From positions 4,462,603-4,526,602 of the forward strand of contig NZ_CP059735.1 of the NCBI RefSeq assembly GCF_000948975.2: DNA of 64,000 nucleotides, written 5' to 3'. This DNA comes from Thalassomonas actiniarum. GTDB lineage: Bacteria > Pseudomonadota > Gammaproteobacteria > Enterobacterales > Alteromonadaceae. Positions within the stretch are counted from its first letter, which is position 1. Each line of letters opens with the position of its first letter. Shown here in pieces: positions 1 through 64,000 of the stretch. The notes beneath the pieces are model-generated. The model did not search any database and was not told where the DNA came from. It saw only the letters and a list, made by a program, of their open reading frames with translations. Made by a program: the position numbers and the translations under genes.

Positions 1-188
1 GCCGGCAACACTGCCATCATTTTGCGCCCCTCATGGTCGACTAATACAACAGCTTTTGCAATCTGGTTCAGTGGGATCTGCGCTGCCACCGCACTGCCGA
101 TTGAACTGTTACTGTGATAATGAGGAACGGTTTGATAGGAAATATTGTGCTCCGTCAAATAGGTATCAAGCCGAGTAGAAATAGTCAT
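1..188 (-). CDS. YbaK/EbsC-family aminoacyl-tRNA deacylase-like protein, partial
   Basis: Only the first 62 codons are present; the rest lies left of the window. The N-terminus contains the pattern SSIGSAVAAQIPLNQIAKAV followed by VLVDHEG, which I recognise from stand-alone YbaK/EbsC (ProX-like) proteins. These hydrolyse mischarged aminoacyl-tRNAs in the cytoplasm. The start ATG at 188 is supported by a GGAGG ribosome binding site about six bases upstream. The catalytic lysine region falls near the edge, so activity cannot be judged. The family call rests on a short stretch. Confidence 0.7.
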   Translation of the reverse strand, partial: MTISTRLDTYLTEHNISYQTVPHYHSNSSIGSAVAAQIPLNQIAKAVVLVDHEGRKMMAVLP

Positions 189-488
189 ATTAGCCTCCAC
201 ACATATTATGGCTCACCTTTATTATAGAAGGCTACCCGGCATTTACCATCATAGGAAGAATCCGTTTATCGCCTTGTCCGTGCATGTCTTTTCCCCTGCA
301 AATAATCACACTTTTTTTACGGTAAAAAATACTTTTCTAAACAATAAACTGCCCTGTTTTCCACGATAAAAAACCGTAATTAGACTCTCAGGCATTCGCG
401 CAATTACGCTGTTCTTCTATACTTTTTACTTCTGTAATTTCCGCGTACTTTGCAGTAGGGATTGACTCTTTAAAAAAGGAATTTCAAT
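189..488. other. Intergenic region between divergent genes
   Basis: Three hundred bases separate the divergent YbaK-like gene and the di-haem oxidoreductase, so both promoters should lie here. The middle is AT-rich, with a small palindrome around TTTACGGTAAA near 316-328. I see no gene or strong terminator in it. Confidence 0.5.
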
Positions 489-2174
489 ATGCCGCTATTA
501 ACAAAAGCTGTTGCATCATCCGTATTCTTTTCTTCCAGTTTAGCCGCACTCCTGACCTTAAGCAGCCATGGCGTCAGTGCCAACAACGAACTGGGTGTTG
601 ATGACCCGGTGAATGAATTACCCGCCGAATTTGACCAGTTCAGGCACCTGGAAAATCCCGTGCCTCCGGATGATTATTCCGAGGTAGACAAGGCTCTGTT
701 CGAAGGGCAGGACCCGGGTAGCGTTGATTTAGAAGGCAACCCGCCGCCGCAGCCGAGAACGGCCAAGATCAGCCAGGCGCCCTCAAGCACACCTGTGCCC
801 CTTGATAATTGCGTGTTGCAGGACAGGGTGCTGCAGTTTGAAGCCATCTTTTCCAGTACCAATGTTATCCGCCGGGCGGGATTAAGACTCTTTGCCAGCC
901 CTATGACCTTGTGCGACGGCTACGGCGACGGCCCTGTCGACCCGGGCCTGGACAGAACTTTGCTGGGCAACCGTCCGGTACTGCAAAACGGGCAAACGCC
1001 GTTTTTGCGTTTGCATGGTCTGGATGCCCAGGCTTGCCTGGAGTGCCACAGCATCAAATCCAACCGGGTGATCCCGGCAACCTTTGCCGTGGGCGGCTCG
1101 GGTCCGTCATCGGCCAGTCCTTTCCCTATGATGACGCAATATGACGGTACAGACCCTGATAGCAGCGGCGTGGTAGAAGCCCCCTTTGAACTCAACGAAA
1201 GTGCCCGGGCGATCAATCCCCCCGGCATCTTCGGGGCCGGCGGCATCGCCCTGCTCGCCAAAGAAATCACCCTGGATTTGCAAAACCTGCTGGCAACGGC
1301 CGAAGCCAACCCGGGCAATATTGTTGCCCTGAACTCCCACGGCATTAACTTCGGCACTATTACCTGTACCGGTCCCGGCAGCTGCAACGGGCAAAATATT
1401 GAAGGCCTGACCAATAACCTCGACAGCCCGGATCCCGGGGCCACTTTACAGGATCTCACCGAAGTGCTGATCGTCAGACCCTTTAGCCGCAAGGGCTCCT
1501 TTACCACCACCCGCGCCTTCGATATCGAAGCCACCAAATTCCATATGGGTATGCAGCCGGTGGAAGAAGTCAGTTATTTTACCGACCCCGACGGCGATGG
1601 CGTTACCAATGAATTATTTGTCGGCGAACTCAGCGCCATGTCCTTGTTTTTAGAAGGGATAGAACCGCCGGAGATCGCCAGCCCGTTAAGCGACGAGGCC
1701 AGCGCCGGTAAAGAAACCTTTAGCGCTATCGGCTGTGCCGATTGCCATATTCCCAGCCTCACCACCCGCAACCGTTTTCTGCCCTTTAGCTTCCCCCAGG
1801 TCGACTCGGATCCGCTGCAAAATATCTACCGGGTATTGAACCTGCAAAACCATGGCTTTCCCCTGGCAGGTTTTGGCTCGGGGGTCCGGGTGGATTTATT
1901 TTCCGACTTAAAAATTCATGACATGGGCCCGGGGCTGGCAGAAGCCAACGGCAACAGCCGCTTTACCACCGCCAGGCTGTGGGGAGTTTCCGACAGCGGC
2001 CCTTATATGCACGACAGCCGGGCGTTGACGCTGCGCGATGCCATCTTATACCACGACGGCGAAGGGGCCACGGCCAAGGCAAACTTTGCCGGATTAAGCG
2101 CCGTAGAGCAGAGTCATTTACTGAAGTTTTTAGGGGCTTTAAAGAGCCCGGCGAATCCGAATATCGGCTTGTAG
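489..2174 (+). CDS. Exported di-haem cytochrome c oxidoreductase (DHOR/peroxidase-like)
   Basis: A 561-residue protein with an N-terminal signal peptide (hydrophobic stretch about residues 8-25, cleavage near VSA-NN) and two c-type haem sites, CLECH at 183-187 and CADCH at 416-420. The C-terminal stretch with ARLWGVSDSGPYMHDSRAL, then a DAILYHDGE motif and a Leu-rich end, is typical of the di-haem oxidoreductase family once annotated as thiol oxidoreductase or DUF1111, related to cytochrome c peroxidase and MauG. It should act in the periplasm; the substrate is unknown. An AGGA site precedes the ATG. It stands alone, convergent with the acetyltransferase, and its haems would be attached by the cytochrome c maturation system, which is not encoded here. 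Confidence 0.85.
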   Translation: MPLLTKAVASSVFFSSSLAALLTLSSHGVSANNELGVDDPVNELPAEFDQFRHLENPVPPDDYSEVDKALFEGQDPGSVDLEGNPPPQPRTAKISQAPSSTPVPLDNCVLQDRVLQFEAIFSSTNVIRRAGLRLFASPMTLCDGYGDGPVDPGLDRTLLGNRPVLQNGQTPFLRLHGLDAQACLECHSIKSNRVIPATFAVGGSGPSSASPFPMMTQYDGTDPDSSGVVEAPFELNESARAINPPGIFGAGGIALLAKEITLDLQNLLATAEANPGNIVALNSHGINFGTITCTGPGSCNGQNIEGLTNNLDSPDPGATLQDLTEVLIVRPFSRKGSFTTTRAFDIEATKFHMGMQPVEEVSYFTDPDGDGVTNELFVGELSAMSLFLEGIEPPEIASPLSDEASAGKETFSAIGCADCHIPSLTTRNRFLPFSFPQVDSDPLQNIYRVLNLQNHGFPLAGFGSGVRVDLFSDLKIHDMGPGLAEANGNSRFTTARLWGVSDSGPYMHDSRALTLRDAILYHDGEGATAKANFAGLSAVEQSHLLKFLGALKSPANPNIGL

Positions 2175-2209
2175 CTTATTTGCCGTTAGCGTTAAAAGCA
2201 ATAGCAGAA

Positions 2210-2238
2210 GGCAGGGAGAGCAAGCCGGGCTCCCTGCC
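2210..2238. terminator. Bidirectional hairpin between convergent genes
   Basis: GGCAGGGAG at 2210-2218 pairs perfectly with CTCCCTGCC at 2230-2238 around an 11-base loop. It lies between the stop codons of two convergent genes. The T-tract is weak in both directions, so it is a probable shared terminator. Confidence 0.6.
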
Positions 2239-2246
2239 ATTACCCA

Positions 2247-2765
2247 TTACAATTTTTTGATTTTTCTTGCCGGATTTCCGGCATACATGTAACCGGCTTC
2301 CACATCTTTAGTAACCACACTGCCGGCGCCAATGACGGCATTATCGCCCACTTTCACGCCGCCGATAATGATCACCCCGGCGCCGAGCCAGACATTGTTG
2401 CCAATACAAATATCCTGAGCGTAATTATGTTTTTCCAGCCTCAGGGCCGGATCGCTGTCATGGCTTACCGCCAGCAGCTGGACATTGGGACCAATCAGGC
2501 AGTCATCTCCTAAACTCACTTGCCCGCCATCTAAAATTGTGCAATTGATATTGATAAAGACCCTGTGCCCTAAGCTGATCCGGTCGCCGTAATCACAATA
2601 AAACCCCGACTCAATGACCACCTGCTCGCCACAGGTTTTAAGCAGCTGCTTAAGGCGTTTTAAATTGCCTTTGCTTGGACTACGGCCAAACTGGCGGCAG
2701 ATTTCATGCACCTGCTGACGCTGCTGAATCAACTGGGGGGTTAAACTGTCAAAACGTGTTTTCAT
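2247..2765 (-). CDS. Sugar O-acetyltransferase, left-handed beta-helix (Maa/NodL-like)
   Basis: This 172-residue protein has the hexapeptide-repeat pattern of left-handed beta-helix acyltransferases, for example IGNNVWLGAGVIIIGGV and VGDNAVIGAGSVVTKDV, and ends AGNPARKIKKL, the usual end of maltose/galactoside acetyltransferases. The N-terminal helical part matches the Maa domain. It would transfer an acetyl group from acetyl-CoA to a sugar hydroxyl in the cytoplasm. The catalytic His is probably in LLAVSHDSD. No neighbouring sugar-biosynthesis genes indicate the acceptor. Confidence 0.85.
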   Translation of the reverse strand: MKTRFDSLTPQLIQQRQQVHEICRQFGRSPSKGNLKRLKQLLKTCGEQVVIESGFYCDYGDRISLGHRVFININCTILDGGQVSLGDDCLIGPNVQLLAVSHDSDPALRLEKHNYAQDICIGNNVWLGAGVIIIGGVKVGDNAVIGAGSVVTKDVEAGYMYAGNPARKIKKL

Positions 2766-2873
2766 AAAAGCGCCACCATTAGGATATCTGGCGGCATACT
2801 AAGATATATGACGGTGATGAAGCAAGAGCAAGGGACTGTTTTCTCTTGCTTTGGTTGTTTCTGCTGTATAAGG

Positions 2874-3677
2874 TTACTCGCCAGTCTCTGTGGCTGAGTT
2901 TTTTGCTTTTTGGGCCGCTAAGGTGTGATTGTCTTGCTCAAGGCTATCACGGCTAACCTGGTCAACGCCGATACGCCCTATGCCCGGTAATTCAATGGCC
3001 AGATCAAAAATATCAAACTCAAAATTGAGCCCGAGCAGGTTTAATTCCAAGCCTTCTTCGACACCGACCGTCACTGCCAACATCCCCAGCAGAGAAAACT
3101 GGTAGCCACTGCCGCTCGGAGAAGGACCGACCAACCGGGTTATCGGCGAATAATCTTTTCCGATTGCCGTTGACGGCAAGTCCAAGCCCAGCTCAGGTAC
3201 GGCGCGGGCAATGCTGGCGGTAAAGGTATTGCTGTTGGGGCCGGGATAAGCCTGGTATTCGTTTTTATAGGGATAATCGGCCACCGCCGCTGCTATCTTG
3301 TCAATCAGCTGGTCGGCATCTGGTGCCCGGTAATCGAGTAACAATTGCGGCTGGTGTCCCCACCAGTCCCTGTCCGGCAGGCTCTGGCGCACCACTAACG
3401 CGGAATTATTGCGCCTTAAACGCCAGCCGATAATTTCATAACTGGTATAGTGTTGCTCGCCGCTGCGCTTGGTGCTGATCCAGGTATGCACCGAAACCGC
3501 CTGTTTTGCCCCCCAGGTGCGCGCCGCGTAAACCTGGATCACCGCTCCGGTGTACTCGGCAGGTTTGGGCGCAAACAAGCCCCGGGTTTGTGCTTTATTG
3601 CTGCTGCAACTGCTTAAAAAGCCAGTAAATAAAATCACGGCAATACTGGCAAGTATTATTCTGAATAACTTTTTCAA
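2874..3677 (-). CDS. DUF3750-family lipoprotein
   Basis: A 267-residue protein with a lipoprotein signal: hydrophobic residues 5-22, then lipobox LSSC with the modified Cys near residue 24. The middle contains a YPGPNSNTF motif and Trp-rich segments that I associate with DUF3750, a family of unknown function. The start is TTG at 3677, supported by AGGAAG eight bases upstream and the Lys-rich signal peptide start. It is the last gene of an apparent operon behind an RND permease and its adaptor, with 26 bases to the adaptor stop. It may be an accessory envelope lipoprotein, but that role is only inferred from position. Confidence 0.65.
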   Translation of the reverse strand: MKKLFRIILASIAVILFTGFLSSCSSNKAQTRGLFAPKPAEYTGAVIQVYAARTWGAKQAVSVHTWISTKRSGEQHYTSYEIIGWRLRRNNSALVVRQSLPDRDWWGHQPQLLLDYRAPDADQLIDKIAAAVADYPYKNEYQAYPGPNSNTFTASIARAVPELGLDLPSTAIGKDYSPITRLVGPSPSGSGYQFSLLGMLAVTVGVEEGLELNLLGLNFEFDIFDLAIELPGIGRIGVDQVSRDSLEQDNHTLAAQKAKNSATETGE

Positions 3678-3703
3678 ATGAACTTCCTGTTGATGGCACT
3701 GGA

Positions 3704-4771
3704 TTAATTATTCTTGGCAATTAGCGCATTTTCCACCCGTACTTTTTGTCCCTGGCGCAAAGTCTCACCGCCGCGGACTATAACATTGTCGCCGGAGCTG
3801 ATGCTGCCGGAAACCGAGATCCAGCGGCCAACCCCCTGACCCACCAGCACATTCACTTTATTGGCGGTATTGTCATCTTCCAGGGTCAGGACAAAGGTTT
3901 CTTTTTCCCGTAATACCAGGGCATCCCGGGGGACTAAGGTCGCCATGCCCGCTTGCTGTTTGGGTAAAGAGACAGTGACCGCAGCGCCCGCCAGCAGATC
4001 AAGGTTATCCGCCGCCAGGCGCACATCAAAGGTGCGCGATGTCTGTTCGCCTGCTTTGCTCCAGCTTCTGATCGGCAGCTCCACCAGCTTATCCTGCCAT
4101 TTGACCAAAACCCTGGCATCGGCTTCTAAATAAGAGGCGATGCTTAACGGCGCCGCCACCCGGATATCCAGATGACGGGTATCCACCAGCCGCACCAGCG
4201 GGCGGCCCACTTCGATTAACTCCCCCAGGTGGGCAAAACGTTCGCTGATATTGCCGCTAAAAGGCGCCACTACCGTACTTTTTTCTATGTCCAGCCGGGT
4301 CTGTTCTACCATGATTTCCATGGCAATCACTTCATTTTCCGCCACCGCCAAATCTTTGATGATACGCTCTAGTTCACTTAAGGCGGTATTGTTTTTCTGG
4401 TTTAATGCCGACATACGCTTTTTTTGCTTGCTCAGGTAAGCGACATCCGCCTGGTATTGCCTTACCCGGGCCTGCTGCCGGGCCAGTTGCAAGTCTAAAT
4501 GGCGTTTATCCAAGCGGGCGATCACCTGGCCTTTTTCCACTTGGGTGCCCGCCTCGGCTATCCATAACAGCTGCCCGGTCTGCTCGGCGGAGATCGGCGC
4601 ATTGGTGCGGCTGACGACATTGCCGGGCAACCACATGGTCGGACTGACCTGCTCGCTTTTTGCCGCTTCGATACTGACCAGCTGGGCATTATTTTCAGCC
4701 GCCTGTACTTGCCAGGCACTCATGGCGGCAAAAAGACAGCTTGATAATACTGCGGGAATAAACTTTTTCAT
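3704..4771 (-). CDS. RND efflux periplasmic adaptor (HlyD/AcrA family)
   Basis: A 355-residue membrane fusion protein that should link the inner-membrane RND permease to an outer-membrane channel. It has a signal peptide (residues 1-24), a split biotinyl-lipoyl domain (SAEQTGQLLWI with VEKGQVIARLD, later VVAPFSGNISERF), a coiled-coil hairpin between the halves, and a beta-barrel ending in a VIVRGGETLRQGQKV type membrane-proximal domain. An ATG 27 bases further upstream is possible, but the start at 4771 follows an AAGGTG site and begins directly with the signal peptide. The permease gene lies 101 bases upstream on the same strand. Confidence 0.9.
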   Translation of the reverse strand: MKKFIPAVLSSCLFAAMSAWQVQAAENNAQLVSIEAAKSEQVSPTMWLPGNVVSRTNAPISAEQTGQLLWIAEAGTQVEKGQVIARLDKRHLDLQLARQQARVRQYQADVAYLSKQKKRMSALNQKNNTALSELERIIKDLAVAENEVIAMEIMVEQTRLDIEKSTVVAPFSGNISERFAHLGELIEVGRPLVRLVDTRHLDIRVAAPLSIASYLEADARVLVKWQDKLVELPIRSWSKAGEQTSRTFDVRLAADNLDLLAGAAVTVSLPKQQAGMATLVPRDALVLREKETFVLTLEDDNTANKVNVLVGQGVGRWISVSGSISSGDNVIVRGGETLRQGQKVRVENALIAKNN

Positions 4772-4872
4772 CTGATGCACCTTAGTTGTTACAAACAACT
4801 TGTCTTGTTAATTTTTTCTGTTCGTTTAGTGTGACTGCCAGACCTGGAACATCTGCTCCGGGCAAACTCGGG

Positions 4873-7800
4873 TTACTGGCTTAACGCCTGCTTGTTCGCT
4901 CCGCCAGGCAAAGATTTAAAAGCAAAATCTTTTGCCGTTAAGCGCAGCAAACAAGGCAATAAAATAATGGTAAAGATGGTACTGACCGCCAGGCCGCCGA
5001 CAATCACCGCCGCCAGTCCGCGATAGATGGCGCTGCCGGTTCCCGGGGTTAACAGCAGAGGCAACATGCCGAAGAAGCTGGTGGCGGTACTCATAAAGAT
5101 AGGACGCAAGCGCAGGGCCAGTGCCTGCTCGACCGCATCAATCCGGCTCATGCCCGACAACTGGGCCTGGCGGGTTTGGTGCACCAGTAAGATGGCATTG
5201 TTAACCACTAAGCCGAGCAAGATGACAAAACCTATCATGGTCAGTAAGTCCAGCGGCTGGAACACAAACAGGTTCAGGGTTTGCAGCGCCAATATCCCGC
5301 CCACGGTCGCCAGCGGTATAGTGATCACCACCAGCAGGCTGTCTTTGACGGATTTAAATAACGCCGCCATCAGCAGGAATAAAATCACTAAGGCAAAGAC
5401 AAAGTTTTCCGCCATGATACCGATGGCTTTTTCCAGCTGATCGGCGCTGCCACCGTAAATAATATTACCGTCATCCGGCATCACGGCTTTGAGCTTAGGC
5501 TCAACCTGCTCTTTTAATGCGGCTATGGTTTGCTCCAGCGACCAGCCCTGCGGCGGATTGATGTTTAAAGTAATGGTACGGTTGCCGTCGATACGGGTTA
5601 ACCGTGTAGGACCTACGGTACGGCTGATATCCAAAAGCTCAGATAACTGCATAATGGAACCGGTACCTGTGACCACAGGCACATCAGCCAGGTTATCGGG
5701 GTCGTCCCAGCCGTCGGCCCTTAAGATCATATCCAGGCGTTTGCTGCCGTTAAAATATTCACCGACATACAGGCCGTCCCCTAAAGTACGCACCACCCGG
5801 CCCAGATCCCGGCGGTTCCAGTCCTGCTCCAGGATATTGCGATCGTTTGGCGTTAACCTCAGTTCCGGCTCATTCATTTCTGTGCCCGGATTCGCCTGCA
5901 CCGTGGCGCCCGGTATCGCTTCCCGCACCCAATCCAGTCCCTGGCGCGCCGCCTGTTGCAGGCCCTGGGTATCTTTAGATTGTAAATTAACCTCCACCTG
6001 GCGGCCGCCGCCAAAACCGCCAAATAAATTGCCCTGGTTGGCAAAAACGCGGGTATCGGGCAGATCCACCAAAATTTCATTGCGCACCAGATCAAGAAGT
6101 TCATTTACCTGGCTCTGATCTTTGGCCCGTATGCCCATATTGCCGCCAAAAGGTCCACTAAACAGGTAATAGTTTTTCAGTGCCGGCTCTTTGGTGCCGT
6201 CCATATAAGGCTGTAAGCGCTCAACAATAGGTTTGACCACCTCCTCTTCTATGGTATTGATATTGGCGCCGGGGGGAAAACGTAAATTAGCATCAACCGC
6301 ATCGCGTTTTACCGGCGGCAGATAATCTAACGACGGCATCGCCAGATAAGTCACCACCAAAGGGATGGCTAACAGGCTAAGCGACAACAAGACTCGTTTT
6401 TTGCCTGAGTTGGTCAGCCACATTACCTTGGCGGTGATCGCCTGCCACAGCTTTTCATTGGGGTCGTTCATGCTTTGCTGTTTAAGCAAATATTTCGTCA
6501 GCACGGGCAATAACACCACGGCAACGATCAGAGACACAGACACGGCGATGGCAATGGTGAGCGCCAAATCGCCAAAAAGCTGGCCTTCGATGTCTTTGAG
6601 GAAAAACACCGGCAGGAAGATAGCTACCGTGGTGGCGGTGGACGCCAGCAGCGCCCCCCACACCTGCTTGGCCCCTTTCTCGGCGCTGTTGTGCCGGTCT
6701 TCCCCTTTATCCCTTTGCCGCAAGATATTTTCCAGCACGACAATGGCGGCATCCAGCACCATGCCCACGGCAAAGGCCAGACCCGCCAGGGAAATGACAT
6801 TCAGGGAGCGCCCGGTAATATGCAGGACAATAAAAGTGGTCAGCAGGCACACGGGAATGGCGGTCGCGATAATCAAAGTGGCGCGCATGCGGCGGATAAA
6901 AAACCATAATACCGACAAGGACAACACCACCCCGGCAAACAGGTTGCTGGTGACCAGGTTAATCGCCCGGTAAATAAACACGGAAGCATCAAAAGACTGC
7001 ACCATCACCAGCTTTTTCTCCGCCAGCAGCTCAGTATTGATCAGCTCAACTTCGGTTTTCACCCGGTTTAGGGTGTCTAAAACATTGGCGCCGCTTACCC
7101 GGTCGATACGCATGGAAAAGGCCGGGTTGCCGTTTTGTATCGCCAGGTTTTGCCTGTCGTTTCTGCGCACATCCACAGTGGCGATATCACTGAGGCGGAT
7201 ATTGCTGCCGTTGCGTGATGCCAGCAGCAGGTTTTCCAGCTCATCCACCTGGTATTTACCGTTAAACCTTAAGGTGTACTGGCGCCGGCCAACATCGATA
7301 AAGCCACCGGAGACATCGTTGCTTTCTGATACCAGGGCAATAAGTTCTGGGATCTCAATGCCATATTGCGCCGCCTTTACCGGGTTGTAACGAATTTGCA
7401 GCTCTTCGCGATTTTGATCGGTAAAGGTCTGGACGCTGGAAACCCCTTCTACCGCTTCCAGCCGTGGCCTGATAACATCATTGGTAAAGTCGACATATTC
7501 ATAAATGGATTGCTCGTTACCCGGCAGGGCCTGTAAAAAGAAGAAGGTCAACGCCGGAGTACCGCCGCCAAAACCCCCCAACATAATGCGCGGCGGCGTG
7601 GCATCCCGCGGCAGGTTCTCCACCCGGGTCATACGGCTGATCACTTCAATCAGGGTCTGGTCCATATCGGTTTCAACACCAAACTCCAGGTTGATAAAAG
7701 AAGCGCCGCGGTTGGCATAGGCATTCATAGATCTTAACCCGGGAATACCGCGCAAGACCTGCTCCTGGGGTTCGATGATCTGGGATTCTATTTCCTGGGG

Positions 7801-7965
7801 AGAGGCCGCCCGCCAAAACGTCTGGATACTGATCCGCGGACGCTCGATATCGGGAAAAAGCTGCACCGGCAATTTGAACAGGCTGAGTATGCCAAGCAAC
7901 AAAATAAGTGCAACCGCAACCGCAACGGCTGCCGGACTGGTCAATGCACTGGAGGTGAGTTTCAT
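4873..7965 (-). CDS. RND-family efflux permease (AcrB-like, inner membrane)
   Basis: This 1030-residue protein has the RND architecture: one N-terminal TM helix, a large periplasmic loop, TM2-6 from about residue 340, a second loop and TM8-12 at the C-terminus. TM4 contains GLAFAVGMVLDAAIVVLE, with the membrane Asp used for proton relay. The repeat half has FVILLGLVVNNAILLVH. Length matches the hydrophobe-amphiphile efflux family. It would export drugs, lipids or other amphiphiles by proton antiport. The gene order permease, adaptor, lipoprotein is the reverse of the usual adaptor-permease order, and no TolC-type channel is encoded nearby. Confidence 0.93.
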   Translation of the reverse strand: MKLTSSALTSPAAVAVAVALILLLGILSLFKLPVQLFPDIERPRISIQTFWRAASPQEIESQIIEPQEQVLRGIPGLRSMNAYANRGASFINLEFGVETDMDQTLIEVISRMTRVENLPRDATPPRIMLGGFGGGTPALTFFFLQALPGNEQSIYEYVDFTNDVIRPRLEAVEGVSSVQTFTDQNREELQIRYNPVKAAQYGIEIPELIALVSESNDVSGGFIDVGRRQYTLRFNGKYQVDELENLLLASRNGSNIRLSDIATVDVRRNDRQNLAIQNGNPAFSMRIDRVSGANVLDTLNRVKTEVELINTELLAEKKLVMVQSFDASVFIYRAINLVTSNLFAGVVLSLSVLWFFIRRMRATLIIATAIPVCLLTTFIVLHITGRSLNVISLAGLAFAVGMVLDAAIVVLENILRQRDKGEDRHNSAEKGAKQVWGALLASTATTVAIFLPVFFLKDIEGQLFGDLALTIAIAVSVSLIVAVVLLPVLTKYLLKQQSMNDPNEKLWQAITAKVMWLTNSGKKRVLLSLSLLAIPLVVTYLAMPSLDYLPPVKRDAVDANLRFPPGANINTIEEEVVKPIVERLQPYMDGTKEPALKNYYLFSGPFGGNMGIRAKDQSQVNELLDLVRNEILVDLPDTRVFANQGNLFGGFGGGRQVEVNLQSKDTQGLQQAARQGLDWVREAIPGATVQANPGTEMNEPELRLTPNDRNILEQDWNRRDLGRVVRTLGDGLYVGEYFNGSKRLDMILRADGWDDPDNLADVPVVTGTGSIMQLSELLDISRTVGPTRLTRIDGNRTITLNINPPQGWSLEQTIAALKEQVEPKLKAVMPDDGNIIYGGSADQLEKAIGIMAENFVFALVILFLLMAALFKSVKDSLLVVITIPLATVGGILALQTLNLFVFQPLDLLTMIGFVILLGLVVNNAILLVHQTRQAQLSGMSRIDAVEQALALRLRPIFMSTATSFFGMLPLLLTPGTGSAIYRGLAAVIVGGLAVSTIFTIILLPCLLRLTAKDFAFKSLPGGANKQALSQ

Positions 7966-8200
7966 GTGGCGCTCCCAATTGGAATTCTTATTTCATTTGC
8001 CATAAAACATAGCAGGGAGAGGTAATTACGAAACTTGTTGTACGACTAACGGAGACTAAAATACGGTGAATGGCTTACGGGAAAGACTTTGCAATGGTCA
8101 GACATACTTTGACATATTTGTCGCCGTTAACGGCGCCGATAGCGGCAGCAACACTAAAAATTATCTATAACAACTTAACTGACAATCATTTACCTTGCTG

Positions 8201-8938
8201 TTACTTTTGGAACAGGAGAATAAAACGATCGGTTTTACGGCGGATATCCGGATGAAAGGGAGAGATCTCCCGGCTGTCTTTGTCATTAACCAATAAATCG
8301 CTTTCTTTGATCAGTTTAAAACCTTTTTGTTTAAGCTCACCAATCACATAAGCCTTATCGATACGGTGCAGATCCTGGCTGTATTTCGTACCGCTACCAT
8401 CGGGGGCCGAATGGTCGATGATCAATAATTGTCCGCCGGGTTTTAACGCGGTTTTCAACTGACGGATAAAATCATCTCTATCGATTTTCCAGTTTTTATC
8501 GACATGATAGATATCGTGATAACCCAGGATAAAGAAAATCATATCCAGGCTCTGATCGATAAAGGCCAGATCGCCGGTTTCCCTGTCATGACGGATCACA
8601 TTTTCCAGCCGGTTGTCTTTTAAGCGCGCCGCCACTTCTTTACCGACATGGGGCAGATAGGCCTGGTTATTGTGTAAATACACCCGGCCGTAAGGGGCGA
8701 TTTTTTCGGCGATTAACTCACTGTAATAACCCCCGCCCCCCAGAATATCCGCCACTACCATACCGGGTTTTAACTCTACCAGCTCAAGAACCTGCCGGCC
8801 CTTACGGTCAACATCCTGCTCCAAATCGCTTGCTGAACGCTCACCTTTAACAAACACTGCCTCCTTGGCTGCGAAACCGGGCAGGCACAGAGAAAAGCTC
8901 AAAACTGCTGTTAGCAATAATCGGGGCAAGGTTAACAT
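8201..8938 (-). CDS. Exported SAM-dependent methyltransferase-like protein
   Basis: A 245-residue protein with a clear signal peptide (residues 1-23, cleavage after GFAA) followed by a Rossmann methyltransferase fold. GMVVADILGGGGYYSELIAE is motif I for SAM binding, DMIFFILGYHDIY resembles the acidic mid-region, and LKPGGQLLIIDH is the post-III strand. It belongs to the predicted-methyltransferase group COG4798. An exported enzyme would have no obvious source of SAM, so it may bind another ligand. A GAGG site precedes ATG 8938. It is monocistronic as far as visible. Confidence 0.8.
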   Translation of the reverse strand: MLTLPRLLLTAVLSFSLCLPGFAAKEAVFVKGERSASDLEQDVDRKGRQVLELVELKPGMVVADILGGGGYYSELIAEKIAPYGRVYLHNNQAYLPHVGKEVAARLKDNRLENVIRHDRETGDLAFIDQSLDMIFFILGYHDIYHVDKNWKIDRDDFIRQLKTALKPGGQLLIIDHSAPDGSGTKYSQDLHRIDKAYVIGELKQKGFKLIKESDLLVNDKDSREISPFHPDIRRKTDRFILLFQK

Positions 8939-9087
8939 GTAAAATCCTCATCTATCCGGTCGCATAACGCGTATGATTTTCTCACTCAAGTATAACAGCG
9001 AATTGAAAAAAACCCGTTCCAAAGGGAAGTTAATCCCCAATTATCAGCAGGTTCGCCCCCTATACCCTTTTTGGCCAAAACTGAATG

Positions 9088-10410
9088 TTACTGCTGCAAC
9101 TCCATTTGCCCCAGGCGATAAATCAGCAAGGCGGCTTTTTCAATGTTTTTGCCAAAACTGGTGATATCCGCCACTTCATCTTTGGTATGACCGCCCCTGC
9201 CCATCAGGCCCAAACCGTCGAGCGCCATAGAGACATGATCGGCAACAAAGGAAATATCCGCCGCCCCCGCCTTTCTCGGGTTGACCGCCACCACAGGACC
9301 ATAGCCTAACTGCTCACTGATCTTGCTATACATGTTTAATAGCTTACGGTTGCCGTGGCTATCCGCCATCGGTGGATAGCCTTCAGCAAAATGTAACTTT
9401 GCATCTGTCTTGTGAAGATTGTCGCTAACAATGGCCTGCATGATTTTTTTTGCCTGCTCAAGCTGCCGGGATGACACCGCCCGGATATCCCCTTTTACTT
9501 TAACGGTTTGCGCCACCACGTTACTTTTACCAAACGCCCGGGCCTGGGATTTTTCTGCCAGGTCTTCTATCCGGGTACCGCCAATAATCAGGCCGGGGTT
9601 AAAGGTTAAATTTTCCAGCCCGGCAAGCTGTTGGCGAAACGCCTCCAGGATACGCGCCGCTTCATAAATAGCGCCGTCGCCAACTTCCTCGGTAAAGATT
9701 TGTGAGGAGTGGGCAGGTTGGCCGCTGACAGCTAAAGTCCAGCCACCGGCGCCGCGCCGGGTGGTTACTGCGGTTTTAATATTGCTGTCGCCGTCTTCAA
9801 ATCCCAGGGCAATGTCCGCCCATTTCGCCGCATCAATAAGCACTTTTTTCGACAGTGACAAAGGGCGGCCGCTGCTTTCTTCATCGCCCGTCATCACCAC
9901 CCGGATGCGAACATTGTCCAGTAGTCCTAGTTTTTTCAGCGCCCTCAACGCTGAGACGATAATGACATCCCCCCCTTTCATATCCGTGATCCCGGGTCCG
10001 GCAATTTCACTGTCGGAGAGTTTTTGAAAACGCTGAAAATCATCCTCTTTGGCAAAAACCGTATCCAGGTGCCCTATCATCAAAATTTTAGGCCCGCGTT
10101 GACCGTAACTGGCCACCAGGTGACCGGCGCGGTTAAAGGCTTTTCCGTCAAGCCACTGGCTTTGAAAACCCAGCTCGCTAAGCTGCTGCAAAAACACCCG
10201 GCCGACCTTTTCCACCCCGGGGAAATTCATGGTACCGCTATTGATATTCACCACTTGCTCCAGTTCGGCTAAGGCCTGCGGTAAATCCTGTTTAACCTGT
10301 TTGACGATCTGAGTTTCCGTGGCGCTCAAGCTTAAGGATTTTGCAGCAACCACGGCGCTTGTCCCGGATAAAATCAATACCAGTGAAATGAGTAAGTGTT
10401 TCATTTTCAA
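9088..10410 (-). CDS. Exported M20 metallopeptidase, glutamate carboxypeptidase-like
   Basis: This 440-residue protein has a signal peptide (residues 1-22) and the M20 di-zinc pattern in order: MIGHLDTVF with His ligand and catalytic-side Asp, GPGITDMKGGD with the bridging Asp, GDEESSG with the general-base Glu and Glu ligand, FEDGD, and GRGGHTKDE with the last His ligand. It resembles carboxypeptidase G2, which removes C-terminal glutamate from folates and peptides in the periplasm. A dimerisation insert occupies roughly residues 210-330. No substrate-linked neighbour is present. Confidence 0.88.
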   Translation of the reverse strand: MKMKHLLISLVLILSGTSAVVAAKSLSLSATETQIVKQVKQDLPQALAELEQVVNINSGTMNFPGVEKVGRVFLQQLSELGFQSQWLDGKAFNRAGHLVASYGQRGPKILMIGHLDTVFAKEDDFQRFQKLSDSEIAGPGITDMKGGDVIIVSALRALKKLGLLDNVRIRVVMTGDEESSGRPLSLSKKVLIDAAKWADIALGFEDGDSNIKTAVTTRRGAGGWTLAVSGQPAHSSQIFTEEVGDGAIYEAARILEAFRQQLAGLENLTFNPGLIIGGTRIEDLAEKSQARAFGKSNVVAQTVKVKGDIRAVSSRQLEQAKKIMQAIVSDNLHKTDAKLHFAEGYPPMADSHGNRKLLNMYSKISEQLGYGPVVAVNPRKAGAADISFVADHVSMALDGLGLMGRGGHTKDEVADITSFGKNIEKAALLIYRLGQMELQQ

Positions 10411-10498
10411 CCCGCTTTATTAAAATCAGCCAATAAAAGAATAGCTGATACTCCCCGATCTTTTTCTTTATTACAAGAGCTACAAGCGGTTTTCATGA

Positions 10499-11365
10499 CT
10501 AGCGCAGCGGCAGGAACACGTCGGTGATCATTTCCTGCTCAGCTACCTCAGGGAAAAAGCTTACCCGCTGGAAAAACAGCGGGAAATCCCTTAACTGCTC
10601 GCCGCTTTGCTCAAGCCAGGGGCCGTATAGGTATTCGATACCCGCGCGCAGGTTCTCATCCGGGCCGATATGACGAAATACCGCGCAGCGCCCTTCGGGG
10701 ATTTCCTTAAGTTTCACCCCGGCTGCATTTTCTTCGACTTCACCGGTAACGCCAGCGCAAAGATCAAAACGAAAGTCCTGCCCTTCACAGGCATGCGGGT
10801 CATCATAAACCAGATTAAAGGTCTCACTTACCTTAGGAGGTAAGTTATTGGCCTTGCGCCAACTGATAAACTTGGCAATGGAATGACCGAGCAATTCCGG
10901 CGCCCCCCTGTGCTCTAATACCGCCACTTGCCTCTTGGCAAAAAAGACAGTATTAACGGCTATTTCACCCGGTTTTTGTTTCATTATCTGCTCCCTTAAT
11001 AGTGTTAATGCCCGGTATTTGTCAAACCAGGGCTGCCATTGTGGCAGCTTGCGAAAACTTGACGGGCTTTGCCCGAAACTGGTTTTAAACGCCCGGGAAA
11101 AGGCTTCCGCGCTTTGGTAACCGTTTTCCAGGGCGATATCAAGAATGCGGATTTCACTGCGATAGGCCAGCTGATAGGAGGCCCGCTTTAACCTCTGCAG
11201 CCTGATATAATCGGCGGGGGTAATGCCAAACGTCAGGGAAAACAGGCGGTGGAAATGATATTTTGACAGGTTGGCCTGACGGCTGAGGCTATCGACGGTC
11301 AGCTCGTCCTGCAAATGGCTGCCGATATAACTTAATGTCTGCTGTAACCTTTGCCGGTAATGCAT
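10499..11365 (-). CDS. AraC-family regulator with GyrI-like effector domain
   Basis: A 288-residue transcription factor. Residues 1-105 hold two helix-turn-helix motifs of the AraC type, including LSRQANLSKYHFHRLFS and ALENGYQSAEAFSRAFK. Residues 130-288 form a GyrI-like (SOUL/AraC effector-binding) domain ending in the typical EMITDVFLPLR. This layout is that of Rob/SoxS-like multidrug-sensing regulators that bind amphipathic ligands. An AGGAAA site precedes the ATG at 11365. It diverges from the NhaC-type antiporter, which it might control, but the sequence does not prove this. Confidence 0.88.
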   Translation of the reverse strand: MHYRQRLQQTLSYIGSHLQDELTVDSLSRQANLSKYHFHRLFSLTFGITPADYIRLQRLKRASYQLAYRSEIRILDIALENGYQSAEAFSRAFKTSFGQSPSSFRKLPQWQPWFDKYRALTLLREQIMKQKPGEIAVNTVFFAKRQVAVLEHRGAPELLGHSIAKFISWRKANNLPPKVSETFNLVYDDPHACEGQDFRFDLCAGVTGEVEENAAGVKLKEIPEGRCAVFRHIGPDENLRAGIEYLYGPWLEQSGEQLRDFPLFFQRVSFFPEVAEQEMITDVFLPLR

Positions 11366-11550
11366 TAATTTTCCTGCTTGAACCTTCAGTTGTTAGTCAA
11401 TAACACTAGTTTATCCTTTCTCTTTACCGGGTTCTTGATAAAAGTTGCGCATCACTTCGCAGACAAAGAGTTATTCACGGATGCCAATAGCGGCCATTAA
11501 GTGTTAACGTATCTGCAAATCAGCGCTTCGTTATTGGAACCACTTAAAAA

Positions 11551-13275
11551 ATGCAAAAAAATAATAACAGCATTGCCTTGTTTATTTTAATCCTGGGCCT
11601 GTGCGCCGCCGTTTATGTCCATCACAGCGTAAAACCTGTGTGGCTGGAGCAGAGTTATGTCTATGATACCTATACCACGGACGCCGGGCAGCTGGCTTAT
11701 AAATACAAAGGCAAAGAAGTCCTGATCGGCGAGCTAGTGCCTTATCGGGACTCGGCGTTAAACCAGGCCAACCTGGACAAAAGCAATCAAGCCCCCCCGA
11801 TGAGCCAGCAATGGGTCCGGGATGAAAATAAGCAAATTAAATTATTAAAACCCGCTTTTCATTACAGCCTCTGGTCGTTATTGCCGGCGCTGATCACCAT
11901 CGCCCTGTGTTTATTGACCCGGGAGCCGTTAACCGCTCTGTTTAGCGGTATTGTCACCGGCGCTTTGATTTTAGGCCAGTATGATCTGATCGATAAGGTG
12001 ATCATCCCGACCATTGCCACCGAAGGAACTGCGGCCCTGCTGGTACTCTATCTCTGGCTGTTAGGGGGCCTTTTGGGGATCTGGTCAAAAACCGGTGCCG
12101 CGCAGGCCTTTGCCCTTTTTATGACCAGACATTTTGTCAAAGGACAGCGCTCCGCCAAGCTGGTGTCCTGGTTCTTGGGGGTATTATTTTTCCAGGGGGG
12201 CACCATGAGTACCGTACTGGTGGGTACCACAGTGCGGCCGCTGGCAGACAAGGCTAAAGTCAGCCATGAAGAAATGAGTTATATCGTTGACTCGACCGCC
12301 TCACCGATAGCCTCGGTGCTGGCCTTTAATGCCTGGCCCGCATATGTACAGGCGCTGATCTTTATTCCCGGGGTTTCTTTTTTAGCCACCGAAGCCGATC
12401 GCATCGCCTTCTTTTTCGCCAGTATTCCTTTTAGTTTTTACGGCATACTCGCGGTCACCGGCACCTTATTATTAAGTTTAAATATCACCCGCTTTTCCGG
12501 CGCGCGTATCCGCCAGGCCCGCCACAGGGCATTAACCACGGGACAACTTGACGCCGACGATGCCCAGCCGTTAAGCGCCAAGGAATTGCAAAGCAGCGAT
12601 GTACCCCAGGGTTACCGCCCCCATGTGCTGGAATTTGTACTGCCGCTAACCACTTTAATAGGCATAGCGGTGATCACTTTTATTACCCTGGGCTCACCTA
12701 AGGTGAATTGGGCGTTCGGGGTGGCGTTATTATTATCCGCCTTTATCGCCCTGGGCAAAGGCATGTCGCTGACAGATCTTATCGACGGCTTTGGCAACGG
12801 CTTAAAAGGTGTGGTGCTCGCCTCGATGATCCTGATGCTGGCGGTGACTATCGGCAGCCTGAGTAAAGAAATCGGCGGCGGTTTGTACCTGGTGTCACAA
12901 CTGGGAGAAAGCCTGCCATTTTGGTGCCTGCCGGTGCTGTTACAACTCATTACCATGCTGATTGCCTTTTCCACCGGCACCAGCTGGGGCACTTATGCCA
13001 TCGCCTTTCCGCTGGCATTACCGCTGGCCTGGGCAGTCGCCCAGTCTCAGGGGTTGGCCAACCCGGAACTGTTTATGATGGTGTGCTTTGCCACTGTGCT
13101 TAACGGCAGTGTTTACGGCGATCAGTGCTCGCCGATTTCCGATACCACGATTTTGAGCGCCATGACCACGGGATGCGATTTGATGGACCATGTAAAATCC
13201 CAGCTGGTGCCGGCAACCTTGGCAGCAAGTTTAGCCGCGGTATTATGGACACTGACGGTGTTTTTCTTTGCCTAA
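11551..13275 (+). CDS. NhaC-family Na+/H+ antiporter-like transporter
   Basis: A 574-residue polytopic membrane protein with about twelve hydrophobic helices. A first TM at residues 7-25 is followed by a soluble stretch (27-105), probably periplasmic, then the transporter core. [50 protein letters not shown] and [15 protein letters not shown] are hallmark conserved segments of the NhaC antiporter family. Expected role is sodium extrusion or amine/organic-acid exchange in a marine cell. The extra N-terminal extracytoplasmic segment is longer than in classical NhaC. It diverges from the AraC-type regulator. Confidence 0.88.
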
Positions 13276-13289
13276 TCACCTCGGACAAA

Positions 13290-13315
13290 GGGCGTTATTG
13301 TTATCAATAGCGCCC
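13290..13315 (+). terminator. Hairpin downstream of the NhaC-type gene
   Basis: GGGCGTTATTG at 13290-13300 pairs with CAATAGCGCCC at 13305-13315, one G-U pair included, around a four-base loop. No T-run follows, so intrinsic termination is uncertain; it may instead stabilise the mRNA 3' end. Confidence 0.4.
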
Positions 13316-13476
13316 CGACTCCCGTAAAACTAAGCAATAGCCAAAATACTTTATTAATTTCTGCATTTCCCGCCCTCTGTTCAGCTTAGGTTCAGTTTAC
13401 TTTTCCTATGATCAACCATAACAGCCAAGTTAGTTTTTATTGAGCTGGTCATTTACATAACAATACAGGTGAGTCT

Positions 13477-14922
13477 ATGAAAACCCTGAGCCCATTATTT
13501 TATACCCTGATGAGCGTATCCCTGCTGTTAAGCGCTCCACCGGCCCTGTCGCTACCTTATTCGGATGAAAATAACGAACCCCGGGAAAGCGGCAATATCC
13601 AGGTAGAAGCGGTAAAACATTTCAGCGAAGCCGAACTTGCGCAAATCCTGGCGCCAATCGCCTTATATCCGGATACGATATTAAGCCATATCTTAATTGC
13701 CGCCACTTACCCGTTAGAAGTGATCCAGGCGGAGCGCTGGGTCAGTGAACATTCAGATCTCAGTGCAGAAGAAAGCCTGGAGCAGGTAGAAGAGAAATCC
13801 TGGGATCCCAGTGTTAAAGCCCTGGTACCGTTTCCGCAGATTCTTGAGCGTTTAAGCGATGATCTCGACTGGACCGAAAAACTCGGCGATGCTTTTTTAC
13901 AGGACGAAGCCAAGGTACTCGCCGGCATACAAACCCTGAGGCAGCAGGCACAAAAGGCCGGCAACCTGGATAACATGGAAAACATGGAAGTGAGTAGTGA
14001 AGATGACAATATCATCATACAACCGATAGAAAAAGAAGTGGTGTATGTGCCCTATTACGATACCCGGGTGGTCTATGGCAACTGGCACTGGGCACACCAT
14101 CCCCCGGTTTACTGGGACTTTAGCTGGCACAGCGGCCATCGTCATCACTACCACCATGGCCACTATGGTCATCATTATGGCGGCCATCACGGGCTGTTTT
14201 CCTGGCATCCGGGAGTGCATATCTCCTTTCATCATTACTTCAGCGCGGTGAACTGGCACCACAATCACCTGGTGGTATTAAAACGCCGTCATTATACCCG
14301 GGGTTACTACCACAGAAGGGATATTATCCGCCATCATGGCAGCAAACGCTGGTATCATAATCCGGTGCACCGCAGAGGCGCGGCTTATCGCAGCCATATC
14401 GTCAAAAAGCGCTATCACAGCAGCCGCCCCAGCAAGCAGTATATTGTCAGGGAGCGCAAACATGAACGCCAGTTAATTGCCAGCCAGGGTTATAAAAGCA
14501 ATCACCTTAAGGCAAAAAACAAAGCCGTGGCTGTTAACCGGTCACAGAATGCCACCCGGCAACAAAAACTCACCCGTCAGTTAAAGTCCGGTCAGGCAAG
14601 AGAGATCAAGTCCTTAAAATCGACTAAAGCCAGTTATCAAAGTAACAAGACTAAACGGCAGCTAAATACAAGCACCAAGCATAAAGCTCAGGTGAAAAGC
14701 CGCAACAACTCTTCTTACAAGGCAAGCCAACCGAGCTATAAAAAACCTAAGAGTTACGCAAATAGCAACAGCGCGAAGAAAAACTACAACCGCTCGATAA
14801 ACACCAACAAAAGTGTCCGGCCAAAAAGCTCAGCAAGTGCCAAACATAGCGCCAAGCGCAGCAGTCACCAATATCAACGCAGCCGCCAGGACAGGCGTAA
14901 TAGAAACATCAAGGAAAGATAA
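13477..14922 (+). CDS. DUF3300 protein with His-rich middle and basic tail
   Basis: A 481-residue exported protein. It has a signal peptide (1-25), a helical DUF3300 domain (about 48-190) with LAPIALYPDTILSHILIAAT, then VVYVPYYDTRVVYG, a strongly His/Tyr/Trp-rich region at about 205-260, and a Lys/Ser/Arg-rich low-complexity tail to the end. The family function is unknown. The His cluster could bind metal ions, and the basic tail could bind polyanions or the cell surface. AGGTGA precedes the ATG. It is flanked by hairpins on both sides, so it is probably transcribed alone. Confidence 0.8.
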   Translation: MKTLSPLFYTLMSVSLLLSAPPALSLPYSDENNEPRESGNIQVEAVKHFSEAELAQILAPIALYPDTILSHILIAATYPLEVIQAERWVSEHSDLSAEESLEQVEEKSWDPSVKALVPFPQILERLSDDLDWTEKLGDAFLQDEAKVLAGIQTLRQQAQKAGNLDNMENMEVSSEDDNIIIQPIEKEVVYVPYYDTRVVYGNWHWAHHPPVYWDFSWHSGHRHHYHHGHYGHHYGGHHGLFSWHPGVHISFHHYFSAVNWHHNHLVVLKRRHYTRGYYHRRDIIRHHGSKRWYHNPVHRRGAAYRSHIVKKRYHSSRPSKQYIVRERKHERQLIASQGYKSNHLKAKNKAVAVNRSQNATRQQKLTRQLKSGQAREIKSLKSTKASYQSNKTKRQLNTSTKHKAQVKSRNNSSYKASQPSYKKPKSYANSNSAKKNYNRSINTNKSVRPKSSASAKHSAKRSSHQYQRSRQDRRNRNIKER

Positions 14923-14969
14923 GGTAAAAGGGCGGAGTTTTAAGCGTTAATACAGCGCCGATAACGTCA

Positions 14970-15002
14970 AAACGGTCCTGTGCTTTAAGCAAAGGACCGT
15001 TT
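14970..15002. terminator. Bidirectional terminator hairpin
   Basis: AAACGGTCCT at 14970-14979 pairs with AGGACCGTTT at 14993-15002. It lies between the convergent DUF3300 gene and the first phasin gene, with A/T-rich ends suited to termination in both directions. Confidence 0.75.
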
Positions 15003-15042
15003 GTTATAAAGATTGCCGGGTAAGCTCAGTGCCCGGGATAAA

Positions 15043-15366
15043 CTACTTGGCCACTTGCGCCAGGTTGTCTTTCCAAAGATTGCTCACCTCTTCCGTGGTT
15101 TTAGTCACCACGGCATAAGCATCTGTTGCCGTTTTGGTGATTTTAGACTGAAAGCTGTCGACAAAAATCTTATGAGATTCAACCGCACTGGCAATATCAC
15201 TTTTCCCGGCCATTTCCTTGGTATGGGCTACGCTGTCCTGCATAAGTGAAGTGACAAATGAAGCTTGTTGATTAACCAGTTGCTCTGCCGCTTTTGCATT
15301 GATATCAGCCAGAGTATTTAAAGGTTTCATCACGTTAGTAAATTGTTGGGTAAATTGATTAAACAT
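15043..15366 (-). CDS. Phasin-family protein 1
   Basis: A 107-residue helical protein starting FNQFTQQFTNVMKPLNTLAD, with a hydrophobic-repeat pattern (EQLVNQQASFVTSLMQDSV) typical of phasins, which coat PHA granules in the cytoplasm. A longer frame opens 51 bases upstream, but ATG 15366 follows GAGGGAA by seven bases and matches the usual phasin start. Two TGC-N3-GCA palindromes lie just upstream, consistent with PhaR control. It sits at the edge of the PHA locus beside a second phasin and phaR. Confidence 0.85.
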   Translation of the reverse strand: MFNQFTQQFTNVMKPLNTLADINAKAAEQLVNQQASFVTSLMQDSVAHTKEMAGKSDIASAVESHKIFVDSFQSKITKTATDAYAVVTKTTEEVSNLWKDNLAQVAK

Positions 15367-15393
15367 ATTTAAGTTCCCTCTTCCACTGTTACG

Positions 15394-15404
15394 CTGCACT
15401 GCAG
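15394..15404. promoter_or_regulatory. Candidate PhaR operator upstream of phasin 1
   Basis: CTGCACTGCAG reads CTGC-N3-GCAG, the form reported for PhaR binding in Rhodobacter and Paracoccus. It lies 28 bases upstream of the phasin 1 start, between promoter and ribosome binding site. Confidence 0.5.
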
Positions 15405-15459
15405 CAATTGAGTTCAAAACAAGTTTACCCGCTAATAAAAAGAAAAGCCACCACTATTT

Positions 15460-15474
15460 TTGTGCAGCGCAACA
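15460..15474. promoter_or_regulatory. Candidate PhaR operator, second copy upstream of phasin 1
   Basis: TTGTGC-AGC-GCAACA is the same 15-base motif found upstream of phasin 2 and phasin 3. Position and repetition suggest operator function for the locus repressor. Confidence 0.55.
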
Positions 15475-15689
15475 AAAATTAATTGTTTGACATTTGCTCT
15501 TGATTTAAAAAGAGTTTTTTATAGCTAAAAAACTTGAGAATAAAGAGCGGGGAATAAAGCTGTGGATGAAACCTTCATCGGCTGTGCCTTCTCCGGGCAA
15601 ACAAATAGCAGGCGATTTACCCGGGGAGAGCTTATTGATAATTCATACTTTGATAAGTTAACAGCAGCAAACCGTGCTGCTTTTTCACA

Positions 15690-16040
15690 TCAGCGATTGA
15701 GGAAATTAATGCCGGATATTTGTTCTTCGGTAAAGGCTATGTATTCATCACGTAATTCTGTGGTCAGCTCTAACAGTTCCTGGTTTTTGCTGCTGATTTC
15801 TTCGCCTAATTGCTTGGTTATTTCAGCCTGCTGCGAAGAGATTTGTTGAAAGTCAGGTTTATCACCCAAAGATTTTAAACTGCTGATCCCGGCTTCTGTT
15901 GCCAGGGAGAAAATTTCCATTTGCTTCTGGGCCAGTTTCTGCCAGGCATTTAAATTGATTTGTCCGAGTGAACTTATCCCTTTAAAGCTTTTCTCGCCGA
16001 CTTCTTTATATAAGCCCATGTTATCTGTGAAATTAACCAT
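15690..16040 (-). CDS. Phasin-family protein 2
   Basis: A 116-residue protein, predicted almost wholly helical. INLNAWQKLAQKQMEIFSLATE is phasin-like, and a heptad-rich coiled-coil region follows at about residues 66-105. It should associate with PHA granules. ATG 16040 follows AGGAG by about eight bases. It lies between phasin 1 and phaR on the same strand, with its own candidate PhaR site 44 bases upstream, so it is probably transcribed separately. The family call rests on composition, the Trp-containing motif and context. Confidence 0.75.
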   Translation of the reverse strand: MVNFTDNMGLYKEVGEKSFKGISSLGQINLNAWQKLAQKQMEIFSLATEAGISSLKSLGDKPDFQQISSQQAEITKQLGEEISSKNQELLELTTELRDEYIAFTEEQISGINFLNR

Positions 16041-16083
16041 AATAGCCGCTCCTGTTGCTATAAAGTAAACCTTGTGTCGGCAA

Positions 16084-16098
16084 TTGTGCGCCGCAACA
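16084..16098. promoter_or_regulatory. Candidate PhaR operator upstream of phasin 2
   Basis: TTGTGC-GCC-GCAACA matches the copies at 15460 and 22275 at both half-sites and differs only in the three-base spacer and neighbouring bases. It lies 44 bases upstream of the phasin 2 start. Confidence 0.55.
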
Positions 16099-16185
16099 TT
16101 CCTTCTGCATAATGGTTTATTTTTTAATCGATGTCAAACCTATTCAGGCAGTTTTTTTCCTGTTAAAAACAGGACTTCTGGCCCG

Positions 16186-16647
16186 TTATTTGCCGTCTTT
16201 ATCGTCCCGATCTCCCAGGCCCGTTGATTGCAAAAAAGCCTTCTGCATATCAGACCACATCTTCATATTTTGCTGCGCCAGCTTACTGACGTTTTGCAGC
16301 GGATCCTGCCCCGCCGTTGGGGTAAACATATTTTGCTGCTTGGCAAACATAGACAGGCTTTCTTCCAGGTATTGGGCAAAAACCCCCTGCACCGTACCGC
16401 CATAAAAACGTATCAATTGTGACAATACCGCAACGCTGAAAATAGGTTTGTCATTGGACTCTTCTTCCATAATGATCTGCAGTAAAATCGACCGGGTCAA
16501 ATCTTCACCGCTATTGCTGTCCTGTACCTGAAATTCAACGCCGGTTAATACCAGGCTGCGGATATCGCTCAGGGTAATATAACGGCTTTCGCCGGTATCG
16601 TATAAACGGCGGTTAGGATATTTCTTGATGATCCGGGAGTCTGACAT
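16186..16647 (-). CDS. phaR: PHA synthesis repressor PhaR
   Basis: A 153-residue regulator that represses phasin genes and is released by binding nascent PHA polymer. The N-terminal domain (residues 5-63) has IIKKYPNRRLYDTGESRYIT and a DIRSLV helix, the conserved PHB_acc_N DNA-binding domain. Residues 68-108 (SVAVLSQLIRFYGGTVQGVF) form the PHB-accumulation domain that senses polymer. The helical C-terminus is Gln/Met-rich. It is encoded next to its presumed targets. I see no TGC-N3-GCA site in its own leader, so self-repression is not evident. Confidence 0.93.
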   Translation of the reverse strand: MSDSRIIKKYPNRRLYDTGESRYITLSDIRSLVLTGVEFQVQDSNSGEDLTRSILLQIIMEEESNDKPIFSVAVLSQLIRFYGGTVQGVFAQYLEESLSMFAKQQNMFTPTAGQDPLQNVSKLAQQNMKMWSDMQKAFLQSTGLGDRDDKDGK

Positions 16648-16752
16648 AATTGAAAACCTTATTTTTTATTTCATATAAATTTCATCATTTGCCGGTAAGT
16701 GTACCTGTGATTGACATGAATTGATATCCAAGGCTCAAGCGATAAATAAGAA

Positions 16753-16783
16753 AAAGGCCGGTGTAGCAATAACACCGGCCTTT
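16753..16783 (-). terminator. Rho-independent terminator of phaB
   Basis: A 12-bp perfect stem, AAAGGCCGGTGT with ACACCGGCCTTT, followed on the minus strand by TTTTTCTTATT. It lies 50 bases past the phaB stop and separates phaB from phaR. Confidence 0.85.
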
Positions 16784-16832
16784 CGTTAACTGCCATGCCC
16801 TGATTTTGTCTCAGGGCATCATGTCTACGGCA

Positions 16833-17582
16833 TTAATACATATGCTGGCCGCCGTTAATGGCCAGGTTAGAGCCGGTAATATAACCGGAATCAGGGGAAG
16901 TTAAATAGGCTACCGCAGCCGCTATTTCATCCACTGAGCCCATCCGGCCTACCGGGATACCTTCAATGATTTTTTGCTGAATTTCCGGTGCTATTTTCGC
17001 TACCATAGGCGTTAACACATAACCGGGAGAAAGGGTATTTACCGTGACCCCTTTACGGGCAACTTCCTGTGCCAGGGCTTTGGTAAAACCATGGAGGCCG
17101 GCTTTGGCGGCAGAATAATTGGTCTGGCCGAATTGGCCCTTCTGGCCGTTAACCGATGAAATGTTCACTATGCGCCCGTAACCATCGGTGATCATGTCAT
17201 TGATCACCTGGCGAGTCATATTATAAACACTGTCCAGGTTGGTGGTAATGACATCGCGCCAGTCATCCTGGTCCATCTTTTTAAATTGGGTGTCCCGGGT
17301 AATGCCGGCATTGTTTACCAGGACACTGATATTACTGCGAGTTTTTTCTTTTACATCAGCGATACAGATGGCACAGGACCTAAAATCGGTGACATCGCCA
17401 TAGCTGATGTCAATTTCAAAACCCTGTTCACGCTGTGTGGCCTGCCATGCTCTGGCCTGTTCATGATCACCGCCTCTATTATAACCGGCGACAACACGAT
17501 ACCCGCTTTTTACCAGAGATTGGCAAATTGCAGTACCTATACCACCTGTACCACCGGTTACTAAAGCTACTTTTTGAGTCAT
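16833..17582 (-). CDS. phaB: Acetoacetyl-CoA reductase PhaB
   Basis: A 249-residue short-chain dehydrogenase that reduces acetoacetyl-CoA to (R)-3-hydroxybutyryl-CoA, the monomer for PHB synthesis. It has the cofactor motif TGGTGGIG (9-16), NNAG (90-93), the catalytic Ser at 142-143, and Tyr156 and Lys160 in NYSAAK. VNGQKGQFGQTNYSAAKAG is characteristic of PhaB rather than FabG, as is NRGGDHEQARAW. The C-terminus, ITGSNLAINGGQHMY, is standard. AAGGAAAGG precedes ATG 17582. No beta-ketothiolase (phaA) gene is in the window. Confidence 0.93.
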   Translation of the reverse strand: MTQKVALVTGGTGGIGTAICQSLVKSGYRVVAGYNRGGDHEQARAWQATQREQGFEIDISYGDVTDFRSCAICIADVKEKTRSNISVLVNNAGITRDTQFKKMDQDDWRDVITTNLDSVYNMTRQVINDMITDGYGRIVNISSVNGQKGQFGQTNYSAAKAGLHGFTKALAQEVARKGVTVNTLSPGYVLTPMVAKIAPEIQQKIIEGIPVGRMGSVDEIAAAVAYLTSPDSGYITGSNLAINGGQHMY

Positions 17583-18237
17583 AAACCTTTCCTTGTGTTT
17601 TTTATGGTTGTTAAAAATTCTTTTCTGAGTATAGCTGTGATTAACAACGGGTCTTCATGACCGTGCCACGCTACATTCAACCTTTTATTTCGGGTGTTAA
17701 AACCTGAAATAAATACAGCGGATTGAAAATCCTGCTTACGGTTAAAACTGAAAAACTTTCAGGTAAAAAATGTCTTCCAGCTATTCATTTATACCCAAAC
17801 CACTCACTCAACGGCTACTTTTAGCTTTATCGAAAATAACATCCCAGTTCTATTTCCGGATAAAGAATAACCATTGTATTTCATTATTTTACAAATACCA
17901 GTAACTTAGGGTAATTAGATATTATTTTTTTATATAGCATTGAAAAACAATAGAATTTCATTAACTTTCAGCCAGGACAGCAACAATCCCCGGCCCGACA
18001 GGCTTAAACCTGGCTTTACATTGTAAAAAAACTCATCTATAGATTTATTTGCTGCAAAGCAACATCCAACAGCTTGCCCGGCATCAATCAACTTAAAGGG
18101 AAGTGTACTTATGTTTTATGAAAATTTTGTGACTTGATTGATGAAAACCTAGTATTGCTAAAAGTATCGCTACAAAAAATTATCGCTGACGTCATAAGCC
18201 GCTTTTTCGTTACAAGTAATTTTGCAAAGGTGATTAT
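17583..18237. other. Divergent promoter region between phaB and phaZ
   Basis: The 655 bases between divergent phaB and phaZ are AT-rich (notably 17880-17960) and hold no convincing gene. The one structure I support is a TGC-N3-GCA palindrome at 18050-18064, which places phaZ, and perhaps phaB, in the same putative regulon as the phasins. The length suggests long leaders or further control sites that I cannot identify. Confidence 0.5.
18050..18064. promoter_or_regulatory. Candidate PhaR operator upstream of phaZ
   Basis: TGCTGC-AAA-GCAACA shares the TGC-N3-GCAACA half-site pattern of the phasin copies. It lies 174 bases upstream of the phaZ start. Confidence 0.45.
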
Positions 18238-19497
18238 ATGCTATATCAATTACACCAGGCCTATACCCAAACAGTTGCCCCGATTAATGCTTATATGCAG
18301 CATATGCGCAATTTTTGTACCCAGCCCTGGTCCCCGCTAAGTTATACCATGACAGGCAAAACCATCGCCGCCGCCGCTGAAGTGGTGGAACGGATCACCG
18401 AGAATTATCATAAGCCGGAGTTCGGCATTAAATATGCCAGTATCGGCGGCAATAAAATCGCGGTAACAGAAGAAATTGTTGTTGAGAAACCCTTTTGCAA
18501 ATTGCGCCACTTCAAACGCAATGCCACCTTTGACCAGCCCAAACTGCTGGTAGTCGCCCCTTTATCCGGCCACCATGCCACCTTGCTCAGGGGCACGGTT
18601 GAACACCTTATTTCCGATCATGAGGTCTATATTACCGACTGGGAAAATGTCCGGGATGTGCCTGTCAGCCATGGCGGCTTTTCCCTGGACGATTACATTA
18701 GTTACCTGATTGATTTTTGCGAATTTTTATCAGACGTTCACATCGTGGCTATCTGCCAGGCAACCGTGCCCACCATAGTGGCCGCCACGGTAATGGCCGA
18801 AAGAAAGGTCGATTTCCAGCCCAAATCCATGACCTTGCTCGGCGGCCCGATAGATACCCGGATCAGCCCGACGGATGTCAATGATTATGCCATCTCCAAA
18901 GAGCTGCAATGGTTTGAAGAAAATGTCATTTGTACCGTACCCGAGACATACACCGGCGTCGGACAAAAGGTGTACCCGGGCTTTATCCAGCTCACCGGCT
19001 TTTTAAGCATGAATTACAACAGCCATGTCCATAAGCATTTCACCTTTTTCGGGGATCTGATCAAAGGGGATGGCGACAGCGCCGAAAACCACAGAAAATT
19101 TTATAATGAATACCTGGCGGTCATGGATATGCCCGCCGACTATTATCTCGACACCATACGCCGGGTCTTTATCGAGCATCAACTGCCCCAGGGAAAAATG
19201 GAATACCAGGGAAAAGTCATTGATTGCTCCAAGGTTGACCAGGTCGCCCTGCTGACCATAGAAGGTGAAAACGATGATATCACCGGGGTGGGACAGACCG
19301 AGGCCGCACACCGTATCTTAACCGGCATTCCCGAAGACATGAAGTTTCATTATGTACAAGAAGATGTCGGCCACTATGGCGTGTTCAACGGCCGCAGGTT
19401 CCGCCAGGAAATAGGGCCGCTGATCAGGCGCTTTATCACCACCTATAATCAACCCAGGGATAAGGCTCAAGAACAAAGCATGGAGCAGGCCCTGTAA
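18238..19497 (+). CDS. phaZ: Intracellular polyhydroxyalkanoate depolymerase
   Basis: A 419-residue alpha/beta-hydrolase that mobilises stored PHA. The N-terminus (YQLHQAYTQTVAPI, later FCTQPWSPLSYT) is typical of the intracellular depolymerase family. The nucleophile is a cysteine, C173 in AICQATVPTIVA, as in Cupriavidus PhaZ1. The acid lies in the EGENDDITGVGQT segment and the His in VQEDVGHYGVFNGRRF. There is no signal peptide, which fits action on native granules. AAGGTG precedes ATG 18238. It is convergent with phaC. Confidence 0.92.
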   Translation: MLYQLHQAYTQTVAPINAYMQHMRNFCTQPWSPLSYTMTGKTIAAAAEVVERITENYHKPEFGIKYASIGGNKIAVTEEIVVEKPFCKLRHFKRNATFDQPKLLVVAPLSGHHATLLRGTVEHLISDHEVYITDWENVRDVPVSHGGFSLDDYISYLIDFCEFLSDVHIVAICQATVPTIVAATVMAERKVDFQPKSMTLLGGPIDTRISPTDVNDYAISKELQWFEENVICTVPETYTGVGQKVYPGFIQLTGFLSMNYNSHVHKHFTFFGDLIKGDGDSAENHRKFYNEYLAVMDMPADYYLDTIRRVFIEHQLPQGKMEYQGKVIDCSKVDQVALLTIEGENDDITGVGQTEAAHRILTGIPEDMKFHYVQEDVGHYGVFNGRRFRQEIGPLIRRFITTYNQPRDKAQEQSMEQAL

Positions 19498-19519
19498 ATT
19501 AAAAAGGCTATTTGACAAA

Positions 19520-19563
19520 AAGGACATCAGGGGAAACGGCTCCCCGCTTCTCCCGATGTCCTT
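19520..19563 (-). terminator. Hairpin terminator between phaZ and phaC
   Basis: AAGGACATC at 19520-19528 pairs with GATGTCCTT at 19555-19563. On the minus strand the stem is followed by a T5 run, so it best serves phaC, and possibly phaZ from the other side. Confidence 0.65.
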
Positions 19564-19594
19564 AACGCTTCTGTTAAAGATTTGTCTTTAAAGG

Positions 19595-21349
19595 TTATAC
19601 CGCTTCATTCAACGGCGGATTGTCGATATCTTCCAATTTCACTTTAACATAACGCCCGGGCGCCGCTTCAATCACTGGATATTGCTTAGAGCCAAGCTCA
19701 GGCGCGGCGATTTTCTTGCCGGCACTTTGTTTAATCCAATCACTCCAGTGCGACCACCAGGAGCCTTCTTTCTTCTCTGCTGTCGCCAGCCAGTGCTCTG
19801 CCCCCTGATCAGCATTGCCGTCTACCCAATAATGGCGGCGGTTTTTACTCACGGGATTAATCACCCCGGCAACATGGCCGCTGGCCCCTAAAACAAATTC
19901 CTTATTGCCGCCAAAAAGCTCCATACCTTTATAGGTACTTTGCCATGGCGCAATATGATCCCCTATGGTGGAAAGGAAATAACAAGGGATTTCTATATTG
20001 CCCAGGTTAATATCGCTGCCGCAAATATTGAGGGCATCGGGTTTACTCAGGTTATTTTCCAGGTACATCTGGGTAATATAAAAACGGTACATTTCATAAG
20101 GCAGGTTAGTCGAATCGCCGTTCCAGTATAAAATATCAAACGGCGCCGGTTGCTTGCCTTTAAGATAATTTCTCACGACATAAGACCAGATCAAATCATT
20201 GGCCCTGAGCATATTAAAGGCCACCGCCAGGTTACGGCCGCTGAGTACGCCCTTTTGTTTCGCCTGGGCCAGCAAAGACTCTATTTGCTGGGGATCGATA
20301 AACACCGAAATATCACCCGGCTCTTCAAAGTCCACTAAGGTGGTTAAGAAAGTTGCCGACGCCACCGAATTATCTTTACGCGCCGTTAAGACCGCCTGGG
20401 CACAAGCCAGCAAAGTACCGCCGACACACCAGGACAAGGCATGCAGGGATTTTTGCCCGGTAATTTCTTTCACCCGGTTAATGGCGTTAATCACCCCAAG
20501 TTCAACGTAATCATCCCAACTCAGCGAACCCTGTTCTTTCGTGGGATTAACCCAAGAGATCAAAAAAGTATTTTGCTCCTGTTCAAGGCAATAACGGACA
20601 AAAGAGTTATGCTCTTGCAAATCAAGAATATAATATTTATTGATACAGGGGGGCACAATCAACACCGGCTGCTGGTACACCTTCTGCGTTAACGGTTTGT
20701 AATGAATGAGCTGAAACAGTTCATTTTCATAAACCACCGCCCCTTCGGTGACCGCCAGGTTCTCCCCAAGCACAAAGGCGCTTTCATCCGTCATGCTGAT
20801 GCGGCCTTTATCCATGTCCGAGAGCAGGTTATTCAAGCCATTGACCAGGCTCTGGCCATTGGTTTCAACCGCCTCCTTGATCACATCCGGATTGGTCATG
20901 GCAAAATTATCCGGCGACATGGCATCAATGAATTGCTTGGTATAAAACACCAGCTTTTCCTGCTCTGCGCTATCAAGAGCGGCGCTGGCCGCACTCTCAT
21001 TAAGCAACTTCGAGGTCATCAGATATGACTGCTTAATATACTCAAATACGGGATTATTCTGATACTGCTCCAAAGAGCTGGTCAGCTCTTTGGCCTTCTC
21101 TGCGGCCTGAGCCGGCTGGCCGCCGACTAAGGCGGTCCATAATTTCATGTGTTGCTGCTGATATTGCTCTACCAGGCTTAACCAGGAAGCAGGATCTTTC
21201 AACGCATCCTGGGTGAGTTTGAACCACTGCTGACTAAAATCTTCGATGGCCTGCTTGGTTTCTGTGGAAGAAAAATTTGCCAGCATCTTGCTGGTTTCAT
21301 CGTTTAAATATTGGATAAAATCTTGACCTACTGCCTTACCGCTACCCAT
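19595..21349 (-). CDS. phaC: Class I polyhydroxyalkanoate synthase PhaC
   Basis: A 584-residue cytoplasmic, granule-bound enzyme that polymerises (R)-3-hydroxyacyl-CoA. The lipase-like box SWCVGGT contains the catalytic Cys308; the Asp is in STIGDHIAPW and the His in GASGHVAGVINP. The N-terminal domain (1-190) is helical, as in class I synthases. The PPCINKYYILDLQEHNSFVR region is highly conserved in class I PhaC. GGAG precedes ATG 21349. A terminator separates it from the phasin gene upstream on the same strand, so it has its own promoter. No clear TGC-N3-GCA site occurs in its leader. Confidence 0.95.
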   Translation of the reverse strand: MGSGKAVGQDFIQYLNDETSKMLANFSSTETKQAIEDFSQQWFKLTQDALKDPASWLSLVEQYQQQHMKLWTALVGGQPAQAAEKAKELTSSLEQYQNNPVFEYIKQSYLMTSKLLNESAASAALDSAEQEKLVFYTKQFIDAMSPDNFAMTNPDVIKEAVETNGQSLVNGLNNLLSDMDKGRISMTDESAFVLGENLAVTEGAVVYENELFQLIHYKPLTQKVYQQPVLIVPPCINKYYILDLQEHNSFVRYCLEQEQNTFLISWVNPTKEQGSLSWDDYVELGVINAINRVKEITGQKSLHALSWCVGGTLLACAQAVLTARKDNSVASATFLTTLVDFEEPGDISVFIDPQQIESLLAQAKQKGVLSGRNLAVAFNMLRANDLIWSYVVRNYLKGKQPAPFDILYWNGDSTNLPYEMYRFYITQMYLENNLSKPDALNICGSDINLGNIEIPCYFLSTIGDHIAPWQSTYKGMELFGGNKEFVLGASGHVAGVINPVSKNRRHYWVDGNADQGAEHWLATAEKKEGSWWSHWSDWIKQSAGKKIAAPELGSKQYPVIEAAPGRYVKVKLEDIDNPPLNEAV

Positions 21350-21463
21350 AAAACTACTCCGCTATCTGCCCTGTCAGGCAAAAATCTTGATACAAATAAA
21401 CTCAGCACTAGTCAGTATTGTGTTAACACTGGGATAGCGCAAATTTAAACGGGGTTGCTAGCC

Positions 21464-21489
21464 AAAAGCCCAACATCTGTCGGGCTTTT
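21464..21489 (-). terminator. Terminator of the PhaF-like phasin gene
   Basis: AAAAGCCC at 21464-21471 pairs with GGGCTTTT at 21482-21489 around a ten-base loop. It lies 18 bases past the phasin stop, upstream of phaC. Confidence 0.75.
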
Positions 21490-21506
21490 ACCGTCAACAA
21501 AGAAAA

Positions 21507-22136
21507 TTATGATTTAGCCGGGGTGGTCGCTGGCTTCAGCGGCGAGCTTGGGGTTGCACCGTTACTCTTATCCACCTGAGGGATCACCAGCTGGGACTGA
21601 GGTTCGGTTTTTGCTGCTGCCACCGGTTTCGCCTTAGCAGCAGGTTTAGCAACGGCTTTTGCCTTGGTTGCTTTAGCAGCAGATTTAGCGCCCGCCTTGG
21701 TGGCTGCACCTTTACCTTTGGCCGGCGCTTTCTTGCTTGCGGTCCGGGGCTTTTTCTCTGCGGCTTTTTTCGGCTTTTTCACCACTAATTCCGCCGGTAC
21801 CGCAACACTGGTTTTTTCCTTATCGCCGGGTTGGGTAAAATTAAATATCGTCGGGTATTCCGCCTGGACTTTATTGATGTTTTCAACAACTTCTCCAGCA
21901 AACTCAGAGAATTGCTGGCTTTGCTTTTGTAAATAACTTTGCTGAAGTTCCCAAAAATCCTTAGTATCATCAAGGGTAGATATTTTCTGTACCTGCTCTA
22001 CCGCATTATTAAAGCTCGCTTCAAGGAACTGGCTTTGACTGGAGATCAAGTCACTGATAAAGGACTGGCCAAGCGAGGCTGCCTGAACCAGAGGAAAAGA
22101 AAAGGGTTGGTTAAATGGTGTCTGGTTATCTTTCAT
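21507..22136 (-). CDS. Phasin with histone-like Lys/Ala/Pro tail (PhaF-like)
   Basis: A 209-residue two-part protein. Residues 1-105 form a phasin domain (SFISDLISSQSQFLEASFNN, then FWELQQSYLQKQSQQFSEFA), expected to bind the granule surface. Residues 120-177 are almost entirely Lys, Ala, Pro and Thr in KPAAKAK-type repeats, like histone H1 tails and the DNA-binding tail of Pseudomonas PhaF, which tethers granules to the nucleoid for segregation. AAGGA precedes ATG 22136. Two candidate PhaR sites lie upstream. The DNA-binding role is inferred from composition. Confidence 0.87.
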   Translation of the reverse strand: MKDNQTPFNQPFSFPLVQAASLGQSFISDLISSQSQFLEASFNNAVEQVQKISTLDDTKDFWELQQSYLQKQSQQFSEFAGEVVENINKVQAEYPTIFNFTQPGDKEKTSVAVPAELVVKKPKKAAEKKPRTASKKAPAKGKGAATKAGAKSAAKATKAKAVAKPAAKAKPVAAAKTEPQSQLVIPQVDKSNGATPSSPLKPATTPAKS

Positions 22137-22218
22137 GATCTATCCTTAAATCAAATTTTATTAGTTTTATTGCTAATATTCTTGCTAACCTTAGCTAAGC
22201 TACATGTACATAACAACA

Positions 22219-22233
22219 TGCTGCGCCGCAACA
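22219..22233. promoter_or_regulatory. Candidate PhaR operator upstream of the PhaF-like phasin
   Basis: TGCTGC-GCC-GCAACA has the same TGC-N3-GCAACA half-sites as the other copies. It lies 83 bases upstream of the phasin start. Confidence 0.55.
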
Positions 22234-22274
22234 CAAGTTAATTTATGTTGAAATTTTCAACATGTCAACCCTTA

Positions 22275-22289
22275 TTGTGCAATGCAACA
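22275..22289. promoter_or_regulatory. Second candidate PhaR operator upstream of the PhaF-like phasin
   Basis: TTGTGC-AAT-GCAACA matches the phasin 1 and phasin 2 copies at both half-sites. The paired arrangement repeats that seen upstream of phasin 1. Confidence 0.55.
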
Positions 22290-22420
22290 TCAAATTTTGG
22301 TATTTACTTTTCAGCCACTTATTCCTTTTAAACCCTGACATCAGTTGCCGGATTAATACGTGAATTTTTAATCACTTGTAATTTATGATAATCCTTTAGT
22401 CAGAGGGGAACAAAGGGGTT

Positions 22421-22450
22421 ATTATCACCTGCAATTATTACAGCCCCTTT
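22421..22450 (+). repeat. Direct repeat copy 1 in the promoter of the cytochrome operon
   Basis: Begins ATTATCACCT and ends CCCCTT. It matches 22522-22551 over about 30 bases, with a few substitutions and one indel. The 101-base spacing in an upstream region suggests duplicated operator or promoter DNA. Confidence 0.5.
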
Positions 22451-22521
22451 GCCCGGAGATGACACAGCAAAAAACTTTTTTCATTATTAACACAAAAGCA
22501 AAACCTTGTTGCGAACTGACT

Positions 22522-22551
22522 ATTATCACCTATAGTTTATTACAACCCCTT
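22522..22551 (+). repeat. Direct repeat copy 2 in the promoter of the cytochrome operon
   Basis: Second copy of the repeat at 22421. It lies 50-79 bases upstream of the cytochrome start codon, where a promoter or activator site would be expected. Confidence 0.5.
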
Positions 22552-22600
22552 GGCGGGGAACAAAAAATAATATAATTCAGTTCAAATAAGGAAATTATTT

Positions 22601-25099
22601 ATGAAAAGGTTTTTAGCCCGTTCAACCTTTTTCGTGGTCTTTCTCCTCGTTATTCAGGGATGCAGTGAGACTCCTTGTGGCAAGGGAATCGGAAAAACCT
22701 TAGATGAAGCTAAATGCGTAGGACGGGAAGCAGACTCCCTGCCCGGCGCCGATGAAGATTATTATGCCGATATGGATTACGGCGTCAGTAAAGACCCGGC
22801 ATTGATCCAAAGCCGCCTTGCCCCTTACGTTCCGGGGATCACCAACGGCCAGGCGGTTGACGCCTTTGTCAAGGGACGCAATAACTGGATCGTCTGGACC
22901 GCCGGCAACGACACCCTCTGGGACGAGTTATCCAAGGCCAGCGTCGGCAATCTCGATTTTCTCAAAACCCTTTCTTCCCACCCCAGTTTAACCAAATACA
23001 GCCGGGATAACCGCTGGTCTTATTTCGGCCTGGTCAACGAACCTTGCTTTAAAAAAGCCACCGGCCCCAGGGCGGATCGCTACGGTTTATGGCTGGATGA
23101 AAGAGCCGAAGGCTGCGCCCCGGACCCGTTTGAGAACGAAGAAAAATATCCGGGTATAAAAATAGGCGCCAGAGGCGATAATATGCCGCTTGGTTCCTAC
23201 TACGGCTACGGCAGTGGCGTTATCGGTTTAAGACTCTTCCCCAACCCGGCCTTTGACGCCGAAGCAGAAAAAAACTGGGATCCGGAGCGCTACTATAACG
23301 ACCCCAGTTATTATCTTAATAAAGATCTGGTAAAACCTTACCGCGTCGGCATGTCCTGCGGTTTTTGTCATGTCGGGCCAAATCCGAGTAACCCGCCTGC
23401 CGACCACGAAAACCCCGAGTGGGCCAACCTCAACTCCAACCCGGGAGCACAATATTTCTGGATTGACCGCATCTTTATGTGGGGGGCAGATGCTTCGAAC
23501 TTCGCCTATCAGCTGTTCCATACCTCAAGGCCTGGGGCGCTGGATACCTCCTTTGTTTCCACCGACTATATCAATAACCCCCGTACTATGAACGCCATCT
23601 ATAACCTGGGAGCACGTATGGAACTGGCGGCTAAATTCGGCAAGGAAGAACTCTCAGGCGGCAGCAGCAACAACGCCCAGCTCAATGAATATGTGCCTGC
23701 GGACAGTCCGCTGACCCAGTTTTACCAGGAGCCGAATACCGTCTTCACCCCCAGGGTACTGAAAGACGGGGCGGATTCTGTCGGCGCCTTAGGCGCATTA
23801 AACCGGGTTTATCTCAATATCGGCCTGTTCAGCGACGAATGGCTGCAACACTTTATGCCGCTCGTGGGCGGGAAAGAAATCAGCCCGATCAAAATAGCAG
23901 ATGCCCGGAAAAACTCCTCTTTCTGGAATGCCAACGAGGCGCAAACCCCTGATTTAGCGTTATTCTTTTTAGCCTCTGCCACACCGGACTATCTTAAAGA
24001 TGCCCCCGGCGGCGATGCCTATTTAAACGCCACCGAAGAAGAGATGACCAATGGTAAAAATGTCTTTGCCGATACCTGCGCCCGCTGTCACTCAAGTAAA
24101 TTTCCGGATAAAACCGTCAGCTTCTTCCCGGATCAGGGTTGTAATAACGGCAACTACCTCGCCTGCTGGAGTAAATACTGGGACTGGACCCAGACCGATG
24201 AATTCAAGCACCAGATGCGAAAAATCGTCAAGGCGGAGGATTTCCTCGATAATAACTTCCTCTCTACCGAGATGCGCATCCCGGTGAGCCAGCTCGAAAC
24301 CAATGCCTGCAGCCCGCTGGCCACCAACGCCCTAAAAGACAATATCTGGGATAACTTCTCCTCACAAACCTATAAAAACCTGCCGTCGGTGGGGGCAATC
24401 GAAGTGCAGCACCCCTATAGCGGCGAAGTAAGCAAGTACGAGATGCCCGGCGGCGGCCGCGGTTATACCCGCCCCGCGTCCCTGGTGAGCTTATGGAGTA
24501 CGGCGCCTTTCTTACTCAACAACACTTTAGGCCGTTTCGAATATAGCGGTACGGTTGCCGACAGGATGAAGGCCTTTGACGATGCCATAGAGCAGCTGTT
24601 GTGGCCGGAAAAACGCGACGGCGACTTTACCGTAGTCACCAAGTCCGGATTAAAACATCCGGGTATTATCGACAAAACCACAGAGCAAAGTTATCTGCGG
24701 GTCTCCTCCGGCTACCTGCCGGGATTTTTACAGGCGCTCGAAGGCACTTTGGCAGACCTATTACCCTGGCTGTTTAGCGGCGACGGCATAGAAATCGGCC
24801 CTATCCCCAGCGGCACCCCGGTTTCCATGCTGTCCAATATCGATCTGGAGCAGCGGAAAAAAGTACTGAAACTGCTGCTGAAAATCAAAAAAGACCTCAA
24901 GGCCTTACCGGAAGGCGCCAGCGACGAACAGGCGCGCGCCGTCTTTAAAGATCTGGTCGACCCTTTGATTGATGCCAGCAAGTGCCCCGATTACGTGGTC
25001 AACAGAGGTCATTACTTCGGCACCCAATACGATAAAAACGCGGTTGCCCTCAGTAACAAACAAAAACAAGACTTAATCAAGTTCCTGAAGACATTTTAA
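22601..25099 (+). CDS. Di-haem cytochrome c lipoprotein, RoxA/peroxidase-like
   Basis: An 832-residue protein with a lipoprotein signal (hydrophobic residues 9-20, then QGCS at the modified Cys) and two c-haem motifs, CGFCH at 253-257 and CARCH at 493-497. The later region with GYTRPASLVSLWSTAPFLLN and a following RMKAFDDAIEQLL resembles the second-haem part of RoxA-type rubber oxygenases and di-haem peroxidases, where the usual text is WATAPYLHNGS. It should be anchored in the periplasm or outer membrane. It is the first gene of a five-gene operon, 15 bases before a GMC flavoenzyme, and could be that enzyme's electron acceptor or an oxygenase in its own right. AAGGAAA precedes the ATG. Confidence 0.78.
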   Translation: MKRFLARSTFFVVFLLVIQGCSETPCGKGIGKTLDEAKCVGREADSLPGADEDYYADMDYGVSKDPALIQSRLAPYVPGITNGQAVDAFVKGRNNWIVWTAGNDTLWDELSKASVGNLDFLKTLSSHPSLTKYSRDNRWSYFGLVNEPCFKKATGPRADRYGLWLDERAEGCAPDPFENEEKYPGIKIGARGDNMPLGSYYGYGSGVIGLRLFPNPAFDAEAEKNWDPERYYNDPSYYLNKDLVKPYRVGMSCGFCHVGPNPSNPPADHENPEWANLNSNPGAQYFWIDRIFMWGADASNFAYQLFHTSRPGALDTSFVSTDYINNPRTMNAIYNLGARMELAAKFGKEELSGGSSNNAQLNEYVPADSPLTQFYQEPNTVFTPRVLKDGADSVGALGALNRVYLNIGLFSDEWLQHFMPLVGGKEISPIKIADARKNSSFWNANEAQTPDLALFFLASATPDYLKDAPGGDAYLNATEEEMTNGKNVFADTCARCHSSKFPDKTVSFFPDQGCNNGNYLACWSKYWDWTQTDEFKHQMRKIVKAEDFLDNNFLSTEMRIPVSQLETNACSPLATNALKDNIWDNFSSQTYKNLPSVGAIEVQHPYSGEVSKYEMPGGGRGYTRPASLVSLWSTAPFLLNNTLGRFEYSGTVADRMKAFDDAIEQLLWPEKRDGDFTVVTKSGLKHPGIIDKTTEQSYLRVSSGYLPGFLQALEGTLADLLPWLFSGDGIEIGPIPSGTPVSMLSNIDLEQRKKVLKLLLKIKKDLKALPEGASDEQARAVFKDLVDPLIDASKCPDYVVNRGHYFGTQYDKNAVALSNKQKQDLIKFLKTF

Positions 25100-25114
25100 A
25101 TAAGGACGCTGAAA

Positions 25115-27097
25115 ATGACCGATGAATTCGAATATATCGTCGTGGGCTCAGGGGCCGGCGGCGGCACCCTGGCCGCCCGGCTGGCAGAAAGCGGCAAAAA
25201 GGTATTGGTGCTGGAGTCCGGCAGCGATCCCATGACCTCGTCCGGCTCCGATGCGGTCAAACCGGATGAAGACCGCCTGCCGGATGATTACCAGGTGCCG
25301 GTTTTCCATGCCTTTAGCACGGAAAACAATGCCATGAAATGGGATTATTTCGTGCGCCATTACGGCAATGACGAACAGCAGAAAAAAGATCCCAAATATA
25401 CCGGCGAATTCCAGGGGGAAAAGGTCGACGGCGTGCTGTATCCCAGGGCCGGCTGTCTTGGCGGCTGTACCGCCCATAATGCCATGATAACCGTCTACCC
25501 CCATAACGACGACTGGAATGATATCGCCAAGCTTACCGGCGATGATTCCTGGAATGCCGACAATATGCGCAATTATTTCCAGAAACTGGAAAACTGCCAT
25601 CACAGGCCATTCAAACGTTTTTTAGGTAAAACCTTAGGCATCAACGCCAGCCGTCACGGCTATGACGGCTGGCTGCAAACAGAAAAATCTATCCCGAAAA
25701 GCGCGCTGGGGGATGAAGACCTGGTAAAAACCATAGTCAAATCCGCCAAAGTCGCGTTTGAGGACTTAAAAGAGCCGCTGCAACGTAACTGGTGGCAAAT
25801 ACAGGGCTTGGGAGATCCCAACGACTGGCGTTTGGTGGAAGACAACGCCTTTGGCCTGCGCTATCCGCCGCTGGCAACCCGCAACCACGAAAGAATGGGT
25901 TCGCGCGAGCGTTTGCTCGAAGTCCAGGAGAAATACCCGGATAACCTGCATATCGAGCTCGATGCCCTGGTCACCCGGGTATTGTTCGATGACTATAACC
26001 GCGCCACCGGCGTGGAATACCTCAAGGGGAACCGCTTGTATAAAGCCCATTCCCTGCCCCGCAATGAAAGCTCGGATTTCAGGGTGGTCAACGCCACCAA
26101 AGAAGTGATTTTATCCGGCGGCGCCTTTAACAGCCCGCAATTGTTAATGCTCTCGGGCATTGGCCCGAAAGCCACGCTGGAAGAACACGGCATCAAGGTA
26201 CGCATCCCGCTTGAAGGCGTCGGTAAGAATCTTCAGGACAGGTATGAAGTCGGTGTCGTTAACCGCATGAACTTTGATACCTGGGAAGTGCTTGAAGGGG
26301 CTAAATACGCCAAGGGAGACCCCCAGTACGAGCAATGGGAAAAAGAGCGTAAAGGGGTTTATACCACCAATGGCGCGGTGCTGGCGGTGATCAAAAAATC
26401 CATGCAGGAAAGGCCGCTGCCGGATCTGTTCTGTTTCGCACTGCTGGCGCTGTTTCGCGGTTATTTCCCTACTTATTCCAAAGTGCTGGCAGACAACCTC
26501 AACTATCTCACCTGGGCGGTGCTTAAGGCCCATACCAAAAACACCGGCGGCGAAGTCACGCTTAGATCGGGGGATCCCACGGATACCCCTTATATCAATT
26601 TCCGCTACTTTGAAGAAGGCAATGATACCAAGGGAGAAGATCTCGATTCTGTGGTGGAAGGGATCAAATTTGTCCGCAAGATGACCCAGCCGTTGATTGA
26701 AAAAGGCATTATCGCCGAAGAAGAATTACCCGGGAGCGAGGTACAAACCGACGAACAGCTGAAAAAGTTTGTCCGCGACCATGCCTGGGGACACCATGCC
26801 TCCTGCACCTGCCCGATAGGCACAGACGATGACCCAAAAGCAGTACTCGACAGCGAATTTATCGTGCGCGGCACCCCCAATCTCAGGGTGGTGGACGCCT
26901 CCAGCTTCCATAAAATTCCCGGCTTTTTCATTGTCAGTGCCATTTACATGATAGGAGAAAAGGCCGCCGATGTGATTTTACAACAGGATGCAGCCGGTAT
27001 CAGGCAAGCACCGGCAAAAGTGGCGGGACAAACCGAAAGCAAGGCAACGCCGCCTGAACAAGCAGATGCCGCCCCGGTCAGCGCCGCCAGAGAATAG
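25115..27097 (+). CDS. GMC-family FAD oxidoreductase
   Basis: A 660-residue flavoenzyme. The ADP-binding motif VGSGAGGGTLAARLAESG is at residues 9-26, a GCLGGCTAHNAM segment corresponds to the GMC signature 1 region, GGAFNSPQLLMLSGIG is GMC signature 2, and the C-terminal active-site His lies in WGHHASCTCPIG (His560/561). Family members oxidise alcohols such as sterols, choline, glucose or long-chain alcohols. There is no Sec or Tat signal, so it is cytoplasmic unless carried by a partner, which sits oddly with the exported cytochrome before it. An Ala/Pro-rich tail follows residue 630. Two bases separate it from the patatin gene. Confidence 0.88.
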   Translation: MTDEFEYIVVGSGAGGGTLAARLAESGKKVLVLESGSDPMTSSGSDAVKPDEDRLPDDYQVPVFHAFSTENNAMKWDYFVRHYGNDEQQKKDPKYTGEFQGEKVDGVLYPRAGCLGGCTAHNAMITVYPHNDDWNDIAKLTGDDSWNADNMRNYFQKLENCHHRPFKRFLGKTLGINASRHGYDGWLQTEKSIPKSALGDEDLVKTIVKSAKVAFEDLKEPLQRNWWQIQGLGDPNDWRLVEDNAFGLRYPPLATRNHERMGSRERLLEVQEKYPDNLHIELDALVTRVLFDDYNRATGVEYLKGNRLYKAHSLPRNESSDFRVVNATKEVILSGGAFNSPQLLMLSGIGPKATLEEHGIKVRIPLEGVGKNLQDRYEVGVVNRMNFDTWEVLEGAKYAKGDPQYEQWEKERKGVYTTNGAVLAVIKKSMQERPLPDLFCFALLALFRGYFPTYSKVLADNLNYLTWAVLKAHTKNTGGEVTLRSGDPTDTPYINFRYFEEGNDTKGEDLDSVVEGIKFVRKMTQPLIEKGIIAEEELPGSEVQTDEQLKKFVRDHAWGHHASCTCPIGTDDDPKAVLDSEFIVRGTPNLRVVDASSFHKIPGFFIVSAIYMIGEKAADVILQQDAAGIRQAPAKVAGQTESKATPPEQADAAPVSAARE

Positions 27098-27099
27098 TT

Positions 27100-29433
27100 A
27101 TGGATAAAACCACTAACCTCAATGCCGATGAAGTCATAGCAATTGAAAAAGCCCGGGTCAGGGAGCAGTTCCTGGCCCATTTCAGCACGGAGGAAAATAA
27201 AGACTATTTACAGCAGGATTACCGGGAATACCTGGATAAAAACTATCAGCGCCTGCTCGATGGCAATGCCGTTAACGATGACAATCCGAATAAAGCGCGT
27301 TATCCGGATCTCAAGGCCGCCGATTACCCGGCCAAAGATGCCCCCGAGTACGCCCTGGCGATATCGGGAGGCGGCATCCGTTCCGCCTCTTTTGCCATCG
27401 GGGTGATCCAGGGATTAAAAACCCGTCAGAGCGGCAATAACCCCCCGAGTATTTTTCATAAGCTCAGCTACCTGTCCACCGCTTCCGGCGGTGGCTACGC
27501 CGGTTCTGCCCTGAGCTGGTATCAGAAAAAATTTAACTTTTTCCCTTTTGGCAAGCGCAGCAGTTTTGCCGGTAGCCAGCACAATGGTGAAAGGGAAAAC
27601 AGCACCTTAAGTTATATCCGCCAGCACGGTAAATACCTGACCCCGCATCAGTTAGGGGGCGCTTCTTTAGTGGGTACTGTGCTTTTAAGCATTTTCCACT
27701 CCTTAATCGCCTATACCCTGCTGATGTGCTTTTTATTCCTGATCCTGATGCAGTTTTTCGGCGTATTTGCCGGTGTTTTGAATGTGAATACCGGCTCTGC
27801 CAGGTTTGATTTTTTTTGCGTCGCGCTTATTTTATTGGCAGCCGTTGCCATACTGTTTGCCATCACCACCTTAGTTTATGGGATCAGCTCGTATTTTATG
27901 CACTGGCTGGCACGTAATTATCCTTTTCGAATAAAGGTGCAGAAGTTTCTCGGTTACCTGGTGCGCGCCCTGGCAGCCGCGCTAGCTTTGGCCGCCTTAC
28001 CCCTTGCCGCACAGTTTGTCGATCCGCATATATCCAGCCCCTTATGGAGCGGCTCTATGGTTGGAGGCGCTTCATTGAGCAGCGTGCTTGGGGTATTGGT
28101 CTCCCTGAAGCAAATGAAAAACGACAGCGACAACAGCAAACCGCCGGGTATGCTCGACAAGCTGCTCAGCTCATTAATCGTCATCGCCCTGGTATTTGTG
28201 GTGCTGGTAGTCGCCTATTTATTGGCGGAATTGCTGCTGACTTTAGCGGCCAACGACCAGGGACAATGGCTGATACTGGCACTGGCGTTAACCGCCTTCT
28301 TTGGCCTGGGGGTTAATACCAACCAAATCAGTCCCCATAAAATGTATCGCGACCGCCTGATGGAAACCTTTTTAAAAGACCCCAACGTTGAAGCAAACGA
28401 CAAACTGCAAGTGCGGGGAAAAGCTGCCAACGACTCCCTGCTGTCAGAGCTGGCACAGGGAGACAACTGGTCGCCGTATCATTTGATCAATACCAATATC
28501 ATACTCAATAACGCCAGTCACCCCAAATACCGGGGACGTCTCGGGGACAGCTTTGTACTCTCCCCCCTGTATTGCGGCAGCGACGCCACCAGCTATGTGG
28601 CAACAGACATTTTTATCGACGGTAAATTAACCCTGGCCACCGCCATGTCGATTTCCGGGGCGGCATTAAATCCCCAGGCCGGCGTTTCCGGCATAGGAAA
28701 AACCACGACGCCGCTGGTATCTTATCTGCTGACCTTTTTCGGCATGCGCCTGGGTTACTGGGCATTAAACCCCAGGCACACCACAGAAAAAGATCAAAAG
28801 CGCAAACCCAACTATATCCGTCCCGGCACCGGCAACTTATTTAATTTCGGCCATGAAGAAGACAGCGACTTCGTTGAATTATCCGACGGCGGCCATTTTG
28901 ACAATACCGCGCTGTACGAACTGGTGCGCCGCCGCTTGCCGGTGATCATCCTCTCTGACGGCAGTGCCGATCCCGATGCCCATTATGATGACTTTGGCAA
29001 TGCGGTAGAACGTATCCGGGTAGATTTTGGCGTCCGCATCCGCTTTCCCGACCCGGAATTTAACCTCTGGGGCATGTCCCCCGGCAGCGCGGCGCTCAGA
29101 CCCGAGCAAAGCGACAAAAAAACCGACAGCAATATTATCGGCGAACAGGAAGATCAGCTGGCCCAACGCGGTTATGCCATTGGCGACATCGTCTACCCCA
29201 CAGTAGGAGAAAACAAGGCGTTTGTCGGTAAGCTCGTCTATATCAAGGCCACCCTAGTCAATAAGCTGCCGCGGGATCTATACGCCTATAAGGCCGCCAA
29301 CCCGGAATACCCGAACCAGCCAACCTCAGATCAGTTTTTTGACGAACGGCAATTTGAATCCTACCGGGAATTGGGCTACCAGCTGACCAAACAGTTTATA
29401 CAGGATGACAAGGCCATGCGCCAGCTTCCTTAA
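27100..29433 (+). CDS. Membrane-embedded patatin-like phospholipase
   Basis: A 777-residue lipid acyl hydrolase. The oxyanion motif SGGGIRSASFAIG is at 89-101, the nucleophile Ser129 lies in LSTASGGGYAGSAL, and the catalytic Asp596 is in LSDGGHFDNTALYE. Between nucleophile and Asp lie about five to six hydrophobic helices (residues 185-420), so the catalytic domain is interrupted by a membrane domain. The Ser environment reads TASGG rather than strict GxSxG, as in related bacterial patatins. It should act on membrane lipids at the inner membrane. It is translationally close to the GMC gene and 46 bases before the DUF4331-like gene. Confidence 0.87.
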   Translation: MDKTTNLNADEVIAIEKARVREQFLAHFSTEENKDYLQQDYREYLDKNYQRLLDGNAVNDDNPNKARYPDLKAADYPAKDAPEYALAISGGGIRSASFAIGVIQGLKTRQSGNNPPSIFHKLSYLSTASGGGYAGSALSWYQKKFNFFPFGKRSSFAGSQHNGERENSTLSYIRQHGKYLTPHQLGGASLVGTVLLSIFHSLIAYTLLMCFLFLILMQFFGVFAGVLNVNTGSARFDFFCVALILLAAVAILFAITTLVYGISSYFMHWLARNYPFRIKVQKFLGYLVRALAAALALAALPLAAQFVDPHISSPLWSGSMVGGASLSSVLGVLVSLKQMKNDSDNSKPPGMLDKLLSSLIVIALVFVVLVVAYLLAELLLTLAANDQGQWLILALALTAFFGLGVNTNQISPHKMYRDRLMETFLKDPNVEANDKLQVRGKAANDSLLSELAQGDNWSPYHLINTNIILNNASHPKYRGRLGDSFVLSPLYCGSDATSYVATDIFIDGKLTLATAMSISGAALNPQAGVSGIGKTTTPLVSYLLTFFGMRLGYWALNPRHTTEKDQKRKPNYIRPGTGNLFNFGHEEDSDFVELSDGGHFDNTALYELVRRRLPVIILSDGSADPDAHYDDFGNAVERIRVDFGVRIRFPDPEFNLWGMSPGSAALRPEQSDKKTDSNIIGEQEDQLAQRGYAIGDIVYPTVGENKAFVGKLVYIKATLVNKLPRDLYAYKAANPEYPNQPTSDQFFDERQFESYRELGYQLTKQFIQDDKAMRQLP

Positions 29434-29479
29434 ATCGGATAAAACACTTGGACTTTAACACCTTAAAAATGGACAACCT

Positions 29480-31195
29480 ATGAAACTCAAAACCTTGATG
29501 AAAAGCTTAATAAAAAGCCCGGCCTTGATTGCGCTGCTGTTAACGAGCTGGAGTTTTGTCGCCCCGGCCGCCGACCATAACGACCCCAATGCGGTGAATT
29601 CCATTTTTTCCAACATTCCGGTAAGCTCGGCAGATCTCTACGGCATGTTTGGCTATCCCAGTGACGATAAGTCCGACGGTGAAAAAGTGGTGCTGGCACT
29701 GACCTTCGCCCCGCTGCCGAAAACCGGTATTTTTGACCGGGACATGCTCTATAAAATCAAGGTCAACGCCGAGCCCAGGCATTCGATTAAACTCGAGGAG
29801 CACAGCTTAAAAGGCATCGCCTCTTATGTTGACGGCTTAAAAGATAAATACCTGCGCCTTAAAGCCGCCGAAATCCGGGTCACCTTCAGCACAGACAACC
29901 GCGCCAAGGTCGACTTTTTAGGTTTTCCCGAAGGGGATTTTTCCAAGGTGATAGACACCAATAAAACCCTGGATATTACCACGCCGGCGGGCCATAAAAT
30001 CAAAACCTTCCTCGGCGGCCGTGATGATCCCTTCTTTAACGACCTGCCCGGTTTTTTCCGCTCCATAAACTACGGCCCGCAATATTACCGTATCCCGGAT
30101 ACCGACCCTATGGACCACCGCGAGTTACCGATCCCGAAAACCCTGCTGGAAATAGAGGACAATACCTTATTTAATTTCGATCCCGAACATCCCGACCACG
30201 GCGTCACCACCAAGTTCTACCTGCCCGAAGACGCCAAAATCACCCTGGACGCCAAACGTTATAAAACCGACGCCCAGGGCAACTACCGCCTGGTCTACAG
30301 CGGCAGGGACGCGCAAAAAGGCCGCAATATCAACGGATTGGTTTTTGAAGTACCGCTAGACTTTATCACCCAAAAGCCGCAAAGCGACCGTATCGTACGC
30401 ATCTGGGGAGAAAGCTGGGTCTCTAAGGCATCGAGCAAAATTGCCCATTATGCCCCCTCCTTCTGGCAAAACCTGTGGCTGGGCATCGCCAGCTTTTTCG
30501 GCAACGATCCCACCGCACAGGAATTTAACGATAACGATGCCAACTACAACCGGGTCGATACCGTGGGGGTGCCTTTCCTTGATGCCGGCTTAAGCGAGCG
30601 TTATGACGACAGAAACATCGGCGCCAACAACCTCAAGTTATCCCTGCATTTTGTCAAACGCTTCGGCCATCTCGGCTGGGGTTTTGGCCCTTCGGTGACG
30701 GCGCTGGGCATAGACACCTGTTTCGACCACGACAACTCAAAGGTTTCCGTGTATAAAACCTATAAACTGGCCACCAAGGCCTTCCCGCGGGCAAAAAAAT
30801 GCTTCTTCCAGGAGCTGAACATGCCGGATGACAGCTGGAACAATTCCGGCAAAGACATACCGCTTCGGCGCACCTTTGAACTCTTTATTCCCAACCTGAC
30901 CTCCATCGACATGGACACCACAGGCACCTGGCCCTTTGGCCGCCGCTTTGAAGATCAGGTAGCCACCCGCTTCCTGTCGACCTTTTTAGATATGAAATCA
31001 GGCTGCGGCGGACAAAAATGTAATGTCGAAACCCTGGGGGATCTAAGCTTATGGGACAAGGCCCCGGTAATGCCGAAAAACCCGCCCAACCCGCTGTTTA
31101 ACGACGCCCCGTTTAGCAATAGCTTTCCTTATATGCCCCCGCCCTGGCCCGGCGGCGATATCCAGGAGGAAGAATATGAATATCGCAACAGATAG
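29480..31195 (+). CDS. Exported DUF4331-like protein
   Basis: A 571-residue protein with a signal peptide (residues 1-30, cleavage after APA). The mature start, ADHNDPNAV followed by VSSADLYGMFGYP and then LALTFAPLPKTGIFD, matches the DUF4331 pattern in which an exported protein opens with an HxxP-like motif, a DLY segment and a beta-sheet core. Function is unknown for the family. Several Cys residues (for example CGGQKC near 513-518) could form disulphides. It sits eight bases before the TPR lipoprotein gene and is probably part of the same envelope system. Confidence 0.65.
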   Translation: MKLKTLMKSLIKSPALIALLLTSWSFVAPAADHNDPNAVNSIFSNIPVSSADLYGMFGYPSDDKSDGEKVVLALTFAPLPKTGIFDRDMLYKIKVNAEPRHSIKLEEHSLKGIASYVDGLKDKYLRLKAAEIRVTFSTDNRAKVDFLGFPEGDFSKVIDTNKTLDITTPAGHKIKTFLGGRDDPFFNDLPGFFRSINYGPQYYRIPDTDPMDHRELPIPKTLLEIEDNTLFNFDPEHPDHGVTTKFYLPEDAKITLDAKRYKTDAQGNYRLVYSGRDAQKGRNINGLVFEVPLDFITQKPQSDRIVRIWGESWVSKASSKIAHYAPSFWQNLWLGIASFFGNDPTAQEFNDNDANYNRVDTVGVPFLDAGLSERYDDRNIGANNLKLSLHFVKRFGHLGWGFGPSVTALGIDTCFDHDNSKVSVYKTYKLATKAFPRAKKCFFQELNMPDDSWNNSGKDIPLRRTFELFIPNLTSIDMDTTGTWPFGRRFEDQVATRFLSTFLDMKSGCGGQKCNVETLGDLSLWDKAPVMPKNPPNPLFNDAPFSNSFPYMPPPWPGGDIQEEEYEYRNR

Positions 31196-31212
31196 CACTG
31201 CCGGTGGCCAAA

Positions 31213-32517
31213 ATGATGCCTGATAAAATTTTACTCAAAGCACCTGGGGGAATAAGCCGCCTTATTCCCCGGCTGCTGCCTCCTTTATGCTTATGTATGA
31301 TCACGGCGCTGCTAAGCGCCTGCAGCGAACCTGTTGTCAGCGCGTATCAGCAAGATATGCAGCAATTGCAGCAAAATATTGCCAAACTCAACGCCCAGCT
31401 CGGGCTTGAGACTGACGATAAAAATAGCAATGAAAATACCGAGAAGGAAGCTGCAAACAAAAACACAGCAAACATCCCGCCACCGGCCATCATCCAGGCC
31501 CCGGGGCAGCTGCTGATCAAACTCAGTGAGCTCTACCATAAAAAAGCCGTACTCACCGGCAGGTATCAGGATTATCAGAAACTTGAGTTATTACTCAATA
31601 AGATGTCCGGTCAACTAAATAATCCGCCGGCGCTGCGTTATGCCAAAGCCAACTTTAATGCCGGCATGCACAGGTTCGATAATGCCATCAGCTTGCTTGA
31701 TAGCTTACCGCCACAGGCACAAGAGAGCACACCGGTACGGGCATTACGCCTTGATATTGCCCTGCAACTTGGCCAGTACCGCCAGGCAGAAAGCCAGTTA
31801 CAGGCCTTGATAGCAGATGCCCCCGGCTGGGAAAACCTGGTCCGCCTCGCCCACTACTCCCTTAATACCGGAGAGCCTGACCGGGCCAGAGCCTTGTATC
31901 AGCAAGCCGGAGAGATGCTTTCCGCCAAACAGCTTTATCAATATGCCTGGGTCAAGCTGCAACAAGGCTTGCTGGAGTTAGAACAGGAAAACTATGATCT
32001 GGCGCTGGCGTTTTATCAAACCGCCGACCGCGCCTATTCCGGCTACTGGCTGATTGAAGAACACATCGCCGAAATACTCACCCTGACGGGGAAAAAGCAA
32101 GAGGCCGAAGGCATGTACCGGGCACTGGTGTCTGAAAACCCCAACCCGGAATTAAAACTGGCGCTGGCAGACTTGCTGCTTGAGCAAAACGGACAGACGG
32201 AAGAAGCCGAGCAATTGCACAATGAAGCCATGGCAGAGTTTACCCTCAGACAGCAAATGTACCCCGAAGCCGCCGCCGGACATTTTGTCGAACGCCTGCT
32301 CACCCTGGAGCAAACCCACCCGGCACTGCTGAGCAGCGCCCAGCTCAACTTCAATGCCCGTCCCAATGCCGACAGCAAAACCCTGCTGGCGAAAAGCTAC
32401 CTTAAGCTTGGCCAAACCAAGCAGGCGGAGCAGCTTTACCGGCAGATCTTATCCACCCCCTGGCGCAACCCGGGGATAGAGGAGCTGGCCCGGGGACTGG
32501 AAAAGACACTTGAGTAA
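31213..32517 (+). CDS. TPR-repeat lipoprotein
   Basis: A 434-residue lipoprotein: Lys/Arg-containing start, hydrophobic segment, then lipobox LLSAC near residue 38. A short coiled coil and a Glu/Asn-rich linker follow (about 45-95), then about eight tetratricopeptide-like helical repeats to the end (for example YQTADRAYSGYWLIEEHIAE and LAKSYLKLGQTKQAEQLYRQ). It would scaffold protein-protein contacts in the envelope. A GTG at 31204 is in frame, but ATG 31213 follows GGTGG at good spacing. It closes the five-gene operon. Confidence 0.8.
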   Translation: MMPDKILLKAPGGISRLIPRLLPPLCLCMITALLSACSEPVVSAYQQDMQQLQQNIAKLNAQLGLETDDKNSNENTEKEAANKNTANIPPPAIIQAPGQLLIKLSELYHKKAVLTGRYQDYQKLELLLNKMSGQLNNPPALRYAKANFNAGMHRFDNAISLLDSLPPQAQESTPVRALRLDIALQLGQYRQAESQLQALIADAPGWENLVRLAHYSLNTGEPDRARALYQQAGEMLSAKQLYQYAWVKLQQGLLELEQENYDLALAFYQTADRAYSGYWLIEEHIAEILTLTGKKQEAEGMYRALVSENPNPELKLALADLLLEQNGQTEEAEQLHNEAMAEFTLRQQMYPEAAAGHFVERLLTLEQTHPALLSSAQLNFNARPNADSKTLLAKSYLKLGQTKQAEQLYRQILSTPWRNPGIEELARGLEKTLE

Positions 32518-32523
32518 AAGCTA

Positions 32524-32802
32524 CTAACTGTTTTTCATACGCCGACCGGCCAGCCCCATAAGCCCGAGGGCCAACAGGGCACCCGTGGCCGGTTCCGGCA
32601 CATCGGCAACTTCGCTGACAACCTGTAATCCCGTATTTTCAGTGATCGCTGAAGAAGTAATGGTGTAACCCGTCAAGGACACATCACTGACGGAGGACAA
32701 AGGATCCATGATCGCCTCGGCATAGGCATTCGCATTGCCTATGTGGCTGAGCATTACCGTAAACAGTAAATGCCATTGAAAAGCTCCCTCGACGACAATC
32801 AT
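32524..32802 (-). CDS. Small PEP-CTERM sorting-signal protein, possibly a remnant
   Basis: A 92-residue ORF whose C-terminus is a textbook PEP-CTERM signal: VPEPATGALLALGLMGLAG then RR. Exosortase systems cleave such signals and display the protein outside the cell. The N-terminus is poor: no ribosome binding site, an in-frame stop just before the ATG, and only a weak hydrophobic stretch. It may be the surviving 3' end of a longer gene, or the start may be wrong. It is convergent with the TPR gene, six bases away. Confidence 0.55.
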   Translation of the reverse strand: MIVVEGAFQWHLLFTVMLSHIGNANAYAEAIMDPLSSVSDVSLTGYTITSSAITENTGLQVVSEVADVPEPATGALLALGLMGLAGRRMKNS

Positions 32803-33340
32803 TTTTCAGAAAAAGCAGAAAATTTCTGTAAGCTGCCTAATTCCCAAATAAACTATTAACCGGCCAACTCACCTTGCCCGGTCGATTTTTAAACAACCTG
32901 AGGAAATAAAAAATCCCAGGTAAAAGTAATTTTTTATTTCTGCTGTGGCTTTATCGATTGAATATTATACAAAACATGACAAAAAATAATTTTAAATTGA
33001 TATATTTTATCCCTGCAACTCATTAGACCACAATTCTTAGTTACTGTGTTTTAAACAAATAATTTTTTACTCACCAATGAATAATTTACCGTGTCGTAAT
33101 TGTTCGAATTTCTGTCGCACCAGTGCGATCCCTTAAACCCGCTCTTTGTTAACCTCAAATCACTTGTTGCGGTAAAGCCCTATATGAGTTACCGAGCATT
33201 TCTTAGCAGAAATATCAGGCAACTGATGGTTATAGCTTAAGTAACTAAAGACCTTAGCGACAACAAGAACATAATAACTATAAACAAAGTGCAGCAGCAG
33301 CTCAGACAATGGCCGCTGCCGATAAAAAGGAAGAAAGTAC
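32803..33340. other. AT-rich intergenic region
   Basis: 538 bases between the divergent PEP-CTERM ORF and the metalloprotease. The stretch 32930-33090 is very AT-rich and probably carries the protease promoter. No gene, hairpin or repeat that I can support. Confidence 0.4.
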
Positions 33341-34591
33341 ATGATCAAAAGCAAAATTGCTTTAGCCCTTGGCTTAAGCTTGTTAACCTCAGCTGCCATG
33401 GCAGCCAAGCCTGTCAATTCCATCATGAATGCCAGTGCCCAGGCCAATGCCTGGGGCAAAGACAGGGTATTACAGAATATCGCCGGTAAAGCCCAGTCGC
33501 GCGCTATCGACCTGGTAGAGCTTGATGCCCAAAGCATTATGTTAGACAGTGATGAAATCAGCCTGAGCGTTAACGGCCGCGATCTCACGATTTTAAAAAA
33601 CAGCGCCAAACAAACCGGCAACGGCACCCTGATTTGGGCGGGTAACATCCTGGAAACTGCCAGCGCAACGACAGGTTTAGACCCGCGTAATTCCGTTACT
33701 TTTGTCCGTAACAATAATAAAGTGACCGCCAATATCCGTCTTGAAGGCGAACTGTATCAATTACGCCCGCTGGCGGGTTCTGGCCATGCCCTGATCACGG
33801 TTGATGAGAGCCAGGCACCGGCAGATCACCCGGCAGAGTTCGACCATATCGCCAAAGCCGCCAAGCAGGACATGAAGGCGGCAATCCAGGCCAAGCCGGG
33901 CACTGATCCGGGCACACCACCGGATCCGGGACCGACTGAAACTATCCGTATCATGGTACATTATACTCCGGCAGCAGCTGCCGCCAGCGGTGATATCAAC
34001 GGCTTGATTGATTTGGCTATCGCAGAAACCAACCAGGGATATGCCAATGCCGGTGTGACCATTAATATGGAACTTGCCGGTAAATACCAGGTGAACTACA
34101 CCGAAAGCGGCAACTTTGAAACCGACCTTGCCCGTTACCGTGAAACCAGTGATGGCGTGATGGACAGTATCCACAATACCCGGGATCAAATCAGCGCCGA
34201 TGTCGGGATGCTGATGATAGACAACGGCCAATACTGCGGCTTGGCTTCCGGTATCGGCTCTACGGCAGAAACCGCTTTTGCCGCCGTGCATTATGACTGC
34301 GCCACAGGGTATTACTCCTTTGGCCACGAAGTCGGCCATCTGCAGTCTGCCCGTCACGATCCGAAAAACGATCCGACCAAAACCCCTTATGCCTACGGCC
34401 ACGGCTACCAGGCCGACCGTGCAGGATGGCGCACCATTATGGCGTATAACTGTCGCCGCGGCTGTACCCGTATCAACTATTGGTCAAACCCTTTTGTCCA
34501 GTATAACGGTGACGTGATGGGCACAGAAGCCAGCAGCTTCAATGCTTTGGTATTAAATACCACCAAAACTGAAATTGCGGCTTTCCGTTAA
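33341..34591 (+). CDS. Secreted metzincin-type zinc metalloprotease
   Basis: A 416-residue protein with a signal peptide (1-21, cleavage after AMA), a propeptide-like region to about 190, a Pro/Gly-rich linker (PGTDPGTPPDPGP) and a protease domain. The zinc motif HEVGHLQSARH gives His329, Glu330, His333 and His339, the HExxHxxxxxH spacing of metzincins. The usual Gly at position eight of the motif is Ser. A downstream IMAYNCRRGC segment supplies the Met-turn. It resembles reprolysin-like or peptidyl-Asp (M72) endopeptidases. It is likely a secreted nutrient-acquisition protease. AAGGAAG precedes ATG 33341. Confidence 0.85.
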   Translation: MIKSKIALALGLSLLTSAAMAAKPVNSIMNASAQANAWGKDRVLQNIAGKAQSRAIDLVELDAQSIMLDSDEISLSVNGRDLTILKNSAKQTGNGTLIWAGNILETASATTGLDPRNSVTFVRNNNKVTANIRLEGELYQLRPLAGSGHALITVDESQAPADHPAEFDHIAKAAKQDMKAAIQAKPGTDPGTPPDPGPTETIRIMVHYTPAAAAASGDINGLIDLAIAETNQGYANAGVTINMELAGKYQVNYTESGNFETDLARYRETSDGVMDSIHNTRDQISADVGMLMIDNGQYCGLASGIGSTAETAFAAVHYDCATGYYSFGHEVGHLQSARHDPKNDPTKTPYAYGHGYQADRAGWRTIMAYNCRRGCTRINYWSNPFVQYNGDVMGTEASSFNALVLNTTKTEIAAFR

Positions 34592-34613
34592 GCCTGTGCT
34601 TTACGAGTAAACG

Positions 34614-34647
34614 AAGGCCGGACACAGCCCTAACTGAGTCCGGCCTT
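34614..34647 (+). terminator. Rho-independent terminator of the metalloprotease gene
   Basis: AAGGCCGGAC at 34614-34623 pairs with GTCCGGCCTT at 34638-34647, followed by TTG on the plus strand. Located 23 bases after the stop codon. Confidence 0.82.
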
Positions 34648-34713
34648 TTGTTATCGGTCTTGCTTCTATAACATGTCAGTTATCAAGGCGGAGCAAACAA
34701 CTTATTGGCACGC

Positions 34714-35139
34714 TTAATCAAGCCCCCAGTGCTTTTGCATTTCATAATATAAAAACGAAGCAGTCCAGGTGATCAGCACTAAACCGGTTAATGACTCTAT
34801 GCCGGTTAAATATCTTAAGTCTCCCTCCGGCTGGATATCGCCAAAACCTAAGGTAGTAAAAACCGTAAAGGAGAAATAACCACAGTCCAATAAACTGCCG
34901 CTAACATTGCCGCTAAGATGTCCCCAACCTTCAGCGCTGTTGAAAAAATAATAGGCCAGGGCAAAAATCCAGATCTCAAAGGCATGTGCGGTTAAGGCGC
35001 CGAGTACACCAAGGACAATCCGGTATCTGTGATGTATCTTCATTTTCGGAATAAAGCGGGTCATACGGTACAAAAACTCATAATGTACCAGTACCGCGGC
35101 GATCACCACCAGGCTATTGATCAAAAACAGGGCTATCAT
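34714..35139 (-). CDS. Two-TM potassium-channel-like protein
   Basis: A 141-residue membrane protein. A TM helix occurs at residues 2-22, another at about 45-65, a pore loop with FTTLGFGDIQP matching the selectivity filter TxGFGD of Ion_trans_2 channels, and a final helix at 115-135. It probably forms a tetrameric cation channel. No cytoplasmic ligand-binding domain is present, so gating is unknown. GAGGAAAAA precedes ATG 35139. Confidence 0.82.
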   Translation of the reverse strand: MIALFLINSLVVIAAVLVHYEFLYRMTRFIPKMKIHHRYRIVLGVLGALTAHAFEIWIFALAYYFFNSAEGWGHLSGNVSGSLLDCGYFSFTVFTTLGFGDIQPEGDLRYLTGIESLTGLVLITWTASFLYYEMQKHWGLD

Positions 35140-35360
35140 TTTTTCCTCTTGAGTCAGGAAGACTCCTTAACAAAACAACGCTGGCAGTAAGCCGTATAAT
35201 CACTGCCTCTTGCGCTAGGTTAAAATATAACTCATTGAAGAACAAGCAACTAGCCAGTCAATTTCACTCAAGAAACCACTGCCTGTGTTTTAAATAGCCC
35301 CCTGAAGCTGGAAAGGTTAACGGGCAGTCCCTGCAACTGCCCGGCATCGCTATTTCCCGA

Positions 35361-36077
35361 TTATTTGCCTTGGCTGGCCTGGGACATATAGCTGTCATAT
35401 ACCCAGCCATAAGAGGTGTGAGTGCCCAAAACTCCGCCTAGCTCCATGCCTTTAGGACTGCGCCAGTCGTCCATGATCTCCGCCAGCACTGAGCCCCAGG
35501 TAGTCACTTTCACTCCCGCCTGAGTCATGCGGGCAATAGCCGCCTGCTGTACCGTATCATTCCAGGTACCGGAGGCGTCAATCACGGCATAAACATCATA
35601 CCCTTCGGCAACCGCACTCAGGGCCGGAAATAATAAACAAACGTCGGTGACCAGACCTGCCATAATAATTTTCTTGCGCCCGGTTTTTTCTATGGCTTTT
35701 TTAAACTCAGGTGATTTCCAGGCATTAATCTCTCCCTGACGGTTAATCACCGGGGCATCGGGCAGATTTTCCAGAATATCCGGCATGATGGGGCCGTTTG
35801 GTCCGCCCGGATAGCTGGAGGTGATAACACTGGGCAATTCCAGTACCTTGGCCATAGCGGTTAAGCCGCGGATATTGTTTTTTAACAACATAGGATCTAA
35901 GTCCCTGACCCCAACCAATAAACCGGTTTGATGGTCAATCATCGCCAGCATGGCATTGTCCGGGGTTAACGTTTCGGAAAATTTGTTAGCGGCCGGCTCA
36001 TTTTGGGCCCAGCCGATAGAACTGAAAGCCAGGGTTGCAGCGGTTAATAACGCGCTAAGGGTTTTAAATTTTTTCAT
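35361..36077 (-). CDS. Exported isochorismatase-family hydrolase
   Basis: A 238-residue protein with a signal peptide (1-24, cleavage after GWA). Isochorismatase-fold motifs: the catalytic Asp in MLAMIDHQTGL, the Lys region in RKKIIMAGLVTDVCL, and the nucleophilic Cys in TDVCLLFP. The closest known subgroup is YcaC-like hydrolases of uncertain substrate, which are normally cytoplasmic; export is unusual. It is encoded 116 bases downstream of the pirin gene on the same strand, opposite a LysR regulator that probably controls both. Confidence 0.83.
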   Translation of the reverse strand: MKKFKTLSALLTAATLAFSSIGWAQNEPAANKFSETLTPDNAMLAMIDHQTGLLVGVRDLDPMLLKNNIRGLTAMAKVLELPSVITSSYPGGPNGPIMPDILENLPDAPVINRQGEINAWKSPEFKKAIEKTGRKKIIMAGLVTDVCLLFPALSAVAEGYDVYAVIDASGTWNDTVQQAAIARMTQAGVKVTTWGSVLAEIMDDWRSPKGMELGGVLGTHTSYGWVYDSYMSQASQGK

Positions 36078-36140
36078 GGGTTACTCTCTTGCTTGGTTAA
36101 TATAAGTTAAGGTTCATCCGCCGGGCCTGAGCCGGGCTTC

Positions 36141-36189
36141 ATTTCGAGGCAATTACCTCAAGGTATTTATTTCAAGGCATTTACCTCAA
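36141..36189. repeat. Two 21-base direct repeats
   Basis: ATTTCGAGGCAATTACCTCAA at 36141 recurs at 36169 with two mismatches, 28 bases apart. Each copy can fold a small hairpin on AGG/CCT. The repeats lie between the pirin and isochorismatase-like genes. Function is unknown; slippage duplication is possible. Confidence 0.5.
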
Positions 36190-36193
36190 AACA

Positions 36194-36868
36194 TCAGCGC
36201 ACATAAATCAGGATGATTTTGCTGTCCGATATCGCTTTAACGGTTAAGCCGTCACTGCGCACCAGGGTGCGGGGTTTCACCGTTTTCCCGTTAAAGCTGG
36301 CCGAGCCTTTAACGATATAGGCCATCACTTTGCCTTTATGCTCCAACTGCTCACCGGCCAGGGGTTGGGCAATATCGATTGCGGTTTTGCTGGCAAAGGT
36401 GTCTTCTTGCCCTTCGTTGCCGCCATAAATACGCATGCGTTGCCCTGCTTGCGGCTGATAGACCTTGTAACCGGCTTTCTGCCCGGCTTGCTCAGGCAGC
36501 ACCCATAACTGGATCATGTTATTTTCTTTGTTATCGGGATTGATTTCGTTATGGCTAAAGCCTTCTCCTCCGGCGCGCTGCACCTGCACCGAACCGGCAT
36601 TAAGCTGCTGGCCGTGCTCCAGCGAACCGGCATGGCTGATGCGCCCGTCCACCATCACAGAAATCACATCCACTTCCCGGTGGGGATGCAACCCGGTTTC
36701 CCCTTTAGGTTTAAAGTTGGCATCTGCCAGATAAACAAAGTTGCCTATGCCGCTGGCGGCAGTCGGGTGGACCCGGCCACGGTTCATTTTCGGGTCGATC
36801 ACCAGTTGACGTTCTCTCAGCCCGGCAAAGCCCCCTTGGGGCAGATCGTTAAAGTGTAATAATCGCAT
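36194..36868 (-). CDS. Pirin-family protein
   Basis: A 224-residue bicupin. The pirin signature GLHPHREVDVISVMVDG holds metal-ligand His residues, followed by SVQVQRAGGEGFSHNE with a further His/Glu pair. Pirins act as iron-dependent redox sensors, and some have quercetin dioxygenase activity. GGAGAG precedes ATG 36868. Cytoplasmic. It is divergent from the LysR regulator and upstream of the isochorismatase-like gene. Confidence 0.9.
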   Translation of the reverse strand: MRLLHFNDLPQGGFAGLRERQLVIDPKMNRGRVHPTAASGIGNFVYLADANFKPKGETGLHPHREVDVISVMVDGRISHAGSLEHGQQLNAGSVQVQRAGGEGFSHNEINPDNKENNMIQLWVLPEQAGQKAGYKVYQPQAGQRMRIYGGNEGQEDTFASKTAIDIAQPLAGEQLEHKGKVMAYIVKGSASFNGKTVKPRTLVRSDGLTVKAISDSKIILIYVR

Positions 36869-36995
36869 TGGCGCTCTCCGCTTGGTTTTAGGTTCTGCTA
36901 AATGACGAAGAACAGCTTATCTAATTGCACTAAATGGATATATAAGCTAAAAAGTAAATCAATGTTCCATTTGGAGTAACAAATAAGAGGTAAAG

Positions 36996-37901
36996 GTGAA
37001 AAACTTAAATGATATGTTGGTATTTGCCACCGTTGTCGAGAAAGGCAGTTTCACCGCTGCCGCCCTGGCCTATGACTTGCCCAAGTCCAATATCAGCCGC
37101 AAAATTACCCGGCTGGAGCAAAGTCTGGGGGCGCGCTTGCTGGAGCGCTCTACCCGCGCCCAGCACCTGACGGAAGTGGGCAAGGTCTATTACCAGCATT
37201 GCTTGCGCATTCAGGAAGAAATGCAAAGCGCCGAGTTGTCGGTGAATACCTTAATGGCCTCCCCCAGGGGTCAACTTAAGATCTGTACCTCAGTTGCCGT
37301 TGGCCAGGGCCTGCTCTCCCCCTACCTCGCCGGATTTAAACGCCTCTATCCCGAGGTACGGCTGGAGCTAAATCTCAGCAACCGCCGGGTAGACTTAATC
37401 GAGGAGGGTTATGATTTAACCTTGAGGGTCGGTGAACTCGAAGACTCCAACCTGATGGCAAAAAAACTCTGCAGCCGGGAGCTATACCTTTATGCTTCCC
37501 CGGGATATTTAACCTCGGTGAAGATGAAAGCCGGTGATTTTCACTCCCCCGAGCAGCTTGCAAACTTAGACTGCTTATTGATGACCAACCTGGACAGCAA
37601 GCAGCAGTGGCAGCTGTACCAGGGCAAAAAAAGCGCCCGGGTGGAGATCCAGGCGGCCTTTTGCTGCGATGATTTTAATGTCTTGTGCCGCCTGGCCCAG
37701 GATGATGCCGGTATTACGGTATTGCCTGATTACATCGGCCAGCAGGCGGTTAACCAGGGAACCCTGGTGCGTATCCTGCCACAGTGGCGCTATAAAAAAG
37801 CCGATATTTACGCCCTTTATCCCAGCCATAAAGGCGCCATGCCTAAACTCAGGGCGCTGCTTGATTACCTGGAAACCTGCTTCAAGGTAAAGGAGCCATA
37901 A
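36996..37901 (+). CDS. LysR-family transcriptional regulator
   Basis: A 301-residue regulator with an N-terminal winged HTH (residues 3-60, including FTAAALAYDLPKSNISRKI) and a C-terminal periplasmic-binding-like effector domain (90-295). The start is GTG at 36996, five bases after AGAGG. LysR proteins usually control the divergent neighbour, here the pirin and isochorismatase-like pair; the shared 127-base gap would hold the operator. The CrgA/DsdC-type effector subgroup seems likely, but the ligand is unknown. Confidence 0.92.
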   Translation: MKNLNDMLVFATVVEKGSFTAAALAYDLPKSNISRKITRLEQSLGARLLERSTRAQHLTEVGKVYYQHCLRIQEEMQSAELSVNTLMASPRGQLKICTSVAVGQGLLSPYLAGFKRLYPEVRLELNLSNRRVDLIEEGYDLTLRVGELEDSNLMAKKLCSRELYLYASPGYLTSVKMKAGDFHSPEQLANLDCLLMTNLDSKQQWQLYQGKKSARVEIQAAFCCDDFNVLCRLAQDDAGITVLPDYIGQQAVNQGTLVRILPQWRYKKADIYALYPSHKGAMPKLRALLDYLETCFKVKEP

Positions 37902-37915
37902 GTATCCAAAGTTTT

Positions 37916-38584
37916 TCAGGTCAGCAATAATGCGATAAAACCAGAAATGACTATACCGTCGAAAGTACCGGCACCGCCTATGCTGGCCGTGCCCGCCCTT
38001 AATTGAACGATTTGTTTTAAATTAAGAAGATCAGCACCGATTAACGGCCCGAGAATACCGGAGCAAAAAGCCACCGCCGAGGGGTTTTGCGGATAAAATA
38101 ACAGCCCGCAAAGCCCGGCAATAATGCCGGGGTAAAAAGCCGGTAACAAGATACCGACGCCGGGTTTTACTTTAGACAGGTGATAGCAGATCACGACATT
38201 AATGATAATGGCCGCCATCGCCATCAACAGCCCCCCTGTCATGAATAAACGCCCCAGTTGGTACAGGGCAAGCAGTAAAGGCACCAAGCAACCGCCGACA
38301 TTAACGGCGATCACCATTTCATTTTGTTTTAGCCTTAAGGGCAAAAATCTGTGCTCTAAGCCATATAACTTCAGCCAGTCGGACTTGATTTCTTCGCGAA
38401 AGCGATAACGCTTCAGCGGGATATTAATAAAACTGCCGACGACAATCGCCAGAATAATAAACAAGCCGAAAAAAGGCGGGATACCAAGTTTCACCAACGC
38501 CAACAACATAATATCCATAAAGATCAATGGCCACAAAACCAGCAGCAAAAAGAAACAAACAAGGGCAAAGATCCCGGCGGGCAT
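37916..38584 (-). CDS. DUF1614 membrane protein
   Basis: A 222-residue protein with about six TM helices, including HLSKVKPGVGILLPAFYPG and the C-terminal motif ASIGGAGTFDGIVISGFIALLL, both typical of DUF1614 (COG4089). Function is unknown. GAGG precedes ATG 38584. It is convergent with the LysR gene, 14 bases apart. Confidence 0.82.
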   Translation of the reverse strand: MPAGIFALVCFFLLLVLWPLIFMDIMLLALVKLGIPPFFGLFIILAIVVGSFINIPLKRYRFREEIKSDWLKLYGLEHRFLPLRLKQNEMVIAVNVGGCLVPLLLALYQLGRLFMTGGLLMAMAAIIINVVICYHLSKVKPGVGILLPAFYPGIIAGLCGLLFYPQNPSAVAFCSGILGPLIGADLLNLKQIVQLRAGTASIGGAGTFDGIVISGFIALLLT

Positions 38585-38677
38585 GTTAAGACCTCATGTT
38601 AAATGTTCCTCTATAGTTGATCATAAGCCATAATTTTTAACAGCCGATAAACGGGTACTAAAAAATGACAAAATAAA

Positions 38678-38707
38678 GCAATAGCCGCAATCAACTGCGG
38701 CTATTGC
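38678..38707 (-). terminator. Rho-independent terminator of rsgA
   Basis: A perfect 12-bp stem, GCAATAGCCGCA with TGCGGCTATTGC, around a six-base loop. It is followed on the minus strand by TTTATTTTG. It lies 17 bases past the rsgA stop. Confidence 0.88.
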
Positions 38708-38723
38708 CCCCCAACCGGCAGAG

Positions 38724-39767
38724 CTACCACTTTTCCTTTTTATGGCTGTTGACCATTTTAGCAAACGCCCTTTGCTGTTGTTTCATGGCATAAGTGCCCG
38801 CATCCCGGCGCTGTAAAAAGGCATCCTCCTTTAATAATTTTTGATAACTGGCAAACTGCTCTTCGCTCAAGCTACCATTTGTTATCGCCGCCTGCACCGC
38901 ACAACCGGGCTCTTCGTCATGGCGGCAATCACTGAACTTACACTCATGCGCCAGTGCATCAATTTCGGCAAAGACCTGCCTGATGCCCTCCATTGCCCCG
39001 GGTAGCTGTAATTCCCGCATACCCGGAGTATCGATAAAGGCCACCTGCTGCTCACTAAAAAACAGTTGTCGGCTGGTGGTGGTATGCTTACCTTTACCGT
39101 CATCGCTGCGGATCTCCCGGGTAAGCTGCTCCCCTTTTGAAACAAGATTGACTAAGGTTGATTTTCCCACACCGGAAGAGCCCACCAAAGCTATGGTATT
39201 ACCAGGATGAAAATAGGCCGATAGCGGCGCCAGCGTTTCTACCTGATGCGCACAAACACCATGCACTTCACTAATGCTCAGCGAGCGGATTTGTTTAAGA
39301 TAGGCTTCTTTGTTGCCGAGATCGGTTTTTGTCAGTATCACCACAGGCTCAACGGAAAATTCATAGGCCAGTGCCAGATAACGCTGCAAGCGTTTGAGAT
39401 TAAAGTCTTCATTGGCGCTGGTGACGATCCACAAATAATCGAGATTGGCGGCAATCAGCTGGTGTTCATGGCCCGAGTATCGTTCAATACGGTTTTTCGC
39501 CATCAGGATATTTTCGATATAAAGGTGCTCATGGCGTTTGCGTGCCAGCACCCAATCCCCTACGGCAATATGCTGGCTGACAGGCAAAAAGTGATCGGGA
39601 CACATTAAGGTTTGTTCTCCGTCCTCCCCTATGGCATCGATGCGGCTTCGGTAAATAGCACTGATACGAAAAGGCTGTGGGCCATTTTCCGTCAAAGTAT
39701 CGGCTAAAGCCATTTGTTGTAAGAAATAGTTTGACCAGCCAAGTGGCTGTAATTTTGAAAAATTCAA
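38724..39767 (-). CDS. rsgA: Ribosome small-subunit-dependent GTPase A (RsgA)
   Basis: A 347-residue circularly permuted GTPase that matures the 30S subunit. It has an OB-fold N-terminal domain (30-100), the G4-like motif LTKTDL, then the P-loop GSSGVGKST, G2 threonines and G3 DTPGMREL. It ends with a zinc-binding domain, ECKFSDCRHDEEPGC. The start is TTG 39767, seven bases after GGAG; no better ATG is available. Extended length and isolated position suggest the stand-alone gamma-proteobacterial paralogue rather than the copy next to orn or psd. Confidence 0.92.
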   Translation of the reverse strand: MNFSKLQPLGWSNYFLQQMALADTLTENGPQPFRISAIYRSRIDAIGEDGEQTLMCPDHFLPVSQHIAVGDWVLARKRHEHLYIENILMAKNRIERYSGHEHQLIAANLDYLWIVTSANEDFNLKRLQRYLALAYEFSVEPVVILTKTDLGNKEAYLKQIRSLSISEVHGVCAHQVETLAPLSAYFHPGNTIALVGSSGVGKSTLVNLVSKGEQLTREIRSDDGKGKHTTTSRQLFFSEQQVAFIDTPGMRELQLPGAMEGIRQVFAEIDALAHECKFSDCRHDEEPGCAVQAAITNGSLSEEQFASYQKLLKEDAFLQRRDAGTYAMKQQQRAFAKMVNSHKKEKW

Positions 39768-40254
39768 TGTTTTGCTCCGGCAAAAAATAATAAAAAAAGT
39801 GAGGGCCGGACGTAGCAGATCGCTTGGTGGTTAGTTCCCTAATTTATCATCAGTTGCTAAGGAAACAGGCACAAAAGAGCGGGATCACAAAGATCGCTTG
39901 ATATGAAAATACAAAAACGGTAGAACGATAAAACAGTAAAAGTAAGGGCTTGCCTTAACTCTCCGGATTTAACGTAAATTTATCGGTAAAAGCCAAAATA
40001 AAATGGCGGATAAACTTTTTCAGCTCAGATCTTTGTCGCCGGCGTTGGCTTGAGGACTATCATCAAATTCTCCTTGTTAAATTAATTGATTAGTATAAGT
40101 AGCGTGCGAATAATGATTAAAATCGCCTAAAGAGTCAAACACTTTTATTGCACTATGATCAAAAATGAACCGCTGGAGTTTTGGCTCTAACACTCAAAAA
40201 GCGAGTAAAAGAGTGATAAACACTTGCCCAAAACCAAGCTTTTACAGATAACTA
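39768..40254. other. Intergenic region with dispersed repeat copy
   Basis: 487 bases without a gene. It is AT-rich, and most of it shows no pattern. Near its left end (relative to the DUF6445 stop) it holds a 35-base copy of a repeat found again at 50819. Confidence 0.45.
40150..40184 (+). repeat. Dispersed 35-base repeat, copy 1
   Basis: Begins GCACTATGATCAAAAATGAA and ends GGAGTTTTGG. It matches 50819-50853 with three mismatches in 35. The two copies bracket the TonB-receptor locus and lie in non-coding DNA. Confidence 0.6.
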
Positions 40255-40986
40255 TTACCCGACCACAATAAAACTGCTGATGGTTAACCGGCCCTGTTTT
40301 GGCTCGGATGACAAACCTAAGTCCGGATTGATATTGCCTGAATGCAGTGCCTTGCTCGGGTAAATAATCATCCGGTTCATGGCGGCATCCACGGAAAATA
40401 TTTGCTCAAAGAGATCATTGCTGCCATTGATATAAGCGGGATTTTTATGGAGCTGACTCGCAATGGCTTGCTGTTTTAACTTCGGGCCATATACCGCTAA
40501 GCGGGATTCGCTGATGGTTTCAAACCCGGTACTGCGATGGCGATAAAATGAAGTACCGCCATGCTCTTCGCCACATAAATAATGCACCAGGGCAAATTGA
40601 TGACTATCGCAGGTATCAAAATGCGGTAACATTTGGATCGGCCTTAACTGCTGCAAAGAGGTATCTGAGATGGCAAAGGTCGAAGCCAGTGTTCGGGCAT
40701 GGACCGCATTTTCCAGACCAAAAGCGGCTTTAAAGTGAAATAAAAATATCTCACTCAGCTGGCGGCTGTAATGCCCAGGTGCGGGTTTGCGCTTCCCGGG
40801 ATAAAAATTTTGCCCGTCCGCTGCAAAACCACCGCCCTCAGCGGCGGCAATAAGCTCATCCGGGTCCCGGACAAAATTATCGATGATCAATAACGGAATT
40901 TTCTCCTGCCCCAAGGTTAACCGGGTGATACAGGCGCTTTCATTTAATAAAAAACTGCCTGACACCTTAAGTGAAACATCTGACAT
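40255..40986 (-). CDS. DUF6445-family, 2OG-oxygenase-like protein
   Basis: A 243-residue protein with the His-x-Asp pair MLPHFDTCD, a distal His in SKALHSGNI and a conserved Arg in GRLTISSF, the ligand pattern of Fe(II)/2-oxoglutarate enzymes. It matches DUF6445, which often accompanies tryptophan-halogenase-like and SapC genes. An upstream in-frame ATG at 41013 exists, but the start at 40986 gives the usual length. It is the last gene of TonB receptor, halogenase, SapC, DUF6445. Substrate unknown. Confidence 0.75.
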   Translation of the reverse strand: MSDVSLKVSGSFLLNESACITRLTLGQEKIPLLIIDNFVRDPDELIAAAEGGGFAADGQNFYPGKRKPAPGHYSRQLSEIFLFHFKAAFGLENAVHARTLASTFAISDTSLQQLRPIQMLPHFDTCDSHQFALVHYLCGEEHGGTSFYRHRSTGFETISESRLAVYGPKLKQQAIASQLHKNPAYINGSNDLFEQIFSVDAAMNRMIIYPSKALHSGNINPDLGLSSEPKQGRLTISSFIVVG

Positions 40987-41030
40987 AATCAGTCCATTAC
41001 CAGCAAAGTACAACCACAGCCCAAGCGCAT

Positions 41031-41819
41031 TTAAGCAAGCTGCTTATTCTTTAAATCAATTAAGGTATGTATTTGCCCCTGCGAGGCAATAAAGGTATAT
41101 ATCGGCGCAAATAAACCCGACTTGTGCAAAGTTAACACTTGCTCATCGGTTAATTTCGCCAGCTTTTGTTGATCTATGGTGTATAAGCCGGTTACTTTCC
41201 TGGTCTGCTGATTTTCAAAGGTAATATCTAATGACATAGACTGGAGTAAATCCATTTCTTGCAAGTGATCTAATAACCGCTGGTTATCCAACTCACCGCT
41301 AAGTAGCTGACTCAGGCACTCCTTAACCTGCAGAAAGTACTCACTGTCGTGACCGGTTTCATCAAACAGCGGCAAACCTTTTTCTGATGAATCACCTGAG
41401 CCGGTATCATCGCCGATGCCGGAGCTGACATCAAAACAGATAGTCGGGCTGCTGGTATCCATACAAACAATATAATCGCCTTCTTCGCCGGCAGTATCGG
41501 TATCCGAGCCGGCATTTTTCTCAACTTTCTCAATGAAAAACGGCTGGCGTCGGATTTGCAGCGGTAAATAAACCCCTTGCCAGCTTTCGTTTTGCCAGAA
41601 CAAGTTTTCACCCGCCTCAAAACCTAACATGGCCGCAAACACAAACTGTCCGGTATCCCCTTTTTTGGTGAGCACTATCGGGTATTGCAGCCCCACCTGG
41701 GTAAATTCGGACACCACGACAGGCAGCAGATGTAGCCCAGCGCCATGTAATTCCGACTTATCGGGGTCAACCCTGGTGGTTAAGTGATTTTGATTATCTA
41801 CCGCAACTAAATTCGCCAT
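41031..41819 (-). CDS. SapC-family protein
   Basis: A 262-residue protein. SapC hallmarks are a hydrophobic LHLLPVVVSEF start, the PIVLTKKGDTGQFVFAAMLG core, ENLFWQNESWQGVYLPLQIR, and a C-terminal FIASQGQIHTLIDLKN. SapC was named from surface-layer secretion in Campylobacter, but in gamma- and alphaproteobacteria it is found in TonB-receptor loci, where its job is unknown. An acidic Ser/Asp-rich insert (about 95-135) is unusual. AAAGG precedes ATG 41819. Confidence 0.85.
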   Translation of the reverse strand: MANLVAVDNQNHLTTRVDPDKSELHGAGLHLLPVVVSEFTQVGLQYPIVLTKKGDTGQFVFAAMLGFEAGENLFWQNESWQGVYLPLQIRRQPFFIEKVEKNAGSDTDTAGEEGDYIVCMDTSSPTICFDVSSGIGDDTGSGDSSEKGLPLFDETGHDSEYFLQVKECLSQLLSGELDNQRLLDHLQEMDLLQSMSLDITFENQQTRKVTGLYTIDQQKLAKLTDEQVLTLHKSGLFAPIYTFIASQGQIHTLIDLKNKQLA

Positions 41820-41862
41820 ACATTATTACCTTTTTATCAATCTGATTTCATCCATTGAAAAG

Positions 41863-43416
41863 TTAAATCCGGCCCAGGCCAAATCTCTTGATTTTATTTA
41901 ACAGTTCACGATTACCCGGCAGGTTTGCCATCACCTGTGCTATTTTCTTTTTATTTTGTGCAAACTGGCTTTGGGCAAAGTCAATATCGTCCAGTGCATA
42001 GAGTGACAAACTATAATCACTCTCAAAGCCCATACCATATAAAATATACTGGTAACTGGCGGCAGGGAAAACCTCATTATTGCTGGTAAAGTCATGATCC
42101 GCCGGGGCACGATATTTCCACAAGGCCAGCACTTGCTGCAAGCTTTCGGGAATAGTGCTCGGATCACGGTTATCGCACCAGAAGGCATTATCGCTGCGTT
42201 TACTCAAAATATAATGTAACTTTAGGAAATCTATGATCTTTTGCCAACGATAATGAAAAGTTTCATTAAAACGTTGCGCCACTATGTCCATCACGGCACG
42301 GGTTTGCGGTAACTGCTCGCTGATCATTTGCGCCGATAATTCCACCAAGACCAAAGCCGACGCTTCCAACGGCTCTAAAAAACCCGCCGACAAGCCCACG
42401 GCGACACAATTATTTTTCCAGAAGGTTTCCCTGTGACCGCTGACGATAGGGATTTTCCGCACCGTTAACTCGTCAAACTTGTCACCGACATATTGCTTAA
42501 GTACCGCCCTCGCCTGCGCTTCACTGGAGTGTTTACTGGAATAAACATAACCCACGCCGCGGCGATGCTGCAGCCCGAGATCCCAAATCCAACCGGCTTC
42601 CTGGGCGGTAGAAATGGTATGGGAGGCTATTTCTTCCTGTTCATGCTCGTAAGGCACTTGCACCGCTAATGCGGTATCGATAAATAATACATCGCTACAA
42701 CTTTTAAACGGTACCTGATAATGTTTGCCCAGTAACAGCGAGGAGAAACCGCTACAGTCAACAAACAAATCACCGGTGATTTCGCCATTATTTTGCGTTT
42801 TTACCGCGGCAATATCGCCGTTTGTCGCGCTGTCAACGCCGGTAACATCATCGACAATATGCTTTACGCCAAGTTTTTCAATGCAATGTTTTTGTAAAAA
42901 CCGGGAAAATTTACCTGAGTCCAGGTGATAGGCATAGTTGGCAATATCGGCAAATTCCGGGGTTCTGATGGTTTTTGGTGCCAGGGAGTTCTCACATATT
43001 GCTTCCTGAAAACAAACTGCTTGTGAAAAAGACTCACGCTTTTCTCCCGCTTGCTGCGCCAGCCAATGCCCGGCTAAATCCCCTTTACCAAAACCTTGCG
43101 GCAATACCAGTGGATGGTAATAAAAATCATCCTCGCTGCCGTCTACCCATTTGGCAAATTTAGCTCCTTGCTTAAAACTGGCATCGCACTCACGAATAAA
43201 GTCGCTTTCACTGATCCCTAACGCCATTAAGGTGGCGCGCATTGTCGGCCAGGTGCCTTCCCCCACCCCGATAGCCGGTATTGAGGGTGATTCAACCAAG
43301 ATCACCTCTAAACCTTGCGCCTTGTTGCTTTTATGTTTTGCCGCCAACCGGCCTGCGGTAAGCCAGCCGGCATTACCGCCGCCGACTATCACGACGGTTT
43401 TAGTGGGTTTATCCAT
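41863..43416 (-). CDS. Tryptophan-halogenase-family flavoprotein
   Basis: A 517-residue FAD protein. It has the dinucleotide motif VIVGGGNAGWLTAGRLA at the N-terminus, a GVGEGTWPTMRATL segment, and FKQGAKFAKW, which supplies the Lys corresponding to the catalytic Lys of PrnA/RebH. The usual WxWxIP halogenase motif reads WIWDLG, so the strict signature is altered. True substrates of such locus-associated members are mostly unknown and need not be tryptophan. A longer frame opens at 43497, but ATG 43416 starts directly at the Rossmann fold. It lies between the TonB receptor and SapC genes. Confidence 0.85.
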   Translation of the reverse strand: MDKPTKTVVIVGGGNAGWLTAGRLAAKHKSNKAQGLEVILVESPSIPAIGVGEGTWPTMRATLMALGISESDFIRECDASFKQGAKFAKWVDGSEDDFYYHPLVLPQGFGKGDLAGHWLAQQAGEKRESFSQAVCFQEAICENSLAPKTIRTPEFADIANYAYHLDSGKFSRFLQKHCIEKLGVKHIVDDVTGVDSATNGDIAAVKTQNNGEITGDLFVDCSGFSSLLLGKHYQVPFKSCSDVLFIDTALAVQVPYEHEQEEIASHTISTAQEAGWIWDLGLQHRRGVGYVYSSKHSSEAQARAVLKQYVGDKFDELTVRKIPIVSGHRETFWKNNCVAVGLSAGFLEPLEASALVLVELSAQMISEQLPQTRAVMDIVAQRFNETFHYRWQKIIDFLKLHYILSKRSDNAFWCDNRDPSTIPESLQQVLALWKYRAPADHDFTSNNEVFPAASYQYILYGMGFESDYSLSLYALDDIDFAQSQFAQNKKKIAQVMANLPGNRELLNKIKRFGLGRI

Positions 43417-43592
43417 CTTAATTCTGCCACATTCATTTATAAGGGTTATCTGGCCGCTGCACTTCAAGATACAGGTTTCACAACGCTGAACCAACACCTT
43501 GAAGTGGACCGGCTATAAATAGCAATAAACCCGAACCCGGTATTATCCGGGTTCAGGTTGCTCAGCCGTTAGTTAGCCGCGCATTACCAAGC

Positions 43593-46500
43593 CTAAAACG
43601 TGCCCCTGACACCCAAGGAAATACGACGGCCGCTATCAACAATATCTAACAGCTGATTAGAGAAGCGTCCGCGGCTATGGGTATATTCCTCGGTTAGGTT
43701 AATGCCTTCGACAAATACCGTCATCTCGTCCGTCAGCTCATAACTGGCACTGGCATCCCACTGGGCATAATCTTCAACATAAGTGACACCGTCACCACCT
43801 CCCTGGCTCAGGCTTTGTAAGAAAGTATCCCGCCAGTTATAGGCGATACGCCCCTGGAACGACCCCTGTTCATAAAAAGCCACCAGATTAAGTGAGTCGC
43901 TTAAACCCGTCACCGCAAAGACCTGGGTAATATCGGCATTGTCTAATTCGGCATCGCTATCAACGATAGTGGCATTGGCAATAACGCCAAAGCCGGACTC
44001 ACCAAAGGTATGCTGCGCGGCAAACTCCCAGCCGTCAACAATCGCCGATTCACCATTTTCAGGTGCGGTGTTGGTAAATACCGCCACGCCATCGTCCGCA
44101 TCCGGGGCGCTGACATCGCTGCCGGTAGAAGGATCGGTTAATAAACTGCCGTCTTGTGTGGTAAAAGTACGCTCTTGCTTAACATTGGTAATAAAATTCG
44201 CCACATGTTTTCTGAAATAACCGGCAGAAAGGTAACTGGCCTGGTCGTAATACCATTCCAGTGACAAATCCAGGTTGTCTGAGATAAAGGGGATCAGCTT
44301 AGCATTACCACTGGATGACTGTAAGTTGCCCTGACGCACGGTATCGAGCTTAGTTATAGGCCTTAAGCTACTCAGAGTTGGTCTGGTCAGGGTTTTGGAA
44401 ACCGCAGCACGGGCAAGGAGATCGTCGGTAATTTCCAGTTTGACGCTAAAGTTAGGTAAAATTTCATCGTAACTGCTCTTTTCACTAAAATCAGTCGTTG
44501 GCCCGTAGGCCGCTAACATTTCGGTGGCATCGAGAATCGATAAACTTTGCACATTGGCCTGGCTGGCGCTCACTTCTACGTCGGTACTTTCGTAACGGAA
44601 ACCCGCAGTACTGGAAATGAACATACCGGCCACTTCCCCTTCAAAGTCCAGCTCCAGATAGAATGAACTGGTTTCTTCTTCCACTTCAAAGGAGTTGGAC
44701 GTTTTCACCGCATCAAAATCGACCCCTTCGACACTGCCTAAATAATCAAACAAGGCCTCACCGTCAAACGATAACCACTGGGTCGGGGTGCGGCCACTGC
44801 CGCTGACGTCGCTTAAAAAGTCATCACCGGCATCGAAAATTTCCTGCTCGAATGCGCTGACATCAGGGAAGTCCTGGTAATTACAATAAGTACAGTGAAT
44901 ACCGCTATTGGTATTATTCCACTCATTGACGGTTTTCGTTTCGCTGGAGAACATCACGCCAAACTTGGCGGCGGCAAAACCACTGTCGCCATCGGCGGTC
45001 CAGACACCGTCCCATTTCACCTGGGTAATATCGTCTTCCACTTCGTTGCCGCCGCGGATCATGACATGGGCGCCGCTGTTGGCGGGATCTAAATAATCGG
45101 ACACCCCTTGAGGGGGCACATAATCCGGGCTATTGGGATCTTGTACCACACCATCCGCTTCCTGCTGTCCACTATAAATACTGCCATCGGCGTCGGCGAA
45201 GTTACTGTAATAGGGCAAGATATTATCATCCAGCGTCCATTGCACCCGGTTGGCATATCCCAGCAGCGCCAGTGAGCCGCCACGGCCGTTATTGGCATCC
45301 CGGGTGGCATTGGAATGGCTGATATCAAACTGCATATTAAGGTTATCGTTAACCTCCCAGTCAAGATTCAGACCGAATGATTTCGACTCTGTCAGCCGAT
45401 CGGCTTTTTTCGCATGAAAATCTGTCGCTAAACCCACCTCCTGATACATGTCGGTGACGGTACCATTTTCATCGACAATCACGTTTTCGACATTGTTGGC
45501 GGAAAACCAGTGACCATATGAAGTGGTATCTGATTTAACATCAAAGTCTGAATATAAAGCATCTGCGGTCACCACCAGGTTATCCGCCGGGGCATACTGC
45601 ACCACCAGGTTGGCATTGGTACGTTCACGTTTTTCTGTGGTTACCAGGGAATCAAAATTCTGTGGGATAAAGACGTTGCCGGTATAAAGTTCGCCGGAGG
45701 CCGTTCTTGGCGTACCGCGGACAAAATCAGAATTTTCCCGCCAGCCCGCCGATTGCGCCCGGTTTAACCGGGTTTCACGCTCCAGGTAAGAAACCGCCAG
45801 TAAAACCCCGAAAGTTTCCTCATTAAAGGTATTACTGATTAAACCCGAGACTTGGGGGGTAGTTTCTTCACTGTTGCCGTCATAAATAGCTTTAACGCTA
45901 CCGGCGGCTTTAAAGCCACCGACGGCGAAAGGCTTAGCGGTGTTAATGTTGACGGTAGAGCCGATACCGCCGGATTGCAGCGTGGCGGTTGACGTTTTAT
46001 GTACATCTAAACTTCTGACCATTTCCGCGGCGATGGTATCAAAACTGAAATCACGCCCGGCATCTTCAGAGGCCTGCTGGCGGCCATTCACCAGCACGGT
46101 ATTAAATTGCGGGCCAAAACCACGAACGGTGATTTTTTGTCCTTCGCCGCCGGATCTGTCGATGGAAACACCCGAGATACGCTGCAATGATTCCGCCAGG
46201 TTGGTATCGGGAAATTTACCGATATCTTCTGCTGAAATGGAGTCAACAACCCCGCCCGCTTCACGTTTGGTATCCATGGCGCGACCTAACGCACCTCTTA
46301 TTCCCCTCACTTCAATGACTTCGGTTTCTTTCACCTGAGTCTCGGTTTCTGCCATCGTTGGTGTTGTTGCTACCGTGCCTAATACCGCTAACACCGAACT
46401 TGCAACCTTATTTTTTTTATAATGCGCCATGTCGTTATTTCTCTCAAAACTGGGATCTATCAAAATAGATAACTGCCCACTTTCGCTAATATCCGTTTTA

Positions 46501-46874
46501 AGGCCGGTATCTTTAAGCAAGATATTGAGTGCCTCCATAACCGAATATTTTCCCGACAAGGAATTCGTTTGTTTGCCCGCCATTTTATCCAGAGGGAAAA
46601 GCAAAGTAATATCCGCCTGTTCGGCAAAATTAATTAGCGATAAATCGGCTCTTTGTCTGGGAATATTAAAAGTAACGTTTTCCTGTAACTCTGCCGCATT
46701 AGCCCGATTGGATAAGCTAAAAACCATGACAATACAGATAAAATGTCGTGATAACTTTCGATATTTCCCCGGTATGGATTTACGCCATACATAAAACAAA
46801 GACGACTGGCCTTTTATTTTCCTCCATAGGAATTTATTAATTATTTCGGCTACTTTTTTTGAGAAAAAAGACAT
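43593..46874 (-). CDS. TonB-dependent receptor with STN signalling domain
   Basis: A 1093-residue outer-membrane transporter. It has a long N-terminal extension with a delayed hydrophobic signal (about 43-60, ending NRANAAE), an STN domain (about 65-145, ISLINF-like then LSGKYSVMEALNILL), a second hydrophobic stretch (KVASSVLAVLGTVATTP) before the plug, plug domain VEVRGIRGALGRAMDTKR, and a 22-strand barrel ending SLGVRGTF with terminal Phe. The STN domain passes ligand signal to the FecR-like protein encoded divergently. The extension and second signal-like segment suggest a misassigned start or a fusion. An in-frame GTG at 46892 is the alternative. Confidence 0.9.
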   Translation of the reverse strand: MSFFSKKVAEIINKFLWRKIKGQSSLFYVWRKSIPGKYRKLSRHFICIVMVFSLSNRANAAELQENVTFNIPRQRADLSLINFAEQADITLLFPLDKMAGKQTNSLSGKYSVMEALNILLKDTGLKTDISESGQLSILIDPSFERNNDMAHYKKNKVASSVLAVLGTVATTPTMAETETQVKETEVIEVRGIRGALGRAMDTKREAGGVVDSISAEDIGKFPDTNLAESLQRISGVSIDRSGGEGQKITVRGFGPQFNTVLVNGRQQASEDAGRDFSFDTIAAEMVRSLDVHKTSTATLQSGGIGSTVNINTAKPFAVGGFKAAGSVKAIYDGNSEETTPQVSGLISNTFNEETFGVLLAVSYLERETRLNRAQSAGWRENSDFVRGTPRTASGELYTGNVFIPQNFDSLVTTEKRERTNANLVVQYAPADNLVVTADALYSDFDVKSDTTSYGHWFSANNVENVIVDENGTVTDMYQEVGLATDFHAKKADRLTESKSFGLNLDWEVNDNLNMQFDISHSNATRDANNGRGGSLALLGYANRVQWTLDDNILPYYSNFADADGSIYSGQQEADGVVQDPNSPDYVPPQGVSDYLDPANSGAHVMIRGGNEVEDDITQVKWDGVWTADGDSGFAAAKFGVMFSSETKTVNEWNNTNSGIHCTYCNYQDFPDVSAFEQEIFDAGDDFLSDVSGSGRTPTQWLSFDGEALFDYLGSVEGVDFDAVKTSNSFEVEEETSSFYLELDFEGEVAGMFISSTAGFRYESTDVEVSASQANVQSLSILDATEMLAAYGPTTDFSEKSSYDEILPNFSVKLEITDDLLARAAVSKTLTRPTLSSLRPITKLDTVRQGNLQSSSGNAKLIPFISDNLDLSLEWYYDQASYLSAGYFRKHVANFITNVKQERTFTTQDGSLLTDPSTGSDVSAPDADDGVAVFTNTAPENGESAIVDGWEFAAQHTFGESGFGVIANATIVDSDAELDNADITQVFAVTGLSDSLNLVAFYEQGSFQGRIAYNWRDTFLQSLSQGGGDGVTYVEDYAQWDASASYELTDEMTVFVEGINLTEEYTHSRGRFSNQLLDIVDSGRRISLGVRGTF

Positions 46875-47391
46875 TCTGGTATTTTTTAACACCTAATTTT
46901 TATAATGCTTGTCGTAATATTCTATTGATATAGGCCGCCAGGGATAACAAGATAAGCAACTGAAAAATATCATCAAAAAAGAAGGTTTCTTTCCCTGCTC
47001 TGCTTATCTTTAGCTAAGCTTACGCCTATATCAGCTAAGACCATATGCAACTCCACTATGAATTACAACCGTTAAGCGATTTCCCTGAGGACGGCGCTGG
47101 CATTTATATTTGCCGTAGATCTGATACGCGCAAACAAGTAGGCTTAGTAGAAAAATAAGCCAGACGAAAATAGCCAAGAGAACATAGCGAAGATAAATAA
47201 TTAAAAAAAAATCATTCTCTATGGCGGATTTTTTTAGCCGAATCGTCTTTATAGGTATTAACCCAAAATGTTTACCGAAATAAGACGCTTAAGTAAGACC
47301 TTAAATGAAACGAAGTCATAGTGTATCAGCAAGCATCAGCGACCTGTTCAGTGAACTTAAATGAGCTTAAAAAAGTAAAGAGCGGAGCCTG
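46875..47391. other. Divergent promoter region of the receptor and FecI-like genes
   Basis: 517 bases between the divergent TonB receptor and sigma factor genes. Both promoters, probably including a sigma-dependent one, should lie here. A small ORF at 47045-47158 is the only coding candidate. No clear hairpin or repeat is visible. Confidence 0.5.
47045..47158 (+). CDS. Small ORF, 37 residues, uncertain
   Basis: ATG to TAA, coding for QLHYELQPLSDFPEDGAGIY and a short basic end. Composition is protein-like, but the ribosome binding site is weak and nothing is recognised. It could be a gene remnant within the divergent promoter region. Confidence 0.2.
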   Translation: MQLHYELQPLSDFPEDGAGIYICRRSDTRKQVGLVEK

Positions 47392-47964
47392 ATGTCAAAC
47401 GATACCGTGTTTTATAAAATATATTTAGCCTCGAGGAAAAGTATTTCCCGGCTGGTGTCGCGCATTGTCCCGCCACACGAAATAGAAGATATTGTTCAGG
47501 AAACCTATGTCCGTATTTGCCAGATTGAACACAAAGAAACGGTTAGCTCACCAAAATCGTTTATGTTCAAAACGGCGCGCAATCTGGCATTAGATTATCA
47601 AAAGCAGGCGAATGTTAAACGGCTTGATAATGTTGATGATATTCAGGTCTTAGAGCAGTTATTATCAGATGATAACAAAGACGAAATGTATGAAAGCGCC
47701 CTGACCGACAGCGAGTTTTCACATTTTTGTGAAGCGGTCAGGTTATTACCGCTGCAGTGTCGTAAGGTCTTTGTATTAAAGAAAGTTTATGGTTATTCTC
47801 AGCGTGAGATTGCTGAACAATTGAACCTTAGTGAAAGTACCGTGGAAAAACATATAGCAAACGGCATGAAACGTTGCGCCCTCTTTATGCGGAAAATAAA
47901 CCATCAGACGCCGACCGTAACAACGGCGTCAGCAAAGAACATTGCCGGAGGATCTTATGAGTAA
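47392..47964 (+). CDS. FecI-like ECF sigma factor
   Basis: A 190-residue sigma-70 of the extracytoplasmic-function class. Region 2 contains EIEDIVQETYVRICQIEH and region 4 is LPLQCRKVFVLKKVYGYSQR and the following HTH helix ESTVEKHI. Iron- and sugar-responsive FecI relatives are released by a FecR partner when the receptor STN domain is engaged. GGAG precedes ATG 47392. Its stop overlaps the fecR-like start by eight bases, indicating coupling. Confidence 0.9.
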   Translation: MSNDTVFYKIYLASRKSISRLVSRIVPPHEIEDIVQETYVRICQIEHKETVSSPKSFMFKTARNLALDYQKQANVKRLDNVDDIQVLEQLLSDDNKDEMYESALTDSEFSHFCEAVRLLPLQCRKVFVLKKVYGYSQREIAEQLNLSESTVEKHIANGMKRCALFMRKINHQTPTVTTASAKNIAGGSYE

Positions 47965-49033
47965 TATTCATCAGATTCATGAACGCGCCCAAGACGAAGA
48001 ACAACGCCTGGATGCTGCCAGTGACTGGATAGCAAAATTAGACCGGGGTTTATCACCCGGGGAGCAACAGCAGTTAAAAGCCTGGTTAGCCCAAGACGTG
48101 CATAACACCGCGGTACTGCTTGAAATCGCACAATTATGGGACAAAATGGCCGAACTCAGTCGTCTGTCGGATATCTTTCCGCAAGCGCCGGTTAAAAAGA
48201 AGAAAAATGCCCCCTGGCTGGTATCCATTGCCGCCTCGCTGGTGTTGGCGTTCGGTTTTTATCTCGGCAAGCAGACCTTTTTCCCTGCTCCGCTGGAATC
48301 ACCTTCTGCTGTGGTGGCTATTCAGGCAAGTTATCAAACCGGCATAGGTGAAAGTAATACCATCAACTTACCCGATAGCAGCAAAATAGTGCTTAATACC
48401 AATAGCTTCGTCCAGGTAAAATATACCGAAAACGCCCGTATTATCGAGCTGCAACGTGGCGAAATTCATATTGATGTCGCACACGATAAATCCCGTCCGT
48501 TAAGTGTTATCGCCGGCGGTGAAATTATCCAGGCGGTAGGCACCGCCTTTAATGTCGAAGTGCGCGATGAACTGGTGGAGCTGATTGTCACCGACGGCAA
48601 GGTATTGGTCGCCAAAGAGGAAAAGTCCTCATTAAATGCCTTATTAGATAATGACCTCAAACAATTGGCGAAACGATTGCCGCCAAACGCCATGCTGATC
48701 TCTAAAGGGGAGAAAATCAACTTAGATGTCACCGGAAAAAGCCAACAAGCCAAAGTCAAAATAGACCCGGTTGAGATCGCCGCCAGCTTGTCATGGCGAA
48801 ATGGCAACCTTATTTTTCGGGGTGAGTCTTTAGCTGAAGCCATGGCGGAGATAAGCCGGTATACCCAAATAGAATTTGAACTCGACAGCGATAAAAACCT
48901 TGAGCAGATACAAGTGGCCGGTATGTTTAAAACCGGGGATGTCACCGGGTTGCTGGATGTACTGAGCAGGAACTTTAATATCAGTTATGAAAAAGTGAGT
49001 CACGATAAAATTTTCCTGAAATACGCAGGTTAA
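47957..49033 (+). CDS. FecR-like anti-sigma / signal transducer
   Basis: A 358-residue inner-membrane protein. N-terminal cytoplasmic part with WIAKLDRGLSPGEQQQLKAW (DUF4880), one TM helix at about 80-98, then a periplasmic FecR domain with LPDSSKIVLNTNSFVQV and QRGEIHIDVAHDKSRPL. The C-terminal LSWRNGNLIFRGESLAEAM portion contacts the receptor. ATG 47957 follows GGAGG by five bases. A longer frame begins 15 bases earlier but has no site. It links the TonB receptor STN domain to the sigma factor. Confidence 0.9.
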   Translation: MSNIHQIHERAQDEEQRLDAASDWIAKLDRGLSPGEQQQLKAWLAQDVHNTAVLLEIAQLWDKMAELSRLSDIFPQAPVKKKKNAPWLVSIAASLVLAFGFYLGKQTFFPAPLESPSAVVAIQASYQTGIGESNTINLPDSSKIVLNTNSFVQVKYTENARIIELQRGEIHIDVAHDKSRPLSVIAGGEIIQAVGTAFNVEVRDELVELIVTDGKVLVAKEEKSSLNALLDNDLKQLAKRLPPNAMLISKGEKINLDVTGKSQQAKVKIDPVEIAASLSWRNGNLIFRGESLAEAMAEISRYTQIEFELDSDKNLEQIQVAGMFKTGDVTGLLDVLSRNFNISYEKVSHDKIFLKYAG

Positions 49034-49083
49034 TTATCAAGACGAAACCATAAAAAACTCCCTTAGATCGTACCATACGATTC

Positions 49084-49110
49084 CCCATTATGATGAATAA
49101 TGGGCTTTTT
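49084..49110 (+). terminator. Rho-independent terminator after the FecR-like gene
   Basis: CCCATTAT at 49084-49091 pairs with ATAATGGG at 49097-49104 around GATGA, followed by CTTTTTATATTTT. It separates the sigma/FecR pair from the sugar porter. Confidence 0.85.
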
Positions 49111-49164
49111 ATATTTTACAGGTCACGGTTTTAACATTAGATAATAATAAAAGGATAAAGATTA

Positions 49165-50604
49165 ATGAGCACACAAACTTCCTCTGATGGTTTACCCGAT
49201 ACCTTGCAACAAACAGAGGAAATTCAAGGATCATTCTTATATGTATTTTTTATCTCCTCAGTGGCGGCCATAGGCGGTTTTCTCTTTGGTTTTGACTCAG
49301 GCGTGATAAACGGCACAGTATCCGCGTTAGGTAAGACCTTTAATGCCAATGATGTCGCGACCGGTTTTAATGTTGCCTCGGTACTATTAGGCTGTGCCTT
49401 AGGCGCCTTGATGGCTGGCCCGGTAGCCGATCGTTTCGGGCGCAAGCCGGTGATGATAGTTACTGCCATTATTTTTGCCGTCAGCGCCTTTGGCTCAGGT
49501 ATCTCAGATACGTCGGCTGAATTTATTTTTTATCGTTTGTTGGGGGGGCTTGGCATAGGCGCCGCCTCGGTATTAGCACCCGCTTATATTGCCGAAGTCG
49601 CTCCCGCCGCTTTACGTGGCCGCTTAGCAACCCTACAACAATTAGCCATAGTGCTCGGCCTGTTTGCTGCTTTTTTAAGCAACTACCTTATTGCCTCCAA
49701 GGCAGGTAGCGCCGAAGCAAGTTTTATCCTTGATTTGGCCGCCTGGCGCTGGATGTTCTGGGTAGAGCTTATCCCCTCTTTACTGTTTTTAACCGGGGTT
49801 ATTTTTATACCTGAATCACCCAGGTATTTAGTGGCCCAAGGCAAAGTAGAAAAAGCCCGCAATGTCTTTAAGCGCATAGCAAACGGCACCCAAGACGAGC
49901 AAATTGCGCAAGTAAAAACGTCCTTACACGGCAATAAAAAACCAAGCCTGGCGGATCTCTTCCTTGAAGGACAGAAAAAAATTCATCCGATAATCTGGAT
50001 CGGGATCGCCTTATCGGTATTCCAGCAATTTGTCGGCATCAATGTCGTCTTTTATTATGGCGCCGAGCTGTGGCAAGCGGCGGGGTTTGATGAGTCCCAA
50101 TCATTATTTATTAACGTACTCACAGGCACCACCAATATCCTGTCAACCTTCATAGCCATCGCCCTGATCGACAAAGTCGGCCGCAAGCCGTTATTGCTGG
50201 TCGGTAGTGTCGGCATGTTTGTTTGTCTGGGAGCGCTAACCTTTATCTTTGGCACCAGCGGTTTTGATGCCGCAGGTAAACTGGCCTTGACGGAAAACAT
50301 GGGCACCCTGGCGTTAATTATGGCCAACTTATTTGTGGTATTTTTTGGTTTAAGCTGGGGCCCGGTGGTTTGGGTGTTACTGGGTGAAATATTTAATAAC
50401 CGCATTCGTGGTGCAGCCCTGGCAGTGGCGGCTAGCGCCCAATGGCTGGCAAACTTCGCCATCACCATGACTTTCCCAATAATACTAGCCAGTTTCGGAT
50501 TGGCGGGAGCCTATGGTCTGTATGCGGCATCCGCCTTAGTCAGCATCTTCTTTGTGGTGAAATACATCAAGGAAACCAAAGGAGTATCCTTGGAAGCCAT
50601 GTAG
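49165..50604 (+). CDS. MFS sugar porter
   Basis: A 479-residue 12-TM transporter of the sugar porter family. Signature motifs: FGFDSGVINGTV in TM1, DRFGRKPVM, a PESPRYL motif at the end of TM6, QQFVGINVVFYYG in TM7, DKVGRKPLLL, and a final KETKGVSLE. It imports monosaccharides by proton or sodium symport. Placed after the FecR-like gene, it suggests that the receptor locus handles a carbohydrate. AAGGA precedes ATG 49165. Confidence 0.93.
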   Translation: MSTQTSSDGLPDTLQQTEEIQGSFLYVFFISSVAAIGGFLFGFDSGVINGTVSALGKTFNANDVATGFNVASVLLGCALGALMAGPVADRFGRKPVMIVTAIIFAVSAFGSGISDTSAEFIFYRLLGGLGIGAASVLAPAYIAEVAPAALRGRLATLQQLAIVLGLFAAFLSNYLIASKAGSAEASFILDLAAWRWMFWVELIPSLLFLTGVIFIPESPRYLVAQGKVEKARNVFKRIANGTQDEQIAQVKTSLHGNKKPSLADLFLEGQKKIHPIIWIGIALSVFQQFVGINVVFYYGAELWQAAGFDESQSLFINVLTGTTNILSTFIAIALIDKVGRKPLLLVGSVGMFVCLGALTFIFGTSGFDAAGKLALTENMGTLALIMANLFVVFFGLSWGPVVWVLLGEIFNNRIRGAALAVAASAQWLANFAITMTFPIILASFGLAGAYGLYAASALVSIFFVVKYIKETKGVSLEAM

Positions 50605-50620
50605 CTTAGCCTTCAACCTG

Positions 50621-50637
50621 GGGCTTCCAGCCCTTTT
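50621..50637 (+). terminator. Short terminator hairpin after the sugar porter gene
   Basis: GGGCT pairs with AGCCC around TCC, followed by TTTT. The stem is only five bases, but the position, 17 bases after the stop, fits. Confidence 0.5.
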
Positions 50638-50818
50638 GATTCTATTCTAGTCACATAAAACAAGCAGTCATTGATGGCAATATCTTTGATGACTGCCCTC
50701 ATAAAAGCCCGCTAACGGAAAATCCCCCTTACGATGAGGCATGACAGGAATTTCAGCGTGCCGCTCACAGGTGACAGCCGAAACTTGCTTGATATCGTTA
50801 CCCGCAGCGATATTTCAC

Positions 50819-50853
50819 GCACTACGATCAAAAATGAACAGCTGGAGTGTTGG
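50819..50853 (+). repeat. Dispersed 35-base repeat, copy 2
   Basis: Begins GCACTACGATCAAAAATGAA, matching 40150-40184 with three mismatches. It ends 21 bases before the DUF6795 remnant, so the repeat may mark a recombination junction. Confidence 0.6.
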
Positions 50854-50874
50854 GTTTAAACTTAAAAACTATTG

Positions 50875-50919
50875 AAATTTAATAATGAACTGATTACTTC
50901 CTATGATGAAATAACCTGA
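50875..50919 (+). pseudogene. 3' remnant of a duplicated DUF6795 gene
   Basis: Reads KFNNELITSYDEIT then stop. The intact gene downstream ends YFNNELIASYDEVI then stop (51570-51614). Eleven of 14 residues are identical and the stops align, so this is the 3' end of a deleted tandem copy. The break lies near the repeat copy at 50819-50853. Confidence 0.75.
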
Positions 50920-51086
50920 TTTATCAACTATAGTCGTTTTCACTAAGTGAATATCAATGGAGGATGTTCTTTTGTTTAACAAAAATAAGTTTTATTCATA
51001 TCAATTAGTTCCAACTCATCAATCTCAAATTATTACCAGTCGAGCCGACGTTAATATAATTTCTGCACACCACAAAGGGCCGTATT

Positions 51087-51614
51087 ATGTTTGGTCTGTT
51101 TAAACGACATGAGGTGGAAATGTCACCCGAGGTACGTGGACGCATCACCAATGGCGACAAGCCTGTCGCTGGTATAGAAGTGGTACGTAGTCTTATGTAT
51201 GAAGGATATAAAAAAGGAAAAGAGCAAAAAGAATACGCATTAACCGATACCAAGGGACAGTTCTCATTTGAGAAAAGAATCATAAAATCACGACTACCCG
51301 GGGATATGTTTGGGGCAAACATGCCTGTTATGCAATCCATTTATATCGAAAAAGATGATCCCAAAGATCAAGATGACCACTATTATTTTCTTTGGTCTAC
51401 AAGCAAGAGCTGGCGTTCAATTCCCCCACTATCAGAACTAATGTTACAGCTTAATGCCGATTTACAAAACAAAGAAGTCCATCATGAAATTAACGCTGGA
51501 AATTATGGAGGACGTCAGAGACACCCTGTTATTTCAATATGTTACTGGAAGGGGGAGCTAATTTCGACCTATTTTAACAATGAGTTGATTGCTTCTTATG
51601 ATGAAGTAATTTGA
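51087..51614 (+). CDS. DUF6795-like protein
   Basis: A 175-residue protein with no signal peptide or TM. It starts FGLFKRHEVEMSPEVRGRIT and contains DTKGQFSFEKR, a carboxypeptidase-regulatory or transthyretin-like beta-sandwich pattern I associate with DUF6795. Function is unknown. It lies 42 bases before a lipase-like gene and has a decayed duplicate upstream. Members near lipases could be immunity or adaptor partners of secreted effectors; this is inference from arrangement only. Confidence 0.6.
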   Translation: MFGLFKRHEVEMSPEVRGRITNGDKPVAGIEVVRSLMYEGYKKGKEQKEYALTDTKGQFSFEKRIIKSRLPGDMFGANMPVMQSIYIEKDDPKDQDDHYYFLWSTSKSWRSIPPLSELMLQLNADLQNKEVHHEINAGNYGGRQRHPVISICYWKGELISTYFNNELIASYDEVI

Positions 51615-51656
51615 CTTTTTTACTACGAAATAAAGATATTATTTTAAGGACAAAAT

Positions 51657-52813
51657 ATGACTGAAATTTCACCTTCGGTTGCTTCAGATCTTGCGGCTGC
51701 CGCATACAGTATTAAGGGGCCGGTTCCGAAAGGTTTCATTTTACCGCTTAATGCTGAGACAAGGAAGCATTTCAAATTTAATCTATCAGAACATATCTAT
51801 ACCGGTACTTCAGGCGGCTTTTTCTGCCGCCAGACAACAGGCTTTGTTTTAATCGGCCAAGGCTATAGCCGGGAGCATAAAAACGATCATGTAATAGCTA
51901 TCCGCGGCACGGATTCATTAGCCGATGCCCTCACCGACATTACCTACCATAGCTGTAACAGTGATAACGGCGCTTCGGTACATACCGGTTTTCAAAGTAC
52001 ATTTGCTTCGTTCAGATCCGGCTTAATGGCCTATTTCAACCAACCGGGTCTCTTTAACGGCAACAGTATTATCCATTGTGTCGGCCATAGCCTGGGGGCG
52101 CACTTGCATCCTTAACCGCAGACTGGATTAAAACAGAATTTAAAAGAAATGTTTATCTCTACACCTTCGGCGCTCCCAGGGTTGGTAAAAAAGACTATGC
52201 CATTAATAACAGTGTCCGGGTGAAAAAAATGTTTCGTTGTGTTCATGGCGCAGATCCTGTACCGAAAATGCCGGTATGGCCCTTTTACCATGCCCCTATC
52301 AATGGCCATGAATACATATTGTCCCGTGCCCAGGGCATAGATCATAAAGCTCACCTTATGGGAGATAGCCCGGGCTATATTAACACCGCAAACGTTAACG
52401 ACTGGGAAAGCTTACATTGCCAGGCCGCCTGTTCCGCCAGTCAGCGGGTGGTGCCCAACTACCAAAACCGCACTGAAAGTACCTATTCAAGCTTTTGGGC
52501 CGACAAAATTGCCGCAGCGTTAATGACGGTAATGATAGACGGCGGCGCCACAACCATTATCGCTTCTCTTCAGGCCACGGGCGCCACCATAGGTACGGTA
52601 TACGACATCATGGCCAGGGCCTTGGTTGATATCTCGAAAATCGTCGGCATGGAAAAACAACTCAAAGGCGTATTAGGCTATATGCTGGTTTTTGCCGGCA
52701 AAAGTGCCTATATACCGATTGAATTTACCTATAAATTTATCCGCTGGGTATTCACTGTCACTATCGCCCGGTTACAAAAAGCCGCAAAGCTGGCGCTAAA
52801 GCAAAACAATTAG
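51657..52813 (+). pseudogene. Class 3 lipase-like gene with single-base frameshift
   Basis: The first part (codons 1-152) runs to the lipase box VGHSLGA (Ser145) and then hits a stop at 52113-52115. If one G is added to the five-G run at 52094-52098, the frame reads on as GHSLGGALASLTADWIKTEF into RNVYLYTFGAPRVGKKDYAI, exactly the class 3 lipase consensus, and continues to 52813 (385 residues total). The C-terminal 130 residues hold amphipathic and TM-like helices. AAGGA precedes ATG 51657. It may be a true pseudogene, a phase-variable gene or a sequencing error. The downstream part also opens at 52220. Confidence 0.8.
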
Positions 52814-52889
52814 AAACCGACTAACCATTATCAGTGATACGGCCTGTTAATCCCAATCGCAGCAAGCCATAAAGATACCGGATATCAAT

Positions 52890-53141
52890 ATGGGACGTCC
52901 ACAAGTTGCCCCCAAAGATCAGTATGAAAGAAAGGTTCTGCTCAGCAACTTATTGCAATACGGCCTTTTCCCGGAGTTTATGGTGCGCTGTTTAACTTCT
53001 ACTGTGCGCACAGAACTGCCCTTATTGAATATTAAGGGCGGCGAGTTTCAAGATCATCGAATTTGTGGGATAAGGCCTAAAGACTGTAGCTGCCACATTC
53101 CCGACATTAGGTGGCTGGCACTTAAAGCGAATTTGGATTAG
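52890..53141 (+). CDS. Small hypothetical protein, possibly truncated
   Basis: An 83-residue ORF, GRPQVAPKDQYERKVLLSNL and onwards, ending with a Cys/His cluster (CGIRPKDCSCHIPDIRW). The LLQYGLFPEFMVRCLTS segment weakly recalls the N-terminal helices of FlhC-type activators. No ribosome binding site stands out. It lies between the broken lipase and the metallo-beta-lactamase and could be a decayed gene. Confidence 0.35.
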   Translation: MGRPQVAPKDQYERKVLLSNLLQYGLFPEFMVRCLTSTVRTELPLLNIKGGEFQDHRICGIRPKDCSCHIPDIRWLALKANLD

Positions 53142-53216
53142 ATTTTGTATCGATAATGCCACAATAAGCGGCTTAGTAATCTTTGGCTAAAATAAGCGAC
53201 AAAGGAGCTATTGACG

Positions 53217-53951
53217 CTATAGTTTCTTGTTAGAGTCCTTTGCAGACAAAGCTAATTTTTGTGTATGAGTTAGCAAACTAACATCTCCAACTTTACCATG
53301 CCCGGGAACAACTAATTTGATATCAGGGTAACGATTAATGACTTTCTGAATAGAGTTTGACCATTCACCAATAACAGCATCCCCAGTATTACCTAAACTT
53401 TTAGCGTGCAGACTTTTAACAAAACAACCGCCGAATAATATTTTTTCCTTAGGCACCCAAACAACGATATTATCTTCTGTATGTCCTGCTCCCGGGTAAA
53501 AAATACTCACGACACCATCAGCTAATTCAAATGTATTACTTGATATTTCGTCACTGGACGTTTCTTTTCGGTTTGATTTAAGCAGTTTGTTGGTTAGTGA
53601 TGTTGCATAAGTTTTTATTTTTAGATCATTTAAAAGTGGTAAATCGCCGCTAGCATCTTCATGAAAATGAGTAACAACAGTGTTTTTTAAAGTTAGCCCT
53701 TTAGCTTCAATCCACTCAATTAATTCTTTAGTTCCCTGAGTTGTCCAAGGAGTGTCAATCATATGTACTTCAGTACCATTAATAACAACGAGACCTGATG
53801 CCTCTACTAACCCCCATGGTTTAACCCTTTTAAATGAAATATGCTGATAGACGTTATCACTTAATTTTTTAATTTTAAGTTGTTTGACACTTTCATTATT
53901 TGCAAAAACAAGACAAGGAACAAGGAGTATAAGTAGAATAATTGATTTCAT
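53217..53951 (-). CDS. Subclass B1 metallo-beta-lactamase, IMP-like
   Basis: A 244-residue periplasmic enzyme with a signal peptide (1-17, cleavage after VFA). All six B1 zinc ligands are present in order: His95, His97 and Asp99 in HFHED; His157 in GAGHTEDN; Cys176 in FGGCFVK; His218 in VPGHGKVGD. Lys179 and Asn188 (LGNTGDA) match the substrate-binding residues of IMP-type enzymes, and much of the text is IMP-like (LKIKKLSDNVYQHISF, TKELIEWIEAKG). It should hydrolyse penicillins, cephalosporins and carbapenems. The gene is visibly more AT-rich than the core genes around it and stands alone beside a long inverted repeat, suggesting transfer. Confidence 0.93.
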   Translation of the reverse strand: MKSIILLILLVPCLVFANNESVKQLKIKKLSDNVYQHISFKRVKPWGLVEASGLVVINGTEVHMIDTPWTTQGTKELIEWIEAKGLTLKNTVVTHFHEDASGDLPLLNDLKIKTYATSLTNKLLKSNRKETSSDEISSNTFELADGVVSIFYPGAGHTEDNIVVWVPKEKILFGGCFVKSLHAKSLGNTGDAVIGEWSNSIQKVINRYPDIKLVVPGHGKVGDVSLLTHTQKLALSAKDSNKKL

Positions 53952-54404
53952 AGTTGAGTAGTCTCTAATGCCCCACTAACGGGGAAGTAATAGAAGCGAT
54001 GCCGGAGCAAGAACCAAGTGTTATTTGTTCCGGTTTAAACCGGTACCTATAACCACTTACTATGTTGCGCCCTTTTAGTGAGGGTTAGTATATCTTTAAG
54101 CTTTACTGGAACAATGTTCAAGTCATGATGAATTATGGCAAAAGATGGCAACTTAATATGCAGAGGGATTAGTAATACAAGATGAGTTAATTTATCAGAA
54201 AATGTATTGAAAAAACATTAAGGCTAATGTCCCCACTGCGCACTACTTCGACATTAGAGTTATATTAAGACTTAATAGAAAGCTTGCCCGTTAACATCCA
54301 GGAAAATACTGTTTACGGCATACTAGGCAAGCTGCTGCATCAGCGTTGAGACACAGCAGCTTGGCTTCTTTTAGCCGTAATTACCCGGTTTATTCCTCCG
54401 TTAT
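53952..54404. other. AT-rich intergenic region upstream of the beta-lactamase
   Basis: 453 bases between the beta-lactamase start and the SymE-like gene end. Besides the long inverted repeat it holds two further perfect inverted repeats: CTAATGTC/GACATTAG (54224-54257) and CAAGCTGCTG/CAGCAGCTTG (54328-54363). The latter may be the SymE gene terminator, although its T-tract is poor. No gene is visible. Confidence 0.55.
53965..54088. repeat. Long imperfect inverted repeat centred on CCGGTTTAAACCGG
   Basis: A 124-base imperfect palindrome. The centre is CCGGTTTAAACCGG (54030-54043). Inner arms AAGTGTTAT and ATAACCACTT flank it, and the outer ends CTAATGCCCCACTAA and TTAGTGAGGGTTAG are near reverse complements. 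It begins 13 bases upstream of the beta-lactamase start. It could be a small MITE-like element, a recombination site or a regulatory cruciform. Its ends do not meet the attC consensus. Confidence 0.65.
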
Positions 54405-54668
54405 TTAGCTTGCCTGCCTAGATGTGATGATAAGCTCACCTTGATTTACCCTAATACTGATCTTTTGCCCGATGGCAAAGCCGGCCAACTTAAGCCACTT
54501 TCCCCTGAGCACAATGCAAGGTTCAAGCTTTACCGGCACATAGTTAATACCTACGCCGCGGGTTCTCGCTGCCGTGCCGCAAATGGTTTCCTGTACGGTA
54601 AGTTGCCGATAAATGGGATATTTTACTTTTGCCGAGCCTGGCTCTGACGTATGATGATATTCAGCCAT
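54405..54668 (-). CDS. symE: SymE-family type I toxin-like protein
   Basis: An 87-residue protein. RQLTVQETICGTA (the SymE beta-hairpin start) is followed by PCIVLRGKWLKLAGFAIGQK and ISIRVNQGELIIT. The core LRGKWLxxAGFxxGxxxxVxxxxGxLxI is the SymE toxin signature. SymE has an AbrB-like fold, and its translation is blocked by the antisense RNA SymR in E. coli. GGAG precedes ATG 54668. The leader carries two stable hairpins whose G-U pairing favours the opposite strand (54698-54762). It lies next to an IS element. Confidence 0.85.
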   Translation of the reverse strand: MAEYHHTSEPGSAKVKYPIYRQLTVQETICGTAARTRGVGINYVPVKLEPCIVLRGKWLKLAGFAIGQKISIRVNQGELIITSRQAS

Positions 54669-54697
54669 GACGTACTCCGTTTAGTTCGTTGTGGTTA

Positions 54698-54762
54698 GCG
54701 ACCTCTGGGTGTAGTAGCACTCAGGGGTTGCGACTTGAGCTGTTGCCTAAAGCGCAACAGCT
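54698..54762 (+). ncRNA. Candidate SymR-like antisense RNA segment
   Basis: Two stem-loops sit in the symE leader. GCGACCTCTGGGTG (54698-54711) pairs with CACTCAGGGGTTGC (54718-54731) over 14 positions only if three G-U pairs are allowed on the plus-strand RNA; the minus strand would have A-C mismatches. AGCTGTTGC (54738-54746) pairs perfectly with GCAACAGCT (54754-54762). A plus-strand RNA here would be antisense to the symE leader, the geometry of SymR. Boundaries are unknown. Confidence 0.4.
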
Positions 54763-55065
54763 GGTGAATTAACAATCTGGAATGGGTGCTCTCCTTAATT
54801 GGATGGATCGCACTATTAAATAAAGACCTTTTAGCTGGATAAATCAACAGCAAGGGGGCTTTTTTTTGAAAGAAATTTGAGGAAAAGGCTCATAGATAAG
54901 CTGTTATATTTATTAGGAAATATATGGCTGATTATTGACTGCTAATGTCATAAATGCACACGAAGCGAGCTTACAAGCAACTTAATTAATTCCGAACCTA
55001 CTAAGTGAAGGCAAAGGACAGTTGCTGCCACAGAGCGGCTTTACCCAGATTGCATTATCCAATTA
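54763..55065. other. Intergenic region between the symE leader and the IS element
   Basis: About 300 AT-rich bases. It should include the symE promoter. A T8 run at 54863-54870 follows a weak AGC/GCT stem. No gene is visible. Confidence 0.4.
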
Positions 55066-56181
55066 TGCCAATTAACATTTAGAATGTGACATAGATGCCC
55101 ATTCTCTAGAACATAGTCTCTTAACCTGTTCAATGTCACTGATAAAGTGATTCCAAGCACGGCTACATTGCTCAACTATGTCTTCATAATTTTCAAAGCA
55201 TCGGTTCGCGAGCTCTCTTTGCCTTAACCATTGCCAAACTTGCTCTATTGGGTTTTAACTCCGGAGAATATGGAGGCAACTTTATTATCGTAATATTGTG
55301 AAAATCTTCAGCAAGCCTTTCCTGATGCCATGCGGCGCCATCAACGATAATGACTGCATGGCGACCGGGTTTGATTCGTTTAGAAATTAACGATAAATGG
55401 GCTTTTATAATGTCCGTATTCACTAAGGGTGCTATCAAAGCTTAGGTTGCACCTGTTGACGGACATAGTGCGCCAAATAAATATGCATATTTAAACTGCT
55501 GCTGTTTCACAGCACGAGGGCGAGTGCCTTTTTCTGCCCAAATGCGGGTTGTTGTATTTTGTTGGTCAAACCTTGCTTCATCCTGAAACCACACATCCAC
55601 GCGTTCAAGTGCTATATGCCCAGGGATCTTAAGGATCGTTTCTATTTGGAATTTTTTAAAACCTTTCTGTGCCTGTTCTGATTGCTTTGGCTGACAAGAG
55701 CGACTTGTGATCCAAGCTAAATTCAGTCGCTTTAACAAGCGATAGATATGTGTTAACGAGTAATCTAATTGAAAATGCCCTGCAACATACAATTGAATGT
55801 CTTTGCCAACCAGGCGACCACCATCGGCTTTTATTGCATTATCAGTGATATAAAGCTTAAGATTATCCATTTGTTCCGCCAAGATGATAGATTGCCTTCC
55901 TTTGTAATCATTACCAAGACCACTTAACCCTTTTAGCTGAAAGCACTTAACCCAGTTGCTAACCGTAACACGCCCCACTTTTAGGTAACTTGCGGTATCT
56001 TGATAATTGGCCCCATCCTGGATATGGGCTAAAGCGAGCAATCTTATACGAGTTCGTGGGTTAGCTTCTTTATTCGCTAGAGATTTAAAATCAAAATCTT
56101 GTATATCAAACAACTTCGTTCAGCCATGATAGGTCAATGAAAAATGAACACACCATGATCGAATTTATAAGTTAATTGGTA
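55066..56181 (-). mobile_element. IS630-family insertion sequence, decayed
   Basis: 1116 bases bounded by short inverted ends, TGCCAATTAAC on the left and GTTAATTGGTA on the right (ten of eleven match), each flanked by TA (55064-55065 and 56182-56183). TA target duplication and about 1.1 kb length are typical of IS630/Tc1-mariner elements. It encodes one transposase that is broken twice, so the copy cannot move by itself. Confidence 0.75.
55072..56113 (-). pseudogene. IS630 transposase with stop and frameshift
   Basis: Codons from ATG 56113 encode the N-terminal HTH (YLKVGRVTVSNWVKCF, LKRLNLAW) and the first DDE Asp/Glu region (VDVWFQDEARFDQ), up to an in-frame TAA at 55442-55444 where other members read GA then an acidic residue before LIAPLVNTD. 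After the stop the same frame continues with IIVDGAAWHQE (second Asp). At LPPYSPELKP a one-base shift is needed to reach IEQVWQWLRQRELANRCF and the end at 55072. Two independent lesions indicate decay. Confidence 0.82.
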
Positions 56182-56221
56182 TAAAGCCGGTTTTTGGTGC
56201 CCAACTCCGCTTTCTGAAAGT

Positions 56222-57274
56222 TTAAGCGCGCTCTTCCATAATAAGTAACGATGATAATGTCTCTTGCGGTCCGACCTTAGCAGCCCCGCCGATAATGTAC
56301 ATTTTATCATTAAGCGTTACGGCGCCATGACCGTGTCTGGGTTGAGGCATATTCAGCTCTTGTGTCCACGAATCTTTGACCGGGTCGTATGACCATATCT
56401 GACTAAATGCTTTCCCTGTTCGCCAATTCCCGTTAGGCCCGAAGGCCTCTCCTCCTGCGACAACTATCTTTCCATTTAACGCGACTGCAGTTAAACCGGC
56501 CAATGCCGCCGGCAAAGGTTTAATAGCTTCCCACTTATCACCTTTAGTGTCATACATTTCAGCAAACTGGATGTTTTGAGCTTTGATGCCGGCTTTCCTG
56601 CCGCCAATAACAAATATTTTATTATCCAATACTGCGCAAGCCGCAGAGTTTCTGGCCATTGTCGCTGGCGCAGCTTTTTGCCAATGTTGGTTGTCTACGA
56701 GAACAAAATGACTGTTCGTATCTATGTTTCTTCTCGCCAGCTTATCAAATGTCTTTCCACCGATAACGTGAATATGCTCAGCATGAGCAGCATAAACAGA
56801 TTCAGCCAATGGAATAGGCAAAGACGGGCCTGACTGCCAGGCTTTTCCATTGGCTGCCAACTTGTAAACATTGTCTTTTGCTTGCCATGCATTGCCCTTA
56901 CTGCCATAAAAGCCGCCAATGCCATACAAATACTGCGAATTACTGGCCATGCCAAGGTGATGCCGCGCTGCCGGCAGCTTAGTACCGTATCGCCAGCTAT
57001 TCTTATCCGGCGCATAAATATAAACCTGGTTGGAAGGCGCCAGCCCGAAGAATACCGGGCTGTTGCTGGGAACAAACCCTCCGGCAACATAAATCTCGCC
57101 ATTAAATACGCTTGGATATATTTCTTGAACGGGAGTATTCAGAGCATCGCCCTGTGACCAGGAAAAGCGCTGCGATTTTGCGAATGCGCCGGAACTATAG
57201 AAATAATCAAAACTCATCACGGTTGTCATTCCGAGAGTCCTTAAAAACCCCCTTCTGGATATTTTCATAAGCAT
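56222..57274 (-). CDS. Tat-exported kelch-repeat beta-propeller protein
   Basis: A 350-residue protein with a twin-arginine signal, ISRRGFLRTLGMTTV, followed by a cleavage site near AFAKS. Six kelch motifs follow, each with a paired Gly: IYVAGGF, LYGIGGFY, IHVIGGKT, IFVIGGRK, IVVAGGEA and MYIIGGAA, spaced about 50 residues apart, giving a six-bladed propeller. Related proteins include sialate mutarotases and galactose-oxidase-like enzymes, but the catalytic residues of either are not evident. Start ATG 57274 follows AAAGGAAA; a longer frame begins 21 bases earlier. Tat export suggests folding or cofactor binding in the cytoplasm. Confidence 0.82.
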   Translation of the reverse strand: MLMKISRRGFLRTLGMTTVMSFDYFYSSGAFAKSQRFSWSQGDALNTPVQEIYPSVFNGEIYVAGGFVPSNSPVFFGLAPSNQVYIYAPDKNSWRYGTKLPAARHHLGMASNSQYLYGIGGFYGSKGNAWQAKDNVYKLAANGKAWQSGPSLPIPLAESVYAAHAEHIHVIGGKTFDKLARRNIDTNSHFVLVDNQHWQKAAPATMARNSAACAVLDNKIFVIGGRKAGIKAQNIQFAEMYDTKGDKWEAIKPLPAALAGLTAVALNGKIVVAGGEAFGPNGNWRTGKAFSQIWSYDPVKDSWTQELNMPQPRHGHGAVTLNDKMYIIGGAAKVGPQETLSSLLIMEERA

Positions 57275-57776
57275 TATTTTCCTTTCTTTGTACATATGAT
57301 ACCGGCATCATTTGCCGGTTAAAGCGCGCTTATCGTGGCCATGCAATATTATTAATACAATAAGCCATAAACTTAAAGAATAATTAAATAAAACAGCCAT
57401 CCCTATACAGAAACCACCTTTAAAAACCTTGTGAAAAAACAGGAAGAGATTGAGTTAATACAAATTCAAAAATCACAGCAGTAACAGGCTAAAGCCTATG
57501 AAGCTAATGTTTTTGGCAAATAAAACTTTGCTTCCTGTACCACAAGGAAAAGAAAGCATTCATTGCCATAGTCACAACACCTGAAAAACATGCTAAGAAT
57601 AAAAAGCGGTACACCGGAGATAGGCGTGAGCTTCAAGGTGCCTGTCCTGATTGCAGGGGAGATCTGGTTTATTAGAGGTTTCAGACTATTAAGCTTGATG
57701 GCATATTTTCTTGCCAATGAAGAGAGAGCAGGTTACCGGGATATTGCCTCCTTCAATAACCTGCTTTGATTAATGA
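57275..57776. other. Intergenic region
   Basis: About 500 bases between the kelch and VOC-fold genes. An ACCGGC/GCCGGT hairpin near 57301-57319 lies just upstream of the kelch gene. The AT-rich part at 57340-57480 holds no convincing gene. Confidence 0.45.
57727..57765 (-). terminator. Hairpin after the VOC-fold gene
   Basis: AGCAGGTTA at 57727-57735 pairs with TAACCTGCT at 57757-57765. It lies 12 bases past the VOC gene stop, followed on the minus strand by a pyrimidine-rich CTCTCTTC stretch. Confidence 0.5.
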
Positions 57777-58151
57777 CTACTTTTCACTCAGGTAAAACAC
57801 ACCAAATTTATTGTGGTCAAGATCCCTGAAATAGGCGGCATACACACCCGGCTCGCGCTCTTCCGGCTCCCCTTCGCAGGTTCCCCCCAAGATCAGGGCA
57901 GTTTTATAAACATTTTTCAGGTGGTCAAACGATTCGGCTTTAAGTCCGATCATAGTGCCATTACCGTTACTTGCCGGAAGGCCGTCAAAAGGTATACATA
58001 CCGCAATGCCGACACTGTTCGTTTCCGATTTCCACAAAACGGAGCTATCATTTTTTATTGTTTGTTTAGCGCCAAAAAGGGCCAGCAAGGAATCGTAAAA
58101 TTGTTCGGCCTTGGCCAGGTCATTAGTACCAAGAATGATATTAGTTACCAT
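57777..58151 (-). CDS. VOC-family (glyoxalase/bleomycin-resistance fold) protein
   Basis: A 124-residue protein starting VTNIILGTNDLAKAEQFYDS, with AALILGGTCEGEPEEREPG and ending AAYFRDLDHNKFGVFYLSEK. This matches the single-domain VOC pattern of stand-alone glyoxalase-like proteins close to the E. coli YaeR group. The metal ligands normally sit at the first-strand His and a late Glu; the first is Thr/Asn here, so catalysis is doubtful. AAGGAAG precedes ATG 58151. Confidence 0.85.
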   Translation of the reverse strand: MVTNIILGTNDLAKAEQFYDSLLALFGAKQTIKNDSSVLWKSETNSVGIAVCIPFDGLPASNGNGTMIGLKAESFDHLKNVYKTALILGGTCEGEPEEREPGVYAAYFRDLDHNKFGVFYLSEK

Positions 58152-58302
58152 AAGACTTCCTTATAATGAACATCTACCTGTTTAGCATAGCTCTTGCAGG
58201 TCTCGCAGATAATATACTTGCAGATAATTTAATAAATAAAAAAATACCGTCTGGGGTAAGCAAGAGTCGTGCCTTAGTCAAATTCAACAATTTTCTGACA
58301 GT

Positions 58303-59583
58303 TTATTTAAAGTAACCTTGCAGCTCGGTTTTAAAGAGCTTGTTGTATAACTTGTTATATAAACTGCTGTTGATTTGATCCGCCAGCTTGGCGTCCCTGA
58401 TGGCAATTTGCGTCAGGTCATCTTCACGCTCAACCGTGAGTTTCGGCACCGGCCCGGTCAACGTCATCCTGTGATTAACGATGCATTGCCCGGCCACCAC
58501 CATCAGCGGGTTTAAGTGATTTTTCACCGCCTGCTCTACCTGGTATTTGTAGCCGGGTTTACCGAAATCACTGCAGATCAGGTTAACAATCACCCAGGTA
58601 TCGGCGCTTAACAGGAAGTAACAGCCGAGCAAAGGACTTTTGGCGAATAAACTGTTGTCTATCTCCCAGGGTTTCTGGAACAAGCCTTTCACTGCCTGCA
58701 TTTCATCCCAGTCTTTTTTCAGCAGGTATAAGGTGATCAGCAACCGGGACGTCATACCGATTATTGACGCAGCGGTGCCTGTGGCCGCCCCCGCATCCAG
58801 AAAGATCCCCGCGGCTTTGGCCGTCGCTTCCACGGCATAAATACCGGCATGGGCGGCGCAGGCATTTCTTTCCCTTTCTATCAGGGTTTTCACCGCCAGG
58901 AAAGCGGCTGTGGGATCGCCGGGTAACAGGCCTTGCCGGGCATTTTTAATGCTGTGAGCCGAACGGGCGGCAGAGAGTGCCAGATAACTGTTATAGGTCG
59001 CCATAGAGCTGGAATAGGCAAGCCCGACTCCGGGAGCAATTTCGGTGATAAATTCCGATAAACTTTTGCCGAGAATATCTTTGATCAGCGCCATCATCCC
59101 GGGATCGTTAACCGCATTGCCCAAGATCAGGTTCACCAGATTTTTCGCCTGACTGTAAGCGGCACTGCCAACACTGCCCGCCTGATAAACAGAAGTTGTC
59201 ACTTCATAAGCGGTATAAAACTTACTGGAGAGTTTTATTTCCCGTCCCTGGAACAAATGGACAATATATTGACGACGGTGATCTTGCAGGTAGCGGATTG
59301 CCGTTTGATCCAGCTCGCTTAACTCAAACTCGTTATTGATTTGCTTGATTAAGTCGCTGACCGCGCCATTGGTATTACGTATGCTGTTTTTCCAGCCAAC
59401 ACCTTTTTCTTGCTGCCAGATGTCAACGGCGGTAGCGACTTCCTGTCTCAGGGCCGGGGTTCTGCCCTGCAAATGATAACATTTGAGCTTCTTATCGATA
59501 TTTTTCAGGGCACTGCTTCTGGGTTTATTGATCCCGGCCTTGGTACGCTGCATCCACAGCGCATATTCCATCAGTTCTAACAT
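58303..59583 (-). CDS. Unrecognised protein with hydrophobic middle
   Basis: A 426-residue protein. The N-terminal 140 residues are charged and helical. Residues about 150-310 are Ala/Gly/Ser-rich with at least two hydrophobic helices (for example LGKSLSEFITEIAPGVGLAY and AASIIGMTSRLLITLYLL). The C-terminus is mixed. There is no signal peptide. AGGA precedes ATG 59583. I do not recognise a family. The amphipathic Ala-rich core recalls membrane-active effector domains, similar in style to the C-terminus of the broken lipase at 52500-52813, but I have no alignment to support a link. Confidence 0.7.
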   Translation of the reverse strand: MLELMEYALWMQRTKAGINKPRSSALKNIDKKLKCYHLQGRTPALRQEVATAVDIWQQEKGVGWKNSIRNTNGAVSDLIKQINNEFELSELDQTAIRYLQDHRRQYIVHLFQGREIKLSSKFYTAYEVTTSVYQAGSVGSAAYSQAKNLVNLILGNAVNDPGMMALIKDILGKSLSEFITEIAPGVGLAYSSSMATYNSYLALSAARSAHSIKNARQGLLPGDPTAAFLAVKTLIERERNACAAHAGIYAVEATAKAAGIFLDAGAATGTAASIIGMTSRLLITLYLLKKDWDEMQAVKGLFQKPWEIDNSLFAKSPLLGCYFLLSADTWVIVNLICSDFGKPGYKYQVEQAVKNHLNPLMVVAGQCIVNHRMTLTGPVPKLTVEREDDLTQIAIRDAKLADQINSSLYNKLYNKLFKTELQGYFK

Positions 59584-60083
59584 GATCTGATCCTAACAAT
59601 TCGGTTTTCCCTGCGTTTAGCGCATAGTTCATGCAATAAACACCGGGAGTTATGCATATAAAACGCCGGCTACACGGGTTTTGTGAAAACTCATGTTCGC
59701 CAGCGCTATTCATTCCGTCACCGAAAATCAGGATTTATTTTCTTATCTTATAGCCCGGCGTAAACACCTTTACCCCGGCTATATATGCTTCCCTGCCCCT
59801 TATTGTTCTTATTCTCTCTGATGGCAACAAAGGTGAGCCATTAGCAAGTAATCCAAAATAATAACAAATTAATTTAACAAACTGGTATTACTTGTATTTA
59901 AGGTCGGCACAAGCGTGCATACGGGTATTTACGCTCGTCGCAATAAAGTGGCTTAGCCTTTTGCTGCTGCCGCTTGGGTAAGTATCGCCATTTTTTCCTG
60001 GTATAAATTTACCTCCCCTTGTTGATATTTACATTTTATATTGATAATTTTAACATTTATTAAACATAAAATAAGGAAGTAAA
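59584..60083. other. AT-rich intergenic region
   Basis: 500 bases between two divergent genes of unknown function. The right half (59850-60083) is AT-rich and should carry the promoter of the exported protein gene. No gene, repeat or hairpin that I can support. Confidence 0.4.
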
Positions 60084-61016
60084 ATGAAAAAGACACTCGT
60101 CAGCGCCGCCGGTACAGCATTACTGCTCTCGGTATCAACAAGCAGTTCAGCACTGCCCGACAGCAATACTCACGGATTCATTTATTATGCGGCCTTACAT
60201 GAAGCCGGTTTATATAACGGCGCGGAATTCTACCGTCGCGATTTCCCCAACAGGGATCTATGGGCAGATGCTACCTTGCAGAAAATTACCCATGCCAGAT
60301 ACAATGCCATCGACAACCCTATGGTGGAAGCAACCAACGAAGCTCTTACCAAACTGGCAAACGATGAAGGTCTGAGCATAAAATATAAAAATGTTTATAC
60401 TTCCGGGACCTTAACGGCCGACTTTACCCCCAGCAGTAAGCCCAATACCCTCAACTTTACCATTAACGGCATTAACCTGACCGGTTATGCCAAGGTCGAG
60501 AAAAGCTGGTACGCCGAAGGCACCATCAGAGCGAATATCAATAACATCAACATCACAGGCGAATATGACTATTTCAACGGCGTTGTTAATGTTACCGACT
60601 TTCACGCCCCGCTAACGGCGGATGTTGATGTTGATCTGAGTATCCCGATCATTGGCGATATCTTAGATCCCCTGGTTGATTCTATCGTCGACGATAAAAT
60701 CAATTCACAGCTGCCGGCAGATCTGAACTATCTCTATAATGGCGGCGACGCATTCAGCTTGTCGTTTTTTGGGGTAAAAGAATATATCCCGCTGAACGAA
60801 CTCATGTTCCAGGGGATAGATTACGGGCAGGTTATCCGGGACAAGTTAGCTAAAGAGACCATCATCAACGACAACTTCTCGTTCTCCGTCGGCAATATCG
60901 TCGTGCATAAACAATCCCTGGCGGTCACTATCGGCAACCTGACTTATAAACGCTGGACCACAGGCGGTAAGCGGGTTTGCACCCTGGACGGCAATCCTGA
61001 TTGCACCCCCTATTAA
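60084..61016 (+). CDS. Unrecognised exported protein
   Basis: A 310-residue protein with a signal peptide (1-23, cleavage after SSA). The middle is beta-rich (LNFTINGINLTGYAKVEKSW, then INNINITGEYDYFNG). IPIIGDILDPLVDSIVDDKI is a hydrophobic helix-like segment reminiscent of TULIP/BPI lipid-binding proteins. The end has a Cys pair (CTLDGNPDC). No catalytic motif is visible. AAGGAAG precedes ATG 60084. The lipid-binding idea is weak inference. Confidence 0.65.
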   Translation: MKKTLVSAAGTALLLSVSTSSSALPDSNTHGFIYYAALHEAGLYNGAEFYRRDFPNRDLWADATLQKITHARYNAIDNPMVEATNEALTKLANDEGLSIKYKNVYTSGTLTADFTPSSKPNTLNFTINGINLTGYAKVEKSWYAEGTIRANINNINITGEYDYFNGVVNVTDFHAPLTADVDVDLSIPIIGDILDPLVDSIVDDKINSQLPADLNYLYNGGDAFSLSFFGVKEYIPLNELMFQGIDYGQVIRDKLAKETIINDNFSFSVGNIVVHKQSLAVTIGNLTYKRWTTGGKRVCTLDGNPDCTPY

Positions 61017-61085
61017 ACCTTCAGCCTGACCGGCTATTTAACGTCGGCTAAGGCTATAAAACCAACTTAGATCCGGGAAGCTATC

Positions 61086-63014
61086 TCACTTCCCGGGTTT
61101 ATCTCCCCCGCCATTCGCCTGTGAAATAAAGCTCCTGTGGGCAAAATATTGATCCATCACCTGCCTGGCCACAGGCCCGGCGGAAACACCGCCATGGCCT
61201 GAGTTTTCCAGCGCCACCGCCACCACAATTTCCGGGTTGTCAAACGGCGCATAGGCGATAAACATGGCATTGTCACGCAAGTGCTCGCGAGTTTTGATGT
61301 CCTCATATTTCTGGTTTTCATCCAGTCCCACCAACTCGGCGGTACCGGACTTACCGGCGGCATCATAAAAGCTGCCTTTAAAGGCGTTATAACCTGTGCC
61401 CCCTTTAACCTGCACGGTGTCATGCATGGCATTTAAAATAATGTCCCAATGCTTATCCTTAACTAACGACATCGGCGGCCGCTCTTCATCTAAAGGATGA
61501 GCAAAAGTGTTGCTTTGCTCACTAAGCGGCAATTGGCTTTCTACCACACTTCCTTGCCGGGACATCAGCAAATGCGGTGTTTTCACCTCACCCCGGTTGA
61601 CTAAAACAGACGTCGCCTGTGCCAACTGTAACGGGGTCACCGCCCAAAACCCCTGCCCTATGCCTATATTGATGGTATCTCCCTGGTACCAGGGTTGGTT
61701 ATACTGGCTGCGCTTCCAATACCGACTCGGCAGTACCGCCTGGTATTCTTCGAAAATATCAATACCGGTTGTTTCGCCAAAGCCGAACCTTTCCATCATA
61801 TCGGCAATATTATTGATACCGAGTTCAAAAGCCAGGTGATAAAAATAGGTATTGCAGGACTTCATCAGCGCCCGGTGCAGATCTATCTTGCCATGGCCCC
61901 AGCTGATGTGATCGCGAAACTTACGTTTAACATTTTTCAGCTGGTACCAGCCGGGATCATTTACTTTGGTATGCTCGGTAATCACACCATGGGCCAGCCC
62001 GGTTAACCCCAGAAAAGGTTTGATGGTAGAAGCCGGCGGATAGACCCCCTGGGTCACCCGGTTCAGCAAAGGCCTGTCTTTAGAGAGCAGCTTTTTATAA
62101 TCCCGGCTGCTGATGCCGTGGACAAAAGGATTGGGATCATAACTGGGGTTGCTGTACATGGCCAGCAAGGCACCGTCGCGGGGGTCAATGGCCACCACGG
62201 CGCCCCGTTTGCCGGTCAACGCCCGTTTGGCAATCATTTGCAGCTCGATATCCAGCGTTAAGGTCAGATCTTTGCCGGGCACCGGCGGGGTATAATCCAG
62301 GGTGCGGATCACCCTGCCCTGATTATTAATTTCCACCTTTTCATTGCCGATACTGCCGTGTAACTCCTGCTGATAAAATTTTTCTATGCCAAGTTTGCCG
62401 ATATTGCGGGTGGCGGCATAATTGCCGGCTATGCCTTCCTGGTCAAGTTTGAGCAAGTCCTGCTGGTTTATCCGTCCGACGTACCCCAGCGCATGGGTGG
62501 TTAATTCTGCAAACGGATAGTCGCGCCTTAACCTGGCATCGATAAAGACCCCGGGAAACTTATGCTGCTCCACCGAAAAGCGCGCCAAATCCAGCTCGCT
62601 TAAACGCCCCTTCACTTCTATGGCCTTAAAACGCCGCTTGCCTTTGATCTTTTTCTGCGCCCGGGCAAGCTCTTCATCACTCAGTCCAAGCAAGTCCTGC
62701 AAAGCAGCCAGGGTATTATTGATATCTTTAACTTGTTCCGGGATCATCTCCAGGCTGTATACCGGGGTATTATCCGCCAGCAAAACACCGTTACGGTCAA
62801 ATATCCGTCCGCGGTTGGGGGCAATAGGCAAGACCTTGATGCGGTTTTCATTAGAGCGGGTCTGGTACTTTTGATAATTGCTTACCTGCAGGGTAAAAAG
62901 GTTATAAAACAATAACAGCAGCAGCAAAAAAGCCCCGATAACCGCCAGTATCATGCGCGAGGAAAAAACTTTCGCTTCAACATCATGATTTTTTAACAGG
63001 CCTGAATTTGTCAT
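61086..63014 (-). CDS. mrdA: Penicillin-binding protein 2 (MrdA)
   Basis: A 642-residue transpeptidase that cross-links peptidoglycan during cell elongation. It has one TM helix (20-42), a pedestal domain with APNRGRIFDRNGVLLADNT, and a transpeptidase domain with Ser329 and Lys332 in YPPASTIKPF, SCN in MKSCNTYFYH and KSGT in AAGKSGTAEL. Length and motifs match MrdA. In most gammaproteobacteria it is followed by rodA in a cluster with rlmH and rsfS; none of these is here, so this may be an additional copy. The downstream end has no clear terminator. It is 25 bases after an exported hydrolase gene. Confidence 0.93.
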   Translation of the reverse strand: MTNSGLLKNHDVEAKVFSSRMILAVIGAFLLLLLLFYNLFTLQVSNYQKYQTRSNENRIKVLPIAPNRGRIFDRNGVLLADNTPVYSLEMIPEQVKDINNTLAALQDLLGLSDEELARAQKKIKGKRRFKAIEVKGRLSELDLARFSVEQHKFPGVFIDARLRRDYPFAELTTHALGYVGRINQQDLLKLDQEGIAGNYAATRNIGKLGIEKFYQQELHGSIGNEKVEINNQGRVIRTLDYTPPVPGKDLTLTLDIELQMIAKRALTGKRGAVVAIDPRDGALLAMYSNPSYDPNPFVHGISSRDYKKLLSKDRPLLNRVTQGVYPPASTIKPFLGLTGLAHGVITEHTKVNDPGWYQLKNVKRKFRDHISWGHGKIDLHRALMKSCNTYFYHLAFELGINNIADMMERFGFGETTGIDIFEEYQAVLPSRYWKRSQYNQPWYQGDTINIGIGQGFWAVTPLQLAQATSVLVNRGEVKTPHLLMSRQGSVVESQLPLSEQSNTFAHPLDEERPPMSLVKDKHWDIILNAMHDTVQVKGGTGYNAFKGSFYDAAGKSGTAELVGLDENQKYEDIKTREHLRDNAMFIAYAPFDNPEIVVAVALENSGHGGVSAGPVARQVMDQYFAHRSFISQANGGGDKPGK

Positions 63015-63039
63015 AAATCACCGGGTAAGCTAAGGTCAA

Positions 63040-63774
63040 TCACGCCTCGGCGCCGTTAAGCCATTTTTTCACCGGTACCAGCCATTGCGAGATCGGCCGG
63101 TAAAAGGCGCCGTGCTCTTTGCCTGTGCTGATGGCAATTTCTTTAAAGGCCTGCACCCGGGGACTGCGGTCAACCACAAACTGGCACGAGCCTACGCCGT
63201 CGCTGGTTTCATAAATGGAATAGACCTTGCCGTACATCCGGTATTGGCTATTGTTTTTCATGTATTTGGAGCAGCCCGCCAGGATCACCAGGTTGATTTT
63301 GTCCAGTTTTAAAACGTTGCTGGTTAATATCGAAATCGCCCCACCCCGGGAAAAGCCCATCAGGTAGATATCTTGTGCCTTAACCCCCTCCCTTAATAAC
63401 GTGCGGATATCGCCGGCCATTTTCTCGGCAAAGGTCACCGGATTGGTTTTCGCCGGCCTGTGGTAGGCGATAAGGTTATAGCCCGGAGCCGACAGCGCCC
63501 GTTTTATCGCCGGAAATTCATAAATTCCCCAGCGTTTGTTTTCCGGCCTGGGATTTGTGCCTTCAACAATAAAGCCGTGGGAATAAAAAACATATTTTTC
63601 CCCGGGGCGGATCTTTTCGGGAAACTCGGTATAAAGCTCACCGGCAATAGCCCTTGCCGGCAGCAAAGTAAAAACAAACAAAGCTGCAAAGCAGCGGAAC
63701 ACTTGACGGATACCTTGATATGACCCGGAAGTAGGTATCAGAGAGGGTTTCATAAACAACACATTAGATCCCAT
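63040..63774 (-). CDS. Exported alpha/beta hydrolase
   Basis: A 244-residue protein with a signal peptide (hydrophobic residues about 28-42, cleavage after AIA). The nucleophile elbow is LMGFSRGGAIS; the His is probably in KEHGAF. YVFYSHGFIVEG before it resembles the oxyanion strand. Possible lipase or esterase; substrate unknown. The start may instead be the Met at codon 8 (63753), which shortens the N-terminus. Gene pair with mrdA (25-base gap) suggests shared transcription and an envelope role. Confidence 0.75.
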   Translation of the reverse strand: MGSNVLFMKPSLIPTSGSYQGIRQVFRCFAALFVFTLLPARAIAGELYTEFPEKIRPGEKYVFYSHGFIVEGTNPRPENKRWGIYEFPAIKRALSAPGYNLIAYHRPAKTNPVTFAEKMAGDIRTLLREGVKAQDIYLMGFSRGGAISILTSNVLKLDKINLVILAGCSKYMKNNSQYRMYGKVYSIYETSDGVGSCQFVVDRSPRVQAFKEIAISTGKEHGAFYRPISQWLVPVKKWLNGAEA

Positions 63775-63789
63775 AATTTCAAAGGAAGG

Positions 63790-63912
63790 TTAAAGGTTTT
63801 TGCCAAAGGCTTTATATTCGATCAGGGTAATCAACTGCAATGCCACCAGGTAGCCGACAATTGGCGCACAAAATAAGGCGAAACCACTGACCGAGATAAA
63901 TTCAACTAACAA
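63790..63912 (-). CDS. Small membrane protein, uncertain
   Basis: A 40-residue frame from TTG 63912 to the stop at 63790. It has one TM-like stretch, FALFCAPIVGYLVALQLITL, and a basic end KAFGKNL. AGGAAAG lies about four bases upstream of the TTG. It ends 16 bases before the start of the exported hydrolase gene. No ATG is available and no family is recognised. Confidence 0.35.
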   Translation of the reverse strand: MLVEFISVSGFALFCAPIVGYLVALQLITLIEYKAFGKNL

Positions 63913-64000
63913 AGGACTTTCCTGCTTAACGAGTAAATAGCGACCACCAAGCTGGCATTACAGCAAACGAGACAGGTCGCTAATTGATAGATAAGTTAAA

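Follow-up and report, generated by a model that had tools for sequence, protein, structure and literature searches.

A VMB-family metallo-beta-lactamase gene in a small unit with conserved ends in Thalassomonas actiniarum

A complete metallo-beta-lactamase gene in the chromosome of a marine bacterium raises the question of which family of enzymes it belongs to and how it came to be there. The gene lies in a stretch of 64,000 nucleotides of Thalassomonas actiniarum (contig NZ_CP059735.1), here called the window. In the following, G000 is the window's own genome, G001, G002 and G003 are the other genomes of the genus, and G102 is a further genome of the family (Colwelliaceae/Alteromonadaceae). 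C1, C2 and C3 are contigs of the respective genome, and BBL stands for class B beta-lactamase numbering.

An intact gene of the VMB family

The earlier note had reported a complete gene at 53217-53951 of the window. This is an exact, intact open reading frame that encodes 244 aa; its strand, not specified there, is the minus strand, and the plus strand at 53217-53951 is full of stops. A residue check found all six zinc ligands claimed there (Zn1, His95, His97 and His157; Zn2, Asp99, Cys176 and His218), as well as Lys179 and Asn188, which correspond to BBL K224 and N233. The N-terminus, MKSIILLILLVPCLVFA, resembles a signal peptide by eye, as had been proposed, and the match to mature VMB-1 (PDB) begins at residue 17. 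The gene was also correctly described as AT-rich, with 34.6% GC compared to 48.1% for the whole window, and its GC3 is 22.9% compared to 50-64% in six other window genes. Its replicon, at 6.56 Mb, is the larger one in a two-contig genome of 7.49 Mb, and the gene's chromosomal location in accessory DNA of a marine bacterium was supported in every part. No promoter candidate emerged from a scan of the strand that carries the gene. At 51657-52813 of the window there is a lipase-like gene split into two frames, with homologous DNA at the same site in G001.

The gene encodes a subclass B1 metallo-beta-lactamase of the VMB family. Identity of the window protein was 82.0% to VMB-1 (full length), 66.5% to VAM-1, 45.9% to DIM-1, 41.9% to IMP-1, 31.8% to VIM-2 and 30.9% to NDM-1, and an E value of 2e-127 to VMB-1 (PDB 6JV4), the best solved relative, excluded a chance match. 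The NCBIfam models for blaVMB (NF038184) and for the B1 equivalog (NF033088) scored 528 bits (cut-off 500) and 261.4 bits (cut-off 200). Scores fell below the cut-off for blaIMP (NF012147; 229.5 bits vs 460), for blaDIM_SIM_IMP (270 bits vs 288) and for the KHM, DIM, TMB and SIM models. In a maximum-likelihood tree of 47 sequences, the window protein and its Thalassomonas kin were found inside a clade of 12 rows that also holds VMB-1 and VAM-1 (support 97/97), and the IMP, SIM, KHM, DIM and TMB enzymes formed a separate clade of their own (support 99/96). VIM-2 and NDM-1 are long branches in this tree, and their placement is unsure. Since the phylogeny left the protein within B1, the call of an intact B1 enzyme withstood the test that the earlier note had set for it, a position outside B1. 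The label "IMP-like" and a place in the source pool of IMP were not supported by the comparison. An enzyme of the IMP lineage, from the direct source pool of IMP, would share the same broad B1 group and have zinc ligands, Lys and Asn identical to those of IMP-1, as the window protein does, but we find this reading hardly credible, since the low identity to IMP-1, the failed IMP cut-offs and the separate clade all point to VMB and the tree already contradicts it. Filing the gene as IMP-like was rejected on these grounds.

The product would be an exported di-zinc B1 enzyme hydrolyzing beta-lactams in the periplasm. By analogy with VMB-1, at 82% identity, it is most likely an active broad-spectrum carbapenemase; a VMB-1 plasmid raised the imipenem MICs of recipient strains (review PMC9604146). 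An MBL-fold hydrolase with a main substrate other than a beta-lactam would suit a marine host that has no known beta-lactam exposure, but this is most improbable for a protein that keeps all the B1 residues, matches VMB-1 over its full length and exceeds the B1 equivalog cut-off (261 vs 200 bits). The gene is under purifying selection across the clade, with a dN/dS of 0.12-0.23 between the window gene and those of G002, G102, VMB-1, Glaciecola and Bs31. Between the window and G001 genes, which have few differences, dN/dS was ~0.9, and Arg replaces Lys at BBL 224 of the G001 enzyme, so that the constraint on this enzyme is possibly relaxed.

Remains of a cassette and its marine relatives

The VMB-1 cassette of plasmid pVb1796 (IncC) adjoins an integron integrase. 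It begins G|TTAGAGGCCACTCAACTATGAGTTTCATC and closes in an attC starting GCCTCTAAC. The leader TTAGAGGCCACTCAACTATGAGTTTCATC is identical in the VMB-1 plasmid, Glaciecola sp. KUL10 and Alteromonadaceae bacterium Bs31, and the attC is near-identical in the three. The Thalassomonas copies have both the leader and the attC flanks of this cassette in diverged form. Upstream of the window's gene, a former neighboring cassette has been lost and has left an attC remnant (53969..54072, minus strand), whose 3' half reads CCCCGTTAGTGGGGCA|TTAGAG; the core is CATTAGAG, compared to CGTTAGAG in G002, where the crossover G is intact. The degenerate attC of the MBL cassette itself (53157..53235, minus strand) overlaps the 3' end of the gene and has the core CATTATCG. 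The crossover G has changed to A in both window cores (GTT to ATT). When attC folding was compared to shuffled sequences, z was -3.35 for VMB-1 and -0.38 for the window, where the fold is not significant; thus, the window cassette has neither functional GTT cores nor a folding attC. Judged from these flanks, the gene came to these bacteria as an integron cassette. With both cores decayed, the cassette has probably lost the ability to excise on its own.

Matches at E <= 1e-30 were found in 61 of 397 family genomes, and matches of at least 80% identity in 6 of those 397, the window's own included. The gene is present in three of the four genus genomes and absent from G003, and two other family genomes have copies at 84-88%. 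A reading of the G102 copy as a pseudogene with one TGA was rejected, as the 242 compared codons are open and the TGA is terminal. VMB-1, VMB-2 and VAM-1 were described from shrimp-borne Vibrio (review PMC9604146), the VMB carbapenemases on plasmids, and our search of plasmid records gave two with VMB-1 and three with VAM-1. The closest chromosomal copies to VMB-1 are those of KUL10 and Bs31, at 94.3% aa identity each and 92.7 and 94.6% nt identity, respectively. The VMB-1-like chromosomal cassettes of KUL10 and Bs31 lie at loci L060 (12001-12744), L072 (1834-2565) and L008 (10001-10732). These cassettes are a candidate origin of the plasmid VMB-1 gene; a literature search found no published origin for the VMB carbapenemases. 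Because the VMB-1 leader and attC recur on the Glaciecola and Bs31 chromosomes, marine Alteromonadales are a plausible source pool for VMB. Their chromosomal copies, with cassette flanks that match, offer a concrete reservoir to survey.

A unit with conserved ends at different places

The gene is held in a 1,152-bp unit (53091..54242, minus strand), where DNA homology stops at both ends in the comparison with G001 and at the right end in that with G002. Homology to G001 is confined to 54245..53091, with 94.7% identity over the unit, and homology to G002 runs from 54156 to 53091. The right edge is common to all three copies; the G002 copy lacks the left end of the other two, and its left edge of homology is at a G|TT-like step. 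By family comparison (by eye), the left end spans 54194..54242 (minus strand) and consists of TGCGCAGTGGGGACATTAG at 54242..54224 and a conserved, subterminal AT-rich stretch. The right end, TTATCGATACAAAATCTAATCC...CTAATGTCGGGAATGTGGCA (53091..53156, minus strand), was located by the homology edge and a pattern search and is a dispersed family repeat. Simple terminal inverted repeats were considered and rejected; GACATTAG is present at both ends in opposite orientation, whereas the outermost bases differ, and the ends were therefore named L-end and R-end. A degenerate attI-like site may be present at 54145..54165 (minus strand), where ATATTAAG|TTGCC was aligned by eye with AATAAGCTG|TTA of other units. 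This attI-like reading of the left end is tentative and rests on a short motif. The host attI was rejected as the source of the L-end, with which it has only the AAGCTG|TTA core in common. The L-end resembles a dif site (GGTGCGCATT...) by eye only, and we make no dif claim. A transposase at 55193-56113 of the window, of IS630-type look by eye and split in two frames, adjoins the unit.

The repeats were counted by pattern search. The R-end motif CGATACAAAATCTAATCC, with at most 1 mismatch, was found in 36 of 297 family genomes and 13 of 52 genera, with up to 18 copies per genome; the reversed control gave one match. CG directly precedes 21 of the 42 distinct right ends read, as expected if right ends start at an attC crossover, and other right ends have no attC before them. 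Hairpins before R-ends, used as an attC statistic, showed no excess (3/42 vs 2.95 when shuffled), and the CG|TT preference is the remaining signal. Paired ends mostly enclose one gene, such as a GNAT acetyltransferase, a response regulator or a ParA-like, membrane or hydrolase-like protein (by eye). Two response-regulator cargoes in one Colwellia genome (G102) are 92% identical, and their similarity stops exactly at the outer edge of the R-end. Several places thus showed conserved ends where homology stops, which is the mark of a MITE-like element or mobile insertion cassette. Inside the units of the family, neither a transposase nor an integrase was seen, and a non-exhaustive search found no autonomous partner with matching ends among the loci read. 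We know of no IS or MITE with these end sequences. The units are 0.6-2.5 kb long, often with an attC at the right end (e.g., L147, L159, L160, L162, L178, L188 and L192), and some are chained via a conserved spacer of ~70 bp.

Three Thalassomonas genomes carry units with a common right end, each at an unrelated place: 4.516 Mb of C1 in G000, 4.275 Mb of C1 in G001, and C3 in G002. The flank of the G001 copy corresponds to 4.402 Mb of C1 in G000, ~110 kb from the window's gene, and that of the G002 copy to the second contig of G000, C2. The window's site in G001, with a lipase-type gene on one side and a small AbrB-like gene on the other as in the window (both named by eye), is taken up by a diverged left end and then another cassette. 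In G000, the site of the G001 copy is occupied by L-type and R-type ends that enclose a hypothetical gene, an attC-like stretch and a ParA-like gene. At the G002 locus in G000 there was no clear pair of L-end and R-end, only a GTGGCA-like end, and no clean empty site was found. TTA stands on both sides at some unit flanks and is missing from the window's; a target-site duplication is not consistent.

One explanation is that the gene is an old, intrinsic metallo-beta-lactamase, vertically inherited in Thalassomonas (compare the claim for AMM-1), whose neighborhood changed by ordinary rearrangement and differential loss. Its presence in most of the genus and the 84-88% copies in two other family genomes would fit, and the identity of the window and G001 units is close to that of neighboring shared DNA (88-96%), as for an ancestral gene. 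However, homology ends sharply at the unit borders, the DNA flanking each copy is located elsewhere in relatives, G003 lacks the gene, the AT content is far from the host's, and cassette flanks surround the gene, which makes this rather unlikely.

The host has a full-length chromosomal IntI (453 bits, cut-off 265) ~73 kb from the gene; it lies at 4442209-4443159 of C1 in G000, 20 kb left of the window, with attC-like sites adjoining. With this integrase, an ordinary cassette could have been dropped into attG-type non-integron sites with no larger mobile unit involved. Off-target insertion of cassettes at attG sites is documented (cited in PMC12901181), cassettes that lie outside integrons have been named CALINs (PMC8618304), and the G|TT-like step in G002 agrees with such insertion. 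Nevertheless, the G000 and G001 copies have the L-end and R-end in common beyond the cassette cores, and their upstream core is broken in the same way, although the two lie in different places. Excision of the cassette therefore does not account for the difference in place. There are also R-ends that have no attC. We regard simple off-target insertion as improbable.

The best explanation of the whole, and one we think likely, is a VMB carbapenemase that entered as a cassette, was loaded into a unit, lost its cores to decay and was relocated with the unit. The entry of the gene as a cassette is seen in the diverged versions of the VMB-1 leader and attC-type flanks. The host's chromosomal IntI would then probably have set the cassette into a small repeated unit, one that has conserved ends and an attI-like site. 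Both cores have since decayed in the window's lineage, and the 1.15-kb unit as a whole would have moved among Thalassomonas genomes, as the different locations and the boundaries suggest. A wider reading, which we put forward tentatively as somewhat less than an even prospect, is that Colwelliaceae/Alteromonadaceae have undescribed units without integrase or transposase, with unlike ends and an attI-like site, that take cassettes in trans from IntI and move as units. VMB would be one cargo of theirs, and such movement would be a second mobility route that survives loss of attC. If confirmed, carrier units would mean a second route of cassette spread that integrase-centered searches miss. We found no report of a Thalassomonas metallo-beta-lactamase or of such end-bounded units in a literature search that covered subscription journals thinly and is weak evidence of novelty.

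Comparison with known systems

VMB-1, from the Vibrio alginolyticus plasmid pVb1796, is like the window enzyme in sequence, zinc ligands, VMB cut-off and cassette origin. The window copy differs in being chromosomal, in having Asn rather than Tyr at BBL 233, in its degenerate attC and in its setting, which is a small repeated unit and not an integron. VAM-1, on Vibrio plasmids, belongs to the same VMB/VAM clade, but it is more distant in identity and has an ISCR1/class 1 integron-type context. IMP-1 is also a subclass B1 enzyme and has the same eight active-site residues among those checked; it differs in overall identity and in clade. AMM-1 and AMM-2 of Alteromonas mangrovi (PMC12238668) are likewise marine chromosomal B1 enzymes proposed as an environmental reservoir, but AMM-1 is 36.6% identical to VMB-1 and has no mobile context.

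For the unit, CALINs (attC clusters lacking an integrase) offer a likeness in that attC remnants occur with no integrase nearby; here, in contrast, the cassette is accompanied by a recurrent unit whose ends are conserved. Class 1 integrons with MITE-like structures on their flanks have also been described (Gillings 2009, cited in PMC8618304). Such integron mobilization units, or MITE-flanked integrons, are likewise non-autonomous and short-ended and carry cassette DNA, whereas the units described here have two unlike ends, L and R, and are chromosomal and without a class 1 integron.
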